From a bacterium (GTDB lineage Bacteria > Myxococcota > UBA727 > JAUIJE01): DNA of 64,000 bases. The notes beneath the pieces were generated by a model. It had not been told where the DNA came from. It did not search any database and worked only from the letters and a program-made list of their open reading frames with translations. Made by a program: the position numbers and the translations under genes. Shown in pieces: positions 1 to 64,000 of the stretch. Each line of letters begins with the position of its first letter. Positions within the stretch are counted from its first letter, which is position 1. The stretch spans positions 62,001 to 126,000 of the forward strand of contig JAUIJE010000007.1 in NCBI GenBank assembly GCA_030431455.1, given 5' to 3'.

Positions 1-1117
1 GCACGGTGCCGACGACGGGGTCTTGGATGAACGCGACCAAACAGAGCAGCAAGGCCTGGGCCAGGGCCCCGACGATCATCACCCGGCGGCGGGTGAAGCG
101 GCGGGACAGGGGCGCGACGACGGGGAAGGTGACCCCGATGACGACGAACACCCCGGCGAGCACCAGCGCAGCGTAGCCCTCGTCTTTGCCCATGAGCACG
201 ATGACGTAATAGTTCACGCACTGGGCCACGGTGTTGAAGCCGAACCAGTAGCTCACCGTCCCGAGCAAGAACCACCGCAGTTGGCTCGACTTCAACGTCG
301 AGAACAGGTCAGCGAAGGGTGAACTCTTGGAGGGGTTGGGCGGCCGGGTGAACCGCCGCTCGTTGACCGCCACCGGCATCAGCATCCACAACGCGGCGAA
401 CCCGGCGAACAGCGCCGCGAGGGCGGCGTACCCGTCGGCCCCGGCCACAAGGGTGCCGTCGGGCTGCTCTTGGGAATAGAGGCCGAGCACGGCGTTGCCC
501 CCGATCATCACGCAGGCCGCGCCCGCGATCTGGAACACCGCCTGGTAGATGGAGAGCGACAGCCGCGCCTCGCTGGTCTGGCCAAGGTCGGCCAAGAACG
601 CGGTGTAAGGCACATTGTAGATGGTGTAGGCCACGTACCAAGACGTGAGCACCACGCCGACATAAACGGCATTGGCGGTGGTGGGTCCGTCGTCGGGGGG
701 CATAAAAAGCGCGGCGGTTAAGCCGCACAGTGGCACAATGCCAATGAGCATCCAGAACCGCCGTCGCCCGATGGACGCGGTGCTGCGGTCGGTCAGCGCC
801 GCCATCAAGGGGTCGGTGATGCTGTCGACGACGCGGCCCCCGAGGGAGATCGCCCCCCACAGGGTGAGGCCCAAAAACAGCGCCGCGTCGGGCAGGCGCG
901 CGGTGTTGTCGCCCGGGGGCAGGAAAAACACCGTGGCGTAGGTGAGCAAAAGCCGGTCGACCATGACCCAGCCGCCGCCCCCGATGGCGTAGGCGAGGCT
1001 GCGCCACAGACCGAGAGGCGGGATGGATTCGCCGTGGACGTTGCGGTGGACGGGGGGCGCGTCCTGCGCCACCGGCTGCGGGACATGGACAGACGAGGTG
1101 GGCTCGGTCGCGGTCAC
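1..1117 (-). CDS. GPH-family (MelB-like) sugar:cation symporter, C-terminus cut by window edge
   Basis: An inner-membrane 12-TM-type transporter of the glycoside-pentoside-hexuronide/MFS_2 family, expected to move a sugar or related solute with a cation. Translating the minus strand in the high-GC3 frame gives about 372 codons running off the left edge. After a Pro/Val-rich N-terminal tail comes the hallmark loop VVDSITDPLMAALTDRS, which matches the D-x-x-TDP-x-x-x-x-x-x-DR motif between TM2 and TM3 of MelB-type carriers. Further hydrophobic segments follow, and a second basic loop (LSRRFTRRRVM) lies near the window edge. The likely start is GTG at 1117, with TTG at 1135 as the alternative; neither has a clear Shine-Dalgarno. 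The substrate cannot be read from the sequence. Confidence 0.8.
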   Translation of the reverse strand, partial: MTATEPTSSVHVPQPVAQDAPPVHRNVHGESIPPLGLWRSLAYAIGGGGWVMVDRLLLTYATVFFLPPGDNTARLPDAALFLGLTLWGAISLGGRVVDSITDPLMAALTDRSTASIGRRRFWMLIGIVPLCGLTAALFMPPDDGPTTANAVYVGVVLTSWYVAYTIYNVPYTAFLADLGQTSEARLSLSIYQAVFQIAGAACVMIGGNAVLGLYSQEQPDGTLVAGADGYAALAALFAGFAALWMLMPVAVNERRFTRPPNPSKSSPFADLFSTLKSSQLRWFLLGTVSYWFGFNTVAQCVNYYVIVLMGKDEGYAALVLAGVFVVIGVTFPVVAPLSRRFTRRRVMIVGALAQALLLCLVAFIQDPVVGTV

Positions 1118-1267
1118 GGGCGGAGCATGCTGCAAAGCGCCTGCGCAGGACAACCAACAAGCTGCGCAGGTTGGGCACGGGGCGGCCCATTGGCGCCCAA
1201 AACATGAATGTTTTTAGGGTGTTGATTGTGGTCCAGGCCTTGCGAGAGAGCCGGCGGGAGGGAACCT

Positions 1268-1900
1268 ATGCACAAGATGTGGGCGGCCGCGGCCGCATTG
1301 TCATGCACCCTGAGCGCCTGTGTGGCGCAGGAGTGCGCGTACTACAACGACTGCCCCGCCGGGCAGTACTGCGCACCGGACGCGGTGTGCGTCGACTACG
1401 GACCGCTGGGCGACCAACCAGACCTCGGGCCGGGCTGTGTGGCCGGGGGATGCGGCGACGAGGACGAGGGACCGGTCTTGTGGGCGGGGCTGTCCGCGTG
1501 GCTGAACGGCGCGTTCGGGCCCGCGGGCACCTTCGCCGACGACGTGCCCGGCGTGTACTTCGAACAGGACGGCTTCGGCACGGCCCAGGTCGCGGTCACG
1601 CACACGTTGGCGGACGGGGCGACCGTGTTCGCGGCGTTTTCGCTGCCGGAGCCGATGTGGCGGGAGGGGGCGCAGGTCGCCGCCGACCAGGTCCCGCTGA
1701 TGGGCTGCGTCGGCAACGTGGCGTTGCCCGATGCGATCGACGTGCCCGCCGACGCGGGCACGGTCCGGGTGCGGCCCGAGGAGGACGGCGTGGTCCGGGT
1801 GGGGTTTGACGGGGAGTTCACCTTGCCGAGCGGGGAGCCGGGGGTGATGGCGGGGGAGTTTTTGGTCGCGCCGCCGGCGGCGGCGGGGGGGCAGCCATGA
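1268..1900 (+). CDS. Small cell-surface lipoprotein (first of three coupled)
   Basis: A 210-residue predicted lipoprotein. A short signal peptide ends in the lipobox LSAC (Cys18). The mature N-terminus carries the Cys pattern QECAYYNDCPAGQYC, the short Cys-rich knot common on surface proteins of this lineage. A beta-rich domain follows, with no family I recognise. The start at 1268 is preferred over an upstream ATG because GGGAGG sits just ahead of it and the signal peptide begins there. Its stop overlaps the next start (ATGA), so translation is probably coupled. The third gene of the cluster shares both the Cys knot and the layout of the C-terminal domain, so the two are likely paralogues. 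Confidence 0.75.
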   Translation: MHKMWAAAAALSCTLSACVAQECAYYNDCPAGQYCAPDAVCVDYGPLGDQPDLGPGCVAGGCGDEDEGPVLWAGLSAWLNGAFGPAGTFADDVPGVYFEQDGFGTAQVAVTHTLADGATVFAAFSLPEPMWREGAQVAADQVPLMGCVGNVALPDAIDVPADAGTVRVRPEEDGVVRVGFDGEFTLPSGEPGVMAGEFLVAPPAAAGGQP

Positions 1901-2559
1901 ACGCCGGGGCGGGGATGGCCCGCGCCACAATGTGGTTGTTTGGCGTGTGGGGGCTGGCGTTGGTGGGGGCCTGCGGGGTGGGGCAGGGGCCGGACTGTCT
2001 CCACACCAGCGACTGTGCCGACGAGCAGCTTTGCGATGGGAGCGGGTCGTGCCTCGACGCCCCGGACGACTACTTCGGGGTGCAGAACATGCTGTTTGAC
2101 TACCCCTACTATGTCTGGCGGGCGGAGAACCTGACCGCCACCGGCACGTTGTCCCGCGGCGGGCCGGTGACCGACGGGGCGGTGGTCGACACGTTCGACG
2201 AGGGCTTTGGCGAGATGGGCCTTTACCTGCAACTCGCGGCGGACGATGGCCCGGACGCGACGGCGTCGTTGGGGTTGGACGTCATTTTTGATTCGCATCT
2301 CGTCGACGACCAGGTGGAGGGGGTGGAGCCCTTGTTGTGGGGGAACCTGAAGGTGGCCCCCGCGGGCGAAACCGCGGTCTCCGCGTCGATGGCAGACGCG
2401 CACGCGACGATGTCGTTGACCCCGGTGGACGGCGAATCGCACGCGACCGACGTGGTCATTGCGTTCGACGGGGGCACGGTGTTGGGCGAGCCGCTGTCGG
2501 GGCAGATCACCGTGCGCCTCGTGCTCGACCCCACCGCCGACCCGCGGGACGAGCCATGA
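1897..2559 (+). CDS. Small lipoprotein (second of three coupled)
   Basis: A 220-residue predicted lipoprotein with signal peptide and lipobox LVGAC, followed by a Cys-rich patch (DCLHTSDCADEQLC) like those in its two neighbours. The remainder is an acidic beta-rich domain with no recognisable family. It overlaps the preceding and following genes by 4 nt each (ATGA), so the three are probably translated together and may form one surface assembly. The function is unknown. Confidence 0.72.
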   Translation: MNAGAGMARATMWLFGVWGLALVGACGVGQGPDCLHTSDCADEQLCDGSGSCLDAPDDYFGVQNMLFDYPYYVWRAENLTATGTLSRGGPVTDGAVVDTFDEGFGEMGLYLQLAADDGPDATASLGLDVIFDSHLVDDQVEGVEPLLWGNLKVAPAGETAVSASMADAHATMSLTPVDGESHATDVVIAFDGGTVLGEPLSGQITVRLVLDPTADPRDEP

Positions 2560-3197
2560 GCGGGGCACGCATGTTTGTCGTCGGGGTCGCCCTGGTGGCG
2601 CTCGCGGGTTGCGACACCCAAGAGTGCGCCTACTACAACGACTGTCCGTCGGGCGCGTACTGCTCGGCCGAGGGGGCATGTGTCGCGCAGGCCGCGTCTG
2701 ACCAAGCCTCGTCGAGCCTGGGGGTCGAGCTGCCCGCGGGCGGCAATGGCACTGCATCGTCCGGGGCGGTGGCCGAAGACGGCCGCTACCTGCGCGGCAC
2801 CTTCGGGGCCGCGGGCACCTTCTCCGACCGCGCGCCCACGGTAGTGCTCAACGGGGGCCCGTGGCCGCAACAAATGCTCGAACACAACCTGCCCGACGGG
2901 GGCCGGGTGTTCGCGGTGCTCGGGCTCGGGCCGGCCGCGTTCACCGACGGGGGGCTGTTCGACGGGGCCGAGGTCGCGATGATGGGTTGCTCCCAAGCGC
3001 CCGACGCGGCCGATGATGTGCTCGACGCCGCGCCGGTGTTCGGCTGGGTCGATGTCTGGCCCCACGGGGACGGGGAGGCCACGATCACCTTTGAGGGGGC
3101 GTTCGAGTTGCCCGACGGGACCGACGCGGACCTCGCCGGACAGTTCATCGGTTGGGTGCCGCCCGGCGGGGCCCCGGGGGGCGGCGGCGGCGACTGA
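2556..3197 (+). CDS. Small lipoprotein (third of three coupled)
   Basis: A 213-residue predicted lipoprotein (lipobox LAGC). Directly after it comes QECAYYNDCPSGAYC, nearly identical to the motif in the first gene of this cluster. The downstream domain also follows the first gene's layout (RGTFGAAGTF versus NGAFGPAGTF; MMGCSQ versus LMGCVG). The pair therefore looks like an old duplication with the middle gene inserted between them. The start at 2556 forms an ATGA overlap with the middle gene and is chosen over longer in-frame starts lying inside that gene. The C-terminus ends in a Gly-rich tail. No enzymatic motif is visible. Confidence 0.75.
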   Translation: MSGARMFVVGVALVALAGCDTQECAYYNDCPSGAYCSAEGACVAQAASDQASSSLGVELPAGGNGTASSGAVAEDGRYLRGTFGAAGTFSDRAPTVVLNGGPWPQQMLEHNLPDGGRVFAVLGLGPAAFTDGGLFDGAEVAMMGCSQAPDAADDVLDAAPVFGWVDVWPHGDGEATITFEGAFELPDGTDADLAGQFIGWVPPGGAPGGGGGD

Positions 3198-3246
3198 CCC
3201 GCGGGACCGCGCGCCCGCGCCGGGGCTTACACGGTATGTTGGGCCG

Positions 3247-4641
3247 ATGGGGCGCGGGTGGGCTTTTCTGTTGGTGGGCGTGGTGCTGTGCGGGTGCCGG
3301 GCCGACCCCCCGCCGTTGCCGCGGCCGGCGACGTCGCGGCACGTGGTGGTCCTCGTGCACGGCATCTTCGGGGACGCGTCACATTTTGGCCGAACCCGGG
3401 ACGCGCTGCTGCGTCACCTCGTCGAGGACGGGGTGCGGCACGAGGTGTTGCCCTTCGAATACGACACGTTCGACGCGCGCAAGAGAATCGAAGACTTCGC
3501 CATCGACCTCGACGGGGCGCTCGCGCACCTGGCCTTGCGGGGCGACGACCGGGTCTCGTTTGTGGCCCACTCCCAAGGCGGCTTGGTGGTGCTCGCGTGG
3601 ATGGGCCACGCCTGGCACGGCGACCCCGGTTTTCATCCCGACCTGCTGCCGCGGGTCGACGCGTTCGTGACCCTCGCGACCCCGTTTTGGGGCAGCAAGC
3701 TTGCCACCTTTACGCGGCACTTTGAGCCCCAGGCCACCCGGGGGCAGGGCGCGCCGCTGCAGCCGTCGTCGGCCCAGCTCACAGGCATGACGTTGGGCTC
3801 GGCCCAGGTCGAGACCTTCCGCGCCGCGGGCATGGCGGTGGCGAACAACGGGCGGCCCGCGCCGCTGGCCCAGATGCGGCCCCTCGCCATCGGCGGGTAC
3901 GTGGAATGGCTCAAGGTGGCGGCGTGGTTTTCCGCGGGCGAAGAAGCGTTCGAGGACGACACCGCGGTGTTGCTGCCCAGCTCACGCCCGGATTTTTTCC
4001 ATCTCGTCGTCGACGAGGGCGCGCTCGGGCCCGACCGCGAGGTCGCCGCGGCCGCGTTCGGTCATGCCGATTTGGCCCCCTACCGGGTGGTCAACGCAAT
4101 TCACTTGTCCCCCACGGTGGATGTGCCCCAGCTGTCGCCCGGCATCGCCCAGACCCCGGCGCGCTGCCTCGACGAGGTGGAGGGCTGTCACCCCGCGTTT
4201 CCGCTGGTGCTCGCCCACCTCCTGGGCCGGCCGGTGCCCGACGATCGGGGCACCTTGGTGGCGATGACCGCGTTCATGCTCGAGGTCGTGGCCGAGGACG
4301 CGCACGGTGAGCCGGTCTCGGATCTGGCCGTCCGCCCGGTGGACGGGCCGGCCCGCGACGACGGAGTGGCCGTCCACATCGCGCGCCAGTGGGAGATTTA
4401 CGGGGCGCTGACCAGTCCACTCGCCGGCCGGCGGGGGGTGGCGTACTACTTTTCGGGAACCGTGACCGGGGCCGGGCGGCCGCACCAAGACCCGCCGTTT
4501 GCCCCCGCGTCGGTGCGGCTGGAGATCACCGCGGCCGGCCACGCGCCGCTTCGTGTGAATTGTCCGGTCCGGCCCACCGAGAGCACGTATCTGCGCGTCA
4601 TCCTGCAAGATGGCCCTGACGGTGCGCAAAAGGCACGTTAA
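3247..4641 (+). CDS. Lipoprotein alpha/beta hydrolase (lipase/esterase-like)
   Basis: A 464-residue predicted lipoprotein (signal peptide, lipobox VLCGC) with an alpha/beta-hydrolase fold. HVVVLVHGIFGD (about residues 38-49) gives the oxyanion-loop HG motif. FVAHSQGGLVV (about residues 108-118) is the nucleophile elbow G/A-x-S-x-G with Ser as catalytic residue. A conserved LATPFWGS follows, as in triacylglycerol lipases and PGAP1-type esterases. The likely substrate is a lipid or ester at the outer membrane, but this is unproven. The C-terminal 100 residues form a beta-rich extension beyond the usual hydrolase core. The ATG at 3247 lacks a Shine-Dalgarno, and TATGTT ends exactly 6 nt upstream, so a leaderless transcript is likely. 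Confidence 0.82.
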   Translation: MGRGWAFLLVGVVLCGCRADPPPLPRPATSRHVVVLVHGIFGDASHFGRTRDALLRHLVEDGVRHEVLPFEYDTFDARKRIEDFAIDLDGALAHLALRGDDRVSFVAHSQGGLVVLAWMGHAWHGDPGFHPDLLPRVDAFVTLATPFWGSKLATFTRHFEPQATRGQGAPLQPSSAQLTGMTLGSAQVETFRAAGMAVANNGRPAPLAQMRPLAIGGYVEWLKVAAWFSAGEEAFEDDTAVLLPSSRPDFFHLVVDEGALGPDREVAAAAFGHADLAPYRVVNAIHLSPTVDVPQLSPGIAQTPARCLDEVEGCHPAFPLVLAHLLGRPVPDDRGTLVAMTAFMLEVVAEDAHGEPVSDLAVRPVDGPARDDGVAVHIARQWEIYGALTSPLAGRRGVAYYFSGTVTGAGRPHQDPPFAPASVRLEITAAGHAPLRVNCPVRPTESTYLRVILQDGPDGAQKAR

Positions 4642-4662
4642 GGTCGCTTTTCGGAGTGCGAC

Positions 4663-5442
4663 ATGGCCCTGTTCGACCGGCTCGAGCGCAAATACCCGCG
4701 GCTCGGCATCGAAAATCTCACCGTCTACCTCGTGATCGGCCAAGCGATCTTCTTCGCCGCGAGCTACGTCGACCCGCGCTTCGTCGACTACATCGCCCTG
4801 GTGCCCAACAAGGTGCTCCACGGGGAGGTCTGGCGCCTGCTCACCTTCGCCATCGTGCCGCCCCAGACCAACGTGGTGTTCGCGTTTTTTGCCCTGTACC
4901 TGTTCTGGCTGTTCGGCACCGCCCTCGAGCAGCTGTGGGGCAAGTTCAAGTACACCTGGTACCTCGGCCTCGCCTACGTGCTCACCATCGCGGTGGCGTT
5001 TACGTTCCCCGAGCTCGCCACCACCAACCTCTATCTCGAGAGCACGGTGTTTTTGGCGTTCGCGTTCTTGTTCCCCGACTACGAGTTGCTCATCTACTTC
5101 ATCTTGCCGGTCAAGGTGCGGTGGCTCGCGTGGCTGACCTGGGCGATGTACGCCTACAACATGGTCACCGGGCCCAACTACGTGCGGGGTCTGATCGCCG
5201 CGGCCACCTGCAGTTTCTTTGTGTATTTTGGGCGCGACATCGTCGACAACATCCGCAACCGAAAGCGCCGGGTCGACAACCGCCAACAGTGGGAGCGCAA
5301 GACCGCGCCCGAGCCGGTCAAAAAGGACACCATGCACACCTGCAGCGTGTGCGGCGCGACCGAACAAAGCGATGCCGACGTGATGTTCTTCTACGGCGAC
5401 GACGACAAATGTTACTGTGAACGGCACGTGCCGAAGGATTGA
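4663..5442 (+). CDS. Rhomboid-like membrane protein, apparently catalytically inactive, with C-terminal zinc-ribbon-like tail
   Basis: A 259-residue polytopic membrane protein resembling the rhomboid/derlin superfamily: an early hydrophobic helix, GEVWRLLTFAIVPP (the conserved L1-loop WR-LT-F signature, about residues 54-67) and further TM segments. The GxSG serine motif and the catalytic His expected of active rhomboid proteases are absent; the corresponding helix reads ESTVFLAFAFLFPD. It is therefore best called a pseudoprotease. After the last TM comes a basic stretch and a small Cys cluster (CSVCGA... CYCERH), likely a cytoplasmic metal-binding knuckle. The next gene follows within a few nt. 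Confidence 0.7.
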   Translation: MALFDRLERKYPRLGIENLTVYLVIGQAIFFAASYVDPRFVDYIALVPNKVLHGEVWRLLTFAIVPPQTNVVFAFFALYLFWLFGTALEQLWGKFKYTWYLGLAYVLTIAVAFTFPELATTNLYLESTVFLAFAFLFPDYELLIYFILPVKVRWLAWLTWAMYAYNMVTGPNYVRGLIAAATCSFFVYFGRDIVDNIRNRKRRVDNRQQWERKTAPEPVKKDTMHTCSVCGATEQSDADVMFFYGDDDKCYCERHVPKD

Positions 5443-5444
5443 CT

Positions 5445-6257
5445 TTGGTCCTCGACCTGCGCCCCGTCTCGCGGAAGCTGGACGAGCTTCACCAACGGTT
5501 CATCGACGAAGGCCTGCCGCCCGAGCTGGCCCGGGACGCGTTCGCGGGCTTTGACCCCGTGCGCTACCGCGAGAGCGAGCTCGCCCGGGGGCGGGCGGCC
5601 TGGAGCACGCGGGTGCTCGACACCCAGCGCAGTCTCATTTTTGCGGCCCGGTTCTTGGCCGACCTGGCGGAGATGGGCACCAGCGGGGACATCCAGGGCT
5701 TGGCCGCCCGCTGGGTCCGAGACCGCCAGCGCCACGTCGAGCTCGCCCGCCGGATGGTCCTGTGTGTGGGCGGCACCAATGAGATTGCAGGCCGGCTGGA
5801 CATCCCCGTGCGGCCCACCCGCAAGGTGCGCATGCGGGTGCTGCACGCCATGGTCGGGCACCTCTGCGTGGAGTCCACCATCGAGATGCGGGTCATGAGC
5901 GAGATGGCCAAACAGACCGAGGACCCGATGGCCAAGTCCATCATCCAGTTCACCGCCGGGGACGTGGCCATTCACAGCCGGCTCGGCTGGCTGATGTGCG
6001 AGGTGGTGGTGCCTGCGCTCACCGATCGCGAACGGCGCGACGTCGTCGAGAAGCTGCCCGAGGCCTTCGCCGAGGCCGAGGTGCGGTTTTTGACCGGGCG
6101 GGTGCCGGCGGGCACCGCGCGCACCGGGCCGACGCACCCGTTTGGCTCGATGGACGCGGCCCACCGGCAACAGGTCTTCGACGGGGCGATGGACACCTGC
6201 GTGGCGCGGCTCGAGCAGTTGCGGCTCCCCGCCCGCCGGGCGCTTCCCCCGCGCTGA
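5445..6257 (+). CDS. Ferritin-like superfamily protein
   Basis: A predicted soluble, mostly helical protein of 270 residues. Spaced acidic and His residues in long helices (RQRHVELARRM; CVESTIEMRV; GDVAIHSRLGW) resemble the E/H ligands of ferritin-like four-helix di-iron proteins, although the canonical E-x-x-H pairs are not all evident. The start is taken as TTG 5445 because AAGGA lies 6 nt upstream; TTG 5439 would leave no spacing. Translation is probably coupled to the rhomboid-like gene ending at 5442. A five-fold GCTGA pentanucleotide repeat begins two bases before its stop codon and includes it. The exact role, oxygenase or storage, is not determinable. Confidence 0.6.
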   Translation: MVLDLRPVSRKLDELHQRFIDEGLPPELARDAFAGFDPVRYRESELARGRAAWSTRVLDTQRSLIFAARFLADLAEMGTSGDIQGLAARWVRDRQRHVELARRMVLCVGGTNEIAGRLDIPVRPTRKVRMRVLHAMVGHLCVESTIEMRVMSEMAKQTEDPMAKSIIQFTAGDVAIHSRLGWLMCEVVVPALTDRERRDVVEKLPEAFAEAEVRFLTGRVPAGTARTGPTHPFGSMDAAHRQQVFDGAMDTCVARLEQLRLPARRALPPR

Positions 6258-6277
6258 GCTGAGCTGAGCTGAGCTGA
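6253..6277. repeat. Five tandem copies of GCTGA across a stop codon
   Basis: Five perfect GCTGA units. The first contains the TGA stop of the ferritin-like gene. Because the stop lies in the first unit, copy-number change would not alter that protein. Confidence 0.9.
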
Positions 6278-6290
6278 GCGCGGGCCGGGC

Positions 6291-7154
6291 TCAGGCCGCG
6301 AGGGCCTCGATCGTGGCCCGTTTGTCGTCGGCGAAGAACTTCCCGCGCTCGTCTCGCGCGACCCGGGCCAGGGCGCAGTCGTGGTCGTGGGTGAACAGCA
6401 GCCGGCCCGAGCGCGCGATCAAATCTGTGAGCAGCGCGCGCTTCTCGTCGATGAGCATCTCCGGGTAGCGGTCGTAGCCCATGGTGATCGGCAGGTGCAC
6501 CCAGGGCGCGCCGGGGATGAGGTCGCCCGCGAACACCACCGGCCCGTCCGGCATCGCGACCTCGGTGAGCATCAGGCCCGGGGTGTGCCCGTCGGAGTAA
6601 TGAAACCGGTAGCCGTCGCCGAGCACCGGGTGGGTCTCGCCCTCGACGACCACCAGCCGGCCGCTGTCTTGCAACAGGTCGTGCAGGGGGGGAATGAAGC
6701 TGGCCCGGTCCCGGGCGTGCGGGTGCAGGGCCCGGTCCCAGGCGGCCTGGCTGACCAGGATCTGGGCCTTGTCGAACACCAGGCGCGGCGCCTCGTCGGG
6801 CGCGTAGGGGGTGAGCATGCCGCCGGCGTGGTCAAAGTGCAGGTGGCTGAGCACGACCACGTCGATGTCGTCGGGGCGCAGGCCCAGGCCGGCGAGGTTG
6901 TCGAGCAGGACGTGGCCGTCCTCGACCACGCCGAAGCGGTCTTTGCGCTTGGGCTCGAAAAACGCGCCAATGCCGGTCTCGAACAGGATGCGGCGCCCGT
7001 CTTCCTCGACGAGCAGGCACCGGCAGGCGAGGGGGATGCGGTTTTGTTCGTCGGGGGGGATCCACCGTTGCCACAGGGCCTTGGGCGCGTTGCCGAACAT
7101 CGCGCCCCCGTCGAGGCGCTGGGAGTTGCCGAGGATTGAGGTGAGGGTTCGCAT
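6291..7154 (-). CDS. MBL-fold metallo-hydrolase
   Basis: A cytoplasmic metallo-beta-lactamase-fold hydrolase of 287 residues. The zinc-binding signature [10 protein letters not shown] (HxHxDH, about residues 103-112) is present, together with downstream ligands SDGHTPG (His), AGDLIPG (bridging Asp) and FTHDHD (last His). The overall layout matches the N-acyl-homoserine-lactonase/quorum-quenching-like branch of the superfamily, but substrates in this branch vary widely and none is implied here. It is transcribed divergently from the Fur-family regulator with 34 nt between starts, so the two may share control. Confidence 0.88.
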
Positions 7155-7188
7155 CCGATCGTCCTGGGTCGTGTGGTAGCCTCACGCT

Positions 7189-7584
7189 ATGACGGCGAGG
7201 GCCACGCGCAAGACCGAACAGAAGCAGACCATCCGCACAATCTTGCAGGGCGCGGAGCGTCCCTTGAGCGCGCAGGAGATCGTCGACATCGCCGAGCAGC
7301 AGGGCGTGGCGGTGGGGCTCGCCACCGTGTACCGCAACGTCAAGCGGCTGTGTGAGGACGGCTGGTTGTCGAGCATTGACTTCGCGGGCGAGCCCTCGCG
7401 GTACGAGCGCAAAGACCACCACCACCACCACTTCCGGTGCGAAGACTGTGGCAAGGTGTTCGACGTCGACGGGTGTGGCTCGACGCTGTCCAACAACCTC
7501 GAGCGGCACGCGCCCCCGGGGTTCGTGGTCCGGGCCCATGAGGTGTGGCTGCACGGGACCTGCGCCGACTGCGTCGAGGCCTGA
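7189..7584 (+). CDS. Fur-family metal-responsive regulator
   Basis: A 131-residue DNA-binding repressor of the Fur/Zur/PerR family. The N-terminal winged helix contains the usual YRNVKRL recognition-helix signature (about residues 49-55). The dimerisation domain has the His-rich metal site RKDHHHHHFRCEDCGKV and a second structural CxxC near the C-terminus (GTCADC), giving the two Cys pairs of the structural zinc site. The metal sensed (Fe, Zn, Mn or peroxide) cannot be assigned from sequence alone. It lies beside the TonB/lipoprotein locus, which has a Fur-box-like element at 9352-9373, so it is a good candidate regulator. The start has no Shine-Dalgarno; TAGCCT ends 6 nt upstream, suggesting a leaderless mRNA. 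Confidence 0.9.
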   Translation: MTARATRKTEQKQTIRTILQGAERPLSAQEIVDIAEQQGVAVGLATVYRNVKRLCEDGWLSSIDFAGEPSRYERKDHHHHHFRCEDCGKVFDVDGCGSTLSNNLERHAPPGFVVRAHEVWLHGTCADCVEA

Positions 7585-7588
7585 GCGG

Positions 7589-8440
7589 TCAGTCGTTGGC
7601 GGTGGGCGCGACCAGCCCGCCGAGGCTGACCGCACAGTCTTCGTTCTCAAACCGGAACATGCGGCCCGCGGCTTGTTGCACGAAGTCGTACAGCGTCACC
7701 GCCCCGGTCTCGCCCCCGTCGTAACCGGGCAAGGTCGAGAGCGAAACGCCGCGCAGGCTGGTGTTGGTCACGGCCCCAAACTGCGGGTCTTCGGCCCCGG
7801 CCCAGGCGTCGAACCGGAGCGGGGCTTCGTCGTCGTCGAGCCGGGTCCGAAACAACCGCCGCACGTCGGCGCGCAGAAACACCGCCAGGGTCTCGCCCCC
7901 GACCACGGTGAAGCTCACCTCGTCGTCGGCCCCGCAGTCGGTGAGCGCGGCGCGCAGCGGAAACGTGAGGTCGAAGGGCACCACGTCCCCGCCGCGTTCG
8001 GCCCGGCCCGCGAGGCGCACCCCTTGGCCACCCTGTTGCATTTGGGCGAGGTCGCCTTCCTCCAGCCCGACCCCGCGCCCGCTGAGGGTGGGCGGGCCGA
8101 TGCCGAAGTCCACCACCCAGGGCCCGGTCTCGAACGGTTCGCCATCGATGAGCGTGAACTCGTCCGCGGTGGTGAGGTCGATGGCGATGTCGGGCGCGCG
8201 GTCGATGGGCACCGCGCCGTCGACCACCGCGGTGGTGCGGAGGGTGGCGAAGCCCACCACCAAGTCGTCGAACACCACGCGCCACCCGTCGCTCACCGCG
8301 CTCGCGGGCAAACCCGCGGCGGCTTCGTCGCCCCCGGTGGCGATGACGTACACCTCGCCGGCCCCGGCGGGCAGCAGCCCATCGACGCAGCCCCCGGCGA
8401 AGGCCAGCGCGCAGAGCAGCAGGAGGCTGAACCGGGTCAT
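7589..8440 (-). CDS. Lipoprotein of the TonB locus, paralogue of the next lipoprotein upstream
   Basis: A 283-residue predicted outer-membrane or periplasmic lipoprotein (lipobox AGGC). It shares a layout with the lipoprotein at 8483-9334: an N-terminal GLPASAVSDGWRVVFDDL segment (compare GYPASTFADGWAVSFSHI), a central TFPL/GFPV strand before a conserved TDC, and a C-terminal LRFDAWAGA segment followed by a Cys near the end (EDCAV versus GLCAV). The family is not one I can name. It has its own promoter ending at the start codon (see 8447-8475). The context with a TonB receptor suggests cargo capture or receptor assistance; that role is inference. Confidence 0.75.
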   Translation of the reverse strand: MTRFSLLLLCALAFAGGCVDGLLPAGAGEVYVIATGGDEAAAGLPASAVSDGWRVVFDDLVVGFATLRTTAVVDGAVPIDRAPDIAIDLTTADEFTLIDGEPFETGPWVVDFGIGPPTLSGRGVGLEEGDLAQMQQGGQGVRLAGRAERGGDVVPFDLTFPLRAALTDCGADDEVSFTVVGGETLAVFLRADVRRLFRTRLDDDEAPLRFDAWAGAEDPQFGAVTNTSLRGVSLSTLPGYDGGETGAVTLYDFVQQAAGRMFRFENEDCAVSLGGLVAPTAND

Positions 8441-8446
8441 GGAGAG

Positions 8447-8475
8447 TGGATAGCCGCCGCCATCGACCCGGTCAA
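8447..8475 (-). promoter_or_regulatory. Sigma70-type promoter of a leaderless lipoprotein gene
   Basis: On the minus strand TTGACC, a 17-nt spacer, then TATCCA, followed by exactly 6 nt and the ATG at 8440. Transcription would start at or next to the A of ATG. There is no Shine-Dalgarno. Confidence 0.7.
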
Positions 8476-8482
8476 ATGCCGG

Positions 8483-9334
8483 CTACTCCTCGTGGTCGTG
8501 CGCGTGGGCTTCGCCGTTGACCGCACAGAGCCCTTCGCCGTTGAGGTGGAACATCTCCGAGACGGAGATGAGGACAAAATCGTGCAAGTTGTCGACGTCC
8601 TCGGACCCGGGATCGTAGTCGGGCAGGTCGGCGAGCAAAGCGCTCTCGAGGTCGTCGGTGTCCACCACCCCGTCATCGCCCGCGGCCGCGGCCCAAGCGT
8701 CAAACCGGAACTGCACCCCGTCGTGCCCCCCCAGCTTGTCATAAAAAAGGTGCTCGACGTGGGCGGTGACCTCCGCCTCGGTGGTGGACGCGGCCTCCAC
8801 CACCACCCCGTCGGTGTCGTCGACGCCGTTGGTGCAATCGGTCATCGCCAGGGTCACGGGGAAGCCGACCTCAAAGTCGACGCGGTCTTCGCCCTGGGTG
8901 GCCGTGCCCTCGACCCAGATGCCGAACCCCTCGTCGCGCATGGTCTCGATCAGGACCTCGGACAGCCCGACCCCGGCCGCGCCGTCCCCCGGCGCGGTCA
9001 CCTCGTACCCAAACCCCCAGCGGCCGCTGGCCAGCGCGGTCTCGGCGATGGTGCCGCCGTTTTCCGTGACCAGGTCGATGGCGGTGTCCACCTCGACCTC
9101 TTCGGTCCCGGTCTCTGCGGTCAACACGACGTGCTCGACCGCGACCCCGATGTGGGAAAAGGAGACCGCCCAGCCGTCGGCAAACGTCGACGCGGGGTAC
9201 CCGGTCTCCGCCGCTTCCTCGCCGCTCACGGTGATGGCCAGGGTGCCTTCGTCCATGCCGCCCGGGCACCCGGTCAGCCCGGCCCCGAGAGAAACGAGAG
9301 CCACGAGTACCGTCCAGTTCTTGCTGTCGCGCAT
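8483..9334 (-). CDS. Lipoprotein of the TonB locus with His-rich C-terminus
   Basis: A 283-residue predicted lipoprotein. The signal peptide ends in LTGC, and the mature chain is acidic and beta-rich, paralogous to the 7589-8440 product. It carries potential metal ligands: HVEHLF in the C-terminal half and the final residues AHAHDHEE. The start at 9334 is supported by AAGGAG upstream and by the signal peptide; a longer in-frame ATG at 9370 lies inside the promoter. Its promoter overlaps a Fur-box-like sequence. Likely role: surface or periplasmic partner of the neighbouring TonB receptor in metal or metallophore acquisition (inferred). Confidence 0.78.
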   Translation of the reverse strand: MRDSKNWTVLVALVSLGAGLTGCPGGMDEGTLAITVSGEEAAETGYPASTFADGWAVSFSHIGVAVEHVVLTAETGTEEVEVDTAIDLVTENGGTIAETALASGRWGFGYEVTAPGDGAAGVGLSEVLIETMRDEGFGIWVEGTATQGEDRVDFEVGFPVTLAMTDCTNGVDDTDGVVVEAASTTEAEVTAHVEHLFYDKLGGHDGVQFRFDAWAAAAGDDGVVDTDDLESALLADLPDYDPGSEDVDNLHDFVLISVSEMFHLNGEGLCAVNGEAHAHDHEE

Positions 9335-9351
9335 GCCCGCTCCTTGTCGCA

Positions 9352-9373
9352 AATGAGAACTTAATATCAATTA
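9352..9373 (-). promoter_or_regulatory. Fur-box-like operator
   Basis: On the plus strand this reads AATGAGAACTTAATATCAAT followed by TA, an A/T-rich island in very GC-rich DNA. It resembles the AATGAtAAT-n-ATTaTCAtT form of Fur sites. It covers the -10 element of the 9334 gene, where a bound repressor would block transcription. A Fur-family gene lies about 1.8 kb away. Confidence 0.55.
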
Positions 9374-9396
9374 GTCACCGGCCCGGGGCGCGTCAA
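9368..9396 (-). promoter_or_regulatory. Sigma70-type promoter for the 9334 lipoprotein gene
   Basis: Minus strand TTGACG (9391-9396), a 17-nt spacer, TAATTG (9368-9373). The predicted start is near 9361, giving a leader of about 27 nt with AAGGAG before the ATG. Confidence 0.65.
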
Positions 9397-9436
9397 TCTG
9401 AAAATGCGGCGGGATCGGGGCGTCGGGGGGGCCCGG

Positions 9437-10273
9437 TCAGGGGGCGCGCCAACGCGCGTCGTAGGAACTGTGGCGCTGCAGCCCGCGCCGCATCTGCACG
9501 TGTGGCTGGTCCTCGGGCGTCAGCCTGACCCGGCCCTCGTCGTCGGGGGCGGTCACGATCTGGCCGAAGTCCGCGCCCCGGAAAAAGGCGCTCGGCCGCA
9601 CCGAGATGTCGAAGCGCCCAAAGTCGGTCACCGCCGCGTCCACGGGGATCTCGGCGATGGTGCGATCAAGCTGCGAGCCCAGAAAGTCGAACCCGGCGGC
9701 GAAGCGGACCTCTTGCTCGCCCTGGCGCGCCACGCCGCTGAGCCACGCTTGGTGGCCGTCGAGCGCGGCGCGGCCCGGGGTCTGGCCGAGGGGGAACGAC
9801 AGCTCCATGGAGAACGTCTGGGCCCGGCCCTCGACCCCCTCGACGGTGCCGAGGTCGAGCCCGGGTCCCAACGCGTCGAGCACCACCTGTTCGCGGTATT
9901 CACCAAAGACCTGGCCCCCCGCGAAGAACACGTCCCCCGCGTGGGCGTGGGCGCGGGGCACCAGCCAGGACGAGAGCGTGTCGAGGGGCGAGCGACCGGC
10001 GAGCACCGAGAGGTTGGGGGGGTTTTCCCAGAGGTAGATCGGGCCCAGGCACAGGTAGGCCTCGTCGAGGGTGATGCCCCAGCCGCGGTCGTTGACGAAA
10101 TGGCCGATGTCGTCGTCGTCGGGTCCCGCCACCGGGCGCAGGGTCATGTCGAAGTTGACCGCCTTGCCCCCGGTCCCGGCCTCGCAGGCGACGAGCAGGG
10201 GGAGCAGCAGGCCGCACCACAAAAGGCAGCGATCCAGTGACATGCGAAGGGAGAGCAGGCGGGGTGTGGGCAT
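9437..10273 (-). CDS. Lipoprotein coupled to the TonB receptor
   Basis: A 278-residue predicted lipoprotein (lipobox LLVAC) whose ATG lies 3 nt after the receptor stop, so it is probably translated with the receptor. The mature region starts with a beta strand (VNFDMTLRPV), an acidic DDDD turn and FVNDRGWGITLDEAYLCLGP, a GW-x-x-x-L-x-x-A pattern reminiscent of the GW-x-V-x-F segment in the two downstream lipoproteins. A short PRAHAHAGD His patch follows. All three lipoproteins probably belong to one diverged family. A downstream start at 10243 would also leave an intact signal peptide. Function unknown; receptor-associated by context. Confidence 0.75.
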   Translation of the reverse strand: MPTPRLLSLRMSLDRCLLWCGLLLPLLVACEAGTGGKAVNFDMTLRPVAGPDDDDIGHFVNDRGWGITLDEAYLCLGPIYLWENPPNLSVLAGRSPLDTLSSWLVPRAHAHAGDVFFAGGQVFGEYREQVVLDALGPGLDLGTVEGVEGRAQTFSMELSFPLGQTPGRAALDGHQAWLSGVARQGEQEVRFAAGFDFLGSQLDRTIAEIPVDAAVTDFGRFDISVRPSAFFRGADFGQIVTAPDDEGRVRLTPEDQPHVQMRRGLQRHSSYDARWRAP

Positions 10274-10276
10274 GGG

Positions 10277-12832
10277 TCACCAGGACAGGTCGTCGAGGGT
10301 CTCGAGGTGGACGGTGAGGGTGGCGCGGATCAGCCGGGGGGCGCCGGCGGCGAAGTGGCGCTCGGGGATGAGGCTGGGGAAGGCGTCGGGGCCGTCAAAG
10401 CTCGACATATAGTTGAACTCTTGCTGGCGGTAGCGGGCGTCGAGGAGGTTCTCTGCCACCACGCCGAGGTCGAACCAACGCCAGCCCACCGTGAGCGAGC
10501 TGTCGGCGACGAGGATGGGGTCGGAGAAGGTCTCGAGGGGGAGAGGTTTGGGAGCGACCAAGGTGGCGCCGATGGCGCCGGCGACGCGGACCTCCTGGCC
10601 AAAGATCAAGAAACGCTCGCGCAGGCTGAGGTCGGTCCGGGACATGAGCCGCGGCACGTAGGGTACGCGCGGTCCTGCAATGACATTGTAGAGCGGGTCG
10701 TCGGGGCCGGGGAGGAACGCCTCGGAGTAGGCCACCGAGGTGTTGAGGTCGAGGAAGTTGGCCCAGGTGTAGCGGGCCTGTCCGTAGGCCCCCATGCGGT
10801 TGCTGCGGCCCACGGTGGCGTTGCGGCCTTGCTCGGGGTCGAACACCAGGTCCTGGCCCACGAAGGTGTAGTAGGCGGCCCCGCGCACAATGAGGCTGTA
10901 GCTGTTGGCGATCATGGTGCCGCGGACGAGCTCGTAGCGCGCGCCGACCTCGGCGGAGAACACGTTGGCGAAGGGGGCGGCTTCGCCGTCGGACAGCGCG
11001 GCCCCGTCGGAGGAGCGGGCCCCGAGCCCCCCCGCGGCGGAGAGGGACAGCCCGGGGAGGACCTCGAGGGTGGCGGAGGCCCGGGGCATGATGGTGGCGC
11101 CGAACGCTTCGCTCGACTGCACCGGGAGGCGGAACCCGTCGCGGTCGTTGTCGGGGCGGTTTTGGTCGGTGAAGCCGTAGACGAACAGGGCGGCCCGGGC
11201 CCCGGCCATCAGACGCAAGAACGAGAACGGTCGCAGCCGGAACGTGCCGTGGGTGGACAGGTTGCTGACGTCCACGAGATTGGAGAACGCGGTCTTGTAG
11301 GGGATGATGCTGCGGTACCGCAGGCGTTGGCCCTGGGTGAGCAGGTGGTCGTGGCGCGCGGACAGGCCGACCTCGGTGCGGGCTTTGGCCCCGAGGAGCT
11401 TGTGGGGGATGACGTAGAGGCTGTTGCCGCCGAGGGTGAAGCCCTGGGTGCCGAGGTCGAGGCCATCGCCTCGCTGGGGGGCGCCCCCGTCGCGGATGTC
11501 GGTGACAAAGCCGGTGAAGTTCTCGCGCAGGTGGGTGTTTTTGTAGGTCGCGTAGCCCGATTGGGAAAACCGCCCGGGGCCGAGCTTGAGCCGGGCTTCG
11601 AGCAGGCCCAGCGCACGTTGGGTCGAGCCCCCCTGGGTGGTGTCGTAGGTGCAGAAGAACTGGGAGAACTCGTCGTCGGCGCAGGGCAGGCGCCGGGCGA
11701 GAAAGTCATCCTGGCGCAACACCCCGGCGGAGTTGAACCGGCCGGCGGTGACCGCGCCCAGCGCGCGCACCCGCACGTCGCTGACCAGGCGCCCTTCGTA
11801 TTGGCCCATGGCGGTGCCGTTCATGTAGGAGCGGTTGGTGCCGTACCCGTCCCCGCTTCGGAACAGCACGCCGGCGAAGGTGCGGTTGGACAGGCCGGGC
11901 GGGCCGAAGGTGCCGGCGAGCCGGACCGAGTTGAACATCCCGTAGGATAAATTGGTGGATAGCCCGCGCTCCTTGAGTCCGAGGCGAAACTCGGTGGTGC
12001 CGGCGATGGCAAAGTCGCCTTGGGCGGGATCGAAGGGGCCCTCGACGACCCGAAGGTTGTCGACCAGCTCAGGGATGATGAAGTAGCTGTCGGCGTAGCC
12101 ATGACCGTGCGCGCTCGAGGGCTCGTTGAGGGGGATGCCGTCGAGCAAGAACTCCACGTCCTTGCCTTCCCCCGCGTCGAACCCGCGCAAGAAGATGGTG
12201 GGGGCGTGGCCTTCGCCCCCGTGGTTCACCAGGAGCACGCCCGGCGCGAGGCTCATCAGGTCGGTGGCGCTTTTGCGCGGCACGTCGGCGAGCTGGCCGA
12301 CCTCGATGTCGAAGTCGCTCACCGCCGCGGGGGGCGCGGGCGGCGAGCGGTCCTGCACCACGGTGAACAGGCTGTCCTCGACGGGGGGCGCCGGGGCCGC
12401 GGGCGGGGCGGGGGCGATGTCCTCGACGGGGGCGAGGGTGGCGGCGGCCTCGTGCGCGTGCCCGTGGGTGGGCGCGACGTGCTCGGTGGTCTCCTCGGGG
12501 TGAACCTCGACCGGGCGGTGAAAGTGGATGGGAATCTCGGCGGTGACGTCCATGGGCGCGCCGTTGATGTCCTCCGCGGGAAAGAAAAGCCACTGCGCCA
12601 CGGCATCGATCGCGGCCTGGTCGAACGGGGCGCCCGCGCCCGCGTGCACCTCGACGTGTTTGACCTTGCCCTCCTTGTCCACGTGGGCATGCAGGATCAC
12701 TGTGCGGTCTTCCCCCGGGGCGAGGGCGTCCGCGGGCAGGGTGGGCTCGACCGTCTCCGCCGGGGTGGGCAGCACCGCGACCTCCGGGGGCGCGGCCAGG
12801 AGCAGGCCGAGCAGGGCAAAACAGTGAGTCAC
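10277..12832 (-). CDS. TonB-dependent outer-membrane receptor with its own N-terminal TonB C-terminal domain
   Basis: An 851-residue protein with two modules. Residues about 33-105 form a TonB_C-like domain (HAHVDKEGKVKHVEVHAGAG, then AAIDAVAQWLFFPA). A Pro/Ala- and His-rich linker follows (THGHAHEAA). From about residue 170 comes a receptor plug (VPRKSATDLMSLAPGVLL; IFLRGFDAGEGKDVEFLLDG), then a 22-strand-type beta barrel with aromatic strand ends. The fusion would place a TonB-like domain on the periplasmic side of the receptor itself. Start is GTG 12832. The substrate is unknown; the neighbouring Fur regulator and His-rich lipoproteins favour a metal or metal chelate. Fusions of this sort occur elsewhere in Myxococcota, as far as I recall. 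Confidence 0.88.
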   Translation of the reverse strand: MTHCFALLGLLLAAPPEVAVLPTPAETVEPTLPADALAPGEDRTVILHAHVDKEGKVKHVEVHAGAGAPFDQAAIDAVAQWLFFPAEDINGAPMDVTAEIPIHFHRPVEVHPEETTEHVAPTHGHAHEAAATLAPVEDIAPAPPAAPAPPVEDSLFTVVQDRSPPAPPAAVSDFDIEVGQLADVPRKSATDLMSLAPGVLLVNHGGEGHAPTIFLRGFDAGEGKDVEFLLDGIPLNEPSSAHGHGYADSYFIIPELVDNLRVVEGPFDPAQGDFAIAGTTEFRLGLKERGLSTNLSYGMFNSVRLAGTFGPPGLSNRTFAGVLFRSGDGYGTNRSYMNGTAMGQYEGRLVSDVRVRALGAVTAGRFNSAGVLRQDDFLARRLPCADDEFSQFFCTYDTTQGGSTQRALGLLEARLKLGPGRFSQSGYATYKNTHLRENFTGFVTDIRDGGAPQRGDGLDLGTQGFTLGGNSLYVIPHKLLGAKARTEVGLSARHDHLLTQGQRLRYRSIIPYKTAFSNLVDVSNLSTHGTFRLRPFSFLRLMAGARAALFVYGFTDQNRPDNDRDGFRLPVQSSEAFGATIMPRASATLEVLPGLSLSAAGGLGARSSDGAALSDGEAAPFANVFSAEVGARYELVRGTMIANSYSLIVRGAAYYTFVGQDLVFDPEQGRNATVGRSNRMGAYGQARYTWANFLDLNTSVAYSEAFLPGPDDPLYNVIAGPRVPYVPRLMSRTDLSLRERFLIFGQEVRVAGAIGATLVAPKPLPLETFSDPILVADSSLTVGWRWFDLGVVAENLLDARYRQQEFNYMSSFDGPDAFPSLIPERHFAAGAPRLIRATLTVHLETLDDLSW

Positions 12833-12892
12833 TTCAGGAGGTTACGCTCCGATTTTCCTTAGCGCAAACGGATTCTCAAGAAGCGCCTTGCA

Positions 12893-12911
12893 ATGTGACC
12901 GTGGGTCACAT
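12893..12911. promoter_or_regulatory. Perfect palindromic operator between divergent genes
   Basis: ATGTGACC-GTG-GGTCACAT: 8-bp arms around a 3-nt centre. It lies between the TonB receptor start (12832) and the DUF4331 promoter (12942-12971), about 30 bp upstream of the latter's -35. The core is TGTGA-N7-TCACA, one base longer than a CRP site. A second TGTGA-N7-TCACA palindrome occurs at 22999-23015. Confidence 0.7.
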
Positions 12912-12941
12912 ATCACAGATCGGGCGAACCGGCCGCACGGT

Positions 12942-12971
12942 TTGACCGTAGGTCCGGGAGTGCGACATCTT
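12942..12971 (+). promoter_or_regulatory. Putative promoter of the DUF4331 operon
   Basis: TTGACC, an 18-nt spacer, CATCTT. The -10 is weak. The position, downstream of the palindrome at 12893-12911, would suit an activator site. Confidence 0.4.
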
Positions 12972-13002
12972 GTCGCGCCTTTTCTATCCGCAGGGGATGC
13001 AT

Positions 13003-13647
13003 ATGAAACGAATCTTGAGCACAGCGCTCGCCGCCACGGCCGCGATGGGGTTGTTCTTGGCCTTGGCCAGTGAACGCACCGTCGCGGCTGACCACAATGA
13101 CCCGCCCACCATCGCCGGCACCGCTGAGGACATCGGCGACTTCTTTGCCTGGCACACCGGCACCGGGGCCGATCAAAAACTGATCATGGTCTTCACCTTT
13201 GCCGGACCGGTCGCGCCGGTGGCCGGCCAAGCCGGGACCTACGACCCCGATGTGCTCTACGGCGTGCACATCGACAACGACGACGGCGACGCCCTCGCCA
13301 ACAACGACATTTGGGTTCGTTTTGCCCAAAACGACCTCGGCGAGTGGGGCATGCAGGTCCAAGGCGTGCCCGGCACCACCGGTCCCTTGGTCGGCGCGGT
13401 CGAGACCACCATCACCGAGGGCGACGTCTCGGTGCGGGCGGGTCTGTTCGATGACCCGTTCTTCTTCGACCTGAGCGGATTTGTCGAAACGCTGAACACC
13501 CAGACGCTGTCGTTCGACAGCGCCAACGACGATTTCGCCGGGAGCAACATCACCGCGGTGGTGATCGAGACCCCGTACGCGGCTGCCCAAGGCGGGGCAG
13601 GGCCGGTGCTGAACCTCTGGGCCACCGCCGCGCGGATCGGGAGCTGA
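13003..13647 (+). CDS. DUF4331-type exported protein
   Basis: A 214-residue protein with a Sec signal peptide (KR, hydrophobic core, cleavage near TVAADH). The mature chain starts ADHNDPP, the typical opening of DUF4331 proteins (SDH-x-D-x-P). DIGDFFAW and VLYGVHIDNDDGD fit the same family. The family is periplasmic or surface-located and of unknown biochemical role. CAGGGG fits ATG 13003 with 6-nt spacing better than the ATG at 12997. The Gly-Asp lipoprotein follows after 1 nt and a TPR lipoprotein comes next, so this is a three-gene unit. Confidence 0.8.
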   Translation: MKRILSTALAATAAMGLFLALASERTVAADHNDPPTIAGTAEDIGDFFAWHTGTGADQKLIMVFTFAGPVAPVAGQAGTYDPDVLYGVHIDNDDGDALANNDIWVRFAQNDLGEWGMQVQGVPGTTGPLVGAVETTITEGDVSVRAGLFDDPFFFDLSGFVETLNTQTLSFDSANDDFAGSNITAVVIETPYAAAQGGAGPVLNLWATAARIGS

Positions 13648-13648
13648 C

Positions 13649-14935
13649 ATGAAAAAACTCACGCATTGGATTCTGTTTGTGTTCCTGGTCTCGGTGGCCG
13701 GGGCGATGAATGTGGGCTGTCCCGGCGACACCGGTGACGGTGACGGTGACGGCGACGGCGACGGCGATGGCGACGGCGACGGTGACGGAGATGGCGACGG
13801 AGATGGCGACGGCGACGGCGACGGTGATGGTGACGGAGATGGCGATGGCGATGGAGATGGCGACGGAGATGGCGATGGTGACGGAGATGGCGACGGTGAT
13901 GGCGATGGCGATGGCGACCCGGGCAACTGCACGGACTACTGCGCCACGGTGATGGCCAACTGCACCGACGACAACGCCCAGTATGGGTCGATTGCCGAGT
14001 GCGAGGACTACTGCAACAATGCCAGTGGATGGGAACCCGGTCTCGATTCCGACACCGGGGGCAACACCATTGGGTGCCGCACCTACCACGGGGGCGCGCC
14101 CGCGGCGGGCGACCCGATCACGCACTGTCCGCACGCAGGGCCCACCGGGGCCAACACCTGCGGCACGTGGTGCGAGGTGTACTGCGGGTTGTGGGAGAAC
14201 AACTGCGCCGGCCAGCCGGGCGACTACAACAACACCAACGAGTGCTTGGCCACGTGCGCGGGCTTCGACGACTCTGGCAACCCCGGGGACGCGCAGTACG
14301 ACACCGTGCAGTGCCGCATCTACCACGCGGGCACGCCGGCCGCGGCCGACCCCGGCACGCACTGCGCGCACGCACGGGAAGAGCCGTCGTCGGAGTGTGT
14401 GGGGCTGCCCACCGACTACAACTTCCGCGACGACCCGCCGACCGCCTACGACCAGGTCGACCGGGTGGGCATGCCCGCGGTGTCGACCGCGCTCATCACC
14501 AGCAAGGCGGCGTACAACGCGGACTCCCCCGCGAACGACGCGACCTACGCGGGTGAGATCGTGGCCTCGATCGCGGCGCTGCACACCGCGCTCGACGACG
14601 ACATCACCGGGGCGACGCTGACGCCGTGCGACACCGACGGGTTGGACGGTGATGACTGCCACGAGCAGGAAGTGGCGCCGGGCGTGCCGGTGGCCGCGCT
14701 GGTCATCCCCGACACGTTGACGTTGAACGGGGGCGCGACCGCGACCTTCCCCAACGGGCGGTACCTGGCCGACCAGGCGATGGACATCACCTTGGCGGTG
14801 ATTCTGCTCGACCTGACCCAGCACCCGGCGGACACCCTCGCGGGCTTGCCGCTCAACCCGCCGGAGAACGACCTCGGCGTCGAGGGTGCGTTCCTGTCCG
14901 GGTTCCCGTACCTGCACCCGGCGCACCTGCCGTAG
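13649..14935 (+). CDS. DUF4331-like lipoprotein with a 31-unit Gly-Asp linker and Cys-rich repeats
   Basis: A 428-residue predicted surface lipoprotein (lipobox MNVGC, Cys24). Directly after the lipid anchor runs a Gly-Asp repeat of about 31 units (DNA 13732-13918), expected to be flexible, highly acidic and perhaps calcium-binding. Two related Cys-rich modules follow (CTDYCATVMANC...; TWCEVYCGLWENNC...), each ending in a CRxYHxG-x-P segment. The C-terminal part contains RVGMPAVSTALITSKAAYN, which resembles the C-terminal RxGxPLVNE region of DUF4331. The linker presumably holds the folded domains away from the membrane. A strong terminator follows at 14951. Confidence 0.8.
   Translation: MKKLTHWILFVFLVSVAGAMNVGCPGDTGDGDGDGDGDGDGDGDGDGDGDGDGDGDGDGDGDGDGDGDGDGDGDGDGDGDGDGDGDGDGDPGNCTDYCATVMANCTDDNAQYGSIAECEDYCNNASGWEPGLDSDTGGNTIGCRTYHGGAPAAGDPITHCPHAGPTGANTCGTWCEVYCGLWENNCAGQPGDYNNTNECLATCAGFDDSGNPGDAQYDTVQCRIYHAGTPAAADPGTHCAHAREEPSSECVGLPTDYNFRDDPPTAYDQVDRVGMPAVSTALITSKAAYNADSPANDATYAGEIVASIAALHTALDDDITGATLTPCDTDGLDGDDCHEQEVAPGVPVAALVIPDTLTLNGGATATFPNGRYLADQAMDITLAVILLDLTQHPADTLAGLPLNPPENDLGVEGAFLSGFPYLHPAHLP
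13732..13918 (+). repeat. Hexanucleotide-type (Gly-Asp)n coding repeat
   Basis: About 31 tandem GGN-GAY codon pairs with irregular third positions (GGC/GGT/GGA, GAC/GAT). Each unit is 6 bp, so slippage changes linker length without shifting frame. A second such tract lies at 55099-55255 on the other strand. Confidence 0.95.
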
Positions 14936-14950
14936 CCGGGACGACACCGA

Positions 14951-14980
14951 AAAGCGGCGCCGCGAGGCGCCGCTTTTTTT
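14951..14980 (+). terminator. Intrinsic terminator
   Basis: AAAGCGGCGCC-gcga-GGCGCCGCTTTTTTT: a perfect GC-rich stem with a 4-nt loop and a T run. It sits between the Gly-Asp lipoprotein and the TPR lipoprotein, so the TPR gene is either read through or has its own promoter. Confidence 0.9.
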
Positions 14981-14990
14981 GGGAGCAGCC

Positions 14991-16316
14991 ATGTTTGATT
15001 CGCGGATGTTGGCCCTCGTGACCGGGGCGTGGCTCGTTTTCACGCCGGGGTGCAAAGACAAGGCCCGAGACGACCACGCCGGTCACGCGGACGCCGCGGC
15101 GGCCGGTGCCGTCGACCCCCATGCCCACCACGCCGCCGCGCCCGACGCGGGGCCCGATCCCCTCGCGTACGACGTGGCCGAGACGGTGCGGCGCACGGAA
15201 AATGAGATCGCGTTTCACGGCAAGAAGATTGATGCCAAGCCGGACAAGTACACGGTGGCCTACGACCGGTTGATCTCGCTGCACAGCCAGTTGGCCCGGC
15301 TGACCGGGACCTGGGCCCCCTACGAAAAGGCGCTCGCCCTCGACAAAAAGGCGTTCGCGCTGGTGGGCGACAAAGGGGGGCCGCTGGCCCACCGGGCGAG
15401 CCTCTATGCGACATTGCACAAAAACAAGGCCGCCGAAGAGGCCCTCGACGGCTACCTCGCCCGCGGCCACCTCAAGGACGACGAGCGGGCCAAAGGGTTG
15501 GCCGCGCGCGCCGACCTCAAGCTTCAGCGCGGGGACATGACCGGGGCGGAGGCGGACCTGTCCAAGGCGCTCGCCCTCGACAAGAACGCGACCGTGCTCG
15601 CGCGCGCTTCCCACTTCGAAGCCGAGCGGGGCCACCTCGAGGAGGCCCGCCAGTACCTGGACCAAGCGTTGGCGTTGCCCCAGGCCCCCCGCGGGGTCGG
15701 CTATGCATGGTTGTGGCTGCAGCGGGGCATTGTCGAGCTCGACACCGGCCATTTGACCGAGGCCGACAAGATGTTCGCACGGGCAGACCGGGCGTTGCCC
15801 GGCTGGTACCTGGTGGCCGAGCACCGCGCGGAGCTATTGGCCGAGCAAGGCAAGACCGACGAGGCCATCGCGCGGTACCGCACGATCATCGCGGAGACGA
15901 ACAACCCCGAGTTCATGGACGCGTTGGCGGACCAGCTGGACAAAAAGGGCCAAGAGGCCGAGGCGAAGACGTGGCGGGACAAGGCCACCGCGCGGTACGA
16001 GGCCTGGCTCAAACAGTTCCCCGAGGCGGCCTGGGGACATGCGATCGAACATTTCGCGCACACCGACCCGGCCCGGGCGGTGCGCTTGGCGCGCCAGGAC
16101 CGCGACAACCGGCCCGGGGGCCGGTCCCACACCGTGTTGGCCGAGCGGCTGATGGCCGAGGGGGCGCTCGATGACGCGGCCGCCGCCCTCGACGCGGTGC
16201 CTGCCGGGTACGCGAGTTTGGCGTTCCATGAGGTGGCCCAGAAGGTGCGGACGGCGCTGGGCGACGAGACCCGCGCGGCTGAACACGCGGCCGCGATCCA
16301 GCGTCTGACCCGCTGA
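14991..16316 (+). CDS. His-rich TPR lipoprotein
   Basis: A 441-residue predicted lipoprotein (lipobox near FTPGC) with a His/Asp/Ala-rich N-terminal tail (DDHAGHADAAAAG, DPHAHHAAAPD) that could bind metal. The remainder is a run of TPR-like helical pairs (YEKALALDKKAFAL; AEADLSKALALDKNA; ARQYLDQALALPQ; EAIARYRTIIAE), a protein-interaction scaffold. The start at 14991 is supported by GGGAG and the signal peptide; it lies 10 nt after a terminator. TPR genes commonly sit beside DUF4331 genes, so this protein probably works with the two products upstream. Confidence 0.8.
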   Translation: MFDSRMLALVTGAWLVFTPGCKDKARDDHAGHADAAAAGAVDPHAHHAAAPDAGPDPLAYDVAETVRRTENEIAFHGKKIDAKPDKYTVAYDRLISLHSQLARLTGTWAPYEKALALDKKAFALVGDKGGPLAHRASLYATLHKNKAAEEALDGYLARGHLKDDERAKGLAARADLKLQRGDMTGAEADLSKALALDKNATVLARASHFEAERGHLEEARQYLDQALALPQAPRGVGYAWLWLQRGIVELDTGHLTEADKMFARADRALPGWYLVAEHRAELLAEQGKTDEAIARYRTIIAETNNPEFMDALADQLDKKGQEAEAKTWRDKATARYEAWLKQFPEAAWGHAIEHFAHTDPARAVRLARQDRDNRPGGRSHTVLAERLMAEGALDDAAAALDAVPAGYASLAFHEVAQKVRTALGDETRAAEHAAAIQRLTR

Positions 16317-16369
16317 CGCCGAGCACGCGCGGCGCGATGGTCTATAGTGCGGCCCGACGGAGGTGGTGC

Positions 16370-16924
16370 ATGAATCGAGCGTGGGGTGTGTTGGCGTGTG
16401 TGGCGTTGTTGGCCGCGCCGGTGGCGGCGAAGTCGTTGGCGGGCAAGAACTTCCCCGCGACGGTGAAGGCGGGGGACAAGACCCTGAAGCTCAATGGCGT
16501 CGGCATGCGCAAAGCCACGATGTTCAAGGTCAAGGTCTACGCCGCCGGGCTGTACGTCGAGGAGACGGCCAAGGACGCCAAGGCGATCTTGGGCAAGGAC
16601 CAAGCGTGGCGCCTGGACCTGAAGTTCGTGCGCGACGTCGACCAGGAGAAAATGGCCGAGGCGTTCGTCGAGGGGTTCGACAAGAACGGCCACAAAAGCC
16701 AGATGGCGGGGGCCAAAAAGCTCGGGGCCATGCTCGGCGACATGGCCGACAACGACGTGCTCTCGTTTGCCTATGTTCCTGGAAAGGGCGTGACGGTGAA
16801 GCACAACGGCAAGCGCAAGGGGAGCATCGCGGGCGCGAAGTTCGCCCAGGCGCTGCTCACGGTGTGGTTGGGCAAAGAGCCGCCCAACCCTGAGCTCAAA
16901 GAAGGGTTGCTCGCCGGCGGGTGA
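16370..16924 (+). CDS. Chalcone-isomerase-like exported protein
   Basis: A 184-residue protein with a Sec signal peptide (cleavage after VAAK or nearby). The mature part matches the chalcone-isomerase-like fold: GKNFPATV, LNGVGMRKATMFKVKVYAAGLYVE, and a closing helix with LLTVWLG. Bacterial members are periplasmic and of unknown substrate; the fold binds fatty acids in several relatives. GGAGGT precedes the ATG at 16370, and a CTATAGT -10-like element lies about 25 nt upstream. Confidence 0.82.
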   Translation: MNRAWGVLACVALLAAPVAAKSLAGKNFPATVKAGDKTLKLNGVGMRKATMFKVKVYAAGLYVEETAKDAKAILGKDQAWRLDLKFVRDVDQEKMAEAFVEGFDKNGHKSQMAGAKKLGAMLGDMADNDVLSFAYVPGKGVTVKHNGKRKGSIAGAKFAQALLTVWLGKEPPNPELKEGLLAGG

Positions 16925-17016
16925 CGCACCGCGTCCTGGCGGCGGCCGCCCAAAACGCGCCAAAACACGGACATCCGACGCCGAAATGGCGCACTTCGGG
17001 ATAGAGTCGTGCGTCC

Positions 17017-20000
17017 ATGCCGAACCGCATCGATCGTCCCGCCACCCCTGTGCGCACGCCCCGCGTCGATGACGCAGCGCGCGACGAGGCCGGCGGCACC
17101 GACGCCGCCGGTGACGCGGGTTCGCCCGCCCCCGCGACGCCCGCGCCCGACGTGCCCAGCGCGCCCGACGACCGTGTGTCGGACTTTGTCGATCGCAGCA
17201 CCCGGCTGACCAACACCCCGACCCCGCCGCGCTACGAGAACCGCACCGTGGCCGGGCGCTCGGTGTTCGACGTGCGCATCGACGAACGCGGCGGGGGCGC
17301 GGGCCTCACCCGCGACGTGGCCAACGACAGCGGGCGCACCGGGGACGTCTCGGGGCGCGTGGACGTCGACAGCGGCGGCGTTCGTACATCCGGGCGCGCG
17401 GACGTGCGCCGCGAGGACGGGGACCGGGCGCGGCACACGGTGGGCGACGCCACCGTCACCATCGCCCCCGATGGGCGCACCTCGGGCCGGGCCGCGGGCA
17501 CCCACACCGACACCCGCACCGTCGGCGACAACCGGGTCACCGACCGGATGGGGGGCGAGGTCTCGCACGACCGCGGGACCACCCGCTACTCGGGCACGGT
17601 GGGGCGCGAGTCGGACGGCCCCGCCGGGCGCCGCAGCGACGACGTGCGCGTCGACGGTCGCGTGACCCCGGGCGGGACCGAACACACCGTGCGCGGCGAT
17701 CACCGGCGCGTGGCCGGCGGCACCGACCTTCACGTCACCGAAGACCTCACCGTGCGCACCGACGGGCAGGGCACCCACCTCGACGGGGGCGCCAGCGTCG
17801 ACCGCACCGTCACCGGCGAGGACGGGACCACCCGGCGCGACGCCGGCCACATCCGCGGCACCACCGGACCCCAGGGCGACTTCTCCGTCGACGTCGGGGG
17901 CGAGCGGGACCGCACCGGCCCCGACGGAAGCTCGCGGGTCTCCGGGGGGGTGACGGTCACCGACGACGACGTCCGCGTGCGGGGCGCGGGGGAACGCACC
18001 GTCACCCGCGGCGATGACACCCACACCGTGCGGGGCGACGGCACCGTCACCGTGGGCCGCGATGGCGGCGTGACCGCGAACGGGACCCTGGCTGGATCCA
18101 GTGACATTGTGCGCGACGACGGGACCCGGGTCTCGCGGTCTGGCACGTTGTCGGGGTCGACGTCGGGCGCGGGCGACGTCAACATCGACGCCACCGCCAC
18201 CGACACCGTCACCACCGAGGATGGGTCCCGCACCCGCCGGGGGGGCGCCCACGTCGACGTGGCCGGGGACAACACCACCGTGACGGTGGAAGGCGGGTTC
18301 GAGGACCGCCGCACCGCGGATGGCACCACCACCGTGGTGCGCGGGGACGCCACCGGCACCGTGCGCACCGACGCCAACGGCACCCGCGTCAGCGGCGAGG
18401 TCTCCGGGTCGCGCGACGTGCGCGGCCCCGACGGCAGCGGCCGCGACCACGGGGAAGTGCGCGGGTCCACCGACGGCAACGGCGACTTCACCGTGACCGT
18501 GAGCGGCGGCACCGAGCGGCGCACCGACGCGGGCGAACACAACGCCACCGGCACCGTGACCGTCACCGACGAAGGGGGCCACGGCAACGCCAGCTACACC
18601 GACCGGCGCACCACCGACGACGGGGGGCGCACCGATCGCCGGGTGGAGGTCGAGGGCCGGGTCGACGCGCGCGGGACCAGCGGGACCATCAGCGGGGAGC
18701 ACCGCGCCACCGACGCGAGCGGCGACGTCCGGACGGTGGGCGGCGAGCTTCGCGGGTCCACCCACGACGGCACCCACACCGGGGGGGCGACCGTCTACGT
18801 CGAGGACAATGATGCAGAGTCCGGCCGTCGGGTCCGGGTCGAGACCCGCGGCGACGTCACCGTAGACGGCGGCGAAGTCCGGGGCAGCGGCGCGGTCGAG
18901 GGCGAGGTCAGCGTCACCGACGACGACGAGTCCCGCCGCTACCGCGGCATCGCCCGCAGCGATGGCGGCCGCCCCGCGTTGGGGGTGCGGGTCGAGACCG
19001 AGAGCAACGACCGGCGCAGCCGGACCAACGTCGAAGCCAACGCGGACCTGCGCGAACTGCGCGGCTCGGTCATCGTCGAACGCCGCCGCACCGGGCCCGA
19101 AGGCGAGCGCACCGACGTCAACGCCGCGGTCGACGTGCACACCGAGGGGCTCGACGGTCGCGTCGAGGTGCCGCGCACCCACGACGACGGCAGCACCACC
19201 CGCTACTCGGCCACCGGCAACGTCACCCGGTCCGGGGTCGAGGGGGGCATCGACGGCGCCCGCCGGGTCGGCACCACCGAGACCGAAGGGCACCTCACCG
19301 GGGGGGTGAGCGGGGGCCGGGTCACCGCCGGCGGGCGGTTCAGCGTGACCGAAGCGGGGCGGGTCACGCGCTCGCTGCACACAAGTCTCGAAACCGGCGG
19401 GGGCGAGCACCACGGCTTTGTCGCCGGCAGCAACGAATGGCTCACGCGCTACGGTCGCATCGGGGTCGCGCTGTCGGGGCACTTCGGCCGCACCGATCGC
19501 GTGCAAGACCTCGGCGCGGTGGCCGAGCGCGGCGGCGCGCACCGGTTGCTGCTCGAGTCCGGGACCCAGATCGAAGGCGCGGCCGGGGCCGGCATCACCG
19601 TGGGTCTCGTCGGGGGCCGGGTCGCGGGCCGCACCGGCAAGTTCACCCACATGAGCTACGTGACCCACCGCGACCCCGCCGAGGCCGCCCGGCTCGCCGC
19701 CGGCCCGGCCAAGCCCGCGATGCCCAACATCGCCGATCCTGTGGCATTGGCGGAGGGCGACGTGGTGCAGCTGTACCGCGCCGGGGACATGGGGCTGTCC
19801 GCCGACCTCGCGGCCGCGGGGGTGACGTTCTCGGGGCGGGTGGCGGTGCGCGGGGCGTTTCGGTTCATCGTCGAGCGGCTCGGCGGGCACAAGGTCCGCA
19901 TCACCGCGTCGCCGGAGAAGATCAACACCGTGGGGGTGGGGGCGCAGGTGTTGATCGCCGAGGGCGCGCTCGACGTCAGCAAGGCCAAGGCCTTCACCCA

Positions 20001-21204
20001 AACGTTCGAACTCGACCTGTCCACCGCGGCCGGCATCGCGGCCTACCAAAAGGCCCTCGAAGGGGACCTGCCCGACATCGACATCCAGCGCGCGCTGTCG
20101 TCGGGCCGCGGGGCGCTCGACCTCGTCGACGAGGTCAACCGCACGATGCCCGCGGGGGTGTCGGCGGTGGCCTTTGCCCACACCGCGGCCGACACCCTCA
20201 CCGCCCGGGTGGGGGTGAGCTGGGCGTTTTTCGGGAGCAGCATCGACCGGTCGGACACCCGTTCGACCACCACCCGGGTCGAGGACGGCCGCATGGTCTC
20301 CGACCGGAGCACGCGCCGCGACTACGAACGGCGCACGTGGTTTTCCGGCGTCGAGCGTTCGGGCTGTTTTGCCTCTGTACGCCACGAGTCCACCCCGGGG
20401 CCGGGGGACGAGATGCGCACCGAGTTCGGCGGCATCGAGTTTGGCGCGCACTTCTCCGACGACAAGACCTTGGGCCCCGAGCTCGAGAAGCTTGTCGAAC
20501 ACGTGGGGGACCTGTTCGGCTTTGGGTGGTCGGGCGATGGCCTGCGCGGATATGGCGAGCGGCGCACCATCGAGTTTGCCCTCGCGCTCGACGCGGCCGC
20601 GCTCACCGCTTTGTCCCAGCGCCAGCTGGACGGGCTCGAAGACGCGGCCCGGGCGGTGGGCATCCCCGCCCGGGGGGCCCGGGAGCTGTACGCCCTGCTC
20701 AAGTCCAACACGCGACCGGCCGAGCGGGCGGACAAGCTGCAATCGTTCGTGGCCGCCCATGGGCTCGAGGGACTGGCCGTGCTCGTGCGCGCGTTTCCGC
20801 ACCTCAAGCTCGACGTGCGGGCTGAGACCGCGGCGTACAACACCGCACACACCAACGGCGCGGCGGTGGCCGCGGCGCACGCGGGACCGATCGACCCCGC
20901 CGACGCCACCGGGTACGCGTCCCGGTTCGCGGCGGTGACCACCGCGTTGCGTGAGGTCACGCTCTACCTCGCGATGGCCGAGCGCGACCCGCTGCTGTCC
21001 GATGCGATCCGCACGGACTTGGTCGACCGCTTGGTCGCGGCCCGGGACGCTCTGCACAAAAGCATCGACCTGTCCGCGATGTCTGACGCGGACCGGGCCA
21101 CGCTGCGCCATGGCCTCGGCCAGTTCGCGCAACACGAGATGGACCTCAAGGCGATGGCCCACATCAACTCGTACGACGACCCCCACCGCACCGGCCCGCG
21201 CTGA
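17017..21204 (+). CDS. Giant 1395-residue protein: degenerate Gly/Thr/Asp/Arg beta-repeats plus a globular C-terminal region
   Basis: I do not recognise this family. There is no signal peptide or lipobox; the N-terminus is Pro/Arg-rich (MPNRIDRPATPVRTPRVDD). Residues about 80-800 are a degenerate repeat of roughly 30-35 residues, alternating T-V-T strands with D-G turns (TVTVGRDGGV; GDFSVDVGG; RVSGGVTVTDDD). This is the texture of a beta-solenoid or long beta-sheet stack. Residues about 840-1395 are non-repetitive and partly helical, with only one visible Cys (SGCFAS). Codon usage is like its neighbours. The start has no Shine-Dalgarno. An adhesin-like, fibre-forming or contact-dependent effector role is possible, but unproven. 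Confidence 0.7.
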   Translation: MPNRIDRPATPVRTPRVDDAARDEAGGTDAAGDAGSPAPATPAPDVPSAPDDRVSDFVDRSTRLTNTPTPPRYENRTVAGRSVFDVRIDERGGGAGLTRDVANDSGRTGDVSGRVDVDSGGVRTSGRADVRREDGDRARHTVGDATVTIAPDGRTSGRAAGTHTDTRTVGDNRVTDRMGGEVSHDRGTTRYSGTVGRESDGPAGRRSDDVRVDGRVTPGGTEHTVRGDHRRVAGGTDLHVTEDLTVRTDGQGTHLDGGASVDRTVTGEDGTTRRDAGHIRGTTGPQGDFSVDVGGERDRTGPDGSSRVSGGVTVTDDDVRVRGAGERTVTRGDDTHTVRGDGTVTVGRDGGVTANGTLAGSSDIVRDDGTRVSRSGTLSGSTSGAGDVNIDATATDTVTTEDGSRTRRGGAHVDVAGDNTTVTVEGGFEDRRTADGTTTVVRGDATGTVRTDANGTRVSGEVSGSRDVRGPDGSGRDHGEVRGSTDGNGDFTVTVSGGTERRTDAGEHNATGTVTVTDEGGHGNASYTDRRTTDDGGRTDRRVEVEGRVDARGTSGTISGEHRATDASGDVRTVGGELRGSTHDGTHTGGATVYVEDNDAESGRRVRVETRGDVTVDGGEVRGSGAVEGEVSVTDDDESRRYRGIARSDGGRPALGVRVETESNDRRSRTNVEANADLRELRGSVIVERRRTGPEGERTDVNAAVDVHTEGLDGRVEVPRTHDDGSTTRYSATGNVTRSGVEGGIDGARRVGTTETEGHLTGGVSGGRVTAGGRFSVTEAGRVTRSLHTSLETGGGEHHGFVAGSNEWLTRYGRIGVALSGHFGRTDRVQDLGAVAERGGAHRLLLESGTQIEGAAGAGITVGLVGGRVAGRTGKFTHMSYVTHRDPAEAARLAAGPAKPAMPNIADPVALAEGDVVQLYRAGDMGLSADLAAAGVTFSGRVAVRGAFRFIVERLGGHKVRITASPEKINTVGVGAQVLIAEGALDVSKAKAFTQTFELDLSTAAGIAAYQKALEGDLPDIDIQRALSSGRGALDLVDEVNRTMPAGVSAVAFAHTAADTLTARVGVSWAFFGSSIDRSDTRSTTTRVEDGRMVSDRSTRRDYERRTWFSGVERSGCFASVRHESTPGPGDEMRTEFGGIEFGAHFSDDKTLGPELEKLVEHVGDLFGFGWSGDGLRGYGERRTIEFALALDAAALTALSQRQLDGLEDAARAVGIPARGARELYALLKSNTRPAERADKLQSFVAAHGLEGLAVLVRAFPHLKLDVRAETAAYNTAHTNGAAVAAAHAGPIDPADATGYASRFAAVTTALREVTLYLAMAERDPLLSDAIRTDLVDRLVAARDALHKSIDLSAMSDADRATLRHGLGQFAQHEMDLKAMAHINSYDDPHRTGPR

Positions 21205-21240
21205 CCGCGGACCCAATGGCATTGCGGGGGCCGGTGACGG

Positions 21241-22956
21241 TCACCGGGTCTGGGGGCCGCGCATGAGCCGGCCGGGGAGCGCGCCAGTGGGCGCCCCGTC
21301 TTCGCTGACCACCGTGCCCGCGCAGATGGTGTAGGCGTACCCGCGCGCCCCTTGGACGAGGCGCCGGCCGCCGCTGGGCAGGTCAAACGCCATTTCGGGC
21401 TTGTCGAACGCCAGCGCGTCGAGGTCGATGACGTTGAAGTCGGCGCGGTAGCCGGGGGCGATCACCCCGCGGTCGAGCAGACCGAACAGCTCCGCGGTCT
21501 GTTTGGTCTGGCGGTACACGATGTGCTCGAGTGAAAAACGCGGCCCCCGGGAGCGGTCGCGCGCCCAATGCGTCAGCATAAAGGTCGGCATGCCCCCGTC
21601 GCAGATCGCGCCGCAGTGGGCGCCGGCGTCGGACAACCCCATGCGGGTGGCGGGATGGCCATGCAGGGTGTGCAAGATCTCGAGGTCCCCGCCCGCGTAG
21701 TTGAACAGCGGGAAGTACAGCATGCCGGTCCCGTCGTCGCGCATCATCGCCTCGTAGGCGACCTCCTGCGCAGTTCGGCCGGTGCGCGCGGCGATCGCGG
21801 CCACCGACTGCTCGGGGGCGGGCTCATAGTCGAAGGCGTCATCGACGATGAACGTCTTGTCCAGGGACTGGGTCACCAGGTTGCCGAGGGGGCCGACGTC
21901 GAGGTGTTCGCCCTCGAGGATGGCCTTTTTGACCTCCGGGTCGTGGAGCTTGGCCTTGCGCTCTTCCCAATCGAGCCAACCGACATTGCAGTACGCGGTC
22001 TTGGCGATGAACGGGTGCGCCGTCCCTTGCCAACACATCAGCACGCCGATGGAGCGCCCCGCGACCTGGGCGATCAAGGGGGCGCCGTCGGCGACCGCGT
22101 CCTCGAGGTCGGACAGCACTTCGCGCCACAGCCCCGGCCGCTCGTAGGTCTGGCTGAGATTGAACGACACCGGGCGGCCCATCTCCATGGCCAGCGCCTT
22201 CATCCATTTGATCTCGTTGCGCATGTCGTGGTGCTCGCCCGCGACCTGGAACACCCCGTGGCCCGCCTCGCGCAACGCGTGGCCGAGCCCGAACAGCTCC
22301 CGCTCACCCGCGAAGGTGCCCGGGACCGGATCGCCGTCGCGGGACTTGTGCAGCAGGGTGCGCGAGGTGGAAAAGCCCAATGCCCCTGCTTTGAGCCCTT
22401 GCAACAACACCGCCCGCATCTGGTCGACATCGTCGGCGGTGGCTTCTTCGTTGTTGGCCCCGCGCTCCCCCATCACGTAGGCGCGCAACGCCCCGTGGGG
22501 CACCTGGGCCCCGATGTCCATCATGTACGCGCGACGCGACAGCGCATCGAGGTACTCGTCGAACGACTCCCATTCCCACTGGATGCCCTCGGTGAGCGCG
22601 GCCCCGGGGATGTCCTCGACCCCTTCCATCAGGCCGATCAACCACTCGTGCCGGGCCGGGTGCGCGGGAGCAAACCCGACGCCGCAGCTGCCAAACACCA
22701 CCGTGGTGCAGCCATGCCAGCTCGAGGGGGTGAGCTTTTCGTCCCAGGTGGCCTGGGCGTCGTAGTGGGTGTGGATGTCGACGAAACCGGGGGTGAGCAG
22801 GCGCCCGGCGGCGTCGATCACCCGGCGGGCGGTGCCGCCGGATCCTGCCTTCCCCACGTGGACGATGCGGCCATCGGCGACCGCGACCTCCCCCGAAAAG
22901 GCCGGGCGGCCGGTGCCATCGACGATGCGAGCGTTTTTGATCAGAAGGTCGTTCAT
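21241..22956 (-). CDS. N-acyl-D-amino-acid deacylase-type amidohydrolase
   Basis: A 571-residue amidohydrolase-superfamily protein related to D-aminoacylases. LLTPGFVDIHTHYDAQ supplies the first metal-binding HxH (about residues 63-65), followed by SSWHGCTTVVFGSCGVGFAP. Later come GEHHDMRNE and a C-terminal GLSDAGAHCG Asp/His motif typical of the family. DFNVIDLD marks the composite beta-sandwich. It probably hydrolyses N-acyl-D-amino acids or related amides in the cytoplasm. The ATG at 22956 matches the family N-terminus (MNDLLIKNARIVDG); the ATG at 22992 is an alternative. It is divergent from a TetR regulator, its probable controller. Confidence 0.88.
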   Translation of the reverse strand: MNDLLIKNARIVDGTGRPAFSGEVAVADGRIVHVGKAGSGGTARRVIDAAGRLLTPGFVDIHTHYDAQATWDEKLTPSSWHGCTTVVFGSCGVGFAPAHPARHEWLIGLMEGVEDIPGAALTEGIQWEWESFDEYLDALSRRAYMMDIGAQVPHGALRAYVMGERGANNEEATADDVDQMRAVLLQGLKAGALGFSTSRTLLHKSRDGDPVPGTFAGERELFGLGHALREAGHGVFQVAGEHHDMRNEIKWMKALAMEMGRPVSFNLSQTYERPGLWREVLSDLEDAVADGAPLIAQVAGRSIGVLMCWQGTAHPFIAKTAYCNVGWLDWEERKAKLHDPEVKKAILEGEHLDVGPLGNLVTQSLDKTFIVDDAFDYEPAPEQSVAAIAARTGRTAQEVAYEAMMRDDGTGMLYFPLFNYAGGDLEILHTLHGHPATRMGLSDAGAHCGAICDGGMPTFMLTHWARDRSRGPRFSLEHIVYRQTKQTAELFGLLDRGVIAPGYRADFNVIDLDALAFDKPEMAFDLPSGGRRLVQGARGYAYTICAGTVVSEDGAPTGALPGRLMRGPQTR

Positions 22957-22965
22957 GTCCTTATT

Positions 22966-22977
22966 GAACACATGTTC
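22966..22977. promoter_or_regulatory. Inverted repeat GAACA-CA-TGTTC
   Basis: A 12-bp inverted repeat in the 60-bp gap between the amidohydrolase and TetR starts. It is a second candidate operator next to 22999-23015. Confidence 0.4.
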
Positions 22978-22998
22978 GATTTGCCCTGGCAAGGGAAA

Positions 22999-23015
22999 TG
23001 TGAAACATTTTCACA
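22999..23015. promoter_or_regulatory. Palindromic operator immediately before the TetR start codon
   Basis: TGTGAAA-CAT-TTTCACA, perfect 7-bp arms, ending 1 nt before ATG 23017. The position fits autorepression by the TetR product and control of the divergent amidohydrolase. Confidence 0.65.
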
Positions 23016-23016
23016 A

Positions 23017-23748
23017 ATGCGCACAGACACCGGCAAAATCGACGGGCGGATCCTTCGGGGGCGGAAGACCAAGGAGCGGATTTTGGATGAAGCCGCGCTC
23101 CTGGTGGAGGAGGGCGGGCTCGACCAGGTCGCGGTGAAGAACCTCGCCGCCCGCGCGGGCCTGTCCCTCGGCGCGCTGTACCGGCATTTCGGCGGCGTCG
23201 ACGACGTCGTGCTCGCGTTGCGGGAGCGGGCGCTGCGGGCGTGGTGGACCATGATGGTGGCGCGGGACGCGGAGATCGCGGCGCGGGTGGCGGACGTGGC
23301 CGCCCCCTGCGCGGCCCTGGTGCGGGTGGTGGGCGCGCTCGCCAGCTATCGGGCCTACGCGCTGCGTGCGCCCCAGCAGCATTTGCTCCTCGACGGGTTG
23401 TTGAGCGCGCCGGGGGAGGTGTTTGCCCCCGACGTGGCCGCGCGGTTTGAGGAGGTGCTGCGGCCGGTGTTGGCCGAGGTCGAGGGCCGGTTCGCGGCGG
23501 CGGTGGCGGCGGGAGCGTTGGCGCCCGGCGACGCGGTGGCGCGCACCCGGGTCGCGTGGGGCGTCGCGATGGGCTTGTTTCATTTGCAGAAGCGCGATCG
23601 GTTGGAGGGGCCGGCGGCGCAGAGCGGCGTGGTCTTCGCCGAGGCCGCCCGCGCGCTCCTCGTCGGGTGGGGGGCGGCGCCGGCCCTCGCGCGCGACGCG
23701 GTCGCCCGGGCGGGGGAAGTTTTGCAGGATGTCGACGGTTCCCCTTGA
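23017..23748 (+). CDS. TetR-family transcriptional regulator
   Basis: A 243-residue regulator. The N-terminal helix-turn-helix reads ILDEAALLVEEGGLDQVAVKNLAARAGLS, then LGALYRHFGG (about residues 22-60), the canonical TetR DNA-binding signature. The rest is a helical ligand-binding and dimerisation domain without close family hints. ATG 23017 is preferred over an in-frame ATG at 22972 because a perfect operator-like palindrome ends just before it. It likely represses itself and the divergent amidohydrolase, responding to that enzyme's substrate or product (inferred from arrangement). Confidence 0.88.
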   Translation: MRTDTGKIDGRILRGRKTKERILDEAALLVEEGGLDQVAVKNLAARAGLSLGALYRHFGGVDDVVLALRERALRAWWTMMVARDAEIAARVADVAAPCAALVRVVGALASYRAYALRAPQQHLLLDGLLSAPGEVFAPDVAARFEEVLRPVLAEVEGRFAAAVAAGALAPGDAVARTRVAWGVAMGLFHLQKRDRLEGPAAQSGVVFAEAARALLVGWGAAPALARDAVARAGEVLQDVDGSP

Positions 23749-23773
23749 CGCGAGGCGTTCGGTGGCGTTAGTT
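23745..23773 (+). promoter_or_regulatory. Promoter of tRNA-Gly
   Basis: TTGACG, a 17-nt spacer, TTAGTT, with the -35 overlapping the TetR stop codon. The mature tRNA begins 16 nt after the -10. Confidence 0.65.
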
Positions 23774-23788
23774 AGCCTTCGCTGCTGG

Positions 23789-23863
23789 GCGGGAATAACT
23801 CAGTGGTAGAGTGTAACCTTGCCAAGGTTGAAGTCGGGGGTTCGAATCCCCTTTCCCGCTCCA
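23789..23863 (+). tRNA. tRNA-Gly (anticodon GCC)
   Basis: A full cloverleaf: acceptor GCGGGAA pairs with TTCCCGC, the D-arm reads CTCAGTGGTAGAG, the anticodon stem-loop AACCT-TGCCAAG-GTT gives GCC, and the T-arm is GGGGGTTCGAATCCCC. Discriminator T is followed by an encoded CCA. Confidence 0.97.
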
Positions 23864-23866
23864 AAG

Positions 23867-23896
23867 AAAACGCTCCCTCCGGGGAGCGTTTTTTTG
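23867..23896 (+). terminator. Terminator of tRNA-Gly
   Basis: AAACGCTCCC-tccg-GGGAGCGTTTTTTT directly after the CCA end. Confidence 0.9.
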
Positions 23897-23931
23897 TTTT
23901 GGCCAGGTTTCGAACCCCCCGAGGTGGTCGT

Positions 23932-24022
23932 GGGTTCGGGGGCCTTTCCCGCTCCAAAAAGAAACGCTCCCTCCGGGAGCTCGGGCCTTTTTCCCATCCA
24001 AACGTGTTCGTCCGGGGAGCGG
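23932..24022 (+). repeat. Two degenerate copies of the tRNA-Gly 3' end plus terminator
   Basis: At 23943-23980 CCTTTCCCGCTCCA and ACGCTCCCTCCGGGAGC recur almost exactly, preceded by GGGTTCG (T-loop-like). At 23986-24022 a more decayed copy shows CCTTTTTCCCATCCAAACG and then TCCGGGGAGCG. No acceptor 5' half or anticodon arm accompanies either copy. They resemble scars of integration at the tRNA 3' end or a decayed tandem duplication. Confidence 0.7.
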
Positions 24023-24390
24023 CGCTTGGGTCTGGTCGTTCGCCGGTCCCGGCGGTTGGCATGGGGCTGGCTAACTAAACAATTCATGCCCACCTCCGGC
24101 CCCCCACCCCTTTTTTGGGTGGGGCAAAATTGAAAGCCCACCCGACGGAGGGTGCACCCCTCCCGCTGGCCGCCGTGGCGACAAATCAAACTGGCCGTGC
24201 GCGCTTCTTCACTGAATCCGATCGCACCGCGCGGCAGTTGCGGTTCGGATCCGGGCGGGCGTGATTTGTTCGACCGGTTGCTGCGCGTCCACGGGGAGGC
24301 GGGCGAGTTTGTCATCGTGCCGCGCGGGGGCGAGCACCCGACACGACCCGCCACGCGGCACCCCGGGGCCGGCTGGGCTATTGTGGACCC
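24023..24390. other. Intergenic stretch without a recognisable gene
   Basis: About 370 bp of slightly lower GC than its surroundings. It contains an inverted repeat CCCCACCC-ctttttt-GGGTGGGG (24102-24124) that could act as a terminator-like hairpin but lacks a T run after the stem. No open frame has the codon bias of the genome. The last bases carry TATTGT, a -10-like element for the gene at 24391. Confidence 0.6.
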
Positions 24391-25107
24391 ATGAACGCCC
24401 ACGCGGTCTTGTCCGGGCTCGCGCTGCTGATCGCCATCGGTGCGCTCGGGGTCGCGTGGTCGGGGCGCCCGGACGACGACGAGCGCGGGCCACGGACCGC
24501 GTCGGGAGAGCCGGCCCCCGCGGGCCCTGGCGACGCCGCTCTGGCGCGCCGGGTGGCCAGCCTCGAGCGTGAGCTGCGCGAGCTGAAGTCCGCGCTCCCG
24601 GCCCGGGTCCACGCCGTGCGCGCGGGGGCGGGGGGCGCGTACGGGGCGACCGACGCCGACACCGGCGGGCCGGTGCCGCCCGACGACGAGCCCCCCGCCG
24701 AGGTGGAGGCGCGCATCGCCGAAGTGGTCAGCGAGCAGCTCGAACAGCGCGAAGAAGAGCGGTGGGCCAAACGTTCGCAACGATGGGCCACGCGCCAGGA
24801 CGAACAGGTCGAGGCGCTCCGCGAACACGCGGGGCTGTCCGCGGAGGTGTCAGCGACATTGGGCACGATGTTGGGGGCGGAGCGCGAACAGATCATGGCG
24901 CTGTTCAAGTCGGGGCGCGACGAGATGCGTTGGTCGGAGATGCGACAGAAGACCGACGAAATCCGGGCCGAGACCGACGCCAACGTGAAGGCCTTGCTCG
25001 ACGACGAGCAATACGAAGCCTACGAGGCGATGCGCGCCGAAGAGCGCGGCCGGTGGGGGCGCGGGCGGCGCGACGACAAACGCGACACCGACAACGACCA
25101 ACAGTGA
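24391..25107 (+). CDS. Membrane-anchored coiled-coil protein, possibly CpxP/LTXXQ-like
   Basis: A 238-residue protein with one N-terminal TM helix (VLSGLALLIAIGALGVAW). A long Glu/Arg/Ala-rich helical region follows (ARRVASLERELRELKSAL; EQLEQREEERWAKRSQRW). The C-terminal half (LREHAGLSAEVSATLGTMLGAEREQ, then ALLDDEQYEAYEAM) resembles the helical hairpin of Spy/CpxP or heavy-metal-resistor proteins, where ALLTPEQ-like segments recur. A periplasmic chaperone or stress sensor is possible. No Shine-Dalgarno; TATTGT ends 6 nt before the ATG, so a leaderless transcript is likely. Confidence 0.65.
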   Translation: MNAHAVLSGLALLIAIGALGVAWSGRPDDDERGPRTASGEPAPAGPGDAALARRVASLERELRELKSALPARVHAVRAGAGGAYGATDADTGGPVPPDDEPPAEVEARIAEVVSEQLEQREEERWAKRSQRWATRQDEQVEALREHAGLSAEVSATLGTMLGAEREQIMALFKSGRDEMRWSEMRQKTDEIRAETDANVKALLDDEQYEAYEAMRAEERGRWGRGRRDDKRDTDNDQQ

Positions 25108-25142
25108 CAAGCGACGGACGGGTTGCCCACCGGGGCGGGCGC

Positions 25143-25895
25143 TCAGCCGTCGTCGGGGGCGGGCTCGGGTTCGAACGCGTCGTCCTCGGCCGCCCGGGCC
25201 CGGCGCCGGCGTGAAGAGCCGAAGGCATCCTCGATCATGGTGTCCACGATTTGTCGGGCGCCGTTGTCGGCGAGCGCGACCATGACCTGCTCCAGCTGCG
25301 CTTCGCTCACCGTCGCCAGGCTGCTGAGGTTGATGCTGTGGGCCATGCCTTTGAAGATGTCGCCCAGCCCCGCGCCGTAGGCGCCCCCGAGGGATTGTTC
25401 GTGCCAGATGCTGTCCTCCCAAATGAGGCGCTCCTCGGCGCAGTCGCGCATCTCGGCGTTGGCGGTCATGAAATAGCTCACCGGGCTCTCGGCGGTGTTG
25501 GAGCGCAGCCCGTAGTCGGTGATTTTCATGTCGAGCCAAGCGTCGCAGGGGGCGTCGACGTTCTTCTCGATGCGCCAGGTGAAGCCGCGGTTGAGCTCGT
25601 CGAGGAACGAGCCGACAAACGCCTTGTGCACGCGGGGCGCGCTCACCCGGCCGAGCCGGTCGTTCACCTGGACGCTCACCATCGCGCTGCCGAGGTTGCT
25701 CACCGCCTGGCCGAGTGGGTTTTGTTGGGTCGACTGGCCCATGTAGAGGTGTGGCCGGCCCGGCCGCTCGGTGGTGACGTAGACCGTGTCGATGTCGTCG
25801 ATGTACTGGCGAATCTTGTTCGTGCGGCAACCGGACACCGCCAACAGGCCGCTCACGAGGGCCCCGCACCCGACGACCAAAACCATCCGTGTCAT
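25143..25895 (-). CDS. Lipoprotein of unknown function
   Basis: A 250-residue predicted lipoprotein (lipobox AVSGC). The mature part has a regular alpha/beta pattern with DTVYVTTERPGRPHLYMG, a Trp/Asp-rich centre (CDAWLDMKITDYGL) and a conserved-looking IWEDSIWHE. It ends in a basic patch (SSRRRRARA) followed by an acidic tail. The region around ITDYGL and AVSNLGSAMVS is reminiscent of periplasmic proteins that assemble into cell-envelope complexes, but I cannot name the family. GGGAGG precedes the ATG at 25895. Confidence 0.72.
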   Translation of the reverse strand: MTRMVLVVGCGALVSGLLAVSGCRTNKIRQYIDDIDTVYVTTERPGRPHLYMGQSTQQNPLGQAVSNLGSAMVSVQVNDRLGRVSAPRVHKAFVGSFLDELNRGFTWRIEKNVDAPCDAWLDMKITDYGLRSNTAESPVSYFMTANAEMRDCAEERLIWEDSIWHEQSLGGAYGAGLGDIFKGMAHSINLSSLATVSEAQLEQVMVALADNGARQIVDTMIEDAFGSSRRRRARAAEDDAFEPEPAPDDG

Positions 25896-25969
25896 TCCGC
25901 CTCCCGCCGGGAGGGTGGCCTCCCGCGGGGAGGGTGCTCCAGCCGGGCGCCGGGCACAAGGCGGTCGGG

Positions 25970-27241
25970 TCATTGTCCCCCGCCGTCGTCGGCGTGACCG
26001 TCGTCGTCGTCGTCGTCGTCGTCCTCGGCCGCGAGCAGGTCTGGCCAGCGCCCGAGCACAAACTGCAATGCCACTGGTGTGACCAAACACGTCAGCGCCG
26101 AGCACACCACCACCGCCGCGTACAGCGACGCCGGGACATAGGCTTCGCCCATCGACAGGCCGGTGACCGCGACGATGGTCGCGATCTCCGCCCGCGGCAC
26201 CATGCTCAAGCCCAGGACCAGGCCCGCGCGCCACCCGTCGCGGGGCACCACCCACAACGCGATGCCCCCCATCTTGCCCACCGCCGCGGCCAGGCAGAGC
26301 CACGCCCCGTCCCCGGCGGCGCCGGGCAAGACCGAAAGGTCGAGGCTGAACCCGATGGAGATGAAAAAAAACGGGGCGAACAACGACAAGAGCGGCTCCA
26401 AATAGCCCTCGTTGCGAATCGCGGCCGGGTCCCGGCTGAACACCAAGCCCGCGAACAGCGCGCCCACCGCGGCGGAAAAGCCGAGCCAAGCCGCGGCGCC
26501 CGCGATGACCAGGCCCACCGCGGCCATGGACACCATCGAGTCGGGCGGGCTCTCCTGCGACTGCAGCCACGACGACAGCCGCGGCTCGCCGTAGCGGGCG
26601 AGCAGCAGACACGCCCCCCCGAGCACGCCGGCCTTGAGCACCATGGGGCCCGCGGCCGCGAGCGCTTCGCTGGCGAGCGCCCCGGGGTCGCCCCCGCCGA
26701 GCAGGGCGGGGGCCACCGCGAACAACAGCGACATCAAGAACACCGCGGACAGGTCGTCGAGCTCGGCCACGGTGAGCAGCTCGCGCGCGAGCCGGCTTTT
26801 GGTCGCGCCCTTCTCCTGCCACACGGTGAGCGACACCGCGACGCTGGTGGCCGAGCACGACACCGCCACGAACAGCGACGGCACCACGTCGGCCTCGAGC
26901 AGGTACCGGGCAGCGAGGAACCCGAGGGAGGCGCTGACCGCGACGTCGCCGAGCCACACCGGCAACGCCCGCGGCACCGAGCGCAGGAGCTTGACCGGGT
27001 CGACGTCGAGCCCGACCCGGAACAGCAACAACGTGATCCCGATGTCGGACAGCACCGACACCGACGGGCGCAGGGTGTCGGCCTGGGCGCCCAACAGCCC
27101 CCGGGCGGCGAGACCGAGGACGAGGTAGCCCACCACCGCGGGCAGCTTGATGCGGCGCAGGCCTGCCCGGGCGCTGATCGCCGCGAACACCAACACGCCG
27201 AGCACGACGAGCGCTTCGGGTCCCCAGCTGCCGTTTTCCAT
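25970..27241 (-). CDS. Kef/CPA2-type cation:proton antiporter
   Basis: A 423-residue polytopic inner-membrane protein of the CPA2 monovalent cation:proton antiporter family. KLPAVVGYLVLGLAARG is the family entry signature. DIGITLLLFRVGLDVDP (about residues 67-83) matches GLxLLLFxxGLExD. Later segments carry LTVAELDDLSAVFLMSLLFA (core acidic pair) and SMVPRAEIATIVA. The TrkA-N and TrkA-C regulatory domains of full-length Kef proteins are missing; the chain ends in an Asp/His-rich tail (EDDDDDDDDGHADDGGG). GGGGAGA supports ATG 27241. Confidence 0.88.
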   Translation of the reverse strand: MENGSWGPEALVVLGVLVFAAISARAGLRRIKLPAVVGYLVLGLAARGLLGAQADTLRPSVSVLSDIGITLLLFRVGLDVDPVKLLRSVPRALPVWLGDVAVSASLGFLAARYLLEADVVPSLFVAVSCSATSVAVSLTVWQEKGATKSRLARELLTVAELDDLSAVFLMSLLFAVAPALLGGGDPGALASEALAAAGPMVLKAGVLGGACLLLARYGEPRLSSWLQSQESPPDSMVSMAAVGLVIAGAAAWLGFSAAVGALFAGLVFSRDPAAIRNEGYLEPLLSLFAPFFFISIGFSLDLSVLPGAAGDGAWLCLAAAVGKMGGIALWVVPRDGWRAGLVLGLSMVPRAEIATIVAVTGLSMGEAYVPASLYAAVVVCSALTCLVTPVALQFVLGRWPDLLAAEDDDDDDDDGHADDGGGQ

Positions 27242-27289
27242 GCGTTCTCCCCGCGCCAAATGCCCAGAACCCGCGATACAACATGGACA

Positions 27290-28603
27290 ATGCCCATTCG
27301 AGACCGACCTGTGTCCCCCCCGGTGGTGCGCCCGGGCACCGCCGCCCCCGCGACGCCGGTGTCGACCCCCGCCGACTTGCCGCCGGCCACGCTCCCGGCG
27401 CTGCCAGATGATCATTTCACCACCACCGGGTACCGCGCGGCGTTTGACGGCGGGCCGCGGGGCAACGTGGCCCTGGTCGCCGGCCACGAGGTGACGCTGT
27501 CGGAGCGGGGCAATGGCCGCGAGCCGTCGTTCATCGCGGAGGCGGGCAAGCCGCTGACCGTCGTGGTCGACCCCGGCATGTTCGACCGGGCGGCGCGGGT
27601 CGACGTCAAAATTCGGTTCGGGGACGAAGTCCGGTCGGCGCGGTTGTTCGACGGCGAGGTGGATCGGCGCACCGGAGCCAGGGTGTTTTCCCCCGGGGTG
27701 ATCGACGTGCCCGACGGTGCGCACGGCACCGCGCGGTTGACGTTTGAGGTCACCGACCAGGACGGCGGCGTCGACACCCAGTGGTCCGGTCCGCACCAGG
27801 ACGTGGTCATCGCCCCGCAGGGTGGGGGCCAAGTGACATTGGGCGAGGATTTTTCGCTCGGTACCGCCGGCGAGATTCGGGCTGGCGAGACGCTGCAGGT
27901 CGGGGCCGACATCGATCGGTTGCGCGCGCTGCTCGGGGCCTCGGTGTCGTCGGCCACGCTGTTTGTGTCCATCAACGGCGATGCCCCCAAAGCGATGCCC
28001 CTCGCCGTCGACGTCGACGGAGACGGGGCCGCCGACGGCACCATGGTGGCCAACCTGCCGCTCCCCCACGACGCCCAGAACGTGGCGATGTGGGTCAAGG
28101 TCGAGGGCGAGGGCCGCACCGCGTGGGACTCCAACTACGGCAACAACTTCACCTTCGAGGTCGGGCTCACCCGACCCGACGCCGACCCCCAATGGAAGCG
28201 GTATTTGCTGAGCACCCCGAGCTTCCCCGGGCTCAACGAGGACAACTTCGTGGCCGTGGGGCCGTTCGACGGTGGATACAACTGCATTGCGTGGTCGGTC
28301 GGGGTCCGGGACGAATGGGTGTGGCCGGGGGAGCGGGTGCCCGCCTTCGACGCGCTCTACCAAAAGAACGGCTATGCCCCCCAGGACGACCTCGACACCA
28401 GCCCCGAGCCGGGGGTGCAAAAGGTTGCGCTCTTCGGTTTTCCCAGTGGCGCGGTCACCCACGCCGCGGTCCAGGACGACAAGGGCCGGTGGATGAGCAA
28501 ACTCGGGACCGAGCCCCTCATTCGCCACGAGGACGCCAAGGCCGTGGAGGGGCCCTCCTACGGCCAGCTGATCAAGGTCTACCGCCGGCGGCTGGAGGCC
28601 TGA
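27290..28603 (+). CDS. Multidomain protein with C-terminal Cys/His papain-like domain (DUF7689-like), candidate secreted effector
   Basis: A 437-residue protein without a signal peptide. The N-terminus is Pro-rich (MPIRDRPVSPPVVRPG). Residues about 40-300 look like two beta-sandwich domains with CARDB-like spacing (DSNYGNNFTFEVGL). The C-terminal domain has GGYNCIAWSVG (candidate nucleophile Cys, about residue 330) and GAVTHAAVQDDKGRWMSKLG (candidate His), followed by EGPSYGQLIKVYRR. This Cys...His-...W-SK-G arrangement matches the DUF7689 group of small papain/NlpC-like domains. It is followed 1 nt later by a small soluble gene, an arrangement typical of toxin and immunity pairs. Activity and secretion are inferred, not shown. 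Confidence 0.65.
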   Translation: MPIRDRPVSPPVVRPGTAAPATPVSTPADLPPATLPALPDDHFTTTGYRAAFDGGPRGNVALVAGHEVTLSERGNGREPSFIAEAGKPLTVVVDPGMFDRAARVDVKIRFGDEVRSARLFDGEVDRRTGARVFSPGVIDVPDGAHGTARLTFEVTDQDGGVDTQWSGPHQDVVIAPQGGGQVTLGEDFSLGTAGEIRAGETLQVGADIDRLRALLGASVSSATLFVSINGDAPKAMPLAVDVDGDGAADGTMVANLPLPHDAQNVAMWVKVEGEGRTAWDSNYGNNFTFEVGLTRPDADPQWKRYLLSTPSFPGLNEDNFVAVGPFDGGYNCIAWSVGVRDEWVWPGERVPAFDALYQKNGYAPQDDLDTSPEPGVQKVALFGFPSGAVTHAAVQDDKGRWMSKLGTEPLIRHEDAKAVEGPSYGQLIKVYRRRLEA

Positions 28604-28604
28604 C

Positions 28605-28922
28605 GTGAGCGACCTCGAGACCCGGTTCGCCGAGGCCGCGGAGGCTTGGCAACGTCACTGCATCGAAGTGGGGGCCGCGAGCAACCCCCAGCGGTACCTC
28701 GAGCACGAGTCCTTCGAACGCCTGGTGGCCCTGGGCGCGCCCGCGGTGCGGCTGTGCGTCGAGGCCTACCGCCGCACCAGCCCGTCGGAGCCGATGTTCT
28801 GGGGGGCGGTGCTCAGCCGCATCACCGGGCGGGAAGACTTCGGCAACGGCGTGACCGGCAATCTCAAAAAGACCCGCGCCGCGTGGTTGGCGTGGGCGGA
28901 TCAAACCGACGAAGAGAGCTGA
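28605..28922 (+). CDS. Small partner protein, possible immunity or cognate factor
   Basis: A 105-residue soluble, mostly helical protein with a GTG start 1 nt after the stop of the papain-like gene, so the two are surely co-translated. Its sequence (HESFERLVALGAPAVRLCVEAYRR, then FWGAVLSRITGREDFGNGV and a final WLAWAD) belongs to a widespread small family. From memory, members usually read LV-x-LG-x-x-AV-P, then W-x-x-x-L-x-x-ITG, then W-x-x-W. Members often sit beside peptidase- or toxin-like genes. An immunity role is a reasonable inference. Confidence 0.68.
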   Translation: MSDLETRFAEAAEAWQRHCIEVGAASNPQRYLEHESFERLVALGAPAVRLCVEAYRRTSPSEPMFWGAVLSRITGREDFGNGVTGNLKKTRAAWLAWADQTDEES

Positions 28923-28955
28923 GCGGGCTCGGCGGGGGTCGGGTATACCTCGCGT

Positions 28956-29513
28956 ATGGTTGGTTCAGCTCTTCGCCCTTGGCTGCTTGGTGTACTCGGT
29001 GCGGGCCTCGTCGCGTGCGGCCCCGCGGTCGACAACTCGGGGGGCGATCCCCCCGCGGGCACCGACGTGTCCGTTGAACGCCCCGGCGAGGTCCAAGGCC
29101 AGCCGTGTCCGGGCAACGGCAGCGAGGCGATGCTGCTCGACGACGAGGCCGCGGTCACCGCGTGGATGGCGGACTGTTTGGGCAACGACGGCGTGCGCGA
29201 ATCGGTGCTGCTCAGTCTCGTGTCCGACCAGTCGGACCAAAAACGTCTCGTGGGCGTGCGCATGATCATCGGTGGCTGCGTGCGCAGCTGGGACCTGATG
29301 GGCATCTACCACGACGGGGACGCGCTCAACGTGTGGGCGCTGCTCCAGGACCAAAGCTACGGCATCCCGGACGCGGCCTGCACCGACGACCTCATCTTCG
29401 ATGAGCAGTACTTCTGGGTGACCGAAGGCGACTACAGCGCGGTCACGCACGCCGCGCTGTTCACCGGCACGTACAACCCCGACCTCCCGGGCGCGCCCGA
29501 CCTCCCGGGCTGA
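28956..29513 (+). CDS. Lipoprotein of unknown function
   Basis: A 185-residue predicted lipoprotein (signal peptide, lipobox LVAC). The mature part contains four Cys (GQPCPGN, ADCLGN, GGCVRS, AACTDD) and an acidic, aromatic C-terminal half ending NPDLPGAPDLPG, a short Pro/Asp repeat. The Cys residues could pair in the periplasm. No family recognised. No Shine-Dalgarno is present; TATACC ends exactly 6 nt before the ATG, so the mRNA is probably leaderless. Confidence 0.7.
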   Translation: MVGSALRPWLLGVLGAGLVACGPAVDNSGGDPPAGTDVSVERPGEVQGQPCPGNGSEAMLLDDEAAVTAWMADCLGNDGVRESVLLSLVSDQSDQKRLVGVRMIIGGCVRSWDLMGIYHDGDALNVWALLQDQSYGIPDAACTDDLIFDEQYFWVTEGDYSAVTHAALFTGTYNPDLPGAPDLPG

Positions 29514-29517
29514 GCCG

Positions 29518-30618
29518 ATGGAGCCGCTCAAGGAGCGCATCAACCGCGAGACCGTGCGCACGTTGGCCACCGCGCTGGCCGCGCAGGACCCCGCGCTCGA
29601 CGCCCCCCGCTTCGTGACCAAAACCGCGCGAGGGCTCGCCCCCCTCGAGCTCAAGGCGCGCATCGAACACGTGGCCGACGCGCTGTTCGATTGGTTGGGC
29701 GGCGACTTCCCCGCCGTGATGCACAAGCTGCGCGGGTCGTTGCCGCGGCCCGTGCCGCCGGGGGAGGCGGGGCTGTTCCGGTATTGGCCGGTGGCCACCG
29801 TCGTCGAGCGCCATGGGCGCGGCCACCGCGACGAGGCGTTCGAGGCCATGCGCGACATCACCCGGTACTTCTCGTGCGAGTTCGCCATCCGGCCGTATCT
29901 GGCCCAGGACCTCGACGACGGCTTGGCCCGGTTGCGCGCCTGGACCCAAGACCCCGACGAGCGGGTGCGCCGGCTGTGCAGCGAGGGCTGCCGCCCGCGG
30001 CTGCCCTGGGGCCAAAAGCTGCGCGCCCTCGTCGAGGACCCCGGGCAGACCTTCGAGATTTTGCACGCCCTCGTCGACGACCCGTCGCTGTTCGTGCGCC
30101 GCTCGGTGGCCAACCACCTCGGGGACGTGGCCAAGGACAAGCCCGACCTGGCGTTTGACCTCGCCGAGACCTGGCTCGCCCACCCGAGCGAGGACCGCGC
30201 GTGGGTCGTGCGCCACGGGCTGCGCCACCCGGTCAAACAAGGCGCGCCCCGGGCCCTGGCGCTGCTCGGCTACGCCCGGCCCGCCGTGCGCGTCGACGCG
30301 TTCGCGGCGTCGCCCCGCCGCGTGCGCATCGGGGACAAGACCACGCTCAAGTTGCGCCTGACCTCGACGAGCACCCGCGAACAGGCCTTGGTCGTGGACT
30401 ACGCGGTGCACTTTCGCAAAAAGACCGGGACCTCGGCCAAGGTGTTCAAGTGGAGCGCGCTCACCCTGGGGCCGGGCGAAGAGGTCGCGCTGACCAAGAG
30501 CCATTCGTTTGTGGACCGGTCGACCCGCACCCACTTGCCCGGCGCCCACCGCATCGAGATCCAAGTGAACGGCGAGGTGGCCGCCCACTGCGACGTGAAC
30601 CTGATCGCCCCGCGGTGA
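29518..30618 (+). CDS. AlkC/AlkD-type DNA alkylpurine glycosylase
   Basis: A 366-residue HEAT-like-repeat DNA repair protein that removes N3- and N7-alkylated purines. Family features are the N-terminal basic helix, TRYFSCEFAIRPYLAQD (about residues 118-134), the repeats DERVRRLCSEGCRPRLPWGQ and DDPSLFVRRSVANHLGDVAKD, and WVVRHGLRHPVKQG. The last 100 residues form a beta-sandwich (KTTLKLRLTSTSTREQALVVDY), matching the C-terminal Ig-like domain described for AlkC and absent from AlkD. It therefore fits AlkC better. It starts 5 nt after the preceding lipoprotein. Confidence 0.85.
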   Translation: MEPLKERINRETVRTLATALAAQDPALDAPRFVTKTARGLAPLELKARIEHVADALFDWLGGDFPAVMHKLRGSLPRPVPPGEAGLFRYWPVATVVERHGRGHRDEAFEAMRDITRYFSCEFAIRPYLAQDLDDGLARLRAWTQDPDERVRRLCSEGCRPRLPWGQKLRALVEDPGQTFEILHALVDDPSLFVRRSVANHLGDVAKDKPDLAFDLAETWLAHPSEDRAWVVRHGLRHPVKQGAPRALALLGYARPAVRVDAFAASPRRVRIGDKTTLKLRLTSTSTREQALVVDYAVHFRKKTGTSAKVFKWSALTLGPGEEVALTKSHSFVDRSTRTHLPGAHRIEIQVNGEVAAHCDVNLIAPR

Positions 30619-30619
30619 C

Positions 30620-30649
30620 TTGACAGGGCCGCCCGCCGGCGCGTACGTT
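30620..30649 (+). promoter_or_regulatory. Sigma70-type promoter with a long leader
   Basis: TTGACA, an 18-nt spacer, TACGTT. The next plausible start codon is at 30922, leaving a leader of about 265 nt. The leader begins with the small hairpin GCTGCA-ttgg-TGCAGC (30659-30674). I recognise no riboswitch in it. Confidence 0.55.
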
Positions 30650-30921
30650 GTCGGTACAGCTGCATTGGTGCAGCGGAGCCGGAGCCAGCGAAGTGAAGCA
30701 CGCGTTCATCTGACCCTCATCGTTCTCGACGACGACCACGTCAGGTGACCGCTTCCCGGTGGCCCATCACACAATCCAGTTCGCAGTTTGTGATCGTTTT
30801 GAGCTGAGTCGCGTCCGCGCATTTCGCGTCTGGCGCCACCTGGCCGGTCGTCTCCCGGAAGGTCCTGCGGGACCGCTCTACATGATTTGCGCGATGCCTC
30901 CGCACCGCGCCAGGGGGACCT

Positions 30922-31163
30922 ATGCCCAAAATCGACACCGAACACGAACAGACCCGACAACCCACCACCGCCGAATCGACCTCCGCCGCCGGCGGGGCCC
31001 GGCCCAACCGCAAGGCGCGCCGGGCCGCGAAAAAACAGGCCGCGCAAAAGCGCGGCCAGAGGCGCACCGGCACCGACCCGGGCGAGGCGCGCACCGACCA
31101 CGCCGAACCCGCGCCCCGGTGCTCAAGCGGCGGTTCAACGCCGCCTCCCGGTTCCGCGGCTGA
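30922..31163 (+). CDS. Small basic protein, reading frame apparently interrupted
   Basis: The ATG at 30922 follows GGGGGACCT and opens a Lys/Arg/Ala-rich chain (PNRKARRAAKKQAAQKRGQRR), probably nucleic-acid-binding or unstructured. In this frame G/C-ending codon bias collapses after about 31100 (TGC TCA AGC GGC GGT TCA). In the +2 frame it continues well and ends VLKRRFNAASRFRG-stop at 31163. One extra or missing base near 31100 would restore a protein of about 80 residues. Otherwise the frame runs on, without stop, into the DUF2237 gene. Either a frameshift or an N-terminal fusion must be invoked; I favour a frameshift. Confidence 0.4.
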
Positions 31164-31188
31164 CCCGCTGCCCCGGTCGCGCTACAGT
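31160..31188 (+). promoter_or_regulatory. Promoter of the DUF2237 gene
   Basis: CTGACC, a 17-nt spacer, TACAGT, giving a leader of about 30 nt with GAGGAGG before ATG 31225. This supports separate expression of the DUF2237 gene. Confidence 0.6.
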
Positions 31189-31224
31189 CGGCGCGACCGG
31201 GGCAAGCCCCGTCGAGGAGGGCGG

Positions 31225-31611
31225 ATGTTCGACGAGAGCGCGGGGAGCGGACAGCAGCGAAATGTGCTCGGCGGGCCGCTGGCGCTGTGCAGCAACCGGC
31301 CGAAGACGGGCTTTTACCGCACCGGGTGCTGCCACACCGGGCCCGACGACCACGGCATGCACACCGTGTGCGTGGTGCTGACCGAGGCGTTCCTTTCGTT
31401 TTCGAAGCAGGTGGGCAACGACCTGTCCACCCCGCGACCGGAGTACGGTTTTCCCGGCCTGTTGCCCGGCCAGCGCTGGTGCCTGTGCGCGCCCCGGTAC
31501 AAGCAGGCCCTCGACGCGGGCGCGGCCCCGCAGGTGGTGCTCACCGCCACCCACGAGGCCACGTTGCAGATCATCGAGCTCGACGTGCTGATGGCCCACG
31601 CCGCCCCCTGA
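31225..31611 (+). CDS. DUF2237 family protein
   Basis: A compact 128-residue soluble protein covering a whole DUF2237 domain: NVLGGPLALCS, TGFYRTGCC-x-TGPDDHGMHTVC, FSKQVGNDLSTPRPEYGFPGL, GQRWCLCAPRY and a closing helix ending LDVLMAHA. The conserved Cys and His residues suggest a metal or catalytic site; no activity is established for the family. The start at 31225 is supported by a strong GAGGAGG and by its own promoter, although the frame is open further upstream. Confidence 0.88.
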   Translation: MFDESAGSGQQRNVLGGPLALCSNRPKTGFYRTGCCHTGPDDHGMHTVCVVLTEAFLSFSKQVGNDLSTPRPEYGFPGLLPGQRWCLCAPRYKQALDAGAAPQVVLTATHEATLQIIELDVLMAHAAP

Positions 31612-31652
31612 CGCGCCCGCCGCGTTCGTGGTTCTGCTACAAAGGCGCAGCG

Positions 31653-32642
31653 ATGTGTCCCGCCCTCTTGCCCTGGTTGTTGCTCGGGTTGGCCGCCGCC
31701 GACGGCGCGGGGCTGGAGGGGCCGCCCCAAGCCCCCCCGTCGTCGGGCCTCGACGCCGCGCTCGACGAGGCCCGGGCCGCGTGCCGCGCGCTGGATTACG
31801 ACATCTGTGCCGAGCGGGCCCTCGACGTGGTCGCGGACAAACGCGCGACCGACGCGCAGCGTTTTGTCGCCCACGGCTTGGCCGGTGAAGCCAACCGGGT
31901 GATGGGCAAGGACGTCGAAGCCCGGTTGTCGTTCCGGTGGATCCTGATGCGCGATCCCGACGCCCAGCTTCCGCCGGACACGTCCCCGAAGATCATGACC
32001 TTCTTCGAGTTGGTGCGCGGGGAGGTCCACGACGAGCTCGCGGCCAACGGCAAGATCCTCGGCGCGCTCCTCGACGTCGAGACCGTGCCCGCGGGGCTCG
32101 AGGTGTTCTTGGGCGATCAGCGGCTCGGCAAAACGCCCCTCACCGACGCCCGGGTCCCCGCGGGCGAACACCCCCTGCGGATCGAACGCGGCCCCACCCA
32201 GACGGTCGAGCTCGCCATCGGGACGTTTGACGGCGGCCGCACGGTGGTGCGGGCGGAGCTCGACGCCGCCCACGCGGTGTCGGCCGACGAGCTGGCCGCC
32301 TACGACGAGTCGGTGAGCACCCGCGACCTGCTCGTCACCGCCGGCTACGTGGCCATGCCCGTGTTGTGCGTGGCGGGGTGCGCCGCGGGGTTGTTCACGT
32401 CGGTGGCGTGGGTGTTTCTCAACATCGACCTGAGCGCGGCCGTGGCCGGCATGATCGCGTTGCCGTTGGCCGGGGCGGTGGCCGCGGCGGCCGCGGGCGC
32501 GGCCAGCACGGTGGGTTGGGCCACGCGCCCCGCGCCGCCCACCGGGGGCGCGCCGGTGCACCGCATCGAGGTGAGGCCCCCGCCGGGCCAGGGCGAACCC
32601 GAGGTCATCGAGTTGCCCGCCGACCCGGTCATGCCCCACTGA
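31653..32642 (+). CDS. PEGA-domain envelope protein with C-terminal membrane segments
   Basis: A 329-residue protein with a signal peptide (LLPWLLLGLAAADG). A helical region with two Cys follows (ACRALDYDICAE), resembling a TPR-like segment. Next is a PEGA domain (VETVPAGLEVFLGDQRLGKTPL, then VPAGEHPLRIERG, about residues 150-195), and two to three hydrophobic stretches follow after residue 225. PEGA domains are common in surface-located proteins of this phylum and may mediate envelope binding. The start is ATG 31653; TACAAA lies about 10 nt upstream and there is no good Shine-Dalgarno. Confidence 0.75.
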   Translation: MCPALLPWLLLGLAAADGAGLEGPPQAPPSSGLDAALDEARAACRALDYDICAERALDVVADKRATDAQRFVAHGLAGEANRVMGKDVEARLSFRWILMRDPDAQLPPDTSPKIMTFFELVRGEVHDELAANGKILGALLDVETVPAGLEVFLGDQRLGKTPLTDARVPAGEHPLRIERGPTQTVELAIGTFDGGRTVVRAELDAAHAVSADELAAYDESVSTRDLLVTAGYVAMPVLCVAGCAAGLFTSVAWVFLNIDLSAAVAGMIALPLAGAVAAAAAGAASTVGWATRPAPPTGGAPVHRIEVRPPPGQGEPEVIELPADPVMPH

Positions 32643-32648
32643 GGGCGA

Positions 32649-33533
32649 TCAGGTCTCGACCGCGCCGTACATCACCCCGGCGAGCTTGCCGTCGTCGGTC
32701 TTGCCCACCAGGAAGTACGCGTAGAGCCCGTTGTCCGTGGCCAGGCTGCCGTCGGCCGCCTGGGGGCCCACCTTGACCACCCGCACGTCGCTGAGGTTGT
32801 GCTCGAGCACGTCTTTGACCCGGGAAAAGCCCGCCGCGAGGTCGAGCACGTAGTCGTCGGCGCCGTCGTAGGGGCTGGCCAGGTCCTTGAGAATGTCACT
32901 GGACTCGCTCGCGTCGTACATTTCCGCCGCGAGTTCGACGTCGACGTTGTCGACGTCTTCGAACAGCCCGTCGAGCAGCTCGTCCTCGAACGCTTTGAAC
33001 ACCCCGTCGGCGGTGAGCCCCCCCGCGGGCAGGTTCGCGCTCACCGGGAGCACGGGGTAGTCGGCTTCGCTCATGTAGGTGAGCACGGTGCCGTCGCCCA
33101 TCGTGGCCGCGCCCTCGAGGGCGGAGGCGAGCTTGGTGCCGGTGAGCTTGTCGGCCACCGCGGCGATGGCGCCCGGGTCTTCCTTGCCGCGCAGGGCAAA
33201 AAAGTCGGGGCGGATGTCGTCCGGGAGGCTGCGGGCCTCGAGCAGCGAGATGCGGTTGCCGGGGCCCGCGACCTTGGCCCCCACCGCGTAGGCGTAGTTG
33301 TGGCCCTTGCCGATGAGTTTTTCCGCGCTGACCGATTTCTGCCCCGTGGACGCGAGGTAGTTGACCGCGTTGTCCGCGTAGCGGGCGAGGGCGTCGCCGT
33401 GCTCCGCGATTTTGGCCGCTTCGTTTTTCGACAGGCGGCCGTCCTTTCCGGCCGCGTCGCGCACGGCGACGGCGAAGCCTTTGGTCCATTCGTTGGCGAA
33501 GGCCTTGGGGGTGGGGGCGGATTTGATGGTCAT
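32649..33533 (-). CDS. NuiA-like (nuclease A inhibitor family) protein with extra N-terminal domain
   Basis: A 294-residue soluble acidic protein. The C-terminal half resembles the nuclease-inhibitor NuiA family: a TYMSEADYPVLPV segment (compare MSESDYPF in NuiA), long acidic helices (FEDELLDGLFEDVDNVDVE) and LYAYFLVGKTDDGKLAGVM. The N-terminal 130 residues are an additional domain starting ANEWTKGFAVAVRDAAGKDG, with an EF-hand-like but incomplete loop (KDGRLSKNE). No cognate nuclease gene is adjacent. A nuclease-inhibitor role is inferred from the family only. Confidence 0.6.
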   Translation of the reverse strand: MTIKSAPTPKAFANEWTKGFAVAVRDAAGKDGRLSKNEAAKIAEHGDALARYADNAVNYLASTGQKSVSAEKLIGKGHNYAYAVGAKVAGPGNRISLLEARSLPDDIRPDFFALRGKEDPGAIAAVADKLTGTKLASALEGAATMGDGTVLTYMSEADYPVLPVSANLPAGGLTADGVFKAFEDELLDGLFEDVDNVDVELAAEMYDASESSDILKDLASPYDGADDYVLDLAAGFSRVKDVLEHNLSDVRVVKVGPQAADGSLATDNGLYAYFLVGKTDDGKLAGVMYGAVET

Positions 33534-33661
33534 GGGGAAGTCCGGGTGTGTGGTGGTGTGTGAGTGTCCTACCTGACAGCACATGTATCGACCTTGCCCC
33601 ACATCGGTTGCGGGGGGGATCGGCCTGTCACCACGTTGTTGCGGAGGGCGTTGCGGCCGTC

Positions 33662-34510
33662 TCAGCCCGGGGCCGCGGCGCGGGCGGCTTGGAGCACGGC
33701 GATGATCGCCGGGCGCACGTCCTTGGCGTCGATTTCGCGGCCAAAGGAAAAGTGCTCGAGCCGGTCGGGCCCGGTGGTGCGGACCACAAAGCCGGTGCGG
33801 TCCAAGGACACCATCTCCGCGTCGGCGGGGGCAAAGCCGCGCAGGCCCCGGCACATCTCGATCATGTTGCCGCGGTGGTCCTCGTTCATGTGGGCGATGG
33901 AGGGGCCCTGGGCCGCGCCGAGGCCGGCCCCGGCGGGGTCGCGCAGGGCGGCGTCCCCCGGGAGCCAACAGATTTTGCCAAACCCGGCGATGTACCGGAT
34001 GCGCGCGACGTCGTGCAGCATCCAAAAATCGAAGTCGTGGGTGGCGCGGTAGCCGGCCGCGGCGGGCACGCGCTCGGCGTAGCGGGCGTCGAGGTCGCGC
34101 AGGGCGTGCTCGTCGAGGTGCAGGCTCGCTTTTTTGTCGCCCGCGGCGCCCACGCGCACGAAGCGGCCGGACAGGCCGACGCGCCAGCCGGTCTGGGGAT
34201 CGTCCTCGAGGCCAGGCTGGTGCACGAACAGCGTGGCCCGGGGGTCGCGGGTGAGATTTTTTGTGTGGGCGGCGATGTCGGCGATGAGAATCACCGGTCG
34301 GCCCTCGGCGGTCAGCGCAAAGGGCACGATCGAACCGAACGGGTAGCCGTCGAGGTCCTGGTGCGCGGACAGCGTGCACAATGTCGCTGATCGGGCCTCG
34401 AGCAGCCAACCGCGCACGTGGGCGGCGGGGTCGTCCTGCCGCGCGGCGTGGGCGGCCTCTTGCTCGGCTTGGGTCGGGGTCTGGTTCGCTTGTTCGACGT
34501 CGTCGGCCAT
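33662..34510 (-). CDS. HugZ-like FMN-binding split-barrel protein with DUF2470
   Basis: A 282-residue predicted flavin- or haem-binding protein. The N-terminal half is a PNPOx-type split barrel (ATLCTLSAHQDLDGYPFGSIVPFAL; LIADIAAHTKNLTRDPRATLFVH). The C-terminal half carries the DUF2470 signature IAHMNEDHRGNMIEMCRG followed by LDRTGFVVRT. This two-domain layout is that of HugZ/HutZ haem-degrading proteins and their pyridoxamine-oxidase-like relatives; the DUF2470 His contributes haem binding in HugZ. The start is ATG 34510. TAGCTT ends 5 nt upstream and there is no Shine-Dalgarno. Confidence 0.8.
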   Translation of the reverse strand: MADDVEQANQTPTQAEQEAAHAARQDDPAAHVRGWLLEARSATLCTLSAHQDLDGYPFGSIVPFALTAEGRPVILIADIAAHTKNLTRDPRATLFVHQPGLEDDPQTGWRVGLSGRFVRVGAAGDKKASLHLDEHALRDLDARYAERVPAAAGYRATHDFDFWMLHDVARIRYIAGFGKICWLPGDAALRDPAGAGLGAAQGPSIAHMNEDHRGNMIEMCRGLRGFAPADAEMVSLDRTGFVVRTTGPDRLEHFSFGREIDAKDVRPAIIAVLQAARAAAPG

Positions 34511-34518
34511 GGGTGAAG

Positions 34519-35331
34519 CTAGCGGTTCGAGAGCAGCCGATCGAGGTGCAGATCCAACCATTTGTCCGCCTCCTGGGCCCCCTCGAACAGCGCTTCCGCC
34601 TTTTGGAAGATCGGTCCGTGCACCAAACGCCGCCCGGACTTGGTGACCTCGGGGGGAAAGACCGCGTGCAGCATCTCGTGGTGCACCACCCGCGCCACCG
34701 CGAGCTCGGGCACGAAGGTCTGGTCGAGGGCCGGGTGCACGGTGATGCGGTCCGCGCGTTCGTCGTAGCTGCCCAGCGTGATGGTGTGGCGACGACGACG
34801 GCGGGACTTGCCCTGTTTGCCCCAGGTGATGTCGGCCTTGACCTGGTTTTTGAAATACCGCGCGTTGAGCTGCGCGTAGAGGGGCGCGAGGTCGTGTACG
34901 CGGCCCTGCGCGGCGCCCGCGGGCAGGGCTTTGACGTGATGCCGCAGGATGTGTTCGTTGTCGGCGATGTACGCGTCGATGCGGGCGCCGGCGCGCTTGT
35001 CGCCCCGGCCGAGATAGGCCGCCAGGTCCGCGTACAGCGCGTCCCCCCCGTCGAGGAACATCTGGTGAATGCGCACCGTGTGCTCGTGCTCGCCGCGCAC
35101 GCTTTGGCTGATCAAGGTGGCGCGGTTGTCGGTGAGCACCACGCGGACGTGTTCGCCCATGGTCGCCTGGATCGCCCGGCAGAGCCGCTTGCTCTTTGGC
35201 ACGCGCGGGGGGGCGGCGGGCGGGGGCCGGGGCGCGTCGGGGGCGTCGGGCGCGTCGGGGGCGTCGGCGCGCGGCTCGTCGGGGAGCGCCTCGGTCGCGG
35301 TGAGCGGGAGCAGGAGTTGTTTGACGGCCAC
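34519..35331 (-). CDS. SprT-like zinc metallopeptidase
   Basis: A 270-residue predicted cytoplasmic protein with a SprT-type peptidase domain. VARVVHHEMLHAVFPP (about residues 206-221) contains the zincin motif HEMLH, and RRLVHGPIFQKAEALF supplies the next conserved His. Upstream, LNARYFKNQVKADITWGKQ is the usual entry to SprT domains. The first 50 residues are Pro/Ala/Asp-rich. The start is taken as GTG 35331; the frame is open further upstream but loses codon bias there. It is divergent from ftsY. The role, perhaps processing of DNA-protein adducts or regulators, is not settled for bacterial members. Confidence 0.78.
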   Translation of the reverse strand: MAVKQLLLPLTATEALPDEPRADAPDAPDAPDAPRPPPAAPPRVPKSKRLCRAIQATMGEHVRVVLTDNRATLISQSVRGEHEHTVRIHQMFLDGGDALYADLAAYLGRGDKRAGARIDAYIADNEHILRHHVKALPAGAAQGRVHDLAPLYAQLNARYFKNQVKADITWGKQGKSRRRRRHTITLGSYDERADRITVHPALDQTFVPELAVARVVHHEMLHAVFPPEVTKSGRRLVHGPIFQKAEALFEGAQEADKWLDLHLDRLLSNR

Positions 35332-35386
35332 GCAGAGGGCATACCCCTTCCCACGTGTTTTGGACAACGCACGGGGAGGAGCGGCG

Positions 35387-36760
35387 ATGTTGCCCGGACT
35401 GTTGACGCACACTTTCTGGCTCGCGGCCCAACCCGAGGGGGGCGGCGCGGGGGACGTGGCTTCGCTGGCCCTGTTGATCGGTTTTTGCGCGGGCTTTGTC
35501 GTGCTCGCGTTCTTGTTTTTGCGCAAAAAGCGCAAAGAGCGCCTGGACATCCTCGCCCAGGCCTCGGAAGAGGCCGCGCACCAACACAACCTCGACGAGC
35601 GCGCGCTCGGCACCGGCGACGGCGAGACCGTGCCCAAGGCCGACGAGCTGGTCGCGGCCCAGCGCGAGGCGGCCCAGAAGCAGGCCGACATGGAGCGGGC
35701 GGCCCGCGAGCGCAAACGCATCGAGGCCGAAGCGCAAAAAGACGAGGACGCGGCGGTGCAAGAGCGCCTGGCCGCGGCCCGTCAAAAAGAAGAGCAGGCC
35801 AAGCAGGACGCGGACGAGGCCAAGGCCCGGGCCAAGCAGCTCAACGCGGCCCTGAAAAAGACCCGCGATGGCCTCGTGGGGCGCATCGGCAAAGCCCTCG
35901 CGGGCAAGACCATCGACGAGGGCATCCTCGACGAGCTCGAGGCGGTGCTGTTCACCTCTGACGTCGGCGCGCGCACCGCGGAGCGGTTGCTCGAGGCGGT
36001 CAAGAGCAAGCTCAAGGCCGGCGAGCTGTCCGACGTGGCCAAGGTCCAGGCCGCGCTCAAGGCCGAGATCGTGGACATCCTCGATGGCCCCTCGCACGGG
36101 CCCGCCAACCTCGACGGGGACGGGCTCCGGGTGGTGATGATCGTGGGGGTCAACGGCGCGGGCAAGACCACCAGCATCGGCAAGCTCACCCACCGGCTGA
36201 AGGGGCAGGGCAAAACGGTCCTGCTCGGGGCGGGCGACACCTTCCGCGCCGCGGCCACCGAGCAGCTCGAGATCTGGGCCGAGCGCAACGAATGCCCCAT
36301 CGTCAAGGGCGCAGAGGGGGCTGACCCCGCGAGTGTGCTCTACGACGCAGTGACCGCGGCCCAGTCACAAAATGTCGACGTGGTTTTGTGCGATACTGCC
36401 GGCCGTTTGCACACCAAGGTCAACCTGATGGAAGAGCTGTCCAAGGTGCATCGCGTGCTCGGCAAAGCCCAAGAGGGCGCCCCGCACGAGGTGTGGCTGG
36501 TCCTCGACGCCACCGTCGGACAGAACGCGATCCAACAGGCCAAGCAGTTCAGCGAGGCGGTGCCGGTGACCGGCATCGTGCTCACCAAACTCGACGGCAC
36601 CGCCAAGGGAGGGGTGGTGATCGGCCTGTGCGCAGAGATGAACATCCCCGTGCGCTACATTGGCGTCGGCGAACAGCTCAGCGACCTGCGCCCGTTCTCG
36701 GCCGCGGGCTTCGCCGACGCGTTGTTCGGCGCGGACATCGTCGAGAAGTCGGCGGCATAA
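35387..36760 (+). CDS. ftsY: Signal recognition particle receptor FtsY
   Basis: The 457-residue SRP receptor GTPase that docks SRP-ribosome complexes at the membrane. It has a genuine N-terminal TM helix (ASLALLIGFCAGFVVLAFLF, about residues 25-44). A charged Glu/Ala/Gln/Lys coiled coil follows (A domain), then the NG domain: GVNGAGKTTSIGKL (P-loop), DTFRAAATEQLE, DTAGRLHTKVNLM (G3) and TKLDGTAKGG (G4). The TM anchor differs from the amphipathic anchor of E. coli FtsY. GGGGAGGAG supports ATG 35387. The kinase gene follows 12 nt downstream. Confidence 0.95.
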   Translation: MLPGLLTHTFWLAAQPEGGGAGDVASLALLIGFCAGFVVLAFLFLRKKRKERLDILAQASEEAAHQHNLDERALGTGDGETVPKADELVAAQREAAQKQADMERAARERKRIEAEAQKDEDAAVQERLAAARQKEEQAKQDADEAKARAKQLNAALKKTRDGLVGRIGKALAGKTIDEGILDELEAVLFTSDVGARTAERLLEAVKSKLKAGELSDVAKVQAALKAEIVDILDGPSHGPANLDGDGLRVVMIVGVNGAGKTTSIGKLTHRLKGQGKTVLLGAGDTFRAAATEQLEIWAERNECPIVKGAEGADPASVLYDAVTAAQSQNVDVVLCDTAGRLHTKVNLMEELSKVHRVLGKAQEGAPHEVWLVLDATVGQNAIQQAKQFSEAVPVTGIVLTKLDGTAKGGVVIGLCAEMNIPVRYIGVGEQLSDLRPFSAAGFADALFGADIVEKSAA

Positions 36761-36772
36761 GAGGGTTCCGAT

Positions 36773-38359
36773 TTGGAATTCGAACGCATCGGCGCCTACG
36801 TCGTCGAGAAACAGCTGGCCACCGGAGGGATGGCGCGGGTGCTCAAGGCCACCGCGCCCGACGGGTCGCCGGTTGTGCTCAAGGTGCCGCTGCGGGACAA
36901 CCCCGAGACCATCGTGCGTTTTCGCGACGAGGGGCGCATCGGGATGCGGGTCAATCACCCCGCGATCGTGCGCACGGTGGAGTGTTTTGACTACGCGGAC
37001 TTCCCGGTCATCGTGCTCGAGTTCATCGACGGCCAGAGCCTCGAAGACCTGATCAAACAAGCCCCCATCGGCCCCGAGGCCACCGCCTACCTCGGCTCGG
37101 TCATCGGCGACGCCCTGGCCGCGATCCACCGCGCCACCGACGAGGACGGGCGCGAACTGCACATCGTGCACCGCGACATCTCCCCCGCCAACATCCTCGT
37201 CGAGCGCGCCGGCACCCCCGTGCTCATCGACCTCGGCATCGCCCGGTCCGACGAGGCCGAACACAAGACCAAGACCGGCATCCTCCTCGGCACGCTCCCC
37301 TACCTCGCCCCCGAGCTGTTGTCCGACGGGGGCACGCCGTCGCCGTCGAGCGACCTCTGGGCCCTGGGCTGTGTGCTGTACGAATGCCTCACCGGCGAGC
37401 GGCTCTACGCCGGCCCCCAGGCGCGGGTGCTCGGCCAACTGGTCAAGCCCGACCCCGTTCCCCACGACAAGATCAAGGCCCAGCCGCCCGCGTTCCAAAA
37501 GCTACTGCAAAAGCTCATCGTCGCCGACCGCCGGGGGCGCATGAGCGATGGCCGCCAGGTCGCCAGCATGCTCGCCACCCTCACCCCGGGGCAAGCCGGG
37601 CGCAAAGAGCTCGCGGGGCGGGTCACCGACAACCTCGGCCAGGAAGAGTTCCCGCGGCCGATCACCCCGAGCAAGATTCCGCGGCCGGTGTTCTCCACCG
37701 ATGAGGTCCAGCGCCGGCTGCGGCCCGACCCCGAGGGGCCGTACCTCGACGGGGGCGCGCCCCCCCGGCCGCCCACCCCCGCGGGGGGCATCGGCGGCCT
37801 GAGCCCGGCCGATGGTTTGCCCGTGCTCGCCCCGCTGGGCGCGGGGAGCGAGGACCTCCCGCCGTTGCGCACCCCCCGGCCGACCCCGCCGCCCATCCCC
37901 GACGAGTCCCTGGAGCTGGCCCACGACCCCTACGAGGCGCGCACCGCCCGGGGGCGGTTTGCCTCCGCCGACGACGGGGACGCGCGGGATTATTACCCCA
38001 CGCCGGCCAAAAAGCGCGGGAGCCCGATGCGGTTTTTGGCCGGGCTGACCGTGGTCGCGCTTGTCATCGGCATTGGCATCGCGCTGTTCGTGCGGTCCCG
38101 CAAGGCCCCGGGAGAGGACGACGACCGCCTCGACGACCTGCGCCGGGAGGCCGCGCGCCTCCAGCTTGACGCGGAGCGCCGGGCCGAGGAGCTGCTGCGC
38201 CACGAGCGCCCGCCCCGGGCCCCCAAGTGCTGGACCCAGGACTACGGCTACTTCTTTGTCTACAAAGACCGGCGCGGGACCCAGACGGTCAAGGAGCGCA
38301 TTCTCGACGTGCCCCGCCGCTACCGGCGCAAAGCCCGGTGCGTCAAAAAGGATCAGTAA
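36773..38359 (+). CDS. Membrane-anchored Hanks-type Ser/Thr protein kinase
   Basis: A 528-residue kinase. The glycine loop reads ATGGMARV, with the first Gly replaced by Ala. Catalytic Lys is in VVLKVPL, the catalytic loop is HRDISPANIL, the metal loop is DLG rather than DFG, and the activation end is GTLPYLAPE. A Pro-rich linker leads to one TM helix (about residues 420-440). The short extracytoplasmic tail is coiled-coil and basic with two Cys (KCWTQDYGYF... RCVKKDQ), a possible sensor. Start codon TTG 36773, 12 nt after ftsY, suggests an operon. Targets unknown. Confidence 0.9.
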   Translation: MEFERIGAYVVEKQLATGGMARVLKATAPDGSPVVLKVPLRDNPETIVRFRDEGRIGMRVNHPAIVRTVECFDYADFPVIVLEFIDGQSLEDLIKQAPIGPEATAYLGSVIGDALAAIHRATDEDGRELHIVHRDISPANILVERAGTPVLIDLGIARSDEAEHKTKTGILLGTLPYLAPELLSDGGTPSPSSDLWALGCVLYECLTGERLYAGPQARVLGQLVKPDPVPHDKIKAQPPAFQKLLQKLIVADRRGRMSDGRQVASMLATLTPGQAGRKELAGRVTDNLGQEEFPRPITPSKIPRPVFSTDEVQRRLRPDPEGPYLDGGAPPRPPTPAGGIGGLSPADGLPVLAPLGAGSEDLPPLRTPRPTPPPIPDESLELAHDPYEARTARGRFASADDGDARDYYPTPAKKRGSPMRFLAGLTVVALVIGIGIALFVRSRKAPGEDDDRLDDLRREAARLQLDAERRAEELLRHERPPRAPKCWTQDYGYFFVYKDRRGTQTVKERILDVPRRYRRKARCVKKDQ

Positions 38360-38413
38360 CATCCCGGCCCAATGGTCCTGCAGAACAATCCCGCAGGGAG
38401 GGTGGGGACCGGG

Positions 38414-38803
38414 TCAGCGAGATTGGCGCTTGGCTTCGCGCTCGAGCTCTTCTTTGTACGTGACCGAGTAGCGCGTCCACGGGCGCAGCTTCAGCCGCGC
38501 GTAGCCGATGGGCTCGTCGGTGCCTTCACAGTAGCCGTACGAACCGTCGTCGACCTTTTTCAGCGCGCGCTCCACCTCGCGGAGGAGCTTGGCGTCGCGG
38601 TCCATGAGCCGGGTCTCGAGCGCCACCTCGGCGTCTTCCGAGGCCTGGTCCGCTTCATCGCCCCCGCGCTCCTCGTGGCTCGCCCCTTGGCGGCGCTTGG
38701 ACAGGCTCGAACGCAGCTCGTCGCGCTTGTCGTGCAGAAGCTTGACCAGCTCCTTGCGTTGGGTGGCGGTGAGCTCTTTTTCTCCCCGGGTCCGTGCGGC
38801 CAT
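38414..38803 (-). CDS. DksA/TraR-family protein with a degenerate zinc finger
   Basis: A 129-residue RNA-polymerase-binding regulator of the DksA/TraR family: a long N-terminal coiled coil (ELVKLLHDKRDELRSSL; RDAKLLREVERALKKVDDGSYGYCEG) then DEPIGYARLKLRPWTRYSV. The usual C4 zinc finger keeps only the first Cys (YGYCEGTDEPIG); the second is Thr and the later pair is replaced by TRYSVT. The coiled-coil tip retains acidic residues (GGDEADQASEDAE). It could still enter the secondary channel but probably folds without zinc. AGGAGG precedes ATG 38803. Confidence 0.85.
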   Translation of the reverse strand: MAARTRGEKELTATQRKELVKLLHDKRDELRSSLSKRRQGASHEERGGDEADQASEDAEVALETRLMDRDAKLLREVERALKKVDDGSYGYCEGTDEPIGYARLKLRPWTRYSVTYKEELEREAKRQSR

Positions 38804-38838
38804 GACGCGCCTCCTGCCCGATCTTTGACGGGCGGCGA

Positions 38839-38867
38839 ATCCTACGGAAAGCCGCGGGTGGGGGCAA
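38839..38867 (-). promoter_or_regulatory. Promoter of the dksA-like gene
   Basis: Minus strand TTGCCC, a 17-nt spacer, TAGGAT, about 35 nt upstream of the ATG. Confidence 0.5.
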
Positions 38868-38937
38868 GTGTTCCCCGCGGCGCACCGATTTGGGAATCCC
38901 GGCCCCGCCGGGGCGCGTCCGGCCACGGCCCGGGGCG

Positions 38938-38966
38938 TTGACACGGAAAACAACAGTTTCTAGCCC
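38938..38966 (+). promoter_or_regulatory. Promoter of lysS
   Basis: A consensus TTGACA -35, a 17-nt A-rich spacer, then a weak -10 (TAGCCC). The leader is about 40 nt with GAAGGAG before ATG 39015. Confidence 0.5.
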
Positions 38967-39014
38967 GCAGTGTCCCCGTCGGCCCATCCCCTCGGGGTGA
39001 AGGAGCGGTGTCGC

Positions 39015-40814
39015 ATGGAGGACAAAGAAGTCCACCGATTGGTGAAGCAGCGCATGGAGAAGGCGGCCGAGCTGCGTGAGGCCGGGCTGAATCCGTACGC
39101 CAACGATTTCCGGCCCGAGCTCACCTGTGAGGAGTTCATCGGGCTGTACGGCGATGCCGAAAAGGAAGCGCTGGCCGAGGTGAAGACCACCCACACGTTG
39201 GCGGGTCGGCTCGTGGCCCAGCGCACCATGGGCAAGGTCACGTTCTTGCGCATTCGGGATCGCAGCGGCGAGGTCCAGCTGTTCATCAAAAAGGACCGCG
39301 TGGGCGAGGACACCTACAAGCTGCTCAAGCTCGCCGACCTCGGGGACATCCTCGGCGTGGCCGGCTCCCCGATGAAGACCAAGACCGGCGAACTGTCGGT
39401 GGCCGCGGACGGGTTGCGGGTGCTCACAAAGTCATTGCATCCCTTGCCGGACAAATTCCACGGGCTGACCAACACCGAGCAGCGGTACCGCCACCGGTAC
39501 ATCGATCTCGCGGTCAACCCCGAGGTGCGCGAGACGTTCCGCACCCGCAGCCGCATCATCCGTGGCATCCAGCAGTTCTTGGACCGGCGCGACTTCATCG
39601 AGGTCGAGACCCCCATCCTCGGCGAGGAAGCGGGCGGGGCGCTGGCGCGTCCCTTCGTGACCCACCACAACGCGCTGGACATGGATCTGTACATGCGCAT
39701 TGCCACCGAGCTGCACCTCAAGCGGCTGGTGGTTGGTGGCTTTGAGCGCGTCTACGAAATCGGGCGCTTGTTCCGCAACGAGGGGATCAGCACCAAGCAC
39801 AACCCCGAGTTCACCACCATCGAGTTCTACCAGGCCTACGCGACCTACACCGACCTCATGGAGCTGACCGAGGAGCTGATTTGTGGCTTGGTGGAGAACA
39901 TCCTCGGCACCCAGGTCGTCCGCTATGGGGAGCGGGAGATCGACTTCTCCCGTCCCTGGCGGCGGGTGGCGATCGCGACCCTGGTGCAAGAGCACCTCGG
40001 GCTCGACGAGGACCTGCGCCACATCCACTCGGTGGAGCGGGCCCTGGCCGTCGCCGCCGGCCACACCGTGACCCCCGAGGCGCTGTTGTTGACCTGTCTG
40101 AAAGAGCTCACCGACGAGGAAGCCGAGCAGTTCGTGCCCGGTCTGCCCGCCCGGGTGGGCGACGAGGGCATCGTGGGCCGGGCCCTGCGGGCGTTCAAGG
40201 ACGGGGGCGAGGACTTCTACCCGCGCTTGGGCAAAGCCATCGACGGCGCGTTGTCGTCGGGCGGGGCGTTGACCTCGTCGATGCCCAGCGAGGAGAACAC
40301 CGACGAGCTCGAGGAGGCCACCGACCCCGGCGCGGGGCCCGGCGCGCGTCGTCGACGAGCGGCCAACCCCGATTGGGTCCGGCGCCGGCGCTTGGCGTTG
40401 CACCTGCTGTACGACGTGTTCGACCACGAGATCGAAGAGACCTTGACCAACCCCACGTTCATCACCGACTTCTCGGTCAACGAGAGCCCGCTGGCGCGCT
40501 CCCGCGACGGGGACCCGGCGGTGGTGGACCGGTTCGAGCTCATCGTCGCGGGCATGGAGGTGGCCAACGCGTTCTCCGAGCTCAACGACCCCATCGATCA
40601 ACGCGCGCGGTTCGAGTCGCAGCAGCGCGACCGCGAACGCGGCGACTCCGAGGCCCACGGCATCGACGAGGACTTCGTGCACGCGCTGTCCATCGGCATG
40701 CCCCCCACCGCGGGGGAGGGGATCGGAATCGATCGGCTGGTGATGTTGTTGACCGACAACCAATCCATCCGTGAGGTCATCTTGTTCCCGCAGATGAGGA
40801 AGGTCGACGGATGA
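39015..40814 (+). CDS. lysS: Lysyl-tRNA synthetase, class II, with a large insertion
   Basis: A 599-residue LysRS charging tRNA-Lys. The OB-fold anticodon-binding domain lies at residues about 55-150 (GRLVAQRTMGKVTFLRIRD). Class II motif 2 is FERVYEIGRLFRNEGIS, with HNPEFTTIEFYQAYATYTD, and motif 3 is GIGIDRLVMLLTDNQSIREVILFP. Usual bacterial LysRS has about 500 residues; here about 95-110 extra residues sit between roughly 345 and 455, before NPTFITDFSVNESPLAR. The insert includes helical segments and an acidic-then-basic low-complexity piece (SEENTDELEEATDPGAGPG, RRRRAAN). ATGA overlap joins it to the Lol permease gene. Confidence 0.95.
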   Translation: MEDKEVHRLVKQRMEKAAELREAGLNPYANDFRPELTCEEFIGLYGDAEKEALAEVKTTHTLAGRLVAQRTMGKVTFLRIRDRSGEVQLFIKKDRVGEDTYKLLKLADLGDILGVAGSPMKTKTGELSVAADGLRVLTKSLHPLPDKFHGLTNTEQRYRHRYIDLAVNPEVRETFRTRSRIIRGIQQFLDRRDFIEVETPILGEEAGGALARPFVTHHNALDMDLYMRIATELHLKRLVVGGFERVYEIGRLFRNEGISTKHNPEFTTIEFYQAYATYTDLMELTEELICGLVENILGTQVVRYGEREIDFSRPWRRVAIATLVQEHLGLDEDLRHIHSVERALAVAAGHTVTPEALLLTCLKELTDEEAEQFVPGLPARVGDEGIVGRALRAFKDGGEDFYPRLGKAIDGALSSGGALTSSMPSEENTDELEEATDPGAGPGARRRRAANPDWVRRRRLALHLLYDVFDHEIEETLTNPTFITDFSVNESPLARSRDGDPAVVDRFELIVAGMEVANAFSELNDPIDQRARFESQQRDRERGDSEAHGIDEDFVHALSIGMPPTAGEGIGIDRLVMLLTDNQSIREVILFPQMRKVDG

Positions 40815-42997
40815 TTCCCCAAGACGCGCACACCGTCGCGGCTGCGGCCGTGGCCGGGGTGTTTTTGTACCTCGGCGCTGCGGGCCTGGCGATTCGGGCC
40901 GCGACGCTGCGCGGCCTGCCCAGCTGGGTGGGGGTCGCCCTCGGCGTGTTCGCGGCGCCGCTGTCGGCGCCGGTGCTGTTGGTGATGGCGATGACCCACC
41001 CCGACCCGGTGCTCGAGGCGCGGGGCGGGGGCGTGTTCAAGCGCGGCCCCGACGGGATCGTGTCGTTGCCGGGCATCCTCATCGGGGCGGTGCTGTCCCT
41101 GGTGGCGTTGGTCGGCACCTTCGTGGGGTGGCGCTACGGGTTCGAGATTCGCGGCGAGAACCTCCAGGCCCCCGTCGTGCGCGCGTTCATGATCGGCGGG
41201 TTCATCGCGGGGTTTTTGGTCTCGACGCTCAGCAAGCGGGTCAGCTTCCTCGAGGCCCTGATCATCACCGGGCTGTGCGCGCTCGTGCCGGTGTTCGGCG
41301 GCGATTACGTCTCCGAGATGTTCACCTACGGGACCGCGGCCGCCTACTACGGCGTGGTCCTCGTCGCGGGCGCGCTGCTGTTGCTGTTGGTGCTCACCCT
41401 CGGGGGCTCGTTCGGGTTTTTGTTCACCGGGGACGGCAAGATCTCGCTGTCGTGGTCGTACGAGAATTGGATCGGCCGGCGCTTTTTGATGGGCAAGCGG
41501 GGCAACAACGTCGTCGGGACCATCACGTCGATCAGCGTGCTCGCGGTGGCGGTCGGCACCTGCGCGATGATCGTGGTGATGAGCGTGATGAACGGTTTTT
41601 CCACCGACCTGCGCAGCAAGATCTTCGGGGCCAACGCCCACCTCATCGTGCTCAAGTACGGCAACGACTTCACCGACTACGACGCGGTCCGAAAAAAGAC
41701 CCGGCGGGTCGACCACGTGACCGGCGCGAGCCCCTTCATCCTCAACGAGGTGATGGTCAGCTCTGACGTCAACCTCACCGGCGCGTTGCTCAAGGGCATC
41801 GACACCGAGACCGTCGACCAGGTGAGCATCCTGCGCAAAAATGTGGTCCAGGGCGACCTCAACCACCTGCGCACCCCCGCGCTGATCGCGGTGCCGAAGA
41901 CCCACAAGATCAAACCCACGGTGGGCCCGGCCGGGACCCAGGGCAGCGCCCCCCTGCCGTCGGGCCAGGACGACAAAAAGGCCATGGCCCCCACCGGCAC
42001 CACCCGCCACGACGTGGCCGACCCGCTCTCGCCCACCGATCCCTTGCTCCCGCCGCTGGAGCAAAAAGCCGCCGACGCCGAGGCGGCCAACACCCCGACC
42101 ACCTCGGAGCTCGAGGCGCTCGACGCCGCCATCGCCGCGGCCGCGGCCGGCACCCCGGCTGCAGATGCATTGGCCAAGGACGGCGGCCCCGCCGACAAAA
42201 ACCTCCTCCCCGGCATCGCCATCGGGCAGGAGATGAGCCGCAACCTCAAGGTCTACGTCGGGGACGTCATCAACGTGGTCAGCCCGGTGGGCGAGCTCGG
42301 CCCCACCGGCCCCGTGCCCAAGGCCCGCGCCTTCCGCGTCGCCGCGGTGTTCTTCTCGGGGATGTACGAATACGACAGCAAGTTCATCTACATCGACCTC
42401 GCCGAGGCCCAAGACTTCTTCACCCTCGGCCAGTCGGTGACCGGCATCGAATACAAGGTCGACGACATCGACAAGACCCAGGAGATCGGGCGGCACATCC
42501 TCAAGCGGGTGGGGGGCTATCCCTACCGCAGCAAAGACTGGATGGAGATGAACAAGAACCTCTTCTCTGCGCTCAAGCTCGAGAAGATCGCGATGTTCAT
42601 CATCTTGACCTTCATCATCCTCGTGGCCAGCTTCCTGATTGCAGCTACATTGATCGTGTTCGTGATCGAGAAGTCCAAGGAGATCGCGATCCTCAAGAGC
42701 ATGGGGGCCACCGACACATCGATCATGAAGGTGTTCGTGACCTACGGGGTGATCGTGGGGACCTTCGGGGCGCTGGCCGGATTGGGGGTGGGGCTGTTGC
42801 TCTGCTTTGGCATCCAGACCTTTGGCATCGGGCTGGACCCCGACGTCTACTACATCACAAATCTGCCCGTGCACGTCGACAGCTTCGAGGCCACCGTGGT
42901 CGCGCTCGCCGCCATTGTGCTCAGCTACCTCGCCACCATTTACCCCTCGCTGCTCGCGGCCCGGCTGCGCCCGGTGGAAGGCCTGAGGTTCGAATGA
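40811..42997 (+). CDS. LolC/LolE-type lipoprotein-releasing permease with extra N-terminal membrane domain
   Basis: A 728-residue inner-membrane protein. From about residue 210 it is a LolC/E-type MacB/FtsX permease: YENWIGRRFLMGKRGNNVVGTITSISVLAVAVGTCAM is the family opening, followed by the periplasmic domain and three C-terminal TM helices with EIAILKSMGATDTSIMKVF, the coupling segment. Residues 1-200 add about five to six hydrophobic helices not found in ordinary LolC/E (about 400 residues). A Pro/Ala-rich low-complexity insert (about residues 375-460) interrupts the periplasmic domain. It forms an operon with LolD by ATGATG overlap. Role: extraction of outer-membrane lipoproteins, apt in such a lipoprotein-rich genome. 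Confidence 0.88.
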   Translation: MIPQDAHTVAAAAVAGVFLYLGAAGLAIRAATLRGLPSWVGVALGVFAAPLSAPVLLVMAMTHPDPVLEARGGGVFKRGPDGIVSLPGILIGAVLSLVALVGTFVGWRYGFEIRGENLQAPVVRAFMIGGFIAGFLVSTLSKRVSFLEALIITGLCALVPVFGGDYVSEMFTYGTAAAYYGVVLVAGALLLLLVLTLGGSFGFLFTGDGKISLSWSYENWIGRRFLMGKRGNNVVGTITSISVLAVAVGTCAMIVVMSVMNGFSTDLRSKIFGANAHLIVLKYGNDFTDYDAVRKKTRRVDHVTGASPFILNEVMVSSDVNLTGALLKGIDTETVDQVSILRKNVVQGDLNHLRTPALIAVPKTHKIKPTVGPAGTQGSAPLPSGQDDKKAMAPTGTTRHDVADPLSPTDPLLPPLEQKAADAEAANTPTTSELEALDAAIAAAAAGTPAADALAKDGGPADKNLLPGIAIGQEMSRNLKVYVGDVINVVSPVGELGPTGPVPKARAFRVAAVFFSGMYEYDSKFIYIDLAEAQDFFTLGQSVTGIEYKVDDIDKTQEIGRHILKRVGGYPYRSKDWMEMNKNLFSALKLEKIAMFIILTFIILVASFLIAATLIVFVIEKSKEIAILKSMGATDTSIMKVFVTYGVIVGTFGALAGLGVGLLLCFGIQTFGIGLDPDVYYITNLPVHVDSFEATVVALAAIVLSYLATIYPSLLAARLRPVEGLRFE

Positions 42998-43725
42998 TGG
43001 ACATCACGGTGCGCGACCTGCACAAGAGCTACTTCCTCGACGGGGCCGAGATCCCCGTGCTCAAGGGGCTCGACTTCACGATTCCGTCCGGGACGTTTTT
43101 GTCCATCACCGGCCCGTCCGGGGTCGGCAAGTCCACCCTGCTCCAGGTCATGGGCACCCTCGACCAACCGAGCGCAGGGCAGGTGCAATACGACGGGCGC
43201 AACGTGTTCGACGACACCGCGGCGGGGCTCTCGGCGTTTCGCAACCGCCACATCGGGTTTGTGTTCCAGTTTCATCATTTGTTGCCCGAGTTCACCGCGC
43301 TCGAGAACGTGATGATGCCTGCGCTCATCGACCGCGTGGGGGGCGCGGTGGCCGAGCAACGGGCCCGCGGCCTGCTCGCCCAGGTGGGGCTCGAGGCCCG
43401 GGTCAAACACCGGCCGGGGGAGCTCTCGGGCGGTGAGCAACAACGCGTGGCCTTGGCCCGGGCCCTGATGAACGAGCCCGAGGTCCTGCTCGCCGACGAG
43501 CCCACCGGCAACCTCGACGAGCAGACCGGCGAAGGCATCTTCGACATCATGCGCACGCTCAACAAAGAGCGCGGCATCACCGTGGTCATCGTCACCCACA
43601 ACCAGCGCCTGGCCGCGACCATGCCGCGCCAGATGCACATGAGCCGGCAAGGCCTGTCCTGGCTCGACCAGGGCGAGCAGCCCGACCCCGTGCCCCCCAG
43701 CCAGCCGGTCAACATCCCGAGCTGA
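42994..43725 (+). CDS. lolD: LolD-type ABC transporter ATPase
   Basis: A 243-residue ATPase energising lipoprotein release. Walker A is GPSGVGKST, Q-loop region FVFQFHHLLPEFTALENVMMP (the QFHHLLPEF segment is diagnostic of LolD), signature LSGGEQQR, Walker B VLLADEPTGNLD and H-loop VTHNQ. The start overlaps the permease stop. The C-terminal 20 residues are a short Pro-rich tail. Confidence 0.93.
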   Translation: MMDITVRDLHKSYFLDGAEIPVLKGLDFTIPSGTFLSITGPSGVGKSTLLQVMGTLDQPSAGQVQYDGRNVFDDTAAGLSAFRNRHIGFVFQFHHLLPEFTALENVMMPALIDRVGGAVAEQRARGLLAQVGLEARVKHRPGELSGGEQQRVALARALMNEPEVLLADEPTGNLDEQTGEGIFDIMRTLNKERGITVVIVTHNQRLAATMPRQMHMSRQGLSWLDQGEQPDPVPPSQPVNIPS

Positions 43726-43733
43726 TCGGGAAC

Positions 43734-43771
43734 CATCCCTCCTCCCGGCGGTCTAGCCGGCAGGAGGGATG
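43734..43771 (+). promoter_or_regulatory. Hairpin enclosing the Shine-Dalgarno of the di-haem cytochrome gene
   Basis: CATCCCTCCT (43734-43743) pairs perfectly with AGGAGGGATG (43762-43771). After one mismatch CCGGC pairs with GCCGG around the loop GGTCTA. The 3' arm is the AGGAGGG ribosome site and the first ATG, so the folded RNA would block initiation. There is no T run, so it is not an ordinary terminator. Confidence 0.75.
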
Positions 43772-44932
43772 ATGCGAAGCTTTGTCCACACCATCGCCGG
43801 CGTGCTCGCCGGCGGCGCCTTGCTCGGGCTGTTGGCGGTGCCCGACGCTCCAGCGCCCGCCCACGTCGACGAGGCCCGCGCCACCGAGCGGGCCGACGAG
43901 GGCCGCGCGCTTTTTATGCATAGCTGGACCCGCGCGGACCCCCGCAGCGTGGCCGGCAACGGCCTCGGCCCGTACTTCAACGCCACCTCCTGCGTGGGCT
44001 GCCACAGCCGCGGCGGGGCGGGGGGCGGCGGGTCGCGGGACCACAACGTGAACATCGTCGGCGGGTTTGTCGCCCACCGGCAAAGCTGGCCTGGCGTCGG
44101 GGTTCCGCTCGGCGCCCCCGCGGGATTTGGCGGTCTCGGCATCGGTGGCCTCACCACCGCGACCCTGCGGTTCGTGCGCGGGCGTGCCCCGCTGGTGCGC
44201 GGCGCACGCAACGCCCCGGCGCTCTTCGGCGCCGGGCTCATCGATGCGATTCCCGACGAGACCATCATCGCCGAGGCCCAGGCGCGGGACCCGCGCTGGC
44301 CGGACATCCGCGGCCGGGTGGGCCGGGACGCGACGGGGGCGGTGGCGCGCTTTGGCTGGAAAGGCGACGTGGCCCGGCTCTCCACATTTGTGGCCCAGGC
44401 CGCGGCCAACGAGTTGGGGCTCACCAACCCGGGGCAAGCCGAGACCGTGCCCGCCTCGGCCGAACGGTCCCCCGATCTCGACCTCGACCAAGCCGACCTG
44501 GACGCCTTGGTGGCGTTTGTGGCGCGACTGCCGCGCCCGGTCGAGGAGCCGCCCAGCGCGTTGGTCGAGCGCGGCGCGCAGGTGTTCGAGGCGGTGGGGT
44601 GCACCGCGTGTCATCGCCCGCGCCTCGGGGCGGTGCGAGGCTTGTACAGCGATCTCCTGCTGCACGACCTGGGGGCGCAGCTTGTCGACGGCGCGGGCGG
44701 CTACTACGGCGCGCCCCTCAAAGATGAGCAGGCGCCCCTGTGGCGCACCCCGCCGCTCTGGGGGCTGCGCGATTCCGCGCCCTACCTGCACGACGGCCGG
44801 GCCACCACCGTGGACGACGCGGTTCGCGCCCACGCGGGGGAGGCCGAGCCCGTCCGCGGCCTCTATGAAGCATTGCCGCCGGTCGAACGAGAGGCCCTGC
44901 TCAGCTTCCTCGACACCCTGCAAGCCCCATAG
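43772..44932 (+). CDS. Di-haem c-type cytochrome (DHOR/thiol-oxidoreductase-like)
   Basis: A 386-residue periplasmic protein with signal peptide (TIAGVLAGGALLGLLAV) and two haem c motifs: CVGCH (about residue 75) and CTACH (about residue 287). ADEGRALFMHSWT, GNGLGPYFNATSCVGCHSRGG and TPPLWGLRDSAPYLHDGRA are characteristic of the DUF1111/di-haem oxidoreductase family related to MauG-type peroxidases. Redox partner unknown. ATG 43772 gives workable spacing from AGGAGGG; ATG 43769 abuts it. The ribosome site is in a strong hairpin (43734-43771), suggesting translational control. Confidence 0.87.
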   Translation: MRSFVHTIAGVLAGGALLGLLAVPDAPAPAHVDEARATERADEGRALFMHSWTRADPRSVAGNGLGPYFNATSCVGCHSRGGAGGGGSRDHNVNIVGGFVAHRQSWPGVGVPLGAPAGFGGLGIGGLTTATLRFVRGRAPLVRGARNAPALFGAGLIDAIPDETIIAEAQARDPRWPDIRGRVGRDATGAVARFGWKGDVARLSTFVAQAAANELGLTNPGQAETVPASAERSPDLDLDQADLDALVAFVARLPRPVEEPPSALVERGAQVFEAVGCTACHRPRLGAVRGLYSDLLLHDLGAQLVDGAGGYYGAPLKDEQAPLWRTPPLWGLRDSAPYLHDGRATTVDDAVRAHAGEAEPVRGLYEALPPVEREALLSFLDTLQAP

Positions 44933-44977
44933 GCGGCAGATGAGGCAAACAATCGTTCGAGCCTGAAGAGCCGCCTA
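44930..44977. terminator. Inverted repeat between convergent genes
   Basis: TAGGCGGC (44930-44937) pairs with GCCGCCTA (44970-44977), with an inner AGGC/GCCT pair. It lies at the 3' end of the cytochrome gene and may terminate on either strand, although T runs are absent. Confidence 0.4.
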
Positions 44978-45046
44978 CCGCCGACCGGTCACGTCTCGCT
45001 CAGATGAGAAGCGCGCGCGAGGCGAAGGCCCAGCCTGCGCCGCTTG

Positions 45047-45970
45047 TCACAAATCGAAGTCGCCGCGGTCGTACGCGTCCCGGGCGTTGCCAACCAATTC
45101 GGAAGGCACGACGGTGTAGCGGATGGTCGCGACCAGGGCGAGGTCGACCTCGCCGAGCGGCTTTCTGCGCATGTTGGCGGCGGAGCCCTCGGACAGGGTG
45201 GGGCGGGTCCCTTCGGGGAGCGCGGTCACGAGGGTGAACCGGAGCTTCTTGAGGCCGTCGTTGAACAGCTCCTCGCCCGCGTCGTTGTCGAACCGGATGG
45301 GGGTGGTGCCGTCGGTCTCGGCGTATTGGCGATCCAAGGTGCCGATCTTTTCGACTGCGCCGGACTCGATGAGCTCGTCGGCGTCGGCATCCTCGATGTA
45401 TTCGAGGGTCATGTAGATGTCGAGGTCGACGGTGTCGAAGGTCAGGCTGTTGTCTTTCCACTTGAGCCCGATGTTCTCGAGGTTGACCGCCTGGATGGCG
45501 TCGGGGGAGCTCACGTTGAGCTGCTCGGTGATGTCCACCGGGACCGCCGAGCGCAGGTTGAGATCGTCGAACAGCCCTTGGTCCTCCGCGAACTCCTCGA
45601 CGTCGACCACAAGCTGCGGGCAGTCCATGGGGTTGGGCTCGTCACAGCCGTCGAGATTGGGCACCGGGTTGCCCTGGTCGTCGGTGACCTCCACCGAGAT
45701 CGGGAACTCCTCCGGCACGCGGGGCGGGTTGCCGACTTCGTCGTCGTCGGTGCGGTCGAGGGCCTTGAGCACCACACATTGTTCGGAGTCGCCGTCGTTG
45801 CAGACCTCGGCCTCGGCGGACTCGATCTTCTCGGTGACGTCGATGTGCACCGGCGGGGTCTGGAGGTTGACCGAGAGATCGATGGGCTCTTCATAGAGCG
45901 CTTGCAGGTATTCGCACCCGGTGGCGGACACGGCGAGGGACAAGCAGGCAAGAACGTTCAAGAATTTCAT
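45047..45970 (-). CDS. Acidic lipoprotein of unknown function
   Basis: A 307-residue predicted lipoprotein (MKFLNVLACLSLAVSATGC). The mature chain is very acidic and beta-rich, with a run of paired Cys (VCNDGDSEQC; GCDEPNPMDC) in its first third and repeated D-T-V-D-L-type strands later. No family recognised; the texture suggests an extracellular binding domain. GGGAG supports ATG 45970. A near-palindrome overlaps the likely -10 TATCCT at 45989-46009. Confidence 0.72.
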   Translation of the reverse strand: MKFLNVLACLSLAVSATGCEYLQALYEEPIDLSVNLQTPPVHIDVTEKIESAEAEVCNDGDSEQCVVLKALDRTDDDEVGNPPRVPEEFPISVEVTDDQGNPVPNLDGCDEPNPMDCPQLVVDVEEFAEDQGLFDDLNLRSAVPVDITEQLNVSSPDAIQAVNLENIGLKWKDNSLTFDTVDLDIYMTLEYIEDADADELIESGAVEKIGTLDRQYAETDGTTPIRFDNDAGEELFNDGLKKLRFTLVTALPEGTRPTLSEGSAANMRRKPLGEVDLALVATIRYTVVPSELVGNARDAYDRGDFDL

Positions 45971-45988
45971 GTGACTCCCGGTGTGCAG

Positions 45989-46009
45989 AAAGGATACCCA
46001 GGGTCCTTT
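45989..46009 (-). promoter_or_regulatory. Imperfect 21-bp palindrome over a -10 element
   Basis: AAAGGATACCC-a-GGGTCCTTT; arms match except one offset position. The minus-strand TATCCT within it could be the -10 of the lipoprotein gene, so binding there would repress it. Confidence 0.4.
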
Positions 46010-46038
46010 CGGCGCGCACACCGCGGGTCAGAAGTGTC

Positions 46039-47286
46039 TCACCGGGGGGTGGGAGCCTGGGCCAGCGCGGTCAGCGTGGCTTCGTGCTGGGCCGCGCGGT
46101 CGTGCGCGCGGTGCAGCAGGGCCGCGACCGGGGCGTCGGCGGGCAGCGCCCCGCTGGCCATGGCCTCGTGGATGGTGGCCACGATGTCGTACAGGCCGGT
46201 GTGGTAGCCCCGCCCATCCGAGGCGACGGCCAACGACGGCACCTGTTGGTTCGCGGGCAGCGCCTCGACCGGGAGCGGGGACGCGGCCAGCCGGACCCAG
46301 GGCGCCCCCGCCCGGCTCGATCCGAGCAGCGTGGGGGCGCCGACCGCGGGGCCAAAGCCCAGGCCGGGCGCGATCGCGACCACGCCGATGACCGGGCCGC
46401 CGAGCCCCGGCAACAGCGCGCGCAAGGCCGCCGGGTGTGTGGGGCCGAGCAAGATGTCGCAGCGGGCCCGGGCGAGGGCGGTCAGGGTCCGGGCCGCGCG
46501 CGGATCGACCGCGTCTTTGCGCAGGCGATCGGTGCGCACGAGCAGGCCGCCGCCCCGGGGCACGATGCCGTCCTGCTGCTCGACGGCGCGGCGCTCGTCG
46601 GCGCAGTCTGGCGCCTCGGTGAACAGCACGCTCATGCCCTCGTAGGGGTCGCCGCCGAGCGCGGTGAGGCGGGGCCCCAGCCGGCGCACGTAGGGTGAAA
46701 AAAGCTCATGGGCCGCGCCGCCCACGACGAGAATCGCGGGCCGTTCGAGCGGGGTCTCGACCGGGAGCGCCCCCCGCCGGGGCATGAGGCCGAAGCTGCG
46801 CTGGGGGCTCGCCCCCGCGAGCGCGGCCAAGAACGCGCGGCCTTGGGCTTCGTCGTCGAAGGCCCCGCGCACGTCGACGCCGAGCAGGGCCGCGGCGGTG
46901 TCGAACCCGGGCGCGGGACCGGGCCCGAGCTGGCGCGCGATTTTGGCGCACTCCACGTCGAGGCCGCACAGGAGCATGGCCGCGTCCCCGGCGGCGTGGG
47001 GGCCGTCTTCGACCACCAGCTGCACCCCGTCGTCGAGCGGGGTCACGTGCGGGTACAGCGGCGCGTCCACCGCGCGCACCACCACCCGGGCCGCGGACAA
47101 CAGCGGCGCGCCCCCGAGGGCGAAGGCGCGGACCAGAAAGCCGAGGTCCACCCCCGCCCGGGCGGCCCCCTCGTGGCCGAGGGGGTGGAGGGCTTGGTAG
47201 GTCTCGTGGAGCGCGGGGGCAGACAGCGCCGCGTGCTCGAGCGTGTGGCAGGCCTCGGTGAGGACGGACAGGGCGAGGTCGCGCAT
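46039..47286 (-). CDS. Protein of unknown function
   Basis: A 415-residue soluble, Ala/Leu/Gly-rich protein without signal peptide. The N-terminus is helical (SVLTEACHTLEHAALSAPALHETYQAL). Two alpha/beta halves follow, with Gly-rich turns after strands (ERPAILVVGGAAHELFSPYVRRLG; GGPVIGVVAIAPGLGFG), which may hint at a nucleotide- or substrate-binding Rossmann-like fold. I do not recognise the family. It is divergent from gpsA. TAGACT ends 6 nt before ATG 47286 with only C residues between, so the message is likely leaderless. Confidence 0.6.
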   Translation of the reverse strand: MRDLALSVLTEACHTLEHAALSAPALHETYQALHPLGHEGAARAGVDLGFLVRAFALGGAPLLSAARVVVRAVDAPLYPHVTPLDDGVQLVVEDGPHAAGDAAMLLCGLDVECAKIARQLGPGPAPGFDTAAALLGVDVRGAFDDEAQGRAFLAALAGASPQRSFGLMPRRGALPVETPLERPAILVVGGAAHELFSPYVRRLGPRLTALGGDPYEGMSVLFTEAPDCADERRAVEQQDGIVPRGGGLLVRTDRLRKDAVDPRAARTLTALARARCDILLGPTHPAALRALLPGLGGPVIGVVAIAPGLGFGPAVGAPTLLGSSRAGAPWVRLAASPLPVEALPANQQVPSLAVASDGRGYHTGLYDIVATIHEAMASGALPADAPVAALLHRAHDRAAQHEATLTALAQAPTPR

Positions 47287-47361
47287 GGGGGGAGTCTACG
47301 CCAACCGGGCGGATTTCGGTAAAAGCAGGGCGCGGCACACGGCTGACAGACGGAGGACGGG

Positions 47362-48372
47362 ATGAGCGAAACGGTGGCGGTGTTGGGTGCAGGATCATTT
47401 GGGACCGCGCTGGCCAAGTTGATGGCCGAGGGCGGTCACCGGGTGACGATGTGGGCCCGCGACGAGAACGTGGTGAAGGTGATCAACGAGGAGTCCCGGC
47501 ACCCCAAACGGTTGCAGGAGATTCGGTTGCCGAGCGGGCTGACCGCGACCCGCGACGTGCTCGAGGCCGTGGATGGGGCGAGCATCGTGGTCTCGGCGAT
47601 TCCCACGGTGGCGGTGCGCGAGGTCTGGGGCAAAGCCAGGGCCAAGACCGCCGACGACGCGCTCATCGTGAGCGCGACCAAGGGCATCGAAAACGGCACG
47701 CTGATGTTGGTCAGTGACATCCTGGTCGACGTGCTCGGCGCGGCCAAGCGCGACCAGCTGACCTACCTGTCGGGGCCGAGCTTCGCCAAGGAGCTCGCCC
47801 AGCGGCTGCCCACCGCGGTCACGGTGGCGTCGACAAACATCGACGCCGCGACCAAGGTGCAGCGCGCGGTGAGCAACGATTATTTTCGGGCCTACACCAC
47901 CGAGGACGTGCTCGGGGTCGAGCTCGGCGGGGCCCTGAAAAACGTCATCGCCATCGCCGCCGGGGCCGCGGACGGGCTCGGCTTTGGGCTCAACACCCAA
48001 GCGGCGTTGATCACCCGCGGCCTGGCCGAGATGGGCCGGCTGGCGATGAAGATGGGCGCGCAGCCGATGACCTTGGCCGGGCTCGCGGGCATGGGCGACC
48101 TGGTGTTGACCTGCACCGGCAAGCTGAGCCGCAACCGCACGGTGGGGACGAAGCTCGGTGAAGGCAAGAAGCTTGACCAGATTCTCGAGGAGCTCGGCGA
48201 GGTGGCCGAGGGGGTCAACACCGCGCGGTCGGTCTACGACCTGATGCGACGGGAAGAGGTCGAGATGCCGATCTCCGAAGGGGTGTGGCGGCTTTTGTTC
48301 GAGGACGGGGTAGACCCGAAAATGGCGGTGTACGAGTTGATGGGCCGCAAGCTCAAGCGCGAGGGTGAATAG
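47362..48372 (+). CDS. gpsA: NAD(P)+-dependent glycerol-3-phosphate dehydrogenase
   Basis: A 336-residue cytosolic enzyme reducing dihydroxyacetone phosphate to sn-glycerol 3-phosphate for phospholipid synthesis. Rossmann motif VAVLGAGSFGTALA (residues 5-18) and the family sequences SATKGIENGT, YLSGPSFAKEL, GVELGGALKNVIAIAAGAADGLGFGLNT (with catalytic Lys) and GMGDLVLTCTGKLSRNRTVG are all present. A Shine-Dalgarno (GGAGG) precedes the ATG. Length is standard. Confidence 0.97.
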   Translation: MSETVAVLGAGSFGTALAKLMAEGGHRVTMWARDENVVKVINEESRHPKRLQEIRLPSGLTATRDVLEAVDGASIVVSAIPTVAVREVWGKARAKTADDALIVSATKGIENGTLMLVSDILVDVLGAAKRDQLTYLSGPSFAKELAQRLPTAVTVASTNIDAATKVQRAVSNDYFRAYTTEDVLGVELGGALKNVIAIAAGAADGLGFGLNTQAALITRGLAEMGRLAMKMGAQPMTLAGLAGMGDLVLTCTGKLSRNRTVGTKLGEGKKLDQILEELGEVAEGVNTARSVYDLMRREEVEMPISEGVWRLLFEDGVDPKMAVYELMGRKLKREGE

Positions 48373-48385
48373 CCGGCGGGCGCGC

Positions 48386-49087
48386 TCAGCCCGGCGCGAA
48401 CAGCCGGTGCAAGCGGGGCTCGTCGACGGTGGCCGACGGGGCGGGGCCGAGGGCGGGGCGGCCGCGTTGCAGCCCCAGCACAATGTCTGTGCAGTCAAGC
48501 GCGGTCTTGAGGTGGTGGGCGGCGATCAGCACCGACGCGCCGGCCGCGGTGCGGCGCCGCAGGGCCGACGCCACGAGGTCCTGTTTGCCCACGTCGAGGG
48601 AGGCGAAGGGCTCGTCGAGCACGAACAACCTCGCCTCGGGGTGCACAAACACCCGCGCGAGGTGGGCGCGTTTTTGTTGGCCGCCGGACAGCTGGGACAG
48701 GGGCTCGTCGAGGAGCGTGGCGAGGTCGAGCTCTTCGGCCACCGCGCGCACCGCGGGGTCGCTGGCGGGGGCGCGGCCGCGCACGGGGTAGAGCCCCTGG
48801 GCGATGCGCTCGCGCACGGTGAGGGCGACCGCGACCGGGCGCTGGCCCAGGCTGGCGATGCGCCGGGCGCGGTCCGCGACCGACAACGCGGCGAGGTCGT
48901 CGCCCAGCAGCCGCGCGGTCCCCGACGACAGGGGCAACAGCCCGCACACCGCGTCGAGCAGGGTGGACTTGCCCGCGCCGTTTTGCCCGAGCACGGCCAA
49001 GGCTTCGCCGGGGTGAACGCGCAGGCTGACGTCGTCGAGCACCGGGCGCCCGGCCCGGGTGACGCGCAGGCGGTCGAGCTCAAGCAT
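48386..49087 (-). CDS. btuD: Vitamin B12 ABC transporter ATPase (BtuD-type)
   Basis: A 233-residue ATPase of the FecE/BtuD class: Walker A GQNGAGKST (residues 35-43), signature LSGGQQKR, Walker B LFVLDEPFASLD and the H-loop AAHH. It starts inside the permease gene (8-nt overlap) and is the last gene of the riboswitch-controlled operon, so its substrate is most likely cobalamin. Convergent with gpsA, with 13 nt between them and no terminator visible. Confidence 0.9.
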   Translation of the reverse strand: MLELDRLRVTRAGRPVLDDVSLRVHPGEALAVLGQNGAGKSTLLDAVCGLLPLSSGTARLLGDDLAALSVADRARRIASLGQRPVAVALTVRERIAQGLYPVRGRAPASDPAVRAVAEELDLATLLDEPLSQLSGGQQKRAHLARVFVHPEARLFVLDEPFASLDVGKQDLVASALRRRTAAGASVLIAAHHLKTALDCTDIVLGLQRGRPALGPAPSATVDEPRLHRLFAPG

Positions 49088-50036
49088 GGCTTTGACCATT
49101 CCGCAACTGTCGAAGCAAAATCCAGGCGAGGCTGGGCGCCCCCACCAGCGCGGTGATCGCCCCCACCGGGAGCTCGGTGCCCAGCGAGGCGAACAGCCCG
49201 CGGCAGGCCGCGTCGGAGAGCACGAGCAGCGCGGCCCCGAGCAGGGCCGCGGCCGGGACCAGCCGGTGATGGTCGGCGCCGACCAAGGCCCGGGCGAGGT
49301 GGGGCACGACCAGGCCGACAAACCCGATCATGCCGCACACGGGCACGAGCGCGCCCACGATCACCGCCGTGACCACCAGGGCGCGCCGCCGCACCGGCAC
49401 GGGGTCGACCCCGAGGCGGCGGGCCTCGTCGTCGCCTGCGCGCACAATGTTGAGCCGGTCGGCGTCGCGCAAGAGCACAAAAAGGCCCGCGCCGAGCACG
49501 GCCGCGAGCGCCCCGAGCACCGTGGGCGCGGGGTAGCGCAACATGCCCACGAGCCAGAACAGCATCGACTGCGCGGTGGACGCGTCGACGAGGGTCTTGA
49601 CCAGGGTGATCAACGCCGATGCAAAGGCGTTGATCAAAATCCCGATCAGCAACACGAGCTCCCCCGTGCGATGGGCGGGCGCGCGCACCAGGGCCGCGGC
49701 CAGCACGAGGGTGGCGAGCAGGGCGCCCCCGAGGGCGCCGGCTTCGAGCAGGCCGAACGCGGTGGGCAACAGGGCGATCACCAGCGCGCCCCCGAGGGCG
49801 GCGCCCCCGGACACGCCGACCACGTAGGGGTCGGCGAGCGGGTTTTTGAACAGGCTCTGCAGCACCGCCCCGCACACCGCGAGCGCCCCCCCGGCCAGGG
49901 CCCCGAGCAGGACGCGCGACCAGCGCAAAAAGCCCGCGGGCACATCGAAGCCGGCCGGGCCGACAAAACCCGCCGCGCCCACCGCCAGCACCGCCCCGGC
50001 GGCGAGCCCGATCAGGGCCCAGCGGGCGCGGGTCAT
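49080..50036 (-). CDS. btuC: Vitamin B12 ABC transporter permease (BtuC/FecCD-type)
   Basis: A 318-residue, roughly ten-TM permease of the FecCD family. GALAVCGAVLQSLFKNPLADPYVVGVSGGAALGG is the family's central signature, and GFVGLVVPHLARALVGADHHRLVPAAALLGA is the coupling-loop region. Joined to the binding-protein gene by ATGA overlap upstream and to the ATPase downstream. Confidence 0.92.
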   Translation of the reverse strand: MTRARWALIGLAAGAVLAVGAAGFVGPAGFDVPAGFLRWSRVLLGALAGGALAVCGAVLQSLFKNPLADPYVVGVSGGAALGGALVIALLPTAFGLLEAGALGGALLATLVLAAALVRAPAHRTGELVLLIGILINAFASALITLVKTLVDASTAQSMLFWLVGMLRYPAPTVLGALAAVLGAGLFVLLRDADRLNIVRAGDDEARRLGVDPVPVRRRALVVTAVIVGALVPVCGMIGFVGLVVPHLARALVGADHHRLVPAAALLGAALLVLSDAACRGLFASLGTELPVGAITALVGAPSLAWILLRQLRNGQSHA

Positions 50037-50899
50037 GGGGCGAACACCAGGCGCCGCAAAATCGCGACGTCGGCGGGCAAAGACACCCCCGGCCGCATCA
50101 GGATGGGGGCGTCGGGCGCGCGCACCGCGGGGGCGCTTTTGCCGAGGGGGGCGAACATCGCGCGCAGGGCCTCACCCGCCGCCGGGCCCTCGGCCGCGAC
50201 GACCACGTCGACGTCGAGGCTGGCCACCGCCTCGAGGGACAGCACCGGCCAGGGGGCGTCCACCGACAGCGCCAACCGGGCCCCGATGAGCGCGACCGCT
50301 TCGGCCGCGAACGCGTCCCGGCCCGCGACCACCAGCGGCCGGGTCGCCACCGCGACCAGGACCCGCGGGGCGTCCGGCACCGGCGGCCGCGACAGCTTGG
50401 CCAGCGCCTGGTCGAAGTCCGCCACCGCCCGCTGCCCGGCTTTGGGCACCCCCAGGGCGCGGCCGACCCCGGCGATGAGGTCGCGGGTCTCGCGCAGGCG
50501 GTCGGCGAACCCCACGAACACGGGGATGCCGCGGGCGGTGAGCTGCTCGAGCACGTCCCGCTGGCCCGACGAGGGCATCGCGAGCACCAGGTCAGGCTTC
50601 TGCGCGAGCAGCGCCTCGAGGTTCACGTCGACATAGCCGCCGACCTTGGGCAGCGCTTTGGCCGCGGCCGGTCGATCACAAAATCGCGTCACCGCCACCA
50701 CCCGGTCGCCGGCCCCGAGGGCGAACGCGATTTCGGTGGTGACCGGGGCCAGGCTCACGACGCGGGCGGGCGGGTGGGGGGGCCGGTGGTCGAGAAAATG
50801 GGCCGTGCGCCGCGCGTCGGGGTCGGCGCCGTAGACCCAAAAGGGAACCAAACAGGCCGCGGCCAGCGCCGCGGCGGCGACGAGGAGCGAACGGGTCAT
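50033..50899 (-). CDS. btuF: Cobalamin-binding periplasmic protein (BtuF-type)
   Basis: A 288-residue substrate-binding protein of the class III (helical-backbone) family. RVVSLAPVTTEIAFALGAGDRVVAVTRFCDRP, then KVGGYVDVNLEALLAQKPDLVLAMPS and GIPVFVGFADRL match BtuF/FepB-type proteins. A hydrophobic N-terminus ends either at a possible lipobox (LAAAC) or at a signal peptidase I site near VYGA; which one is unclear. ATGA overlaps at both ends place it mid-operon. Confidence 0.88.
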   Translation of the reverse strand: MTRSLLVAAAALAAACLVPFWVYGADPDARRTAHFLDHRPPHPPARVVSLAPVTTEIAFALGAGDRVVAVTRFCDRPAAAKALPKVGGYVDVNLEALLAQKPDLVLAMPSSGQRDVLEQLTARGIPVFVGFADRLRETRDLIAGVGRALGVPKAGQRAVADFDQALAKLSRPPVPDAPRVLVAVATRPLVVAGRDAFAAEAVALIGARLALSVDAPWPVLSLEAVASLDVDVVVAAEGPAAGEALRAMFAPLGKSAPAVRAPDAPILMRPGVSLPADVAILRRLVFAP

Positions 50900-52431
50900 G
50901 GGCCAAACTCCGCGTGCGGGGCCAAGGTCACAAGCTCGTTGGACAGCGACAGCAGCGCCAGCGCCTGGGTCCCGTCGGGCGCGGCCGCGACGTCGAGCAG
51001 GCCTTGGGTCAGGGTCACGCCCGCCGCCCGCACATCGAAGCCCCCCGCGGGCAGGGGGGCGGGGTCGGCGGTCAGCGTGCCCAAGTCCAGGGTGTGCAGG
51101 CGGTCGGTGGAAAAGACCGGGGCGAACACAAGCTCGGCGGGGCCTCGGATCAAGGTGAAGACCGCGTCCAGGCCCGTGCCCGGGAGTTCTATAATTGCGG
51201 AAGTATCGAAAGATGTATCCTCGGGGTGCAACACCGCCACCGCGGGGCGGACGAGGCTGCCCACCGCGATGCGGTCCCCGACGAGCACGGGGGTGGCGGG
51301 GGCAAAATGGCCGGCGGTGATGCGCCGCACCGGCGGGCCCCCCCCGGCCACATCGAGGGGATAGAGGGCGAGGCTGCCGAGCGAGATGGGCTGGTACCCG
51401 TCGGCGTACGGGCCGAACGCGCCCGACGCGCTCACCCACACGCCCTCGTCCCCCACCGCCAACCCTTGGGGGTTTTGGTCGGGGAGCACGGTGTGGCCCT
51501 CGAGCTCCAGGCGTTGCGCACGGATGCGAAACCGCGCGAGCACACCGGGGGCCAGGATTTGGCCGTTGTCGTCGTCGGCGGGGTTGAGCAGGTTGGTGTA
51601 CGCGACCAGGGCGACGTCGCCGGCCACCACCACCGCCTGGGGGTGACGCCAGGCCACGGCCAGGGCGATGTCGTCGACGGTGCCGTCCTCGTCGGTGTCC
51701 AGGGGCGTGCGCAGCGGGCGCGGCCACAACAGCTGGTCCTGGGCCAAGGCCCCGCTGTCGTCCCGGGCCCGGTCGCGAAAGAGCACGGTCCCGGCGCAGG
51801 CGTCGACCAGGGCGATCTCGTGGGTCGCGTAGAGCGTCACCACCGCGCGGCCGTCCCCGGTGGGGGCGAAGGCAAACGGATTGGCCCCGGCGCCGTCCGG
51901 GCCGAGGGCGAAGGGGGTCGAGCGGGCCGCGTCCCCGCGCACGTCGAGCGAAGCGTCCCCCGAGGTGAGCGCGGCGGGCCAGAGCCCCCCCGCACACCGC
52001 ACGAACCCGACGTCGTTGGGCAGCGCCCCGGTGGGCGCGCGGTCGCCCACGGTGCAGGCGCCGCTTCCGTCCCGGACCCGAAACCGGGCCCAGGTGTGGC
52101 GCGCGCCCTCGGCGAAGTCGACGTCGACCGTGTCCTGGCCTTCGTCGGCAAAGCGCAGCGTGGCCCGGCCCTGCTCGTCGACCACCGCCTCGGTTCCGCC
52201 CGCGGTCACCACCGTGCCCGGGGGCGCGGCGCCGGTGAACAGCTGCAGCACAATGTCTGTGCCGCGTCGCCCGCAGGCCATGTGGGTGCCGGCGTAAGGG
52301 GCGGGCAGGGTCTCCGCGACCGGGCCGCAGGGCGCGGGGTCGTCGGGACCGGGGCAGGCGGGGCCCGCCAAAACCGTGAGGGCCAAGGCCGCACCCAGGG
52401 CCAGGCGCGGGGGGGACGGGGAGAGGGTCAT
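50896..52431 (-). CDS. Beta-propeller-like lipoprotein of the B12 operon
   Basis: A 511-residue predicted lipoprotein (Cys after LTVLAGPA). Residues 35-170 contain four Cys. From about residue 180 repeated strand blocks follow with blade-like ends (VTLYATHEIALVDACAGTV; DVALVAYTNLL; AVGDEGVWVSASGAFG; DRIAVGSLVRPAVAVLHPED; RLHTLDLGTL), resembling YncE/BtuG-type propellers. A calcium-loop-like DTDEDGTVDDIA is present. Between the TonB receptor and btuF it is placed to help capture or hand over corrinoids. Codons for residues around EDTSFDTSAIIE are unusually A/T-ending (51189-51221). Not a family I can name with certainty. Confidence 0.75.
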   Translation of the reverse strand: MTLSPSPPRLALGAALALTVLAGPACPGPDDPAPCGPVAETLPAPYAGTHMACGRRGTDIVLQLFTGAAPPGTVVTAGGTEAVVDEQGRATLRFADEGQDTVDVDFAEGARHTWARFRVRDGSGACTVGDRAPTGALPNDVGFVRCAGGLWPAALTSGDASLDVRGDAARSTPFALGPDGAGANPFAFAPTGDGRAVVTLYATHEIALVDACAGTVLFRDRARDDSGALAQDQLLWPRPLRTPLDTDEDGTVDDIALAVAWRHPQAVVVAGDVALVAYTNLLNPADDDNGQILAPGVLARFRIRAQRLELEGHTVLPDQNPQGLAVGDEGVWVSASGAFGPYADGYQPISLGSLALYPLDVAGGGPPVRRITAGHFAPATPVLVGDRIAVGSLVRPAVAVLHPEDTSFDTSAIIELPGTGLDAVFTLIRGPAELVFAPVFSTDRLHTLDLGTLTADPAPLPAGGFDVRAAGVTLTQGLLDVAAAPDGTQALALLSLSNELVTLAPHAEFGP

Positions 52432-54137
52432 GACGCGACCTCCAGCCCGACGAACACCACGCGCCCGGGCAACGGAAACAAGTACATGTCGGCCGCGTCG
52501 GTGCGGTTGAACACGTTCTGGGCGCTGACCGACACCGCGACCCCGGGGCCGAGCGGGTGGCTGAGCCCGAGGTCAAACAATGTATAGGCAGGGGTCTTGA
52601 GCGTTCCGAACAGGTTGCTCGCGGTGGGGCCCCGGTGCCGGGCGGTGACGAGGACCCGGGTGGCGGTGGGCGGTCCGAGCGCGAGCCGGCCGCGGCCCTG
52701 CACCGGGGCGGCCAAGGGCAGGGGGGCGCCGGACGCGAACACCTGGCTGTGCAGCAGGCGGCCGGACACGTCGAGGGTCACCCACCGGGCGGGCCGGCTC
52801 CGCACCCGGCCGCTCACCCCCGCGCGCCACCCCGGGCCGGTGTTGATGGGCGCGATTTCGTATGCGTTGCGGTTGGTGAACAAAATCGCGTCCCAGATGA
52901 TGCCCCCAAAGGGCGCGACCTCGACGACGGTGGCGCGGGGCAAGCGCAACACCAGCGCGGCGTCGACGTCGGTGAGCGCCTCGGGCACCAGGTCGGGGTT
53001 GCCCAGCACCAACCCCCGGGGCGCGAACAGCTCGTCGAGGGTGGGCGCGCGGGGGCGGTGGGCGAGGCCGAGGCGGAGGTCGGCGGGCCCGAGCCGAAGG
53101 GCCGCGGTGGCCTGGCCCCCGACGAGCAGGCCTTGGTCGCTGAGCCAATCCCCGCGGGCCTGCGCGGAGAGCACAAACGGCCCCGCCCGCCCGGTGGCCG
53201 CGGCCTTCGCGAACACCGCCTGGCGGGCAAAGCCCGTGGCCAGGACCGCGGTCCGTTCCGCGCCCAGGGTCAGGGCCGCGTCGAGGCCCGCGGACACCAC
53301 GCCGGCGCGGGCCGAGACCCCGGTGTGCACCGCCGCGACCGCCTCGGCGGCGCCGGTGCGCGTGACCGCGCGCCGGGTGGACAGGCGCGCGGTGGGCGCG
53401 AACGCGATGTCGACCGGCCCCGCCCGCCCGGACAGGTGGGGCCTGACCCCGAGCAGCGCGCGCTGACCGCGCAGCCCGTCGGTGGGGGCGGCGGCGAACC
53501 CGGGCACGCCCCCGTCGTGAAACGTCCCCAGGGCGGTGGCCCCGACCTCGGCGCGGCCGAACCGGGCGCGGCCCGCGGCGAACAGACCGGCCCGGGTCTG
53601 GTCGTTGTTGGTCCGGACCTGGGCAGGCGACAGCCGCCCGTCGGGGGTCCGGGGGGTGAAGACAAAATCGCCCGCGGTCCGCGCGAACTGGCCGGCGAGG
53701 GTCGCTTCGCCACCGTCGGCGGTCACGTCCGCGCGGAGGTCGGCGCGGGCCGAGGCCAGGCTGCCGAACGCGACCCGGGCGGCGGCCCCCGACGTGACCG
53801 GCGCCGGCACCGCGAGCGCGAGCCCCGACCCCGACCGCGCCGCGCGGGGGGCGAGGTAGAGCGGCGCGAAGGCCGCGTCGATGTCGCCGCTCGCGGGGTC
53901 GGCCAGCGAGAGCCCGTCGACCCGGAGCCCGGCCCGGGGGCCGCTCAACCCGCGCACCTCGAGGCGCACGGGGGCGAGCGGGCCACCCGATTGGGCGAGC
54001 CCGGCGTCGGGTTCGGCCGCGAGGCGCGCGGTGGGGTCCTCGGCCGCGGCGGGGGCCACGGTGGGCGCGCCGGCGCGGGCGGTGACCTCGGTCTCGAGCT
54101 GGGCCGCGAACAGCAGGAGGCAGGGCAGGGCGATCAC
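52428..54137 (-). CDS. TonB-dependent outer-membrane receptor, predicted BtuB-like
   Basis: A 569-residue receptor with a GTG start inside the preceding gene's stop (GTGA) and a signal peptide (IALPCLLLFAAQ). The plug is short: VRLEVRGLSGPRAGLRVDGLSLADP. The barrel has the characteristic LGLAHRPRAPTLDELFAPRGLVLGNPDLVPE segment (compare the R-P-S-x-x-E-L-F...NPxLxPE of receptors) and a final strand ending VGLEV. The N-terminal TonB box is not obvious. The riboswitch operon argues for cobalamin as ligand. It is smaller than many receptors, mainly in the plug. Confidence 0.85.
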   Translation of the reverse strand: MIALPCLLLFAAQLETEVTARAGAPTVAPAAAEDPTARLAAEPDAGLAQSGGPLAPVRLEVRGLSGPRAGLRVDGLSLADPASGDIDAAFAPLYLAPRAARSGSGLALAVPAPVTSGAAARVAFGSLASARADLRADVTADGGEATLAGQFARTAGDFVFTPRTPDGRLSPAQVRTNNDQTRAGLFAAGRARFGRAEVGATALGTFHDGGVPGFAAAPTDGLRGQRALLGVRPHLSGRAGPVDIAFAPTARLSTRRAVTRTGAAEAVAAVHTGVSARAGVVSAGLDAALTLGAERTAVLATGFARQAVFAKAAATGRAGPFVLSAQARGDWLSDQGLLVGGQATAALRLGPADLRLGLAHRPRAPTLDELFAPRGLVLGNPDLVPEALTDVDAALVLRLPRATVVEVAPFGGIIWDAILFTNRNAYEIAPINTGPGWRAGVSGRVRSRPARWVTLDVSGRLLHSQVFASGAPLPLAAPVQGRGRLALGPPTATRVLVTARHRGPTASNLFGTLKTPAYTLFDLGLSHPLGPGVAVSVSAQNVFNRTDAADMYLFPLPGRVVFVGLEVAS

Positions 54138-55339
54138 CCCGGGCCCGCCACCCGCACCAGCCGGCGCAGGCCGCCCGGGTGGGTGACGCGGACGAGCAGG
54201 TCGTCGCCGATGGGGGTGATGAAGTCGACAGTTTCGCAACCATCGGACTGGGCGGTGAGCAGCGACGTGACCACCGGGGGGGCGGTGTTGTCGAGCGCAT
54301 CGTCGAACGCGTAGAGCGCGACCTCGTCGAGCACCAACGCAAAGCTGTCGTCGTAGCTGGCGTGGAGCAGGGCGAGGCCGTCGGCGAACCGGGCGGCCCC
54401 CTGGACCTCCCGGGCCACGGGCACGAGGTCGGCGAAGGCCACCGGCGAGCCGAACTGGGCCGCGGCCACCTGCATCACCCGCGCGATGGCGAACCGGTTG
54501 ATGAACTCCCCGTCGGCGTAGCCGACCCCGATCTGCCCGGCCGTGCTCACGGCCAAAAAGCCGCTGCCGGCGAAATCGGCCGGAAATGTGAACAGCGTCT
54601 GGGCGGGGTCGCCGGTGAGCGTGCCCCCGTAGACCGCGCCGCCGTCGCCCACCCCGTCGAGCGCGAGGCTGTTGGTGGCGATGCCGCTGGGGGTCACCGC
54701 GCCGGTCCAGATGCCGGGCGCGGACACGTGGGTCACGGACTGGTCGTCGAACGCATAGGCCGCGACCTGCCCCGGGAAGCTGTCGCTCTGCGCGTCGTAG
54801 TCGAGGGTGTAGCCGGCGAGCATGGTCTCGCCCAAGGGATCGATGTCGAGAAAACCGCTCACATACACATTGGGCGCGGCCTGGTCCGCGGGTGCCACCA
54901 GGTCGAAGACCACCGCGGTGCCGTCGAGGTTCGGCCAGGTGCCGAGGTCGATCACCTCGTGGGTGGCCTGGTCGATGCCGTACACCCGCTCGCCGGCGGT
55001 GGCGAAGGGTCCGATCGTGCTGGGCAGCGCCGCGGCCCCCACTTTGCCGAACGGGGCGGTCAGGGAGCCGAGATCGTCGTCGGTGACCGGGGCGCAGGCA
55101 TCTCCATCCCCATCTCCATCTCCATCTCCATCTCCATCTCCGTCTCCATCCCCATCTCCGTCTCCGTCTCCGTCTCCGTCTCCATCCCCGTCTCCGTCTC
55201 CGTCTCCATCTCCATCTCCATCTCCATCTCCATCTCCATCTCCGTCTCCATCACCGGCCGTGTCCATGGGACACCCGACGAGGACGCCCGCGAGCGACCA
55301 CACAAACACAAACCCCAGCCCACACGATGCTTTCGCCAT
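54134..55339 (-). CDS. Gly-Asp-tethered, propeller-like lipoprotein, first gene of the B12 operon
   Basis: A 401-residue predicted surface lipoprotein (lipobox VLVGC). A Gly-Asp linker of about 26 units (DNA 55099-55255) lifts the folded part off the membrane. The remaining 320 residues are beta-rich with repeating strand-turn blocks (ERVYGIDQATHEVIDLG; AAPNVYVSGFLDIDP; GQVAAYAFDDQSVTHV; VALYAFDDALDN), consistent with a propeller. As the first gene after the cobalamin riboswitch and coupled to the TonB receptor, it is the best candidate for an external B12-capturing lipoprotein like BtuG. AAGGAGG precedes ATG 55339. Confidence 0.8.
   Translation of the reverse strand: MAKASCGLGFVFVWSLAGVLVGCPMDTAGDGDGDGDGDGDGDGDGDGDGDGDGDGDGDGDGDGDGDGDGDGDGDGDGDGDACAPVTDDDLGSLTAPFGKVGAAALPSTIGPFATAGERVYGIDQATHEVIDLGTWPNLDGTAVVFDLVAPADQAAPNVYVSGFLDIDPLGETMLAGYTLDYDAQSDSFPGQVAAYAFDDQSVTHVSAPGIWTGAVTPSGIATNSLALDGVGDGGAVYGGTLTGDPAQTLFTFPADFAGSGFLAVSTAGQIGVGYADGEFINRFAIARVMQVAAAQFGSPVAFADLVPVAREVQGAARFADGLALLHASYDDSFALVLDEVALYAFDDALDNTAPPVVTSLLTAQSDGCETVDFITPIGDDLLVRVTHPGGLRRLVRVAGPG
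55099..55255 (-). repeat. Second (Gly-Asp)n coding repeat
   Basis: About 26 tandem Gly-Asp codon pairs directly after the lipobox. It is the same design as the tract at 13732-13918, in an otherwise unrelated lipoprotein. Confidence 0.95.
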
Positions 55340-55374
55340 CGCGACCTCCTTTGATCAGGACAAAGAGCTCGCAC

Positions 55375-55560
55375 CAGGCGTGCGGGGCCGGCCGTGTGCG
55401 CGGCGCAATCCCTCGCTCCATGCAGGCCGGTCTCCTGGCTCACGGCCGTCGTCCCCGCCCCCTTCCCAGCACCGAGGTGCCAGTGGGTCTGTGGCGGGGC
55501 ATGACCGATTACAGTGGCGCAACCGCGCCGGATTTTCACCGGCTTCCCTGATCGCTTTCG
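55375..55560 (-). promoter_or_regulatory. Cobalamin riboswitch
   Basis: On the minus strand the conserved elements occur in order: GGGAAGCCGGTGAAAATCCG (ending at 55549), GCCACTGTAATC (55507-55518), a GC-rich P6/P8-like region, and the B12-box-type AGCCAGGAGACC (55429-55440). It precedes the lipoprotein-receptor-btuFCD operon by about 35-40 nt. No T-run terminator is seen before the first gene's strong AAGGAGG, so control is more likely at translation initiation. Confidence 0.95.
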
Positions 55561-55594
55561 CGATCGCCCGCAAGGTCGTTCAAGTTGTCCGACG

Positions 55595-55623
55595 ACTATG
55601 GAGGCTCGACCGCGGCCGCACAA
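55595..55623 (-). promoter_or_regulatory. Putative promoter of the B12 operon
   Basis: Minus strand TTGTGC, a 17-nt spacer, CATAGT, placing the start some 25 nt before the first conserved riboswitch element. Confidence 0.45.
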
Positions 55624-55663
55624 GGGGCTTGCGCGGCGGCGGCGTAGGCGGGACAAGACCCTC

Positions 55664-58294
55664 ATGATGTCGTCGAAAACCGCGCGCGTTCGCCCCGCAC
55701 CCGCCGCCACGTGGGCGGCCGGGCTCTGTTTGACCCTCCTGCTCGGCGCTGGTTGCCGGCCGTTCGCCGGGGTGGGTGACAGCTGTCTGCAGACCCCGTG
55801 CAAAAGCGGCCTGTTGTGCGTCGAAGGGGTGTGCAGCATCGACGTGGTCCTGCCCGAGCCCGAGCCCGAGGCCGAGCCTCCGGTCGACTGCGTCACCACC
55901 GCCGACTGCGGCGTGGGGGGCTCGACCGACGGCCGGTCCTGCGTCGACGGGGAATGTGTCTGGACCGATTGCACAGACGACGGCGACTGCGGCGGCCGGG
56001 TCTGCGAGGACGGCCAGTGCGCGCCCATCGAGGAGTGCGATTTCGACGACGACTGCAAAGAGGGCCGCCTGTGCCTCGACGGGGTGTGCCGGCCGCCGTG
56101 CGAGGACGACGCCGCGTGCGGGGGCTTTTTGGGGGTGTGCGTAGACGGGCGGTGCACCTCGAGCTGTTTCATCGACTTGATGTGCGGGACCGACATCTGC
56201 CTCGACGGCGTGTGCAGCGCGCCCGACTGCGGCGCCGACGAGGACTGCCCGGGGGACAACGTGGCCTGCGACGGGGGCCGCTGCGTCGAGTTCACCCCGT
56301 GCGAAGACAACGAGGACTGTTTCGACCCCGACTTTTTGTGCAACGACCTCGGCCGCTGTGAGCCGCGCCCCGCGTGTTACATCGACGCGGACTGCGGCGC
56401 GGCCCAGCTCTGCATCGGCGATGTGTGCCGCGACACCGAGACCTGCGGCGCCGACGACGACTGTCCCGGCGCCGGGGACGAATGTGTCGTGGGCGTGTGC
56501 GTCCCGGGGCCCAACTGCCGCCACGACGGCGACTGCGGCCCCGACGAGGTGTGCGCCAACCTCAACTGTGTCGACCGCCAGCTCGGCACCGCGGTCGAGG
56601 TGTCGATCACCACCACCCACGGGGTGTGCGAGGCCGACGGCACCGGCGCCTGCCGGCTGATGCTGTTCACCGGCGAGCAGGTGCCGGTGCGCATCGCCGC
56701 GTTCGACGCCGACGGCGCGCGCATCGACGCCGCCCTCGACGTGCTCAGCGAGGACGACGGGGTCGCGAGCATCACCACCGCGGGCTTGATCGACGCCAAG
56801 GCCCCGGGCCGGGCCCAAATCGCGGTCGACACCGGGCAGGTGTCCGAGCACCGCGCGCTCATCGTCGACGTGGTCGCGCCCGAGCCGACCGCGTCCCTGG
56901 TCGTGCTCGTGGCCAGCCGCCGCACCGGCGAGCCGCTGCCCGGGGCGTTGGTGCGCGCGGGGGCCCAAAGCGCGCTCGCGGGCGTCAACGGCCGCGCGGT
57001 GTTCCTGTCCCCGCCGGCCCCGGACGCGGCCGGCATCAGCGGCCTGGTCGTGACCCACGACGCCCACGTGGGCATGGCCGTGCAAGGGGTGGCGCTGTCG
57101 GGTCGGCTGCGGGTCCTGCTCGACGAGCGCACCCCGCCCGCATTGGTCGCCGGGGCCCGCGCCGAGGTGCAATCGACCGGGGACGAGACCGGCCCGGTCG
57201 GCTACGGCTTGGCCCTCGCGTCGGCCCCGTCGCTGCGCGCGGCCGGCTACGCTGAGCTGTTCGGCGGGGGGGTCAACGGGGCGCTCGAGGTGCCCCTCAT
57301 CGGTGGCCTGCCGGTGGCTTTGCCCCAGACCGCGACCTTGGAGGCCTCGCTCCCGGTGGGCGGGGGCAGCCAGGTCGTGCGCGACGTCGCGTTTGTGCCC
57401 GCGGTCCCGGGCCGGCGCGTGCTCACCGCGTTCGAGTCCCGGCGCGACAACGGTGATTTGTTGAGCGTGGTGTTCGGGGCCGACGCGGTGGAGTTCGGCC
57501 TCGACCGCGCGGCCGAGGCCGAGGGCGCGGACATCTTGGTCCGCCCTTTGGGTCGCATCGCCGGTCGCGCCCTGGTGCCCGACACCGGCGACTTCGACGG
57601 GGACGGCAATGTCACAGAGTCGGTGCCCGACTACGACAACTTCCCGTTCACCATCGTCGCCCCCGAGCGCCGCCCCACCGAGCGGGTGGGGCTCGACATG
57701 CCCACGACCAACCTGCCCGGGCGGTCGCGGTTGCTGGTGGTGGCCGGCCAAGAGTTGAGCGGGCTCGGCTTTGTCGTCACCGGGCTGCTCGCGTTCACCC
57801 CTGGGCCCGACCCGGTCCAGGTCAAGGTGGTGGCCCCGACCCGCGGCCGCACCGACGGGTCCCGCGCGCTCCGGGTCGAGGCGCTGCTCGACGATCCCGC
57901 GGCGCGGTCCTTCGCGATGTGGCGGGGCCCAGGCTTTTTGTCCTCCGTCGAGGTCGCGCCCCTGATGGCCCCCCCCGACGCGCCCTTCGTGCTCGACGGG
58001 GTCCCGATGCCGGGCACGGCCACGCTGGTGTTGCCCCAGACCGCGGGCGCGTCCGCGTTTGAGGTGCGGTTTGACCTCGACGGCGCGCCGCTGGTGGTGA
58101 CCGCCCCCGCGGGCGCCAACCTCGGGCTGCCGGCCGCGCTCAGCGCCGGGACGTTGAGCGTCACCGAGGTCACGTCCTTGCGGCTCGCCCAGCCCGCGAT
58201 CGTGGCCATCGCCCAGACCATGCTCACCGGGGACGGGCCGCGGCCGCGGCTTGTGGACACCGCCCAAGCGGTCGCGATCAACCGGGCGCCGTGA
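55664..58294 (+). CDS. Large Cys-rich-repeat lipoprotein
   Basis: An 876-residue predicted surface lipoprotein (lipobox LLGAGC). Residues about 40-310 are some ten copies of a Cys-rich module, of the form D-C-x-x-D-x-D-C-x-x-G-x-x-C-x-x-G-x-C (CTDDGDCGGRVCEDGQC; CDFDDDCKEGRLCLDGVC), like the Dickkopf/EGF-like knots frequent in this phylum. A Big-2-like Ig domain follows (VPVRIAAFDADGARIDA, then VASITTAGLIDAKAPGRAQI), then a long beta-rich region. Likely a cell-surface adhesion or binding protein. The riboswitch region lies divergently upstream. Its 3' end overlaps the convergent glycosyltransferase-like gene by 17 nt. Confidence 0.82.
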   Translation: MMSSKTARVRPAPAATWAAGLCLTLLLGAGCRPFAGVGDSCLQTPCKSGLLCVEGVCSIDVVLPEPEPEAEPPVDCVTTADCGVGGSTDGRSCVDGECVWTDCTDDGDCGGRVCEDGQCAPIEECDFDDDCKEGRLCLDGVCRPPCEDDAACGGFLGVCVDGRCTSSCFIDLMCGTDICLDGVCSAPDCGADEDCPGDNVACDGGRCVEFTPCEDNEDCFDPDFLCNDLGRCEPRPACYIDADCGAAQLCIGDVCRDTETCGADDDCPGAGDECVVGVCVPGPNCRHDGDCGPDEVCANLNCVDRQLGTAVEVSITTTHGVCEADGTGACRLMLFTGEQVPVRIAAFDADGARIDAALDVLSEDDGVASITTAGLIDAKAPGRAQIAVDTGQVSEHRALIVDVVAPEPTASLVVLVASRRTGEPLPGALVRAGAQSALAGVNGRAVFLSPPAPDAAGISGLVVTHDAHVGMAVQGVALSGRLRVLLDERTPPALVAGARAEVQSTGDETGPVGYGLALASAPSLRAAGYAELFGGGVNGALEVPLIGGLPVALPQTATLEASLPVGGGSQVVRDVAFVPAVPGRRVLTAFESRRDNGDLLSVVFGADAVEFGLDRAAEAEGADILVRPLGRIAGRALVPDTGDFDGDGNVTESVPDYDNFPFTIVAPERRPTERVGLDMPTTNLPGRSRLLVVAGQELSGLGFVVTGLLAFTPGPDPVQVKVVAPTRGRTDGSRALRVEALLDDPAARSFAMWRGPGFLSSVEVAPLMAPPDAPFVLDGVPMPGTATLVLPQTAGASAFEVRFDLDGAPLVVTAPAGANLGLPAALSAGTLSVTEVTSLRLAQPAIVAIAQTMLTGDGPRPRLVDTAQAVAINRAP

Positions 58295-59042
58295 GGGCCC
58301 CGTCCAGCAGGGCGTCGATGGCGCGCTGAAACAGCGCGTCGTCGACCAGGACCCCGTCGAGGGTGCGCCCGCGGTGCGAGCCACACAGGTTCGCCCCGCC
58401 GGGCACGCCCGGGGTCGCGGCGCGCAGCAGGTCGAGGGCGGGGCCGCCTCCCTGGGCGAGGTCGCGCAACACCAACGGGCTGAACGACCCGACCGCGTCG
58501 AGCACGGGCAAGCCCCCGCACAGGTTGGACAGGGCGGTGAGCAGCTTGGGGCCCACCAGCTGCAAGGGGCCGCCCCCGCCCGCCTGGGTCACGATGCGCG
58601 TGGCCGCGTGCAGGTAGAAGTCGAGCATGGGGTTGTCCCGCGCGAACACGCAGAGCGCGTTGTGCACGTTTTTGTACACGCGCAGCTTGCCCGCGTCGGT
58701 GCGCTGCACGTAATGCTCGCGCCCAAACGCGTACCCGTCGGGGGTGGTCACCGCGAGCGGGCCGAACACGAGCACGTCGGCGTCGAGCCAGATCGCGCGG
58801 TCTGCGCCCTCGTCGAGCACGTCCTGCAACCAGAGCAGGCGGGCGAGGTCGCTCTGCACCACCGCGCGGGCCTCGGCCCCGGCGCGGACCGCGGCCGGGA
58901 GGCGACCAAAGAACGCTTCGTCGTCGGCGAATCTGTATTCAAATCCGGACGTTGCCGCCCAAACCTCGACGCTTTCGAGGCACCGCAGCAAAAAGCCCGG
59001 CGCTTGTGCACGCCGGGCCGATTGGCACACCACCGTTCGCAT
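58278..59042 (-). CDS. GT-A-type glycosyltransferase-like protein
   Basis: A 254-residue cytosolic protein. QSDLARLLWLQDVLDEGADRAIWLDADVLVFG (about residues 64-95) is the DXD-containing metal and nucleotide-sugar site of GT-A families such as those annotated as 'DXD sugar-binding region'. NALCVFARDNPMLDFYLHAA follows the expected spacing. A C-terminal SHRGRTLDG supplies a possible third metal ligand. The substrate is unknown. ATG 59042 is 4 nt after the preceding gene's stop, so the two are co-transcribed. Confidence 0.72.
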   Translation of the reverse strand: MRTVVCQSARRAQAPGFLLRCLESVEVWAATSGFEYRFADDEAFFGRLPAAVRAGAEARAVVQSDLARLLWLQDVLDEGADRAIWLDADVLVFGPLAVTTPDGYAFGREHYVQRTDAGKLRVYKNVHNALCVFARDNPMLDFYLHAATRIVTQAGGGGPLQLVGPKLLTALSNLCGGLPVLDAVGSFSPLVLRDLAQGGGPALDLLRAATPGVPGGANLCGSHRGRTLDGVLVDDALFQRAIDALLDGALTAPG

Positions 59043-59046
59043 CAAC

Positions 59047-59538
59047 TCAGGCGTCGGTGCTGTTCCACAGCTTGGCCGCGTCGCTCACGTCGATGCCCGC
59101 GTACCGGGCGACGACGATGAACCGCCGCCGGCACCCGGCGAGCAGGGCGGGGTGGTCCTTGAGCGCCTCACGTTGGCCCTTGAGCACGGTGAGCCCTTTT
59201 TCCTTCAGCCACGCCGCGGGCTCGTCGATGCCCTCGCGCTCCCACAGGCTCTTCCAGCCGGCCTCGTCGTACCAGCTGTCGCCGGCCAAAAACTCCGTGA
59301 GCTCTTTGTCCGGGCTGACCATGTCGCTGTCCGCGGATTTGTCCTCGGGACGCGGCGCGCCTTGGTCCTCGTCGTCGGGCTTGGGCGACCGATCCTTGTC
59401 GTGCTCGTTGCGTTCGCGATCGCGGTCGTCCTCGCGTTGTTGCCGCTGGAGCTTGTCGAGTTGGTTGCGCACAAGCATGGCGCCGACGGTGAACGCGGCG
59501 CCGGCGGCGACCCAGATGTAACGGCGGGGAATGGCCAT
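59047..59538 (-). CDS. Small membrane-anchored charged protein
   Basis: A 163-residue protein with one N-terminal TM helix (YIWVAAGAAFTVGAMLV). A highly charged linker follows (KLQRQQREDDRDRERNEHD), then a C-terminal helical domain (WYDEAGWKSLWEREGID, DHPALLAGCRRRFIVVARYAG). The topology suggests a cytoplasmic or periplasmic helical domain on a flexible stalk. No known family. GGAGGA precedes ATG 59538. Confidence 0.65.
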   Translation of the reverse strand: MAIPRRYIWVAAGAAFTVGAMLVRNQLDKLQRQQREDDRDRERNEHDKDRSPKPDDEDQGAPRPEDKSADSDMVSPDKELTEFLAGDSWYDEAGWKSLWEREGIDEPAAWLKEKGLTVLKGQREALKDHPALLAGCRRRFIVVARYAGIDVSDAAKLWNSTDA

Positions 59539-59646
59539 GTGTCCTCCAGTGCGCGGGCATGGTAGCCCGCGCGCGAAGCTGTGGTCCACAAAACGGTGGG
59601 GCGGGGCAGGTTCTCGTTTTGCTCTGGGCGGAGGTGGGATAAAAGG

Positions 59647-59674
59647 TTGAAACCCCACCCCCGAAAAAGATAGA
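59647..59674 (+). promoter_or_regulatory. Promoter of tRNA-Met
   Basis: TTGAAA, a 16-nt spacer, GATAGA; the mature tRNA begins 20 nt downstream. Confidence 0.5.
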
Positions 59675-59693
59675 CGGAGGGAGACGGGCATTT

Positions 59694-59770
59694 GGCGAGG
59701 TAGCTCAGCTGGTTAGAGCGACGGTCTCATAATCCGTAGGTCGAGGGTTCAAGTCCCTCTCTCGCCACCA
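59694..59770 (+). tRNA. tRNA-Met (anticodon CAT)
   Basis: A full cloverleaf: acceptor GGCGAGG with TCTCGCC (one G-T pair), D-arm GCTCAGCTGGTTAGAGC, anticodon loop CTCATAA giving CAT, T-arm GAGGGTTCAAGTCCCTC, discriminator A and encoded CCA. The paired first base pair and D-arm fit elongator Met; a lysidine-modified Ile tRNA cannot be fully excluded. Confidence 0.93.
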
Positions 59771-59791
59771 TTCGCCCGACTTGGGGAGCCT

Positions 59792-60709
59792 TTGGGTCTT
59801 TCTCGTTGTCCAGAGTGTGGTCGAGTCGCTGAGCCGCCGGCGTGTTTCGCCTGCGGCTTCGAGTGGCCCGAGGACGCTCCGGCGGCGAGCCCCGCCGAGG
59901 AGCAGTGGGCGGTGCCGGACAAAGGCGCGGCCCCGCTGCAAAAGCCCCAGCCGATCCGGATGGAGGCCAAGCCCGCGCCGCTGCCCATCTCGGACTCGAT
60001 GGACGAGCTCGGCGACATCTTCGGCGACCCCGGCTCGCAACTCGCGTCGCAAGACCCGGAGCCAGAGCTCGAGGTGCCGGAGCCGGTGGCCCCGGCCGGG
60101 GTCGACGATGTGCTCGCGGGCATCAGCCTCGACTTCGACGACGCGCCCCTGCCGGACATCGACAGCGACATCGAGGGCGACAGCGACCTCCCCGACCTCC
60201 CGGACGAACTGAGCGACGAGTTCTCAGACGAGATCGACGTCGACGACGCGGCCCTGGCGGACATCGACCTCGACGGGGGGCTCGACATCGAAGCGCCCGC
60301 GCCCCCTCCCGCGGCCGCCGCGCCGGCGCCCGATCCGGGCTTCGCCGCCCCCCCCGACTCGGCCCTGATGTTCGACCCCGGCGCCGGGGCGGTGCCGGGG
60401 CAGACCGCGCAGTTCATGCGGGGGCAGTTCGACGAGGTGCCCCAGAGCCAGTCGATGCCCGACCCGGACTTCACCCCCACCGCGGGCCTGGCCGACGACG
60501 ACGACGACGCGCTCGCGCTCACCGACGACCTCGACGCGCCGGCGCCGCCCCCGCTGGCCGCGCCCGGGCTGCCGGTGTCGGCCGAAGAGCTCGGCAGCTA
60601 CGCGCACAAGATCGAGAAGTTCGCCGAGGAGTTCGAGAACGAAGGCAAAATCGCCGAGGCCGCGTTCATGTACGAGCTCAAGGCGTTCTTGGATTCGCTG
60701 GGCCACTGA
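59792..60709 (+). CDS. Acidic low-complexity protein with N-terminal zinc ribbon
   Basis: A 305-residue soluble protein. [17 protein letters not shown] (residues 6-22) is a compact C4 zinc ribbon. The middle 200 residues are Asp/Pro/Ala-rich and probably disordered ([24 protein letters not shown]). The last 40 residues form a helix pair ([31 protein letters not shown]), TPR-like. Such ribbon plus disordered linker plus helical-end proteins may act as adaptors; function unknown. The start is TTG 59792 with GGGGAG 3-4 nt upstream, 21 nt after the tRNA-Met CCA, so the tRNA promoter could serve both. Confidence 0.7.
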
Positions 60710-60726
60710 GCTTCCGCACAACCGCG

Positions 60727-60755
60727 TTCAAAAGCCGGGTCCGAGGCCCTATACG
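60727..60755 (+). promoter_or_regulatory. Putative promoter of leaderless leuS
   Basis: TTCAAA, a 17-nt spacer, TATACG, then exactly 6 nt and ATG 60762. No Shine-Dalgarno is present. Confidence 0.55.
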
Positions 60756-60761
60756 CACCGG

Positions 60762-63320
60762 ATGCGGTACGACCCTCATGCGATCGAAGAGAAGTGGCAA
60801 CAGGCGTGGGAGGCGCAGGGCGCGTTTGTGACCCCGCGCGACCTCGACGAGCTTTCCCAAAAGCCGAAGTTCTATGTGCTCGACATGTTCCCGTATCCGT
60901 CGGGGGCGGGGCTGCACGTGGGGCACCCCGAGGGCTACACCGCCACCGACGTGGTCGCGCGCATGAAACGCATGCAGGGACATCACGTGCTGCACCCGAT
61001 GGGCTGGGATGCGTTCGGTCTGCCCGCCGAGCGCGCCGCGGTCCGGGAGAACATCCACCCCGCGATCATCACCAAGCGCAACGTCGACAACTTCCGCAAA
61101 CAGATCAAACGCCTGGGCTTTTCCTACGACTGGACGCGCGAGGTCTCGACCACCGACGAGGACTACTACCGCTGGACCCAGTGGATCTTCCTCAAGCTCT
61201 ACGAGAAGGACCTCGCCTACATGGCCGAGGTCCCGGTCAATTGGTGCCCGGCCCTCGGCACCGTGCTCGCCAACGAAGAGGTCAAAGACGGCAAGTACGT
61301 CGAGACCGGCGACGCGGTCGAGCGCCGCAACATGAAGCAGTGGATGCTCAAGATCACCGCCTACGGGGAGCGGCTCATCGAGGACCTCGAGGGGCTGGAC
61401 TGGCCCGAGTCCGTCAAGGAAATGCAGCGGCATTGGATCGGCAAGAGCGAAGGCGCGGATGTCACCTTCGCCATCGACGGCCGGGACGACGCGTTCACCG
61501 TATTCACCACCCGGCCGGACACGCTGTTCGGGGCCACCTACTGCGTGCTCGCCCCCGAGCACGAGCTGGTCCAGGCCATCACCACCGACGGGCAGCGCCA
61601 AAAGGTCGCGGCCTACGTCGAGACCGCGGCCCAAAAGAGCGACCTCGACCGCACGGATTTGGCCAAGGACAAGACCGGGGTGTTCACCGGGGGCTACGCC
61701 CTCAACCCGGTCAACGGCCAGAAGGTGCCCATCTGGGTCGCCGACTACGTGCTCGCCTCCTACGGCACCGGCGCGATCATGGCCGTGCCCGGTCACGACG
61801 AGCGCGACCACGAGTTCGCCCGGGCCTTTGACCTGCCCATCGTCGAGGTCGTGTCCGGCGGGGAAAAGCCCATCACCGAAGCGGCCTTCACCGACAACCA
61901 GGACGGGGTCCTGGTCAACTCGAGCAGCCCGGACGGGGCCGACCTCAACGGGCTCAAGGTCCCGGAGGCCAAACAAAAAATCATCGCCTGGCTCGAGGAC
62001 CAAGGGCTCGGCAAAGGCGTGACCCAGTACCGCCTGCGCGACTGGCTCTTTTCCCGGCAACGCTATTGGGGAGAGCCGTTCCCCATCGTGCACAAAGAGG
62101 ACGGCACCGTGGTGGCGGTGCCCGAAGACCAGCTCCCGGTGAAGCTGCCCCCCGTCGACGAGTACAAGCCCACCGCCGACGGCCGGCCGCCCTTGGCCCG
62201 GGCCAGCGAGTGGCTGGAAGTGACATTGCCCGACGGCAGCAAAGCCTGGCGCGAGACCAACACCATGCCCCAGTGGGCGGGCAGCTGTTGGTACTACCTG
62301 CGCTACATCGACCCGCAGAACGACAAGGCCCCCTGGGACAAAGCCCTCGAGCAGTACTGGATGCCCGTCGACCTCTACATCGGCGGGGTCGAGCACGCGG
62401 TGTTGCACCTGCTCTACGCGCGGTTTTGGCACAAGGTGCTGTACGACTGCGGGCTGGTGTCGACCAAGGAGCCGTTCCAGAAGCTGTTCAACCAGGGGAT
62501 GATCCTCGCGTACAGCTACCGCGACGAGGCCGGGAAGTATTACTACCCCGACCAGGTCGAGGAGCAAGACGGCGGCTGGGTGGCCAAAGACTCGGGCAAG
62601 AGCGTCGAGACCCAGATCGAGAAGATGAGCAAGAGCCGCTTCAACGTGGTCAGCCCCGACGAGGTCATCGACAAGTACGGCGCGGACGCGATGCGCCTGT
62701 ACGAACTGTTCATGGGCCCCCTCGAGCAGGTGAAGCCTTGGCAGATGAAAGGCGTCGAAGGCGTGTCGCGGTTTTTGCATCGGGTGTGGCGCTTGGTGGT
62801 CGACGAGGAGACCGACCAGGTGCTGGACAAGGTGCAGGACGTGCCCGCGACCACCGACGAGGGACTGTTGCGCGCGCTGCACAAAACCATGCACAAGGTG
62901 GGCGAAGACACCGCGCAGCTGCGGTTCAACACCGCCATCGCGCAGATGATGACCTTCGTGAACGAGGCCAACCAGGCCAAGGTTCTGCCCAAGCCGGTGC
63001 TGATCGATTTCCTCACCGTGCTGTGCCCCTACGCGCCGCACATCGCCGAGGAGCTGGCCGCCCGGCTCGGCGAGGGCGGGCTGATGTCGCGCCGGGATTG
63101 GCCCACCGTCGACGAGAAGCTGCTGGTGGACGACACAGTGACATTGGGGGTGCAGGTCAACGGCAAACGCCGGGACGAGATCACCGTGCCCCAGGACGCG
63201 GACAAGGCCGCCTGCGAAGCCGCGGCGCTGGCGAGCGACAAGGTCCAGAAGTTTATGGACGGCAAGACCCCGAAGAAGGTCATCGTCGTGCCCGGCCGGT
63301 TGGTGAACATTGTCGTTTGA
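60762..63320 (+). CDS. leuS: Leucyl-tRNA synthetase
   Basis: An 852-residue class I synthetase charging tRNA-Leu. The HIGH motif is HVGHPEGYT (about residues 53-61). The editing (CP1) domain contains [13 protein letters not shown] and [19 protein letters not shown]. The [11 protein letters not shown] active-site strand follows, then the catalytic KMSKSRFN. Length and domain order are those of bacterial LeuRS. Its 3' end overlaps the LptE-like gene, as in the leuS-lptE order of many proteobacteria. Confidence 0.97.
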
Positions 63321-63825
63321 CCGCGCGGCGCTCCTGCTCGGCCTGTGCCTGCTCGGCCAGGCCTGCCAGACCACCTCCCGGGGCCGGGTGGTGGTGCCCC
63401 GCACCGACAAGCTCCACGTCGCGGTGTTCGTCGACCAGACCGAGACCGGCGAGGTGGGCTGGCCGCTGACCCAAGCGGTCCAAGCGGTGATGTGGCGGGA
63501 CGATCCCGACAGCTTCGCCACCAGCTTTGAGCAGTCCACCGTGACCATGGACGGCACCGTGCTGGTGCTCGAGGAAAAGCCGGTGGGCGCGGGCATCACC
63601 GAGCTGCGCTTCGTGGTCGACGCCACCCTCGTGGCCCACGACGGGCAAAAGGTGGCCGACCTCGGCCGCGCCGAGGTCACCGAGACCTTCAACGGCCGGC
63701 CCAAAGAGCGCAGCCCCGAGCGCCGCGAAGCCCTCGACCGCGGGGTGTGGCGCATGGCGCGTTATCTGGTCAGCAAGATCGACGAGGCCGGCCGCGAGGA
63801 GGCCGCCCTCGCGGCGGCAGATTAG
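63310..63825 (+). CDS. LptE-like lipoprotein
   Basis: A 171-residue predicted lipoprotein (lipobox LLGQAC). The short alpha/beta sandwich has the LptE outline: [26 protein letters not shown] (strand then helix), a middle strand pair and a C-terminal helix ([20 protein letters not shown]). LptE plugs the LptD barrel and assists LPS insertion. Sequence similarity is weak, but a position directly overlapping leuS (TTG start 63310) matches the conserved leuS-lptE order, which strengthens the call. It overlaps the convergent gene by 4 nt. Confidence 0.65.
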
Positions 63826-64000
63826 GCCGCGCCGTCGGCGAAGCGCATCACGCCTTTGCGCAGGACGTCTTTGACCACGCCCTCGATGAGCAACGGGGAA
63901 AAGTCGGATTCGACCATGACCGTACGCGGGCTTTTGCCCGCGAACAGGGCGTGCACGATGGGGCGCACGTTGTCGGCGCAGCTCACCATGTAGAACTTCC
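63822..64000 (-). CDS. C-terminal fragment of an unidentified protein, cut by the window edge
   Basis: The minus strand has a G/C-biased open frame running from the right edge to a TAA at 63822. It ends KSPRTVMVESDFSPLLIEGVVKDVLRKGVMRF-x-DGAA. About 59 codons are visible, alpha/beta in character. Too little remains to name a family; the ending could suit a PATAN/DUF4388-type or response-regulator-associated protein, but that is a guess. Confidence 0.5.
   Translation of the reverse strand, partial: KFYMVSCADNVRPIVHALFAGKSPRTVMVESDFSPLLIEGVVKDVLRKGVMRFADGAA

Follow-up and report, generated by a model that had tools for sequence, protein, structure and literature searches.

Does a cobalamin-uptake operon in a member of the Myxococcota encode surface lipoproteins that capture corrinoids for its receptor, as BtuG does in Bacteroides? 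The operon lies in a 64,000-nucleotide stretch of a single contig, hereafter the window. It occupies 48386-55586 on the minus strand, where a cobalamin riboswitch is followed by genes for a lipoprotein (LipA), a TonB-dependent receptor, a second lipoprotein (LipB), BtuF, BtuC and BtuD, see Table 1. We consider it somewhat more probable than its denial that this is a corrinoid-scavenging operon in which LipB and LipA capture corrinoid for the BtuB-type receptor, followed by import through BtuFCD.

Table 1. Features of the operon (window coordinates) and of the related loci used to detect the permutation.
Feature	Location	Strand	Basis
Cobalamin riboswitch aptamer RF00174	55408..55586	-	97.5 bits, E 4e-23, full-length match, model 1-189
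Strong Shine-Dalgarno of LipA, AAAGGAGGT	55344..55352	-	sequence
LipA lipoprotein: lipobox LVGC, Cys23; acidic tether; six-bladed beta-propeller	54134..55339	-	sequence, model, Foldseek
Gly-Asp tract of LipA: 26 repeats, 52 residues (residues 29-80)	55100..55255	-	sequence
LipA propeller domain (predicted)	54146..55045	-	AlphaFold2 pLDDT 91.6, pTM 0.91
BtuB-like TonB-dependent receptor	52428..54137	-	Pfam, family profile vs PDB; GTG start overlaps LipA stop
LipB lipoprotein: lipobox GPAC; Ig-like domain; about seven-bladed YncE/NHL-type propeller	50896..52431	-	sequence, model, Foldseek
LipB N-terminal Ig-like beta-sandwich (residues 51-118, predicted)	52078..52281	-	model
LipB propeller domain (residues 128-503, predicted)	50923..52050	-	model, Foldseek, alignment
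BtuF-type periplasmic corrinoid-binding protein	50033..50899	-	Peripla_BP_2 8e-22; best NCBIfam model BtuF, below cut-off
BtuC-type permease	49080..50036	-	FecCD 3e-68; best NCBIfam model BtuC, below cut-off
BtuD-type ATPase	48386..49087	-	ABC_tran 2e-26
Permuted propeller lipoproteins, BtuB-adjacent	L138:2811-3902, L139:5411-6511, L142		
Compared with, BtuB-adjacent	L137:3260-4348, L136:2881-3957		

The riboswitch scores far above the RF00174 gathering score of 31.5 bits and covers the full model. Adjacent genes overlap by 4 nt, except BtuC and BtuD, which overlap by 8 nt, and the six genes are therefore probably translationally coupled. The riboswitch and the six overlapping genes, in this order, had been proposed in the initial annotation, and both are borne out by the Rfam match and by six minus-strand reading frames that each overlap the next. 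The LipA start is separated from the aptamer match by 68 nt. Its Shine-Dalgarno AAAGGAGGT lies inside a predicted hairpin formed by GCGAGCUCUUU and AAAGGAGGUCGC (fold of 55325-55425), an arrangement that would suit translational control of LipA. This can be taken as a hint at most, because the folding energy of the full segment is unremarkable against shuffled sequence (z -0.23). On the other side of the operon start, a divergently transcribed gene (55730-58294, plus strand) encodes a large Cys-rich lipoprotein-like protein of 854 residues. Similar large proteins are found beyond the operon in two related loci (L042, L046), and the neighbourhood is thus partly conserved.

The genome as a whole points to a need for imported corrinoids. 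No CbiC was found in this 7.7 Mb, 96.9% complete genome, while six B12-binding domains score over the cut-off; the bacterium is therefore probably unable to make the corrin ring and must import corrinoids, i.e. it is probably a corrinoid scavenger. The window riboswitch is the single cobalamin riboswitch detected in a genome search with stricter filters. Across the phylum, CbiC is present in 13 of 195 genomes and the cobalamin riboswitch in 181.

As a single sequence, the window receptor is divergent. It matches the Pfam barrel domain TonB_dep_Rec (8e-9) and, partially and below threshold, the Plug domain; a candidate TonB box, ETEVTA, is located near the mature N-terminus. When a profile of 12 receptor relatives is compared with the PDB, the ten best matches are all BtuB, with E. 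coli BtuB at 7e-30 and the Bacteroides proteins at 1.5e-29 to 2e-22. By this ranking and the barrel domain, the receptor is a TonB-dependent receptor closest to BtuB. All three components of a BtuFCD importer are recognised by their Pfam domains within the same operon. Together with the riboswitch, these matches uphold the earlier description of the locus as a B12 uptake operon.

Against the strict NCBIfam models for B12 equivalogs the receptor and the ABC components stay below the cut-offs, the receptor reaching only 13.1 bits with the BtuB model TIGR01779, where 599.7 are required. Such scores could be taken to mean that the operon imports a related molecule, e.g. cobinamide, another cobamide or a porphyrin, and not cobalamin itself. 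The cobalamin riboswitch that controls the operon argues against this, as does the finding that the closest receptors of known structure are BtuB, and we regard it as very improbable. Moreover, BtuG accepts many different corrinoids as ligands (PMC10404256), and this alternative therefore overlaps with the corrinoid-scavenging reading that we prefer.

The receptor plug had been described as short and taken as a sign that the receptor depends on a partner. The plug stretch is 103 residues long, shorter than in most relatives but within the range of 89–123 residues found in those with a complete N-terminus: it is 110–123 in family f5 and the Myxococcaceae and 89 in one f4 relative. The window receptor also lacks the conserved segment around YGxxxLGG, which is retained, in one form or another, by its relatives in f5 and the Myxococcaceae. 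A short plug is thus not a family trait, and it says nothing about partner dependence, because the longer-plug receptors of f5 and the Myxococcaceae also have LipB-type partners. In one relative, G172, the BtuB-like receptor gene (L044:7715-9622) contains two in-frame TGA codons (8249 and 8660) while the adjoining LipB, BtuF, BtuC and BtuD are open; this receptor may be a pseudogene or reflect an assembly error.

Are the two lipoproteins propellers, as BtuG is? The AlphaFold2 model of LipA contains 24 strands, arranged as six blades of four, and its Foldseek matches are beta-propellers. The LipB model (pLDDT 83, pTM 0.83) shows about seven blades preceded by an Ig-like domain, and here the best Foldseek matches include seven-bladed YncE and G-beta, besides other propellers. 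A propeller is thus predicted for both proteins, where a different fold would have spoken against the initial annotation. Within the LipB propeller, an EF-hand-like loop, DTDEDGTVDD, is conserved in 10 of 11 relatives. Both propellers are acidic, with pI 4.0 and 4.5. No sequence similarity between them is detectable (hhalign probability 0.2%), in agreement with the earlier impression that they are unrelated to each other. Neither contains a DUF4465 domain in a Pfam search. LipA has no relative in Pfam, NCBIfam or the PDB beyond its low-complexity tether, and LipB as a single sequence has no match in these three databases.

The Gly-Asp tract of LipA has the length of roughly 50 residues given to it earlier, but it is not a special feature of this protein. 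An eight-repeat pattern of 48 bases has 4,589 start positions across the genome and none in a reversed control, and we therefore reject the tether as a feature of B12 uptake. The window itself encodes a further lipoprotein with such a tether (13649-14935, plus strand; tract 13733-13918, 62 residues). In relatives of LipA, the same position is occupied by Gly-Glu or Asp-Ala-Gly-Thr repeats, so that what is conserved is the presence of a long, mostly acidic spacer and not its sequence.

LipA recurs at cobalamin riboswitches. Within 31 loci carrying 44 LipA genes, 33 of the genes, in 27 of the loci, lie within 400 nt downstream of such a riboswitch. LipA is directly before the receptor in the window genome and its relatives (G000, G181, G182, G183, G184, G185, G186), and a riboswitch was detected upstream in all but G184. 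Seven relatives share the gene order with LipB, and six of them have LipA in front of the receptor; it was not detected in G172. In the Myxococcaceae, LipA is present in one to five copies and follows cobalamin riboswitches, and a separate scan names Corallococcus, Myxococcus, Pyxidicoccus, Archangium and Hyalangium as carriers. A short match to the LipA N-terminus was also obtained in Comamonas sp. KCTC 72670 (L117), a record that is possibly mislabelled or a contaminated assembly.

LipA is also missing from many LipB loci, and in an Archangium (L057) it belongs to a separate riboswitch unit at a distance from btuB, so it is separable from import. This separability would agree with LipA being an accessory that binds no corrinoid and serves, for example, vesicle release or some other surface docking, with LipB alone as the BtuG-like partner of the receptor. 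A precedent exists in B. thetaiotaomicron, where two lipoproteins of B12 riboswitch operons, BtuL and BtuK2, showed no binding of B12 (PMC12751083). Since operon membership is consequently no proof of B12 binding, we remain cautious about LipA as a corrinoid catcher. The riboswitch control of LipA is however widely kept, and its compact acidic propeller shape suits ligand binding, which makes a non-binding LipA rather unlikely in our view. Near the stand-alone LipA unit of the Archangium, another cobalamin riboswitch (L057:1165-1381) precedes an unrelated set of genes, which encode aminotransferase-, dehydrogenase- and CoA-transferase-like proteins.

A conserved lipoprotein of about 230 residues often follows LipA behind the cobalamin riboswitches of the Myxococcaceae. 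Its family is present in 98 of 195 genomes (e.g. L060:8684-9397 and about 30 relatives) and also occurs within BtuB-LipB loci of other families (L047, L048, L145). The copy in the window genome (L081:7818-8504) has no B12 neighbours. We considered this lipoprotein as a relative of BtuJ/DUF4465 and rejected the idea for want of Pfam or PDB support and because of the isolated copy in the window genome.

The recurrence of LipB is wider. A scan of the contig set with LipB alone gave no relative; whole-genome searches with the single sequence found relatives in 11 genomes, the window genome included, and profile searches gave matches in 105 of 195 genomes, the weak ones including generic propellers. 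In 18 genomes, a same-strand cobalamin riboswitch precedes a LipB-type gene by 1.9–3.3 kb, and ten further LipB loci were read and confirmed. In every LipB locus read, the gene immediately before LipB encodes a BtuB-like receptor, and BtuF is either the next gene or separated from LipB by one or a few others. The order riboswitch, BtuB, LipB-type propeller and BtuF is found in many families of the Myxococcota. The versions in the Myxococcaceae are longer and contain STIG1-type Cys-rich repeats; a profile comparison connects them with LipB (97.8%, E 8e-13). The gene-order search that had been proposed as a check of the initial annotation therefore finds both LipB-type and LipA loci beside B12 genes in other Myxococcota.

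The adjacency of the BtuF gene to LipB could also be read differently, with both lipoproteins facing the periplasm, where they would assist folding of the receptor or relay the ligand to BtuF and capture nothing at the surface. Long unstructured tethers and Cys-rich spacers in front of the propellers fit surface display better, and the position beside BtuB matches that of BtuG in Bacteroides. A periplasmic role thus appears improbable, and the surface capture that we favour remains the likelier location for both.

The family alignments reveal that some LipB-type propellers are circularly permuted. The propellers of L138, L139 and L142 (f13 and f15) are permuted relative to those of L137 and L136 (f6). 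Residues 138-360 of L137 align with 19-251 of L138, and residues 28-133 of L137 with 253-365 of L138 (hhalign 99.8% and 88%); with a doubled sequence, the two proteins match at 99.9% (E 9e-32). Between L137 and L139, blastp gives E-values of 3e-26 and 3.6e-9. A permutation among natural relatives of LipB agrees with a fold in which the two ends are near each other, so that a closed propeller is supported from sequence alone. This independently fits the predicted closed ring fold of the LipB family.

Is LipB then a BtuG? It is a lipoprotein encoded next to the receptor gene in a riboswitch locus and its propeller has about seven blades, as in BtuG; the LipA propeller, with six, differs from BtuG in this respect. 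The phylum-wide LipB profile ranks BtuG1 first among 177,635 PDB sequences, with 8ptf, 8ptd and 8blw_B, all with the same BtuG1 sequence, at E 1e-10 to 6e-10, a small margin over designed NHL-like propellers, which reach 1e-8. Here 8blw is the BtuB1-BtuG1 complex (PMC10404256), and 8ptf and 8ptd appear to be BtuG1 from their identical aligned letters. PF16819 (DUF5074), a propeller family named beside B12 loci (PMC13398666), has no match in the LipB proteins, its matches in the phylum being elsewhere than the LipB loci, and a reverse search with a BtuG1 fragment did not retrieve these loci. As both of these comparisons failed, we do not accept LipB as a straightforward BtuG. It looks like BtuG by context and fold, and its origin may be shared with BtuG or separate.

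The initial annotation had also speculated that the two lipoproteins evolved independently as corrinoid-capture proteins. For LipA, a separate origin is plausible. For LipB, an independent origin is doubtful, as BtuG1 is its best PDB match, yet the failed PF16819 and reverse searches do not speak for a common origin either.

We suggest the following mechanism as the most likely one. At low intracellular cobalamin, the riboswitch would permit expression of the six coupled genes. LipB would sit on the outer face of the BtuB-type receptor and pass corrinoid to it in the manner of Bacteroides BtuG, and LipA, a predicted six-bladed propeller on a long acidic tether, would be a second lipoprotein that captures corrinoid and would let the complex reach further out. 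Powered by TonB, BtuB would then import the ligand, which BtuF and BtuCD would carry on into the cytoplasm. Computation covers the gene order, the riboswitch, the BtuB/F/C/D homology, the predicted folds and the recurrence with B12 genes; that LipA and LipB are at the surface, bind corrinoid, touch the receptor and hand over the ligand in this order is inferred.

At the level of the phylum, we tentatively propose, with somewhat less than even confidence, a Myxococcota-wide and so far undescribed BtuG-like form of B12 capture. Its core would be a divergent and sometimes permuted LipB-type lid on BtuB; in several lineages, LipA would have joined it as a second catcher under riboswitch control. 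We found no description of such an arrangement in Myxococcota in the open-licence literature. According to Wexler and others (eLife 2018, PMC6143338), BtuG homologs are confined to the Bacteroidetes, and the origin of BtuG has been discussed in terms of gut competition (PMC6143338). The recurrence of a propeller lipoprotein beside the B12 receptor across the Myxococcota suggests that these bacteria, too, possess a diverged version of the B12-catching lid that was regarded as peculiar to gut Bacteroides. If the LipB-type propeller stands beside BtuB throughout the phylum, surface B12 capture would be a wider solution for corrinoid scavengers. LipA would bring a new protein family to the few lipoproteins linked to corrinoids, and the circular permutants provide natural experiments on the placement that the ends of a receptor lid require. 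As cultured myxobacteria (Corallococcus and Myxococcus species) carry LipA, the idea is testable.

Among known systems, E. coli BtuBFCD has the same receptor and ABC importer parts, but E. coli is without lipoprotein partners. LipB shares its fold and weak sequence similarity with the YncE, YVTN and NHL beta-propellers; unlike LipB, YncE is no lipoprotein of a B12 locus. Additional riboswitch-controlled lipoproteins, comparable to those of the window, are present in Bacteroides B12 loci as BtuH, BtuJ (DUF4465), BtuK and BtuL. Several phyla, Myxococcota included, have DUF4465 proteins that bind B12 (PMC13398666); BtuJ/DUF4465 is however a jelly-roll, while LipA is a predicted six-bladed propeller. 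The closest parallel is the BtuB-BtuG system of B. thetaiotaomicron, which, like the window, has a cobalamin-riboswitch operon with a lipoprotein propeller beside BtuB as well as btuF, btuC and btuD. BtuG binds corrinoid with very high affinity and forms a lid on BtuB. The B12-binding face of BtuG2 is acidic (PMC10404256), like the two propellers of the window. In contrast to BtuG, LipB has an extra Ig-like domain, or STIG1-type Cys-rich repeats in the Myxococcaceae versions, and LipB follows the receptor gene, whereas in B. thetaiotaomicron locus 2 btuG2 comes before btuB2.
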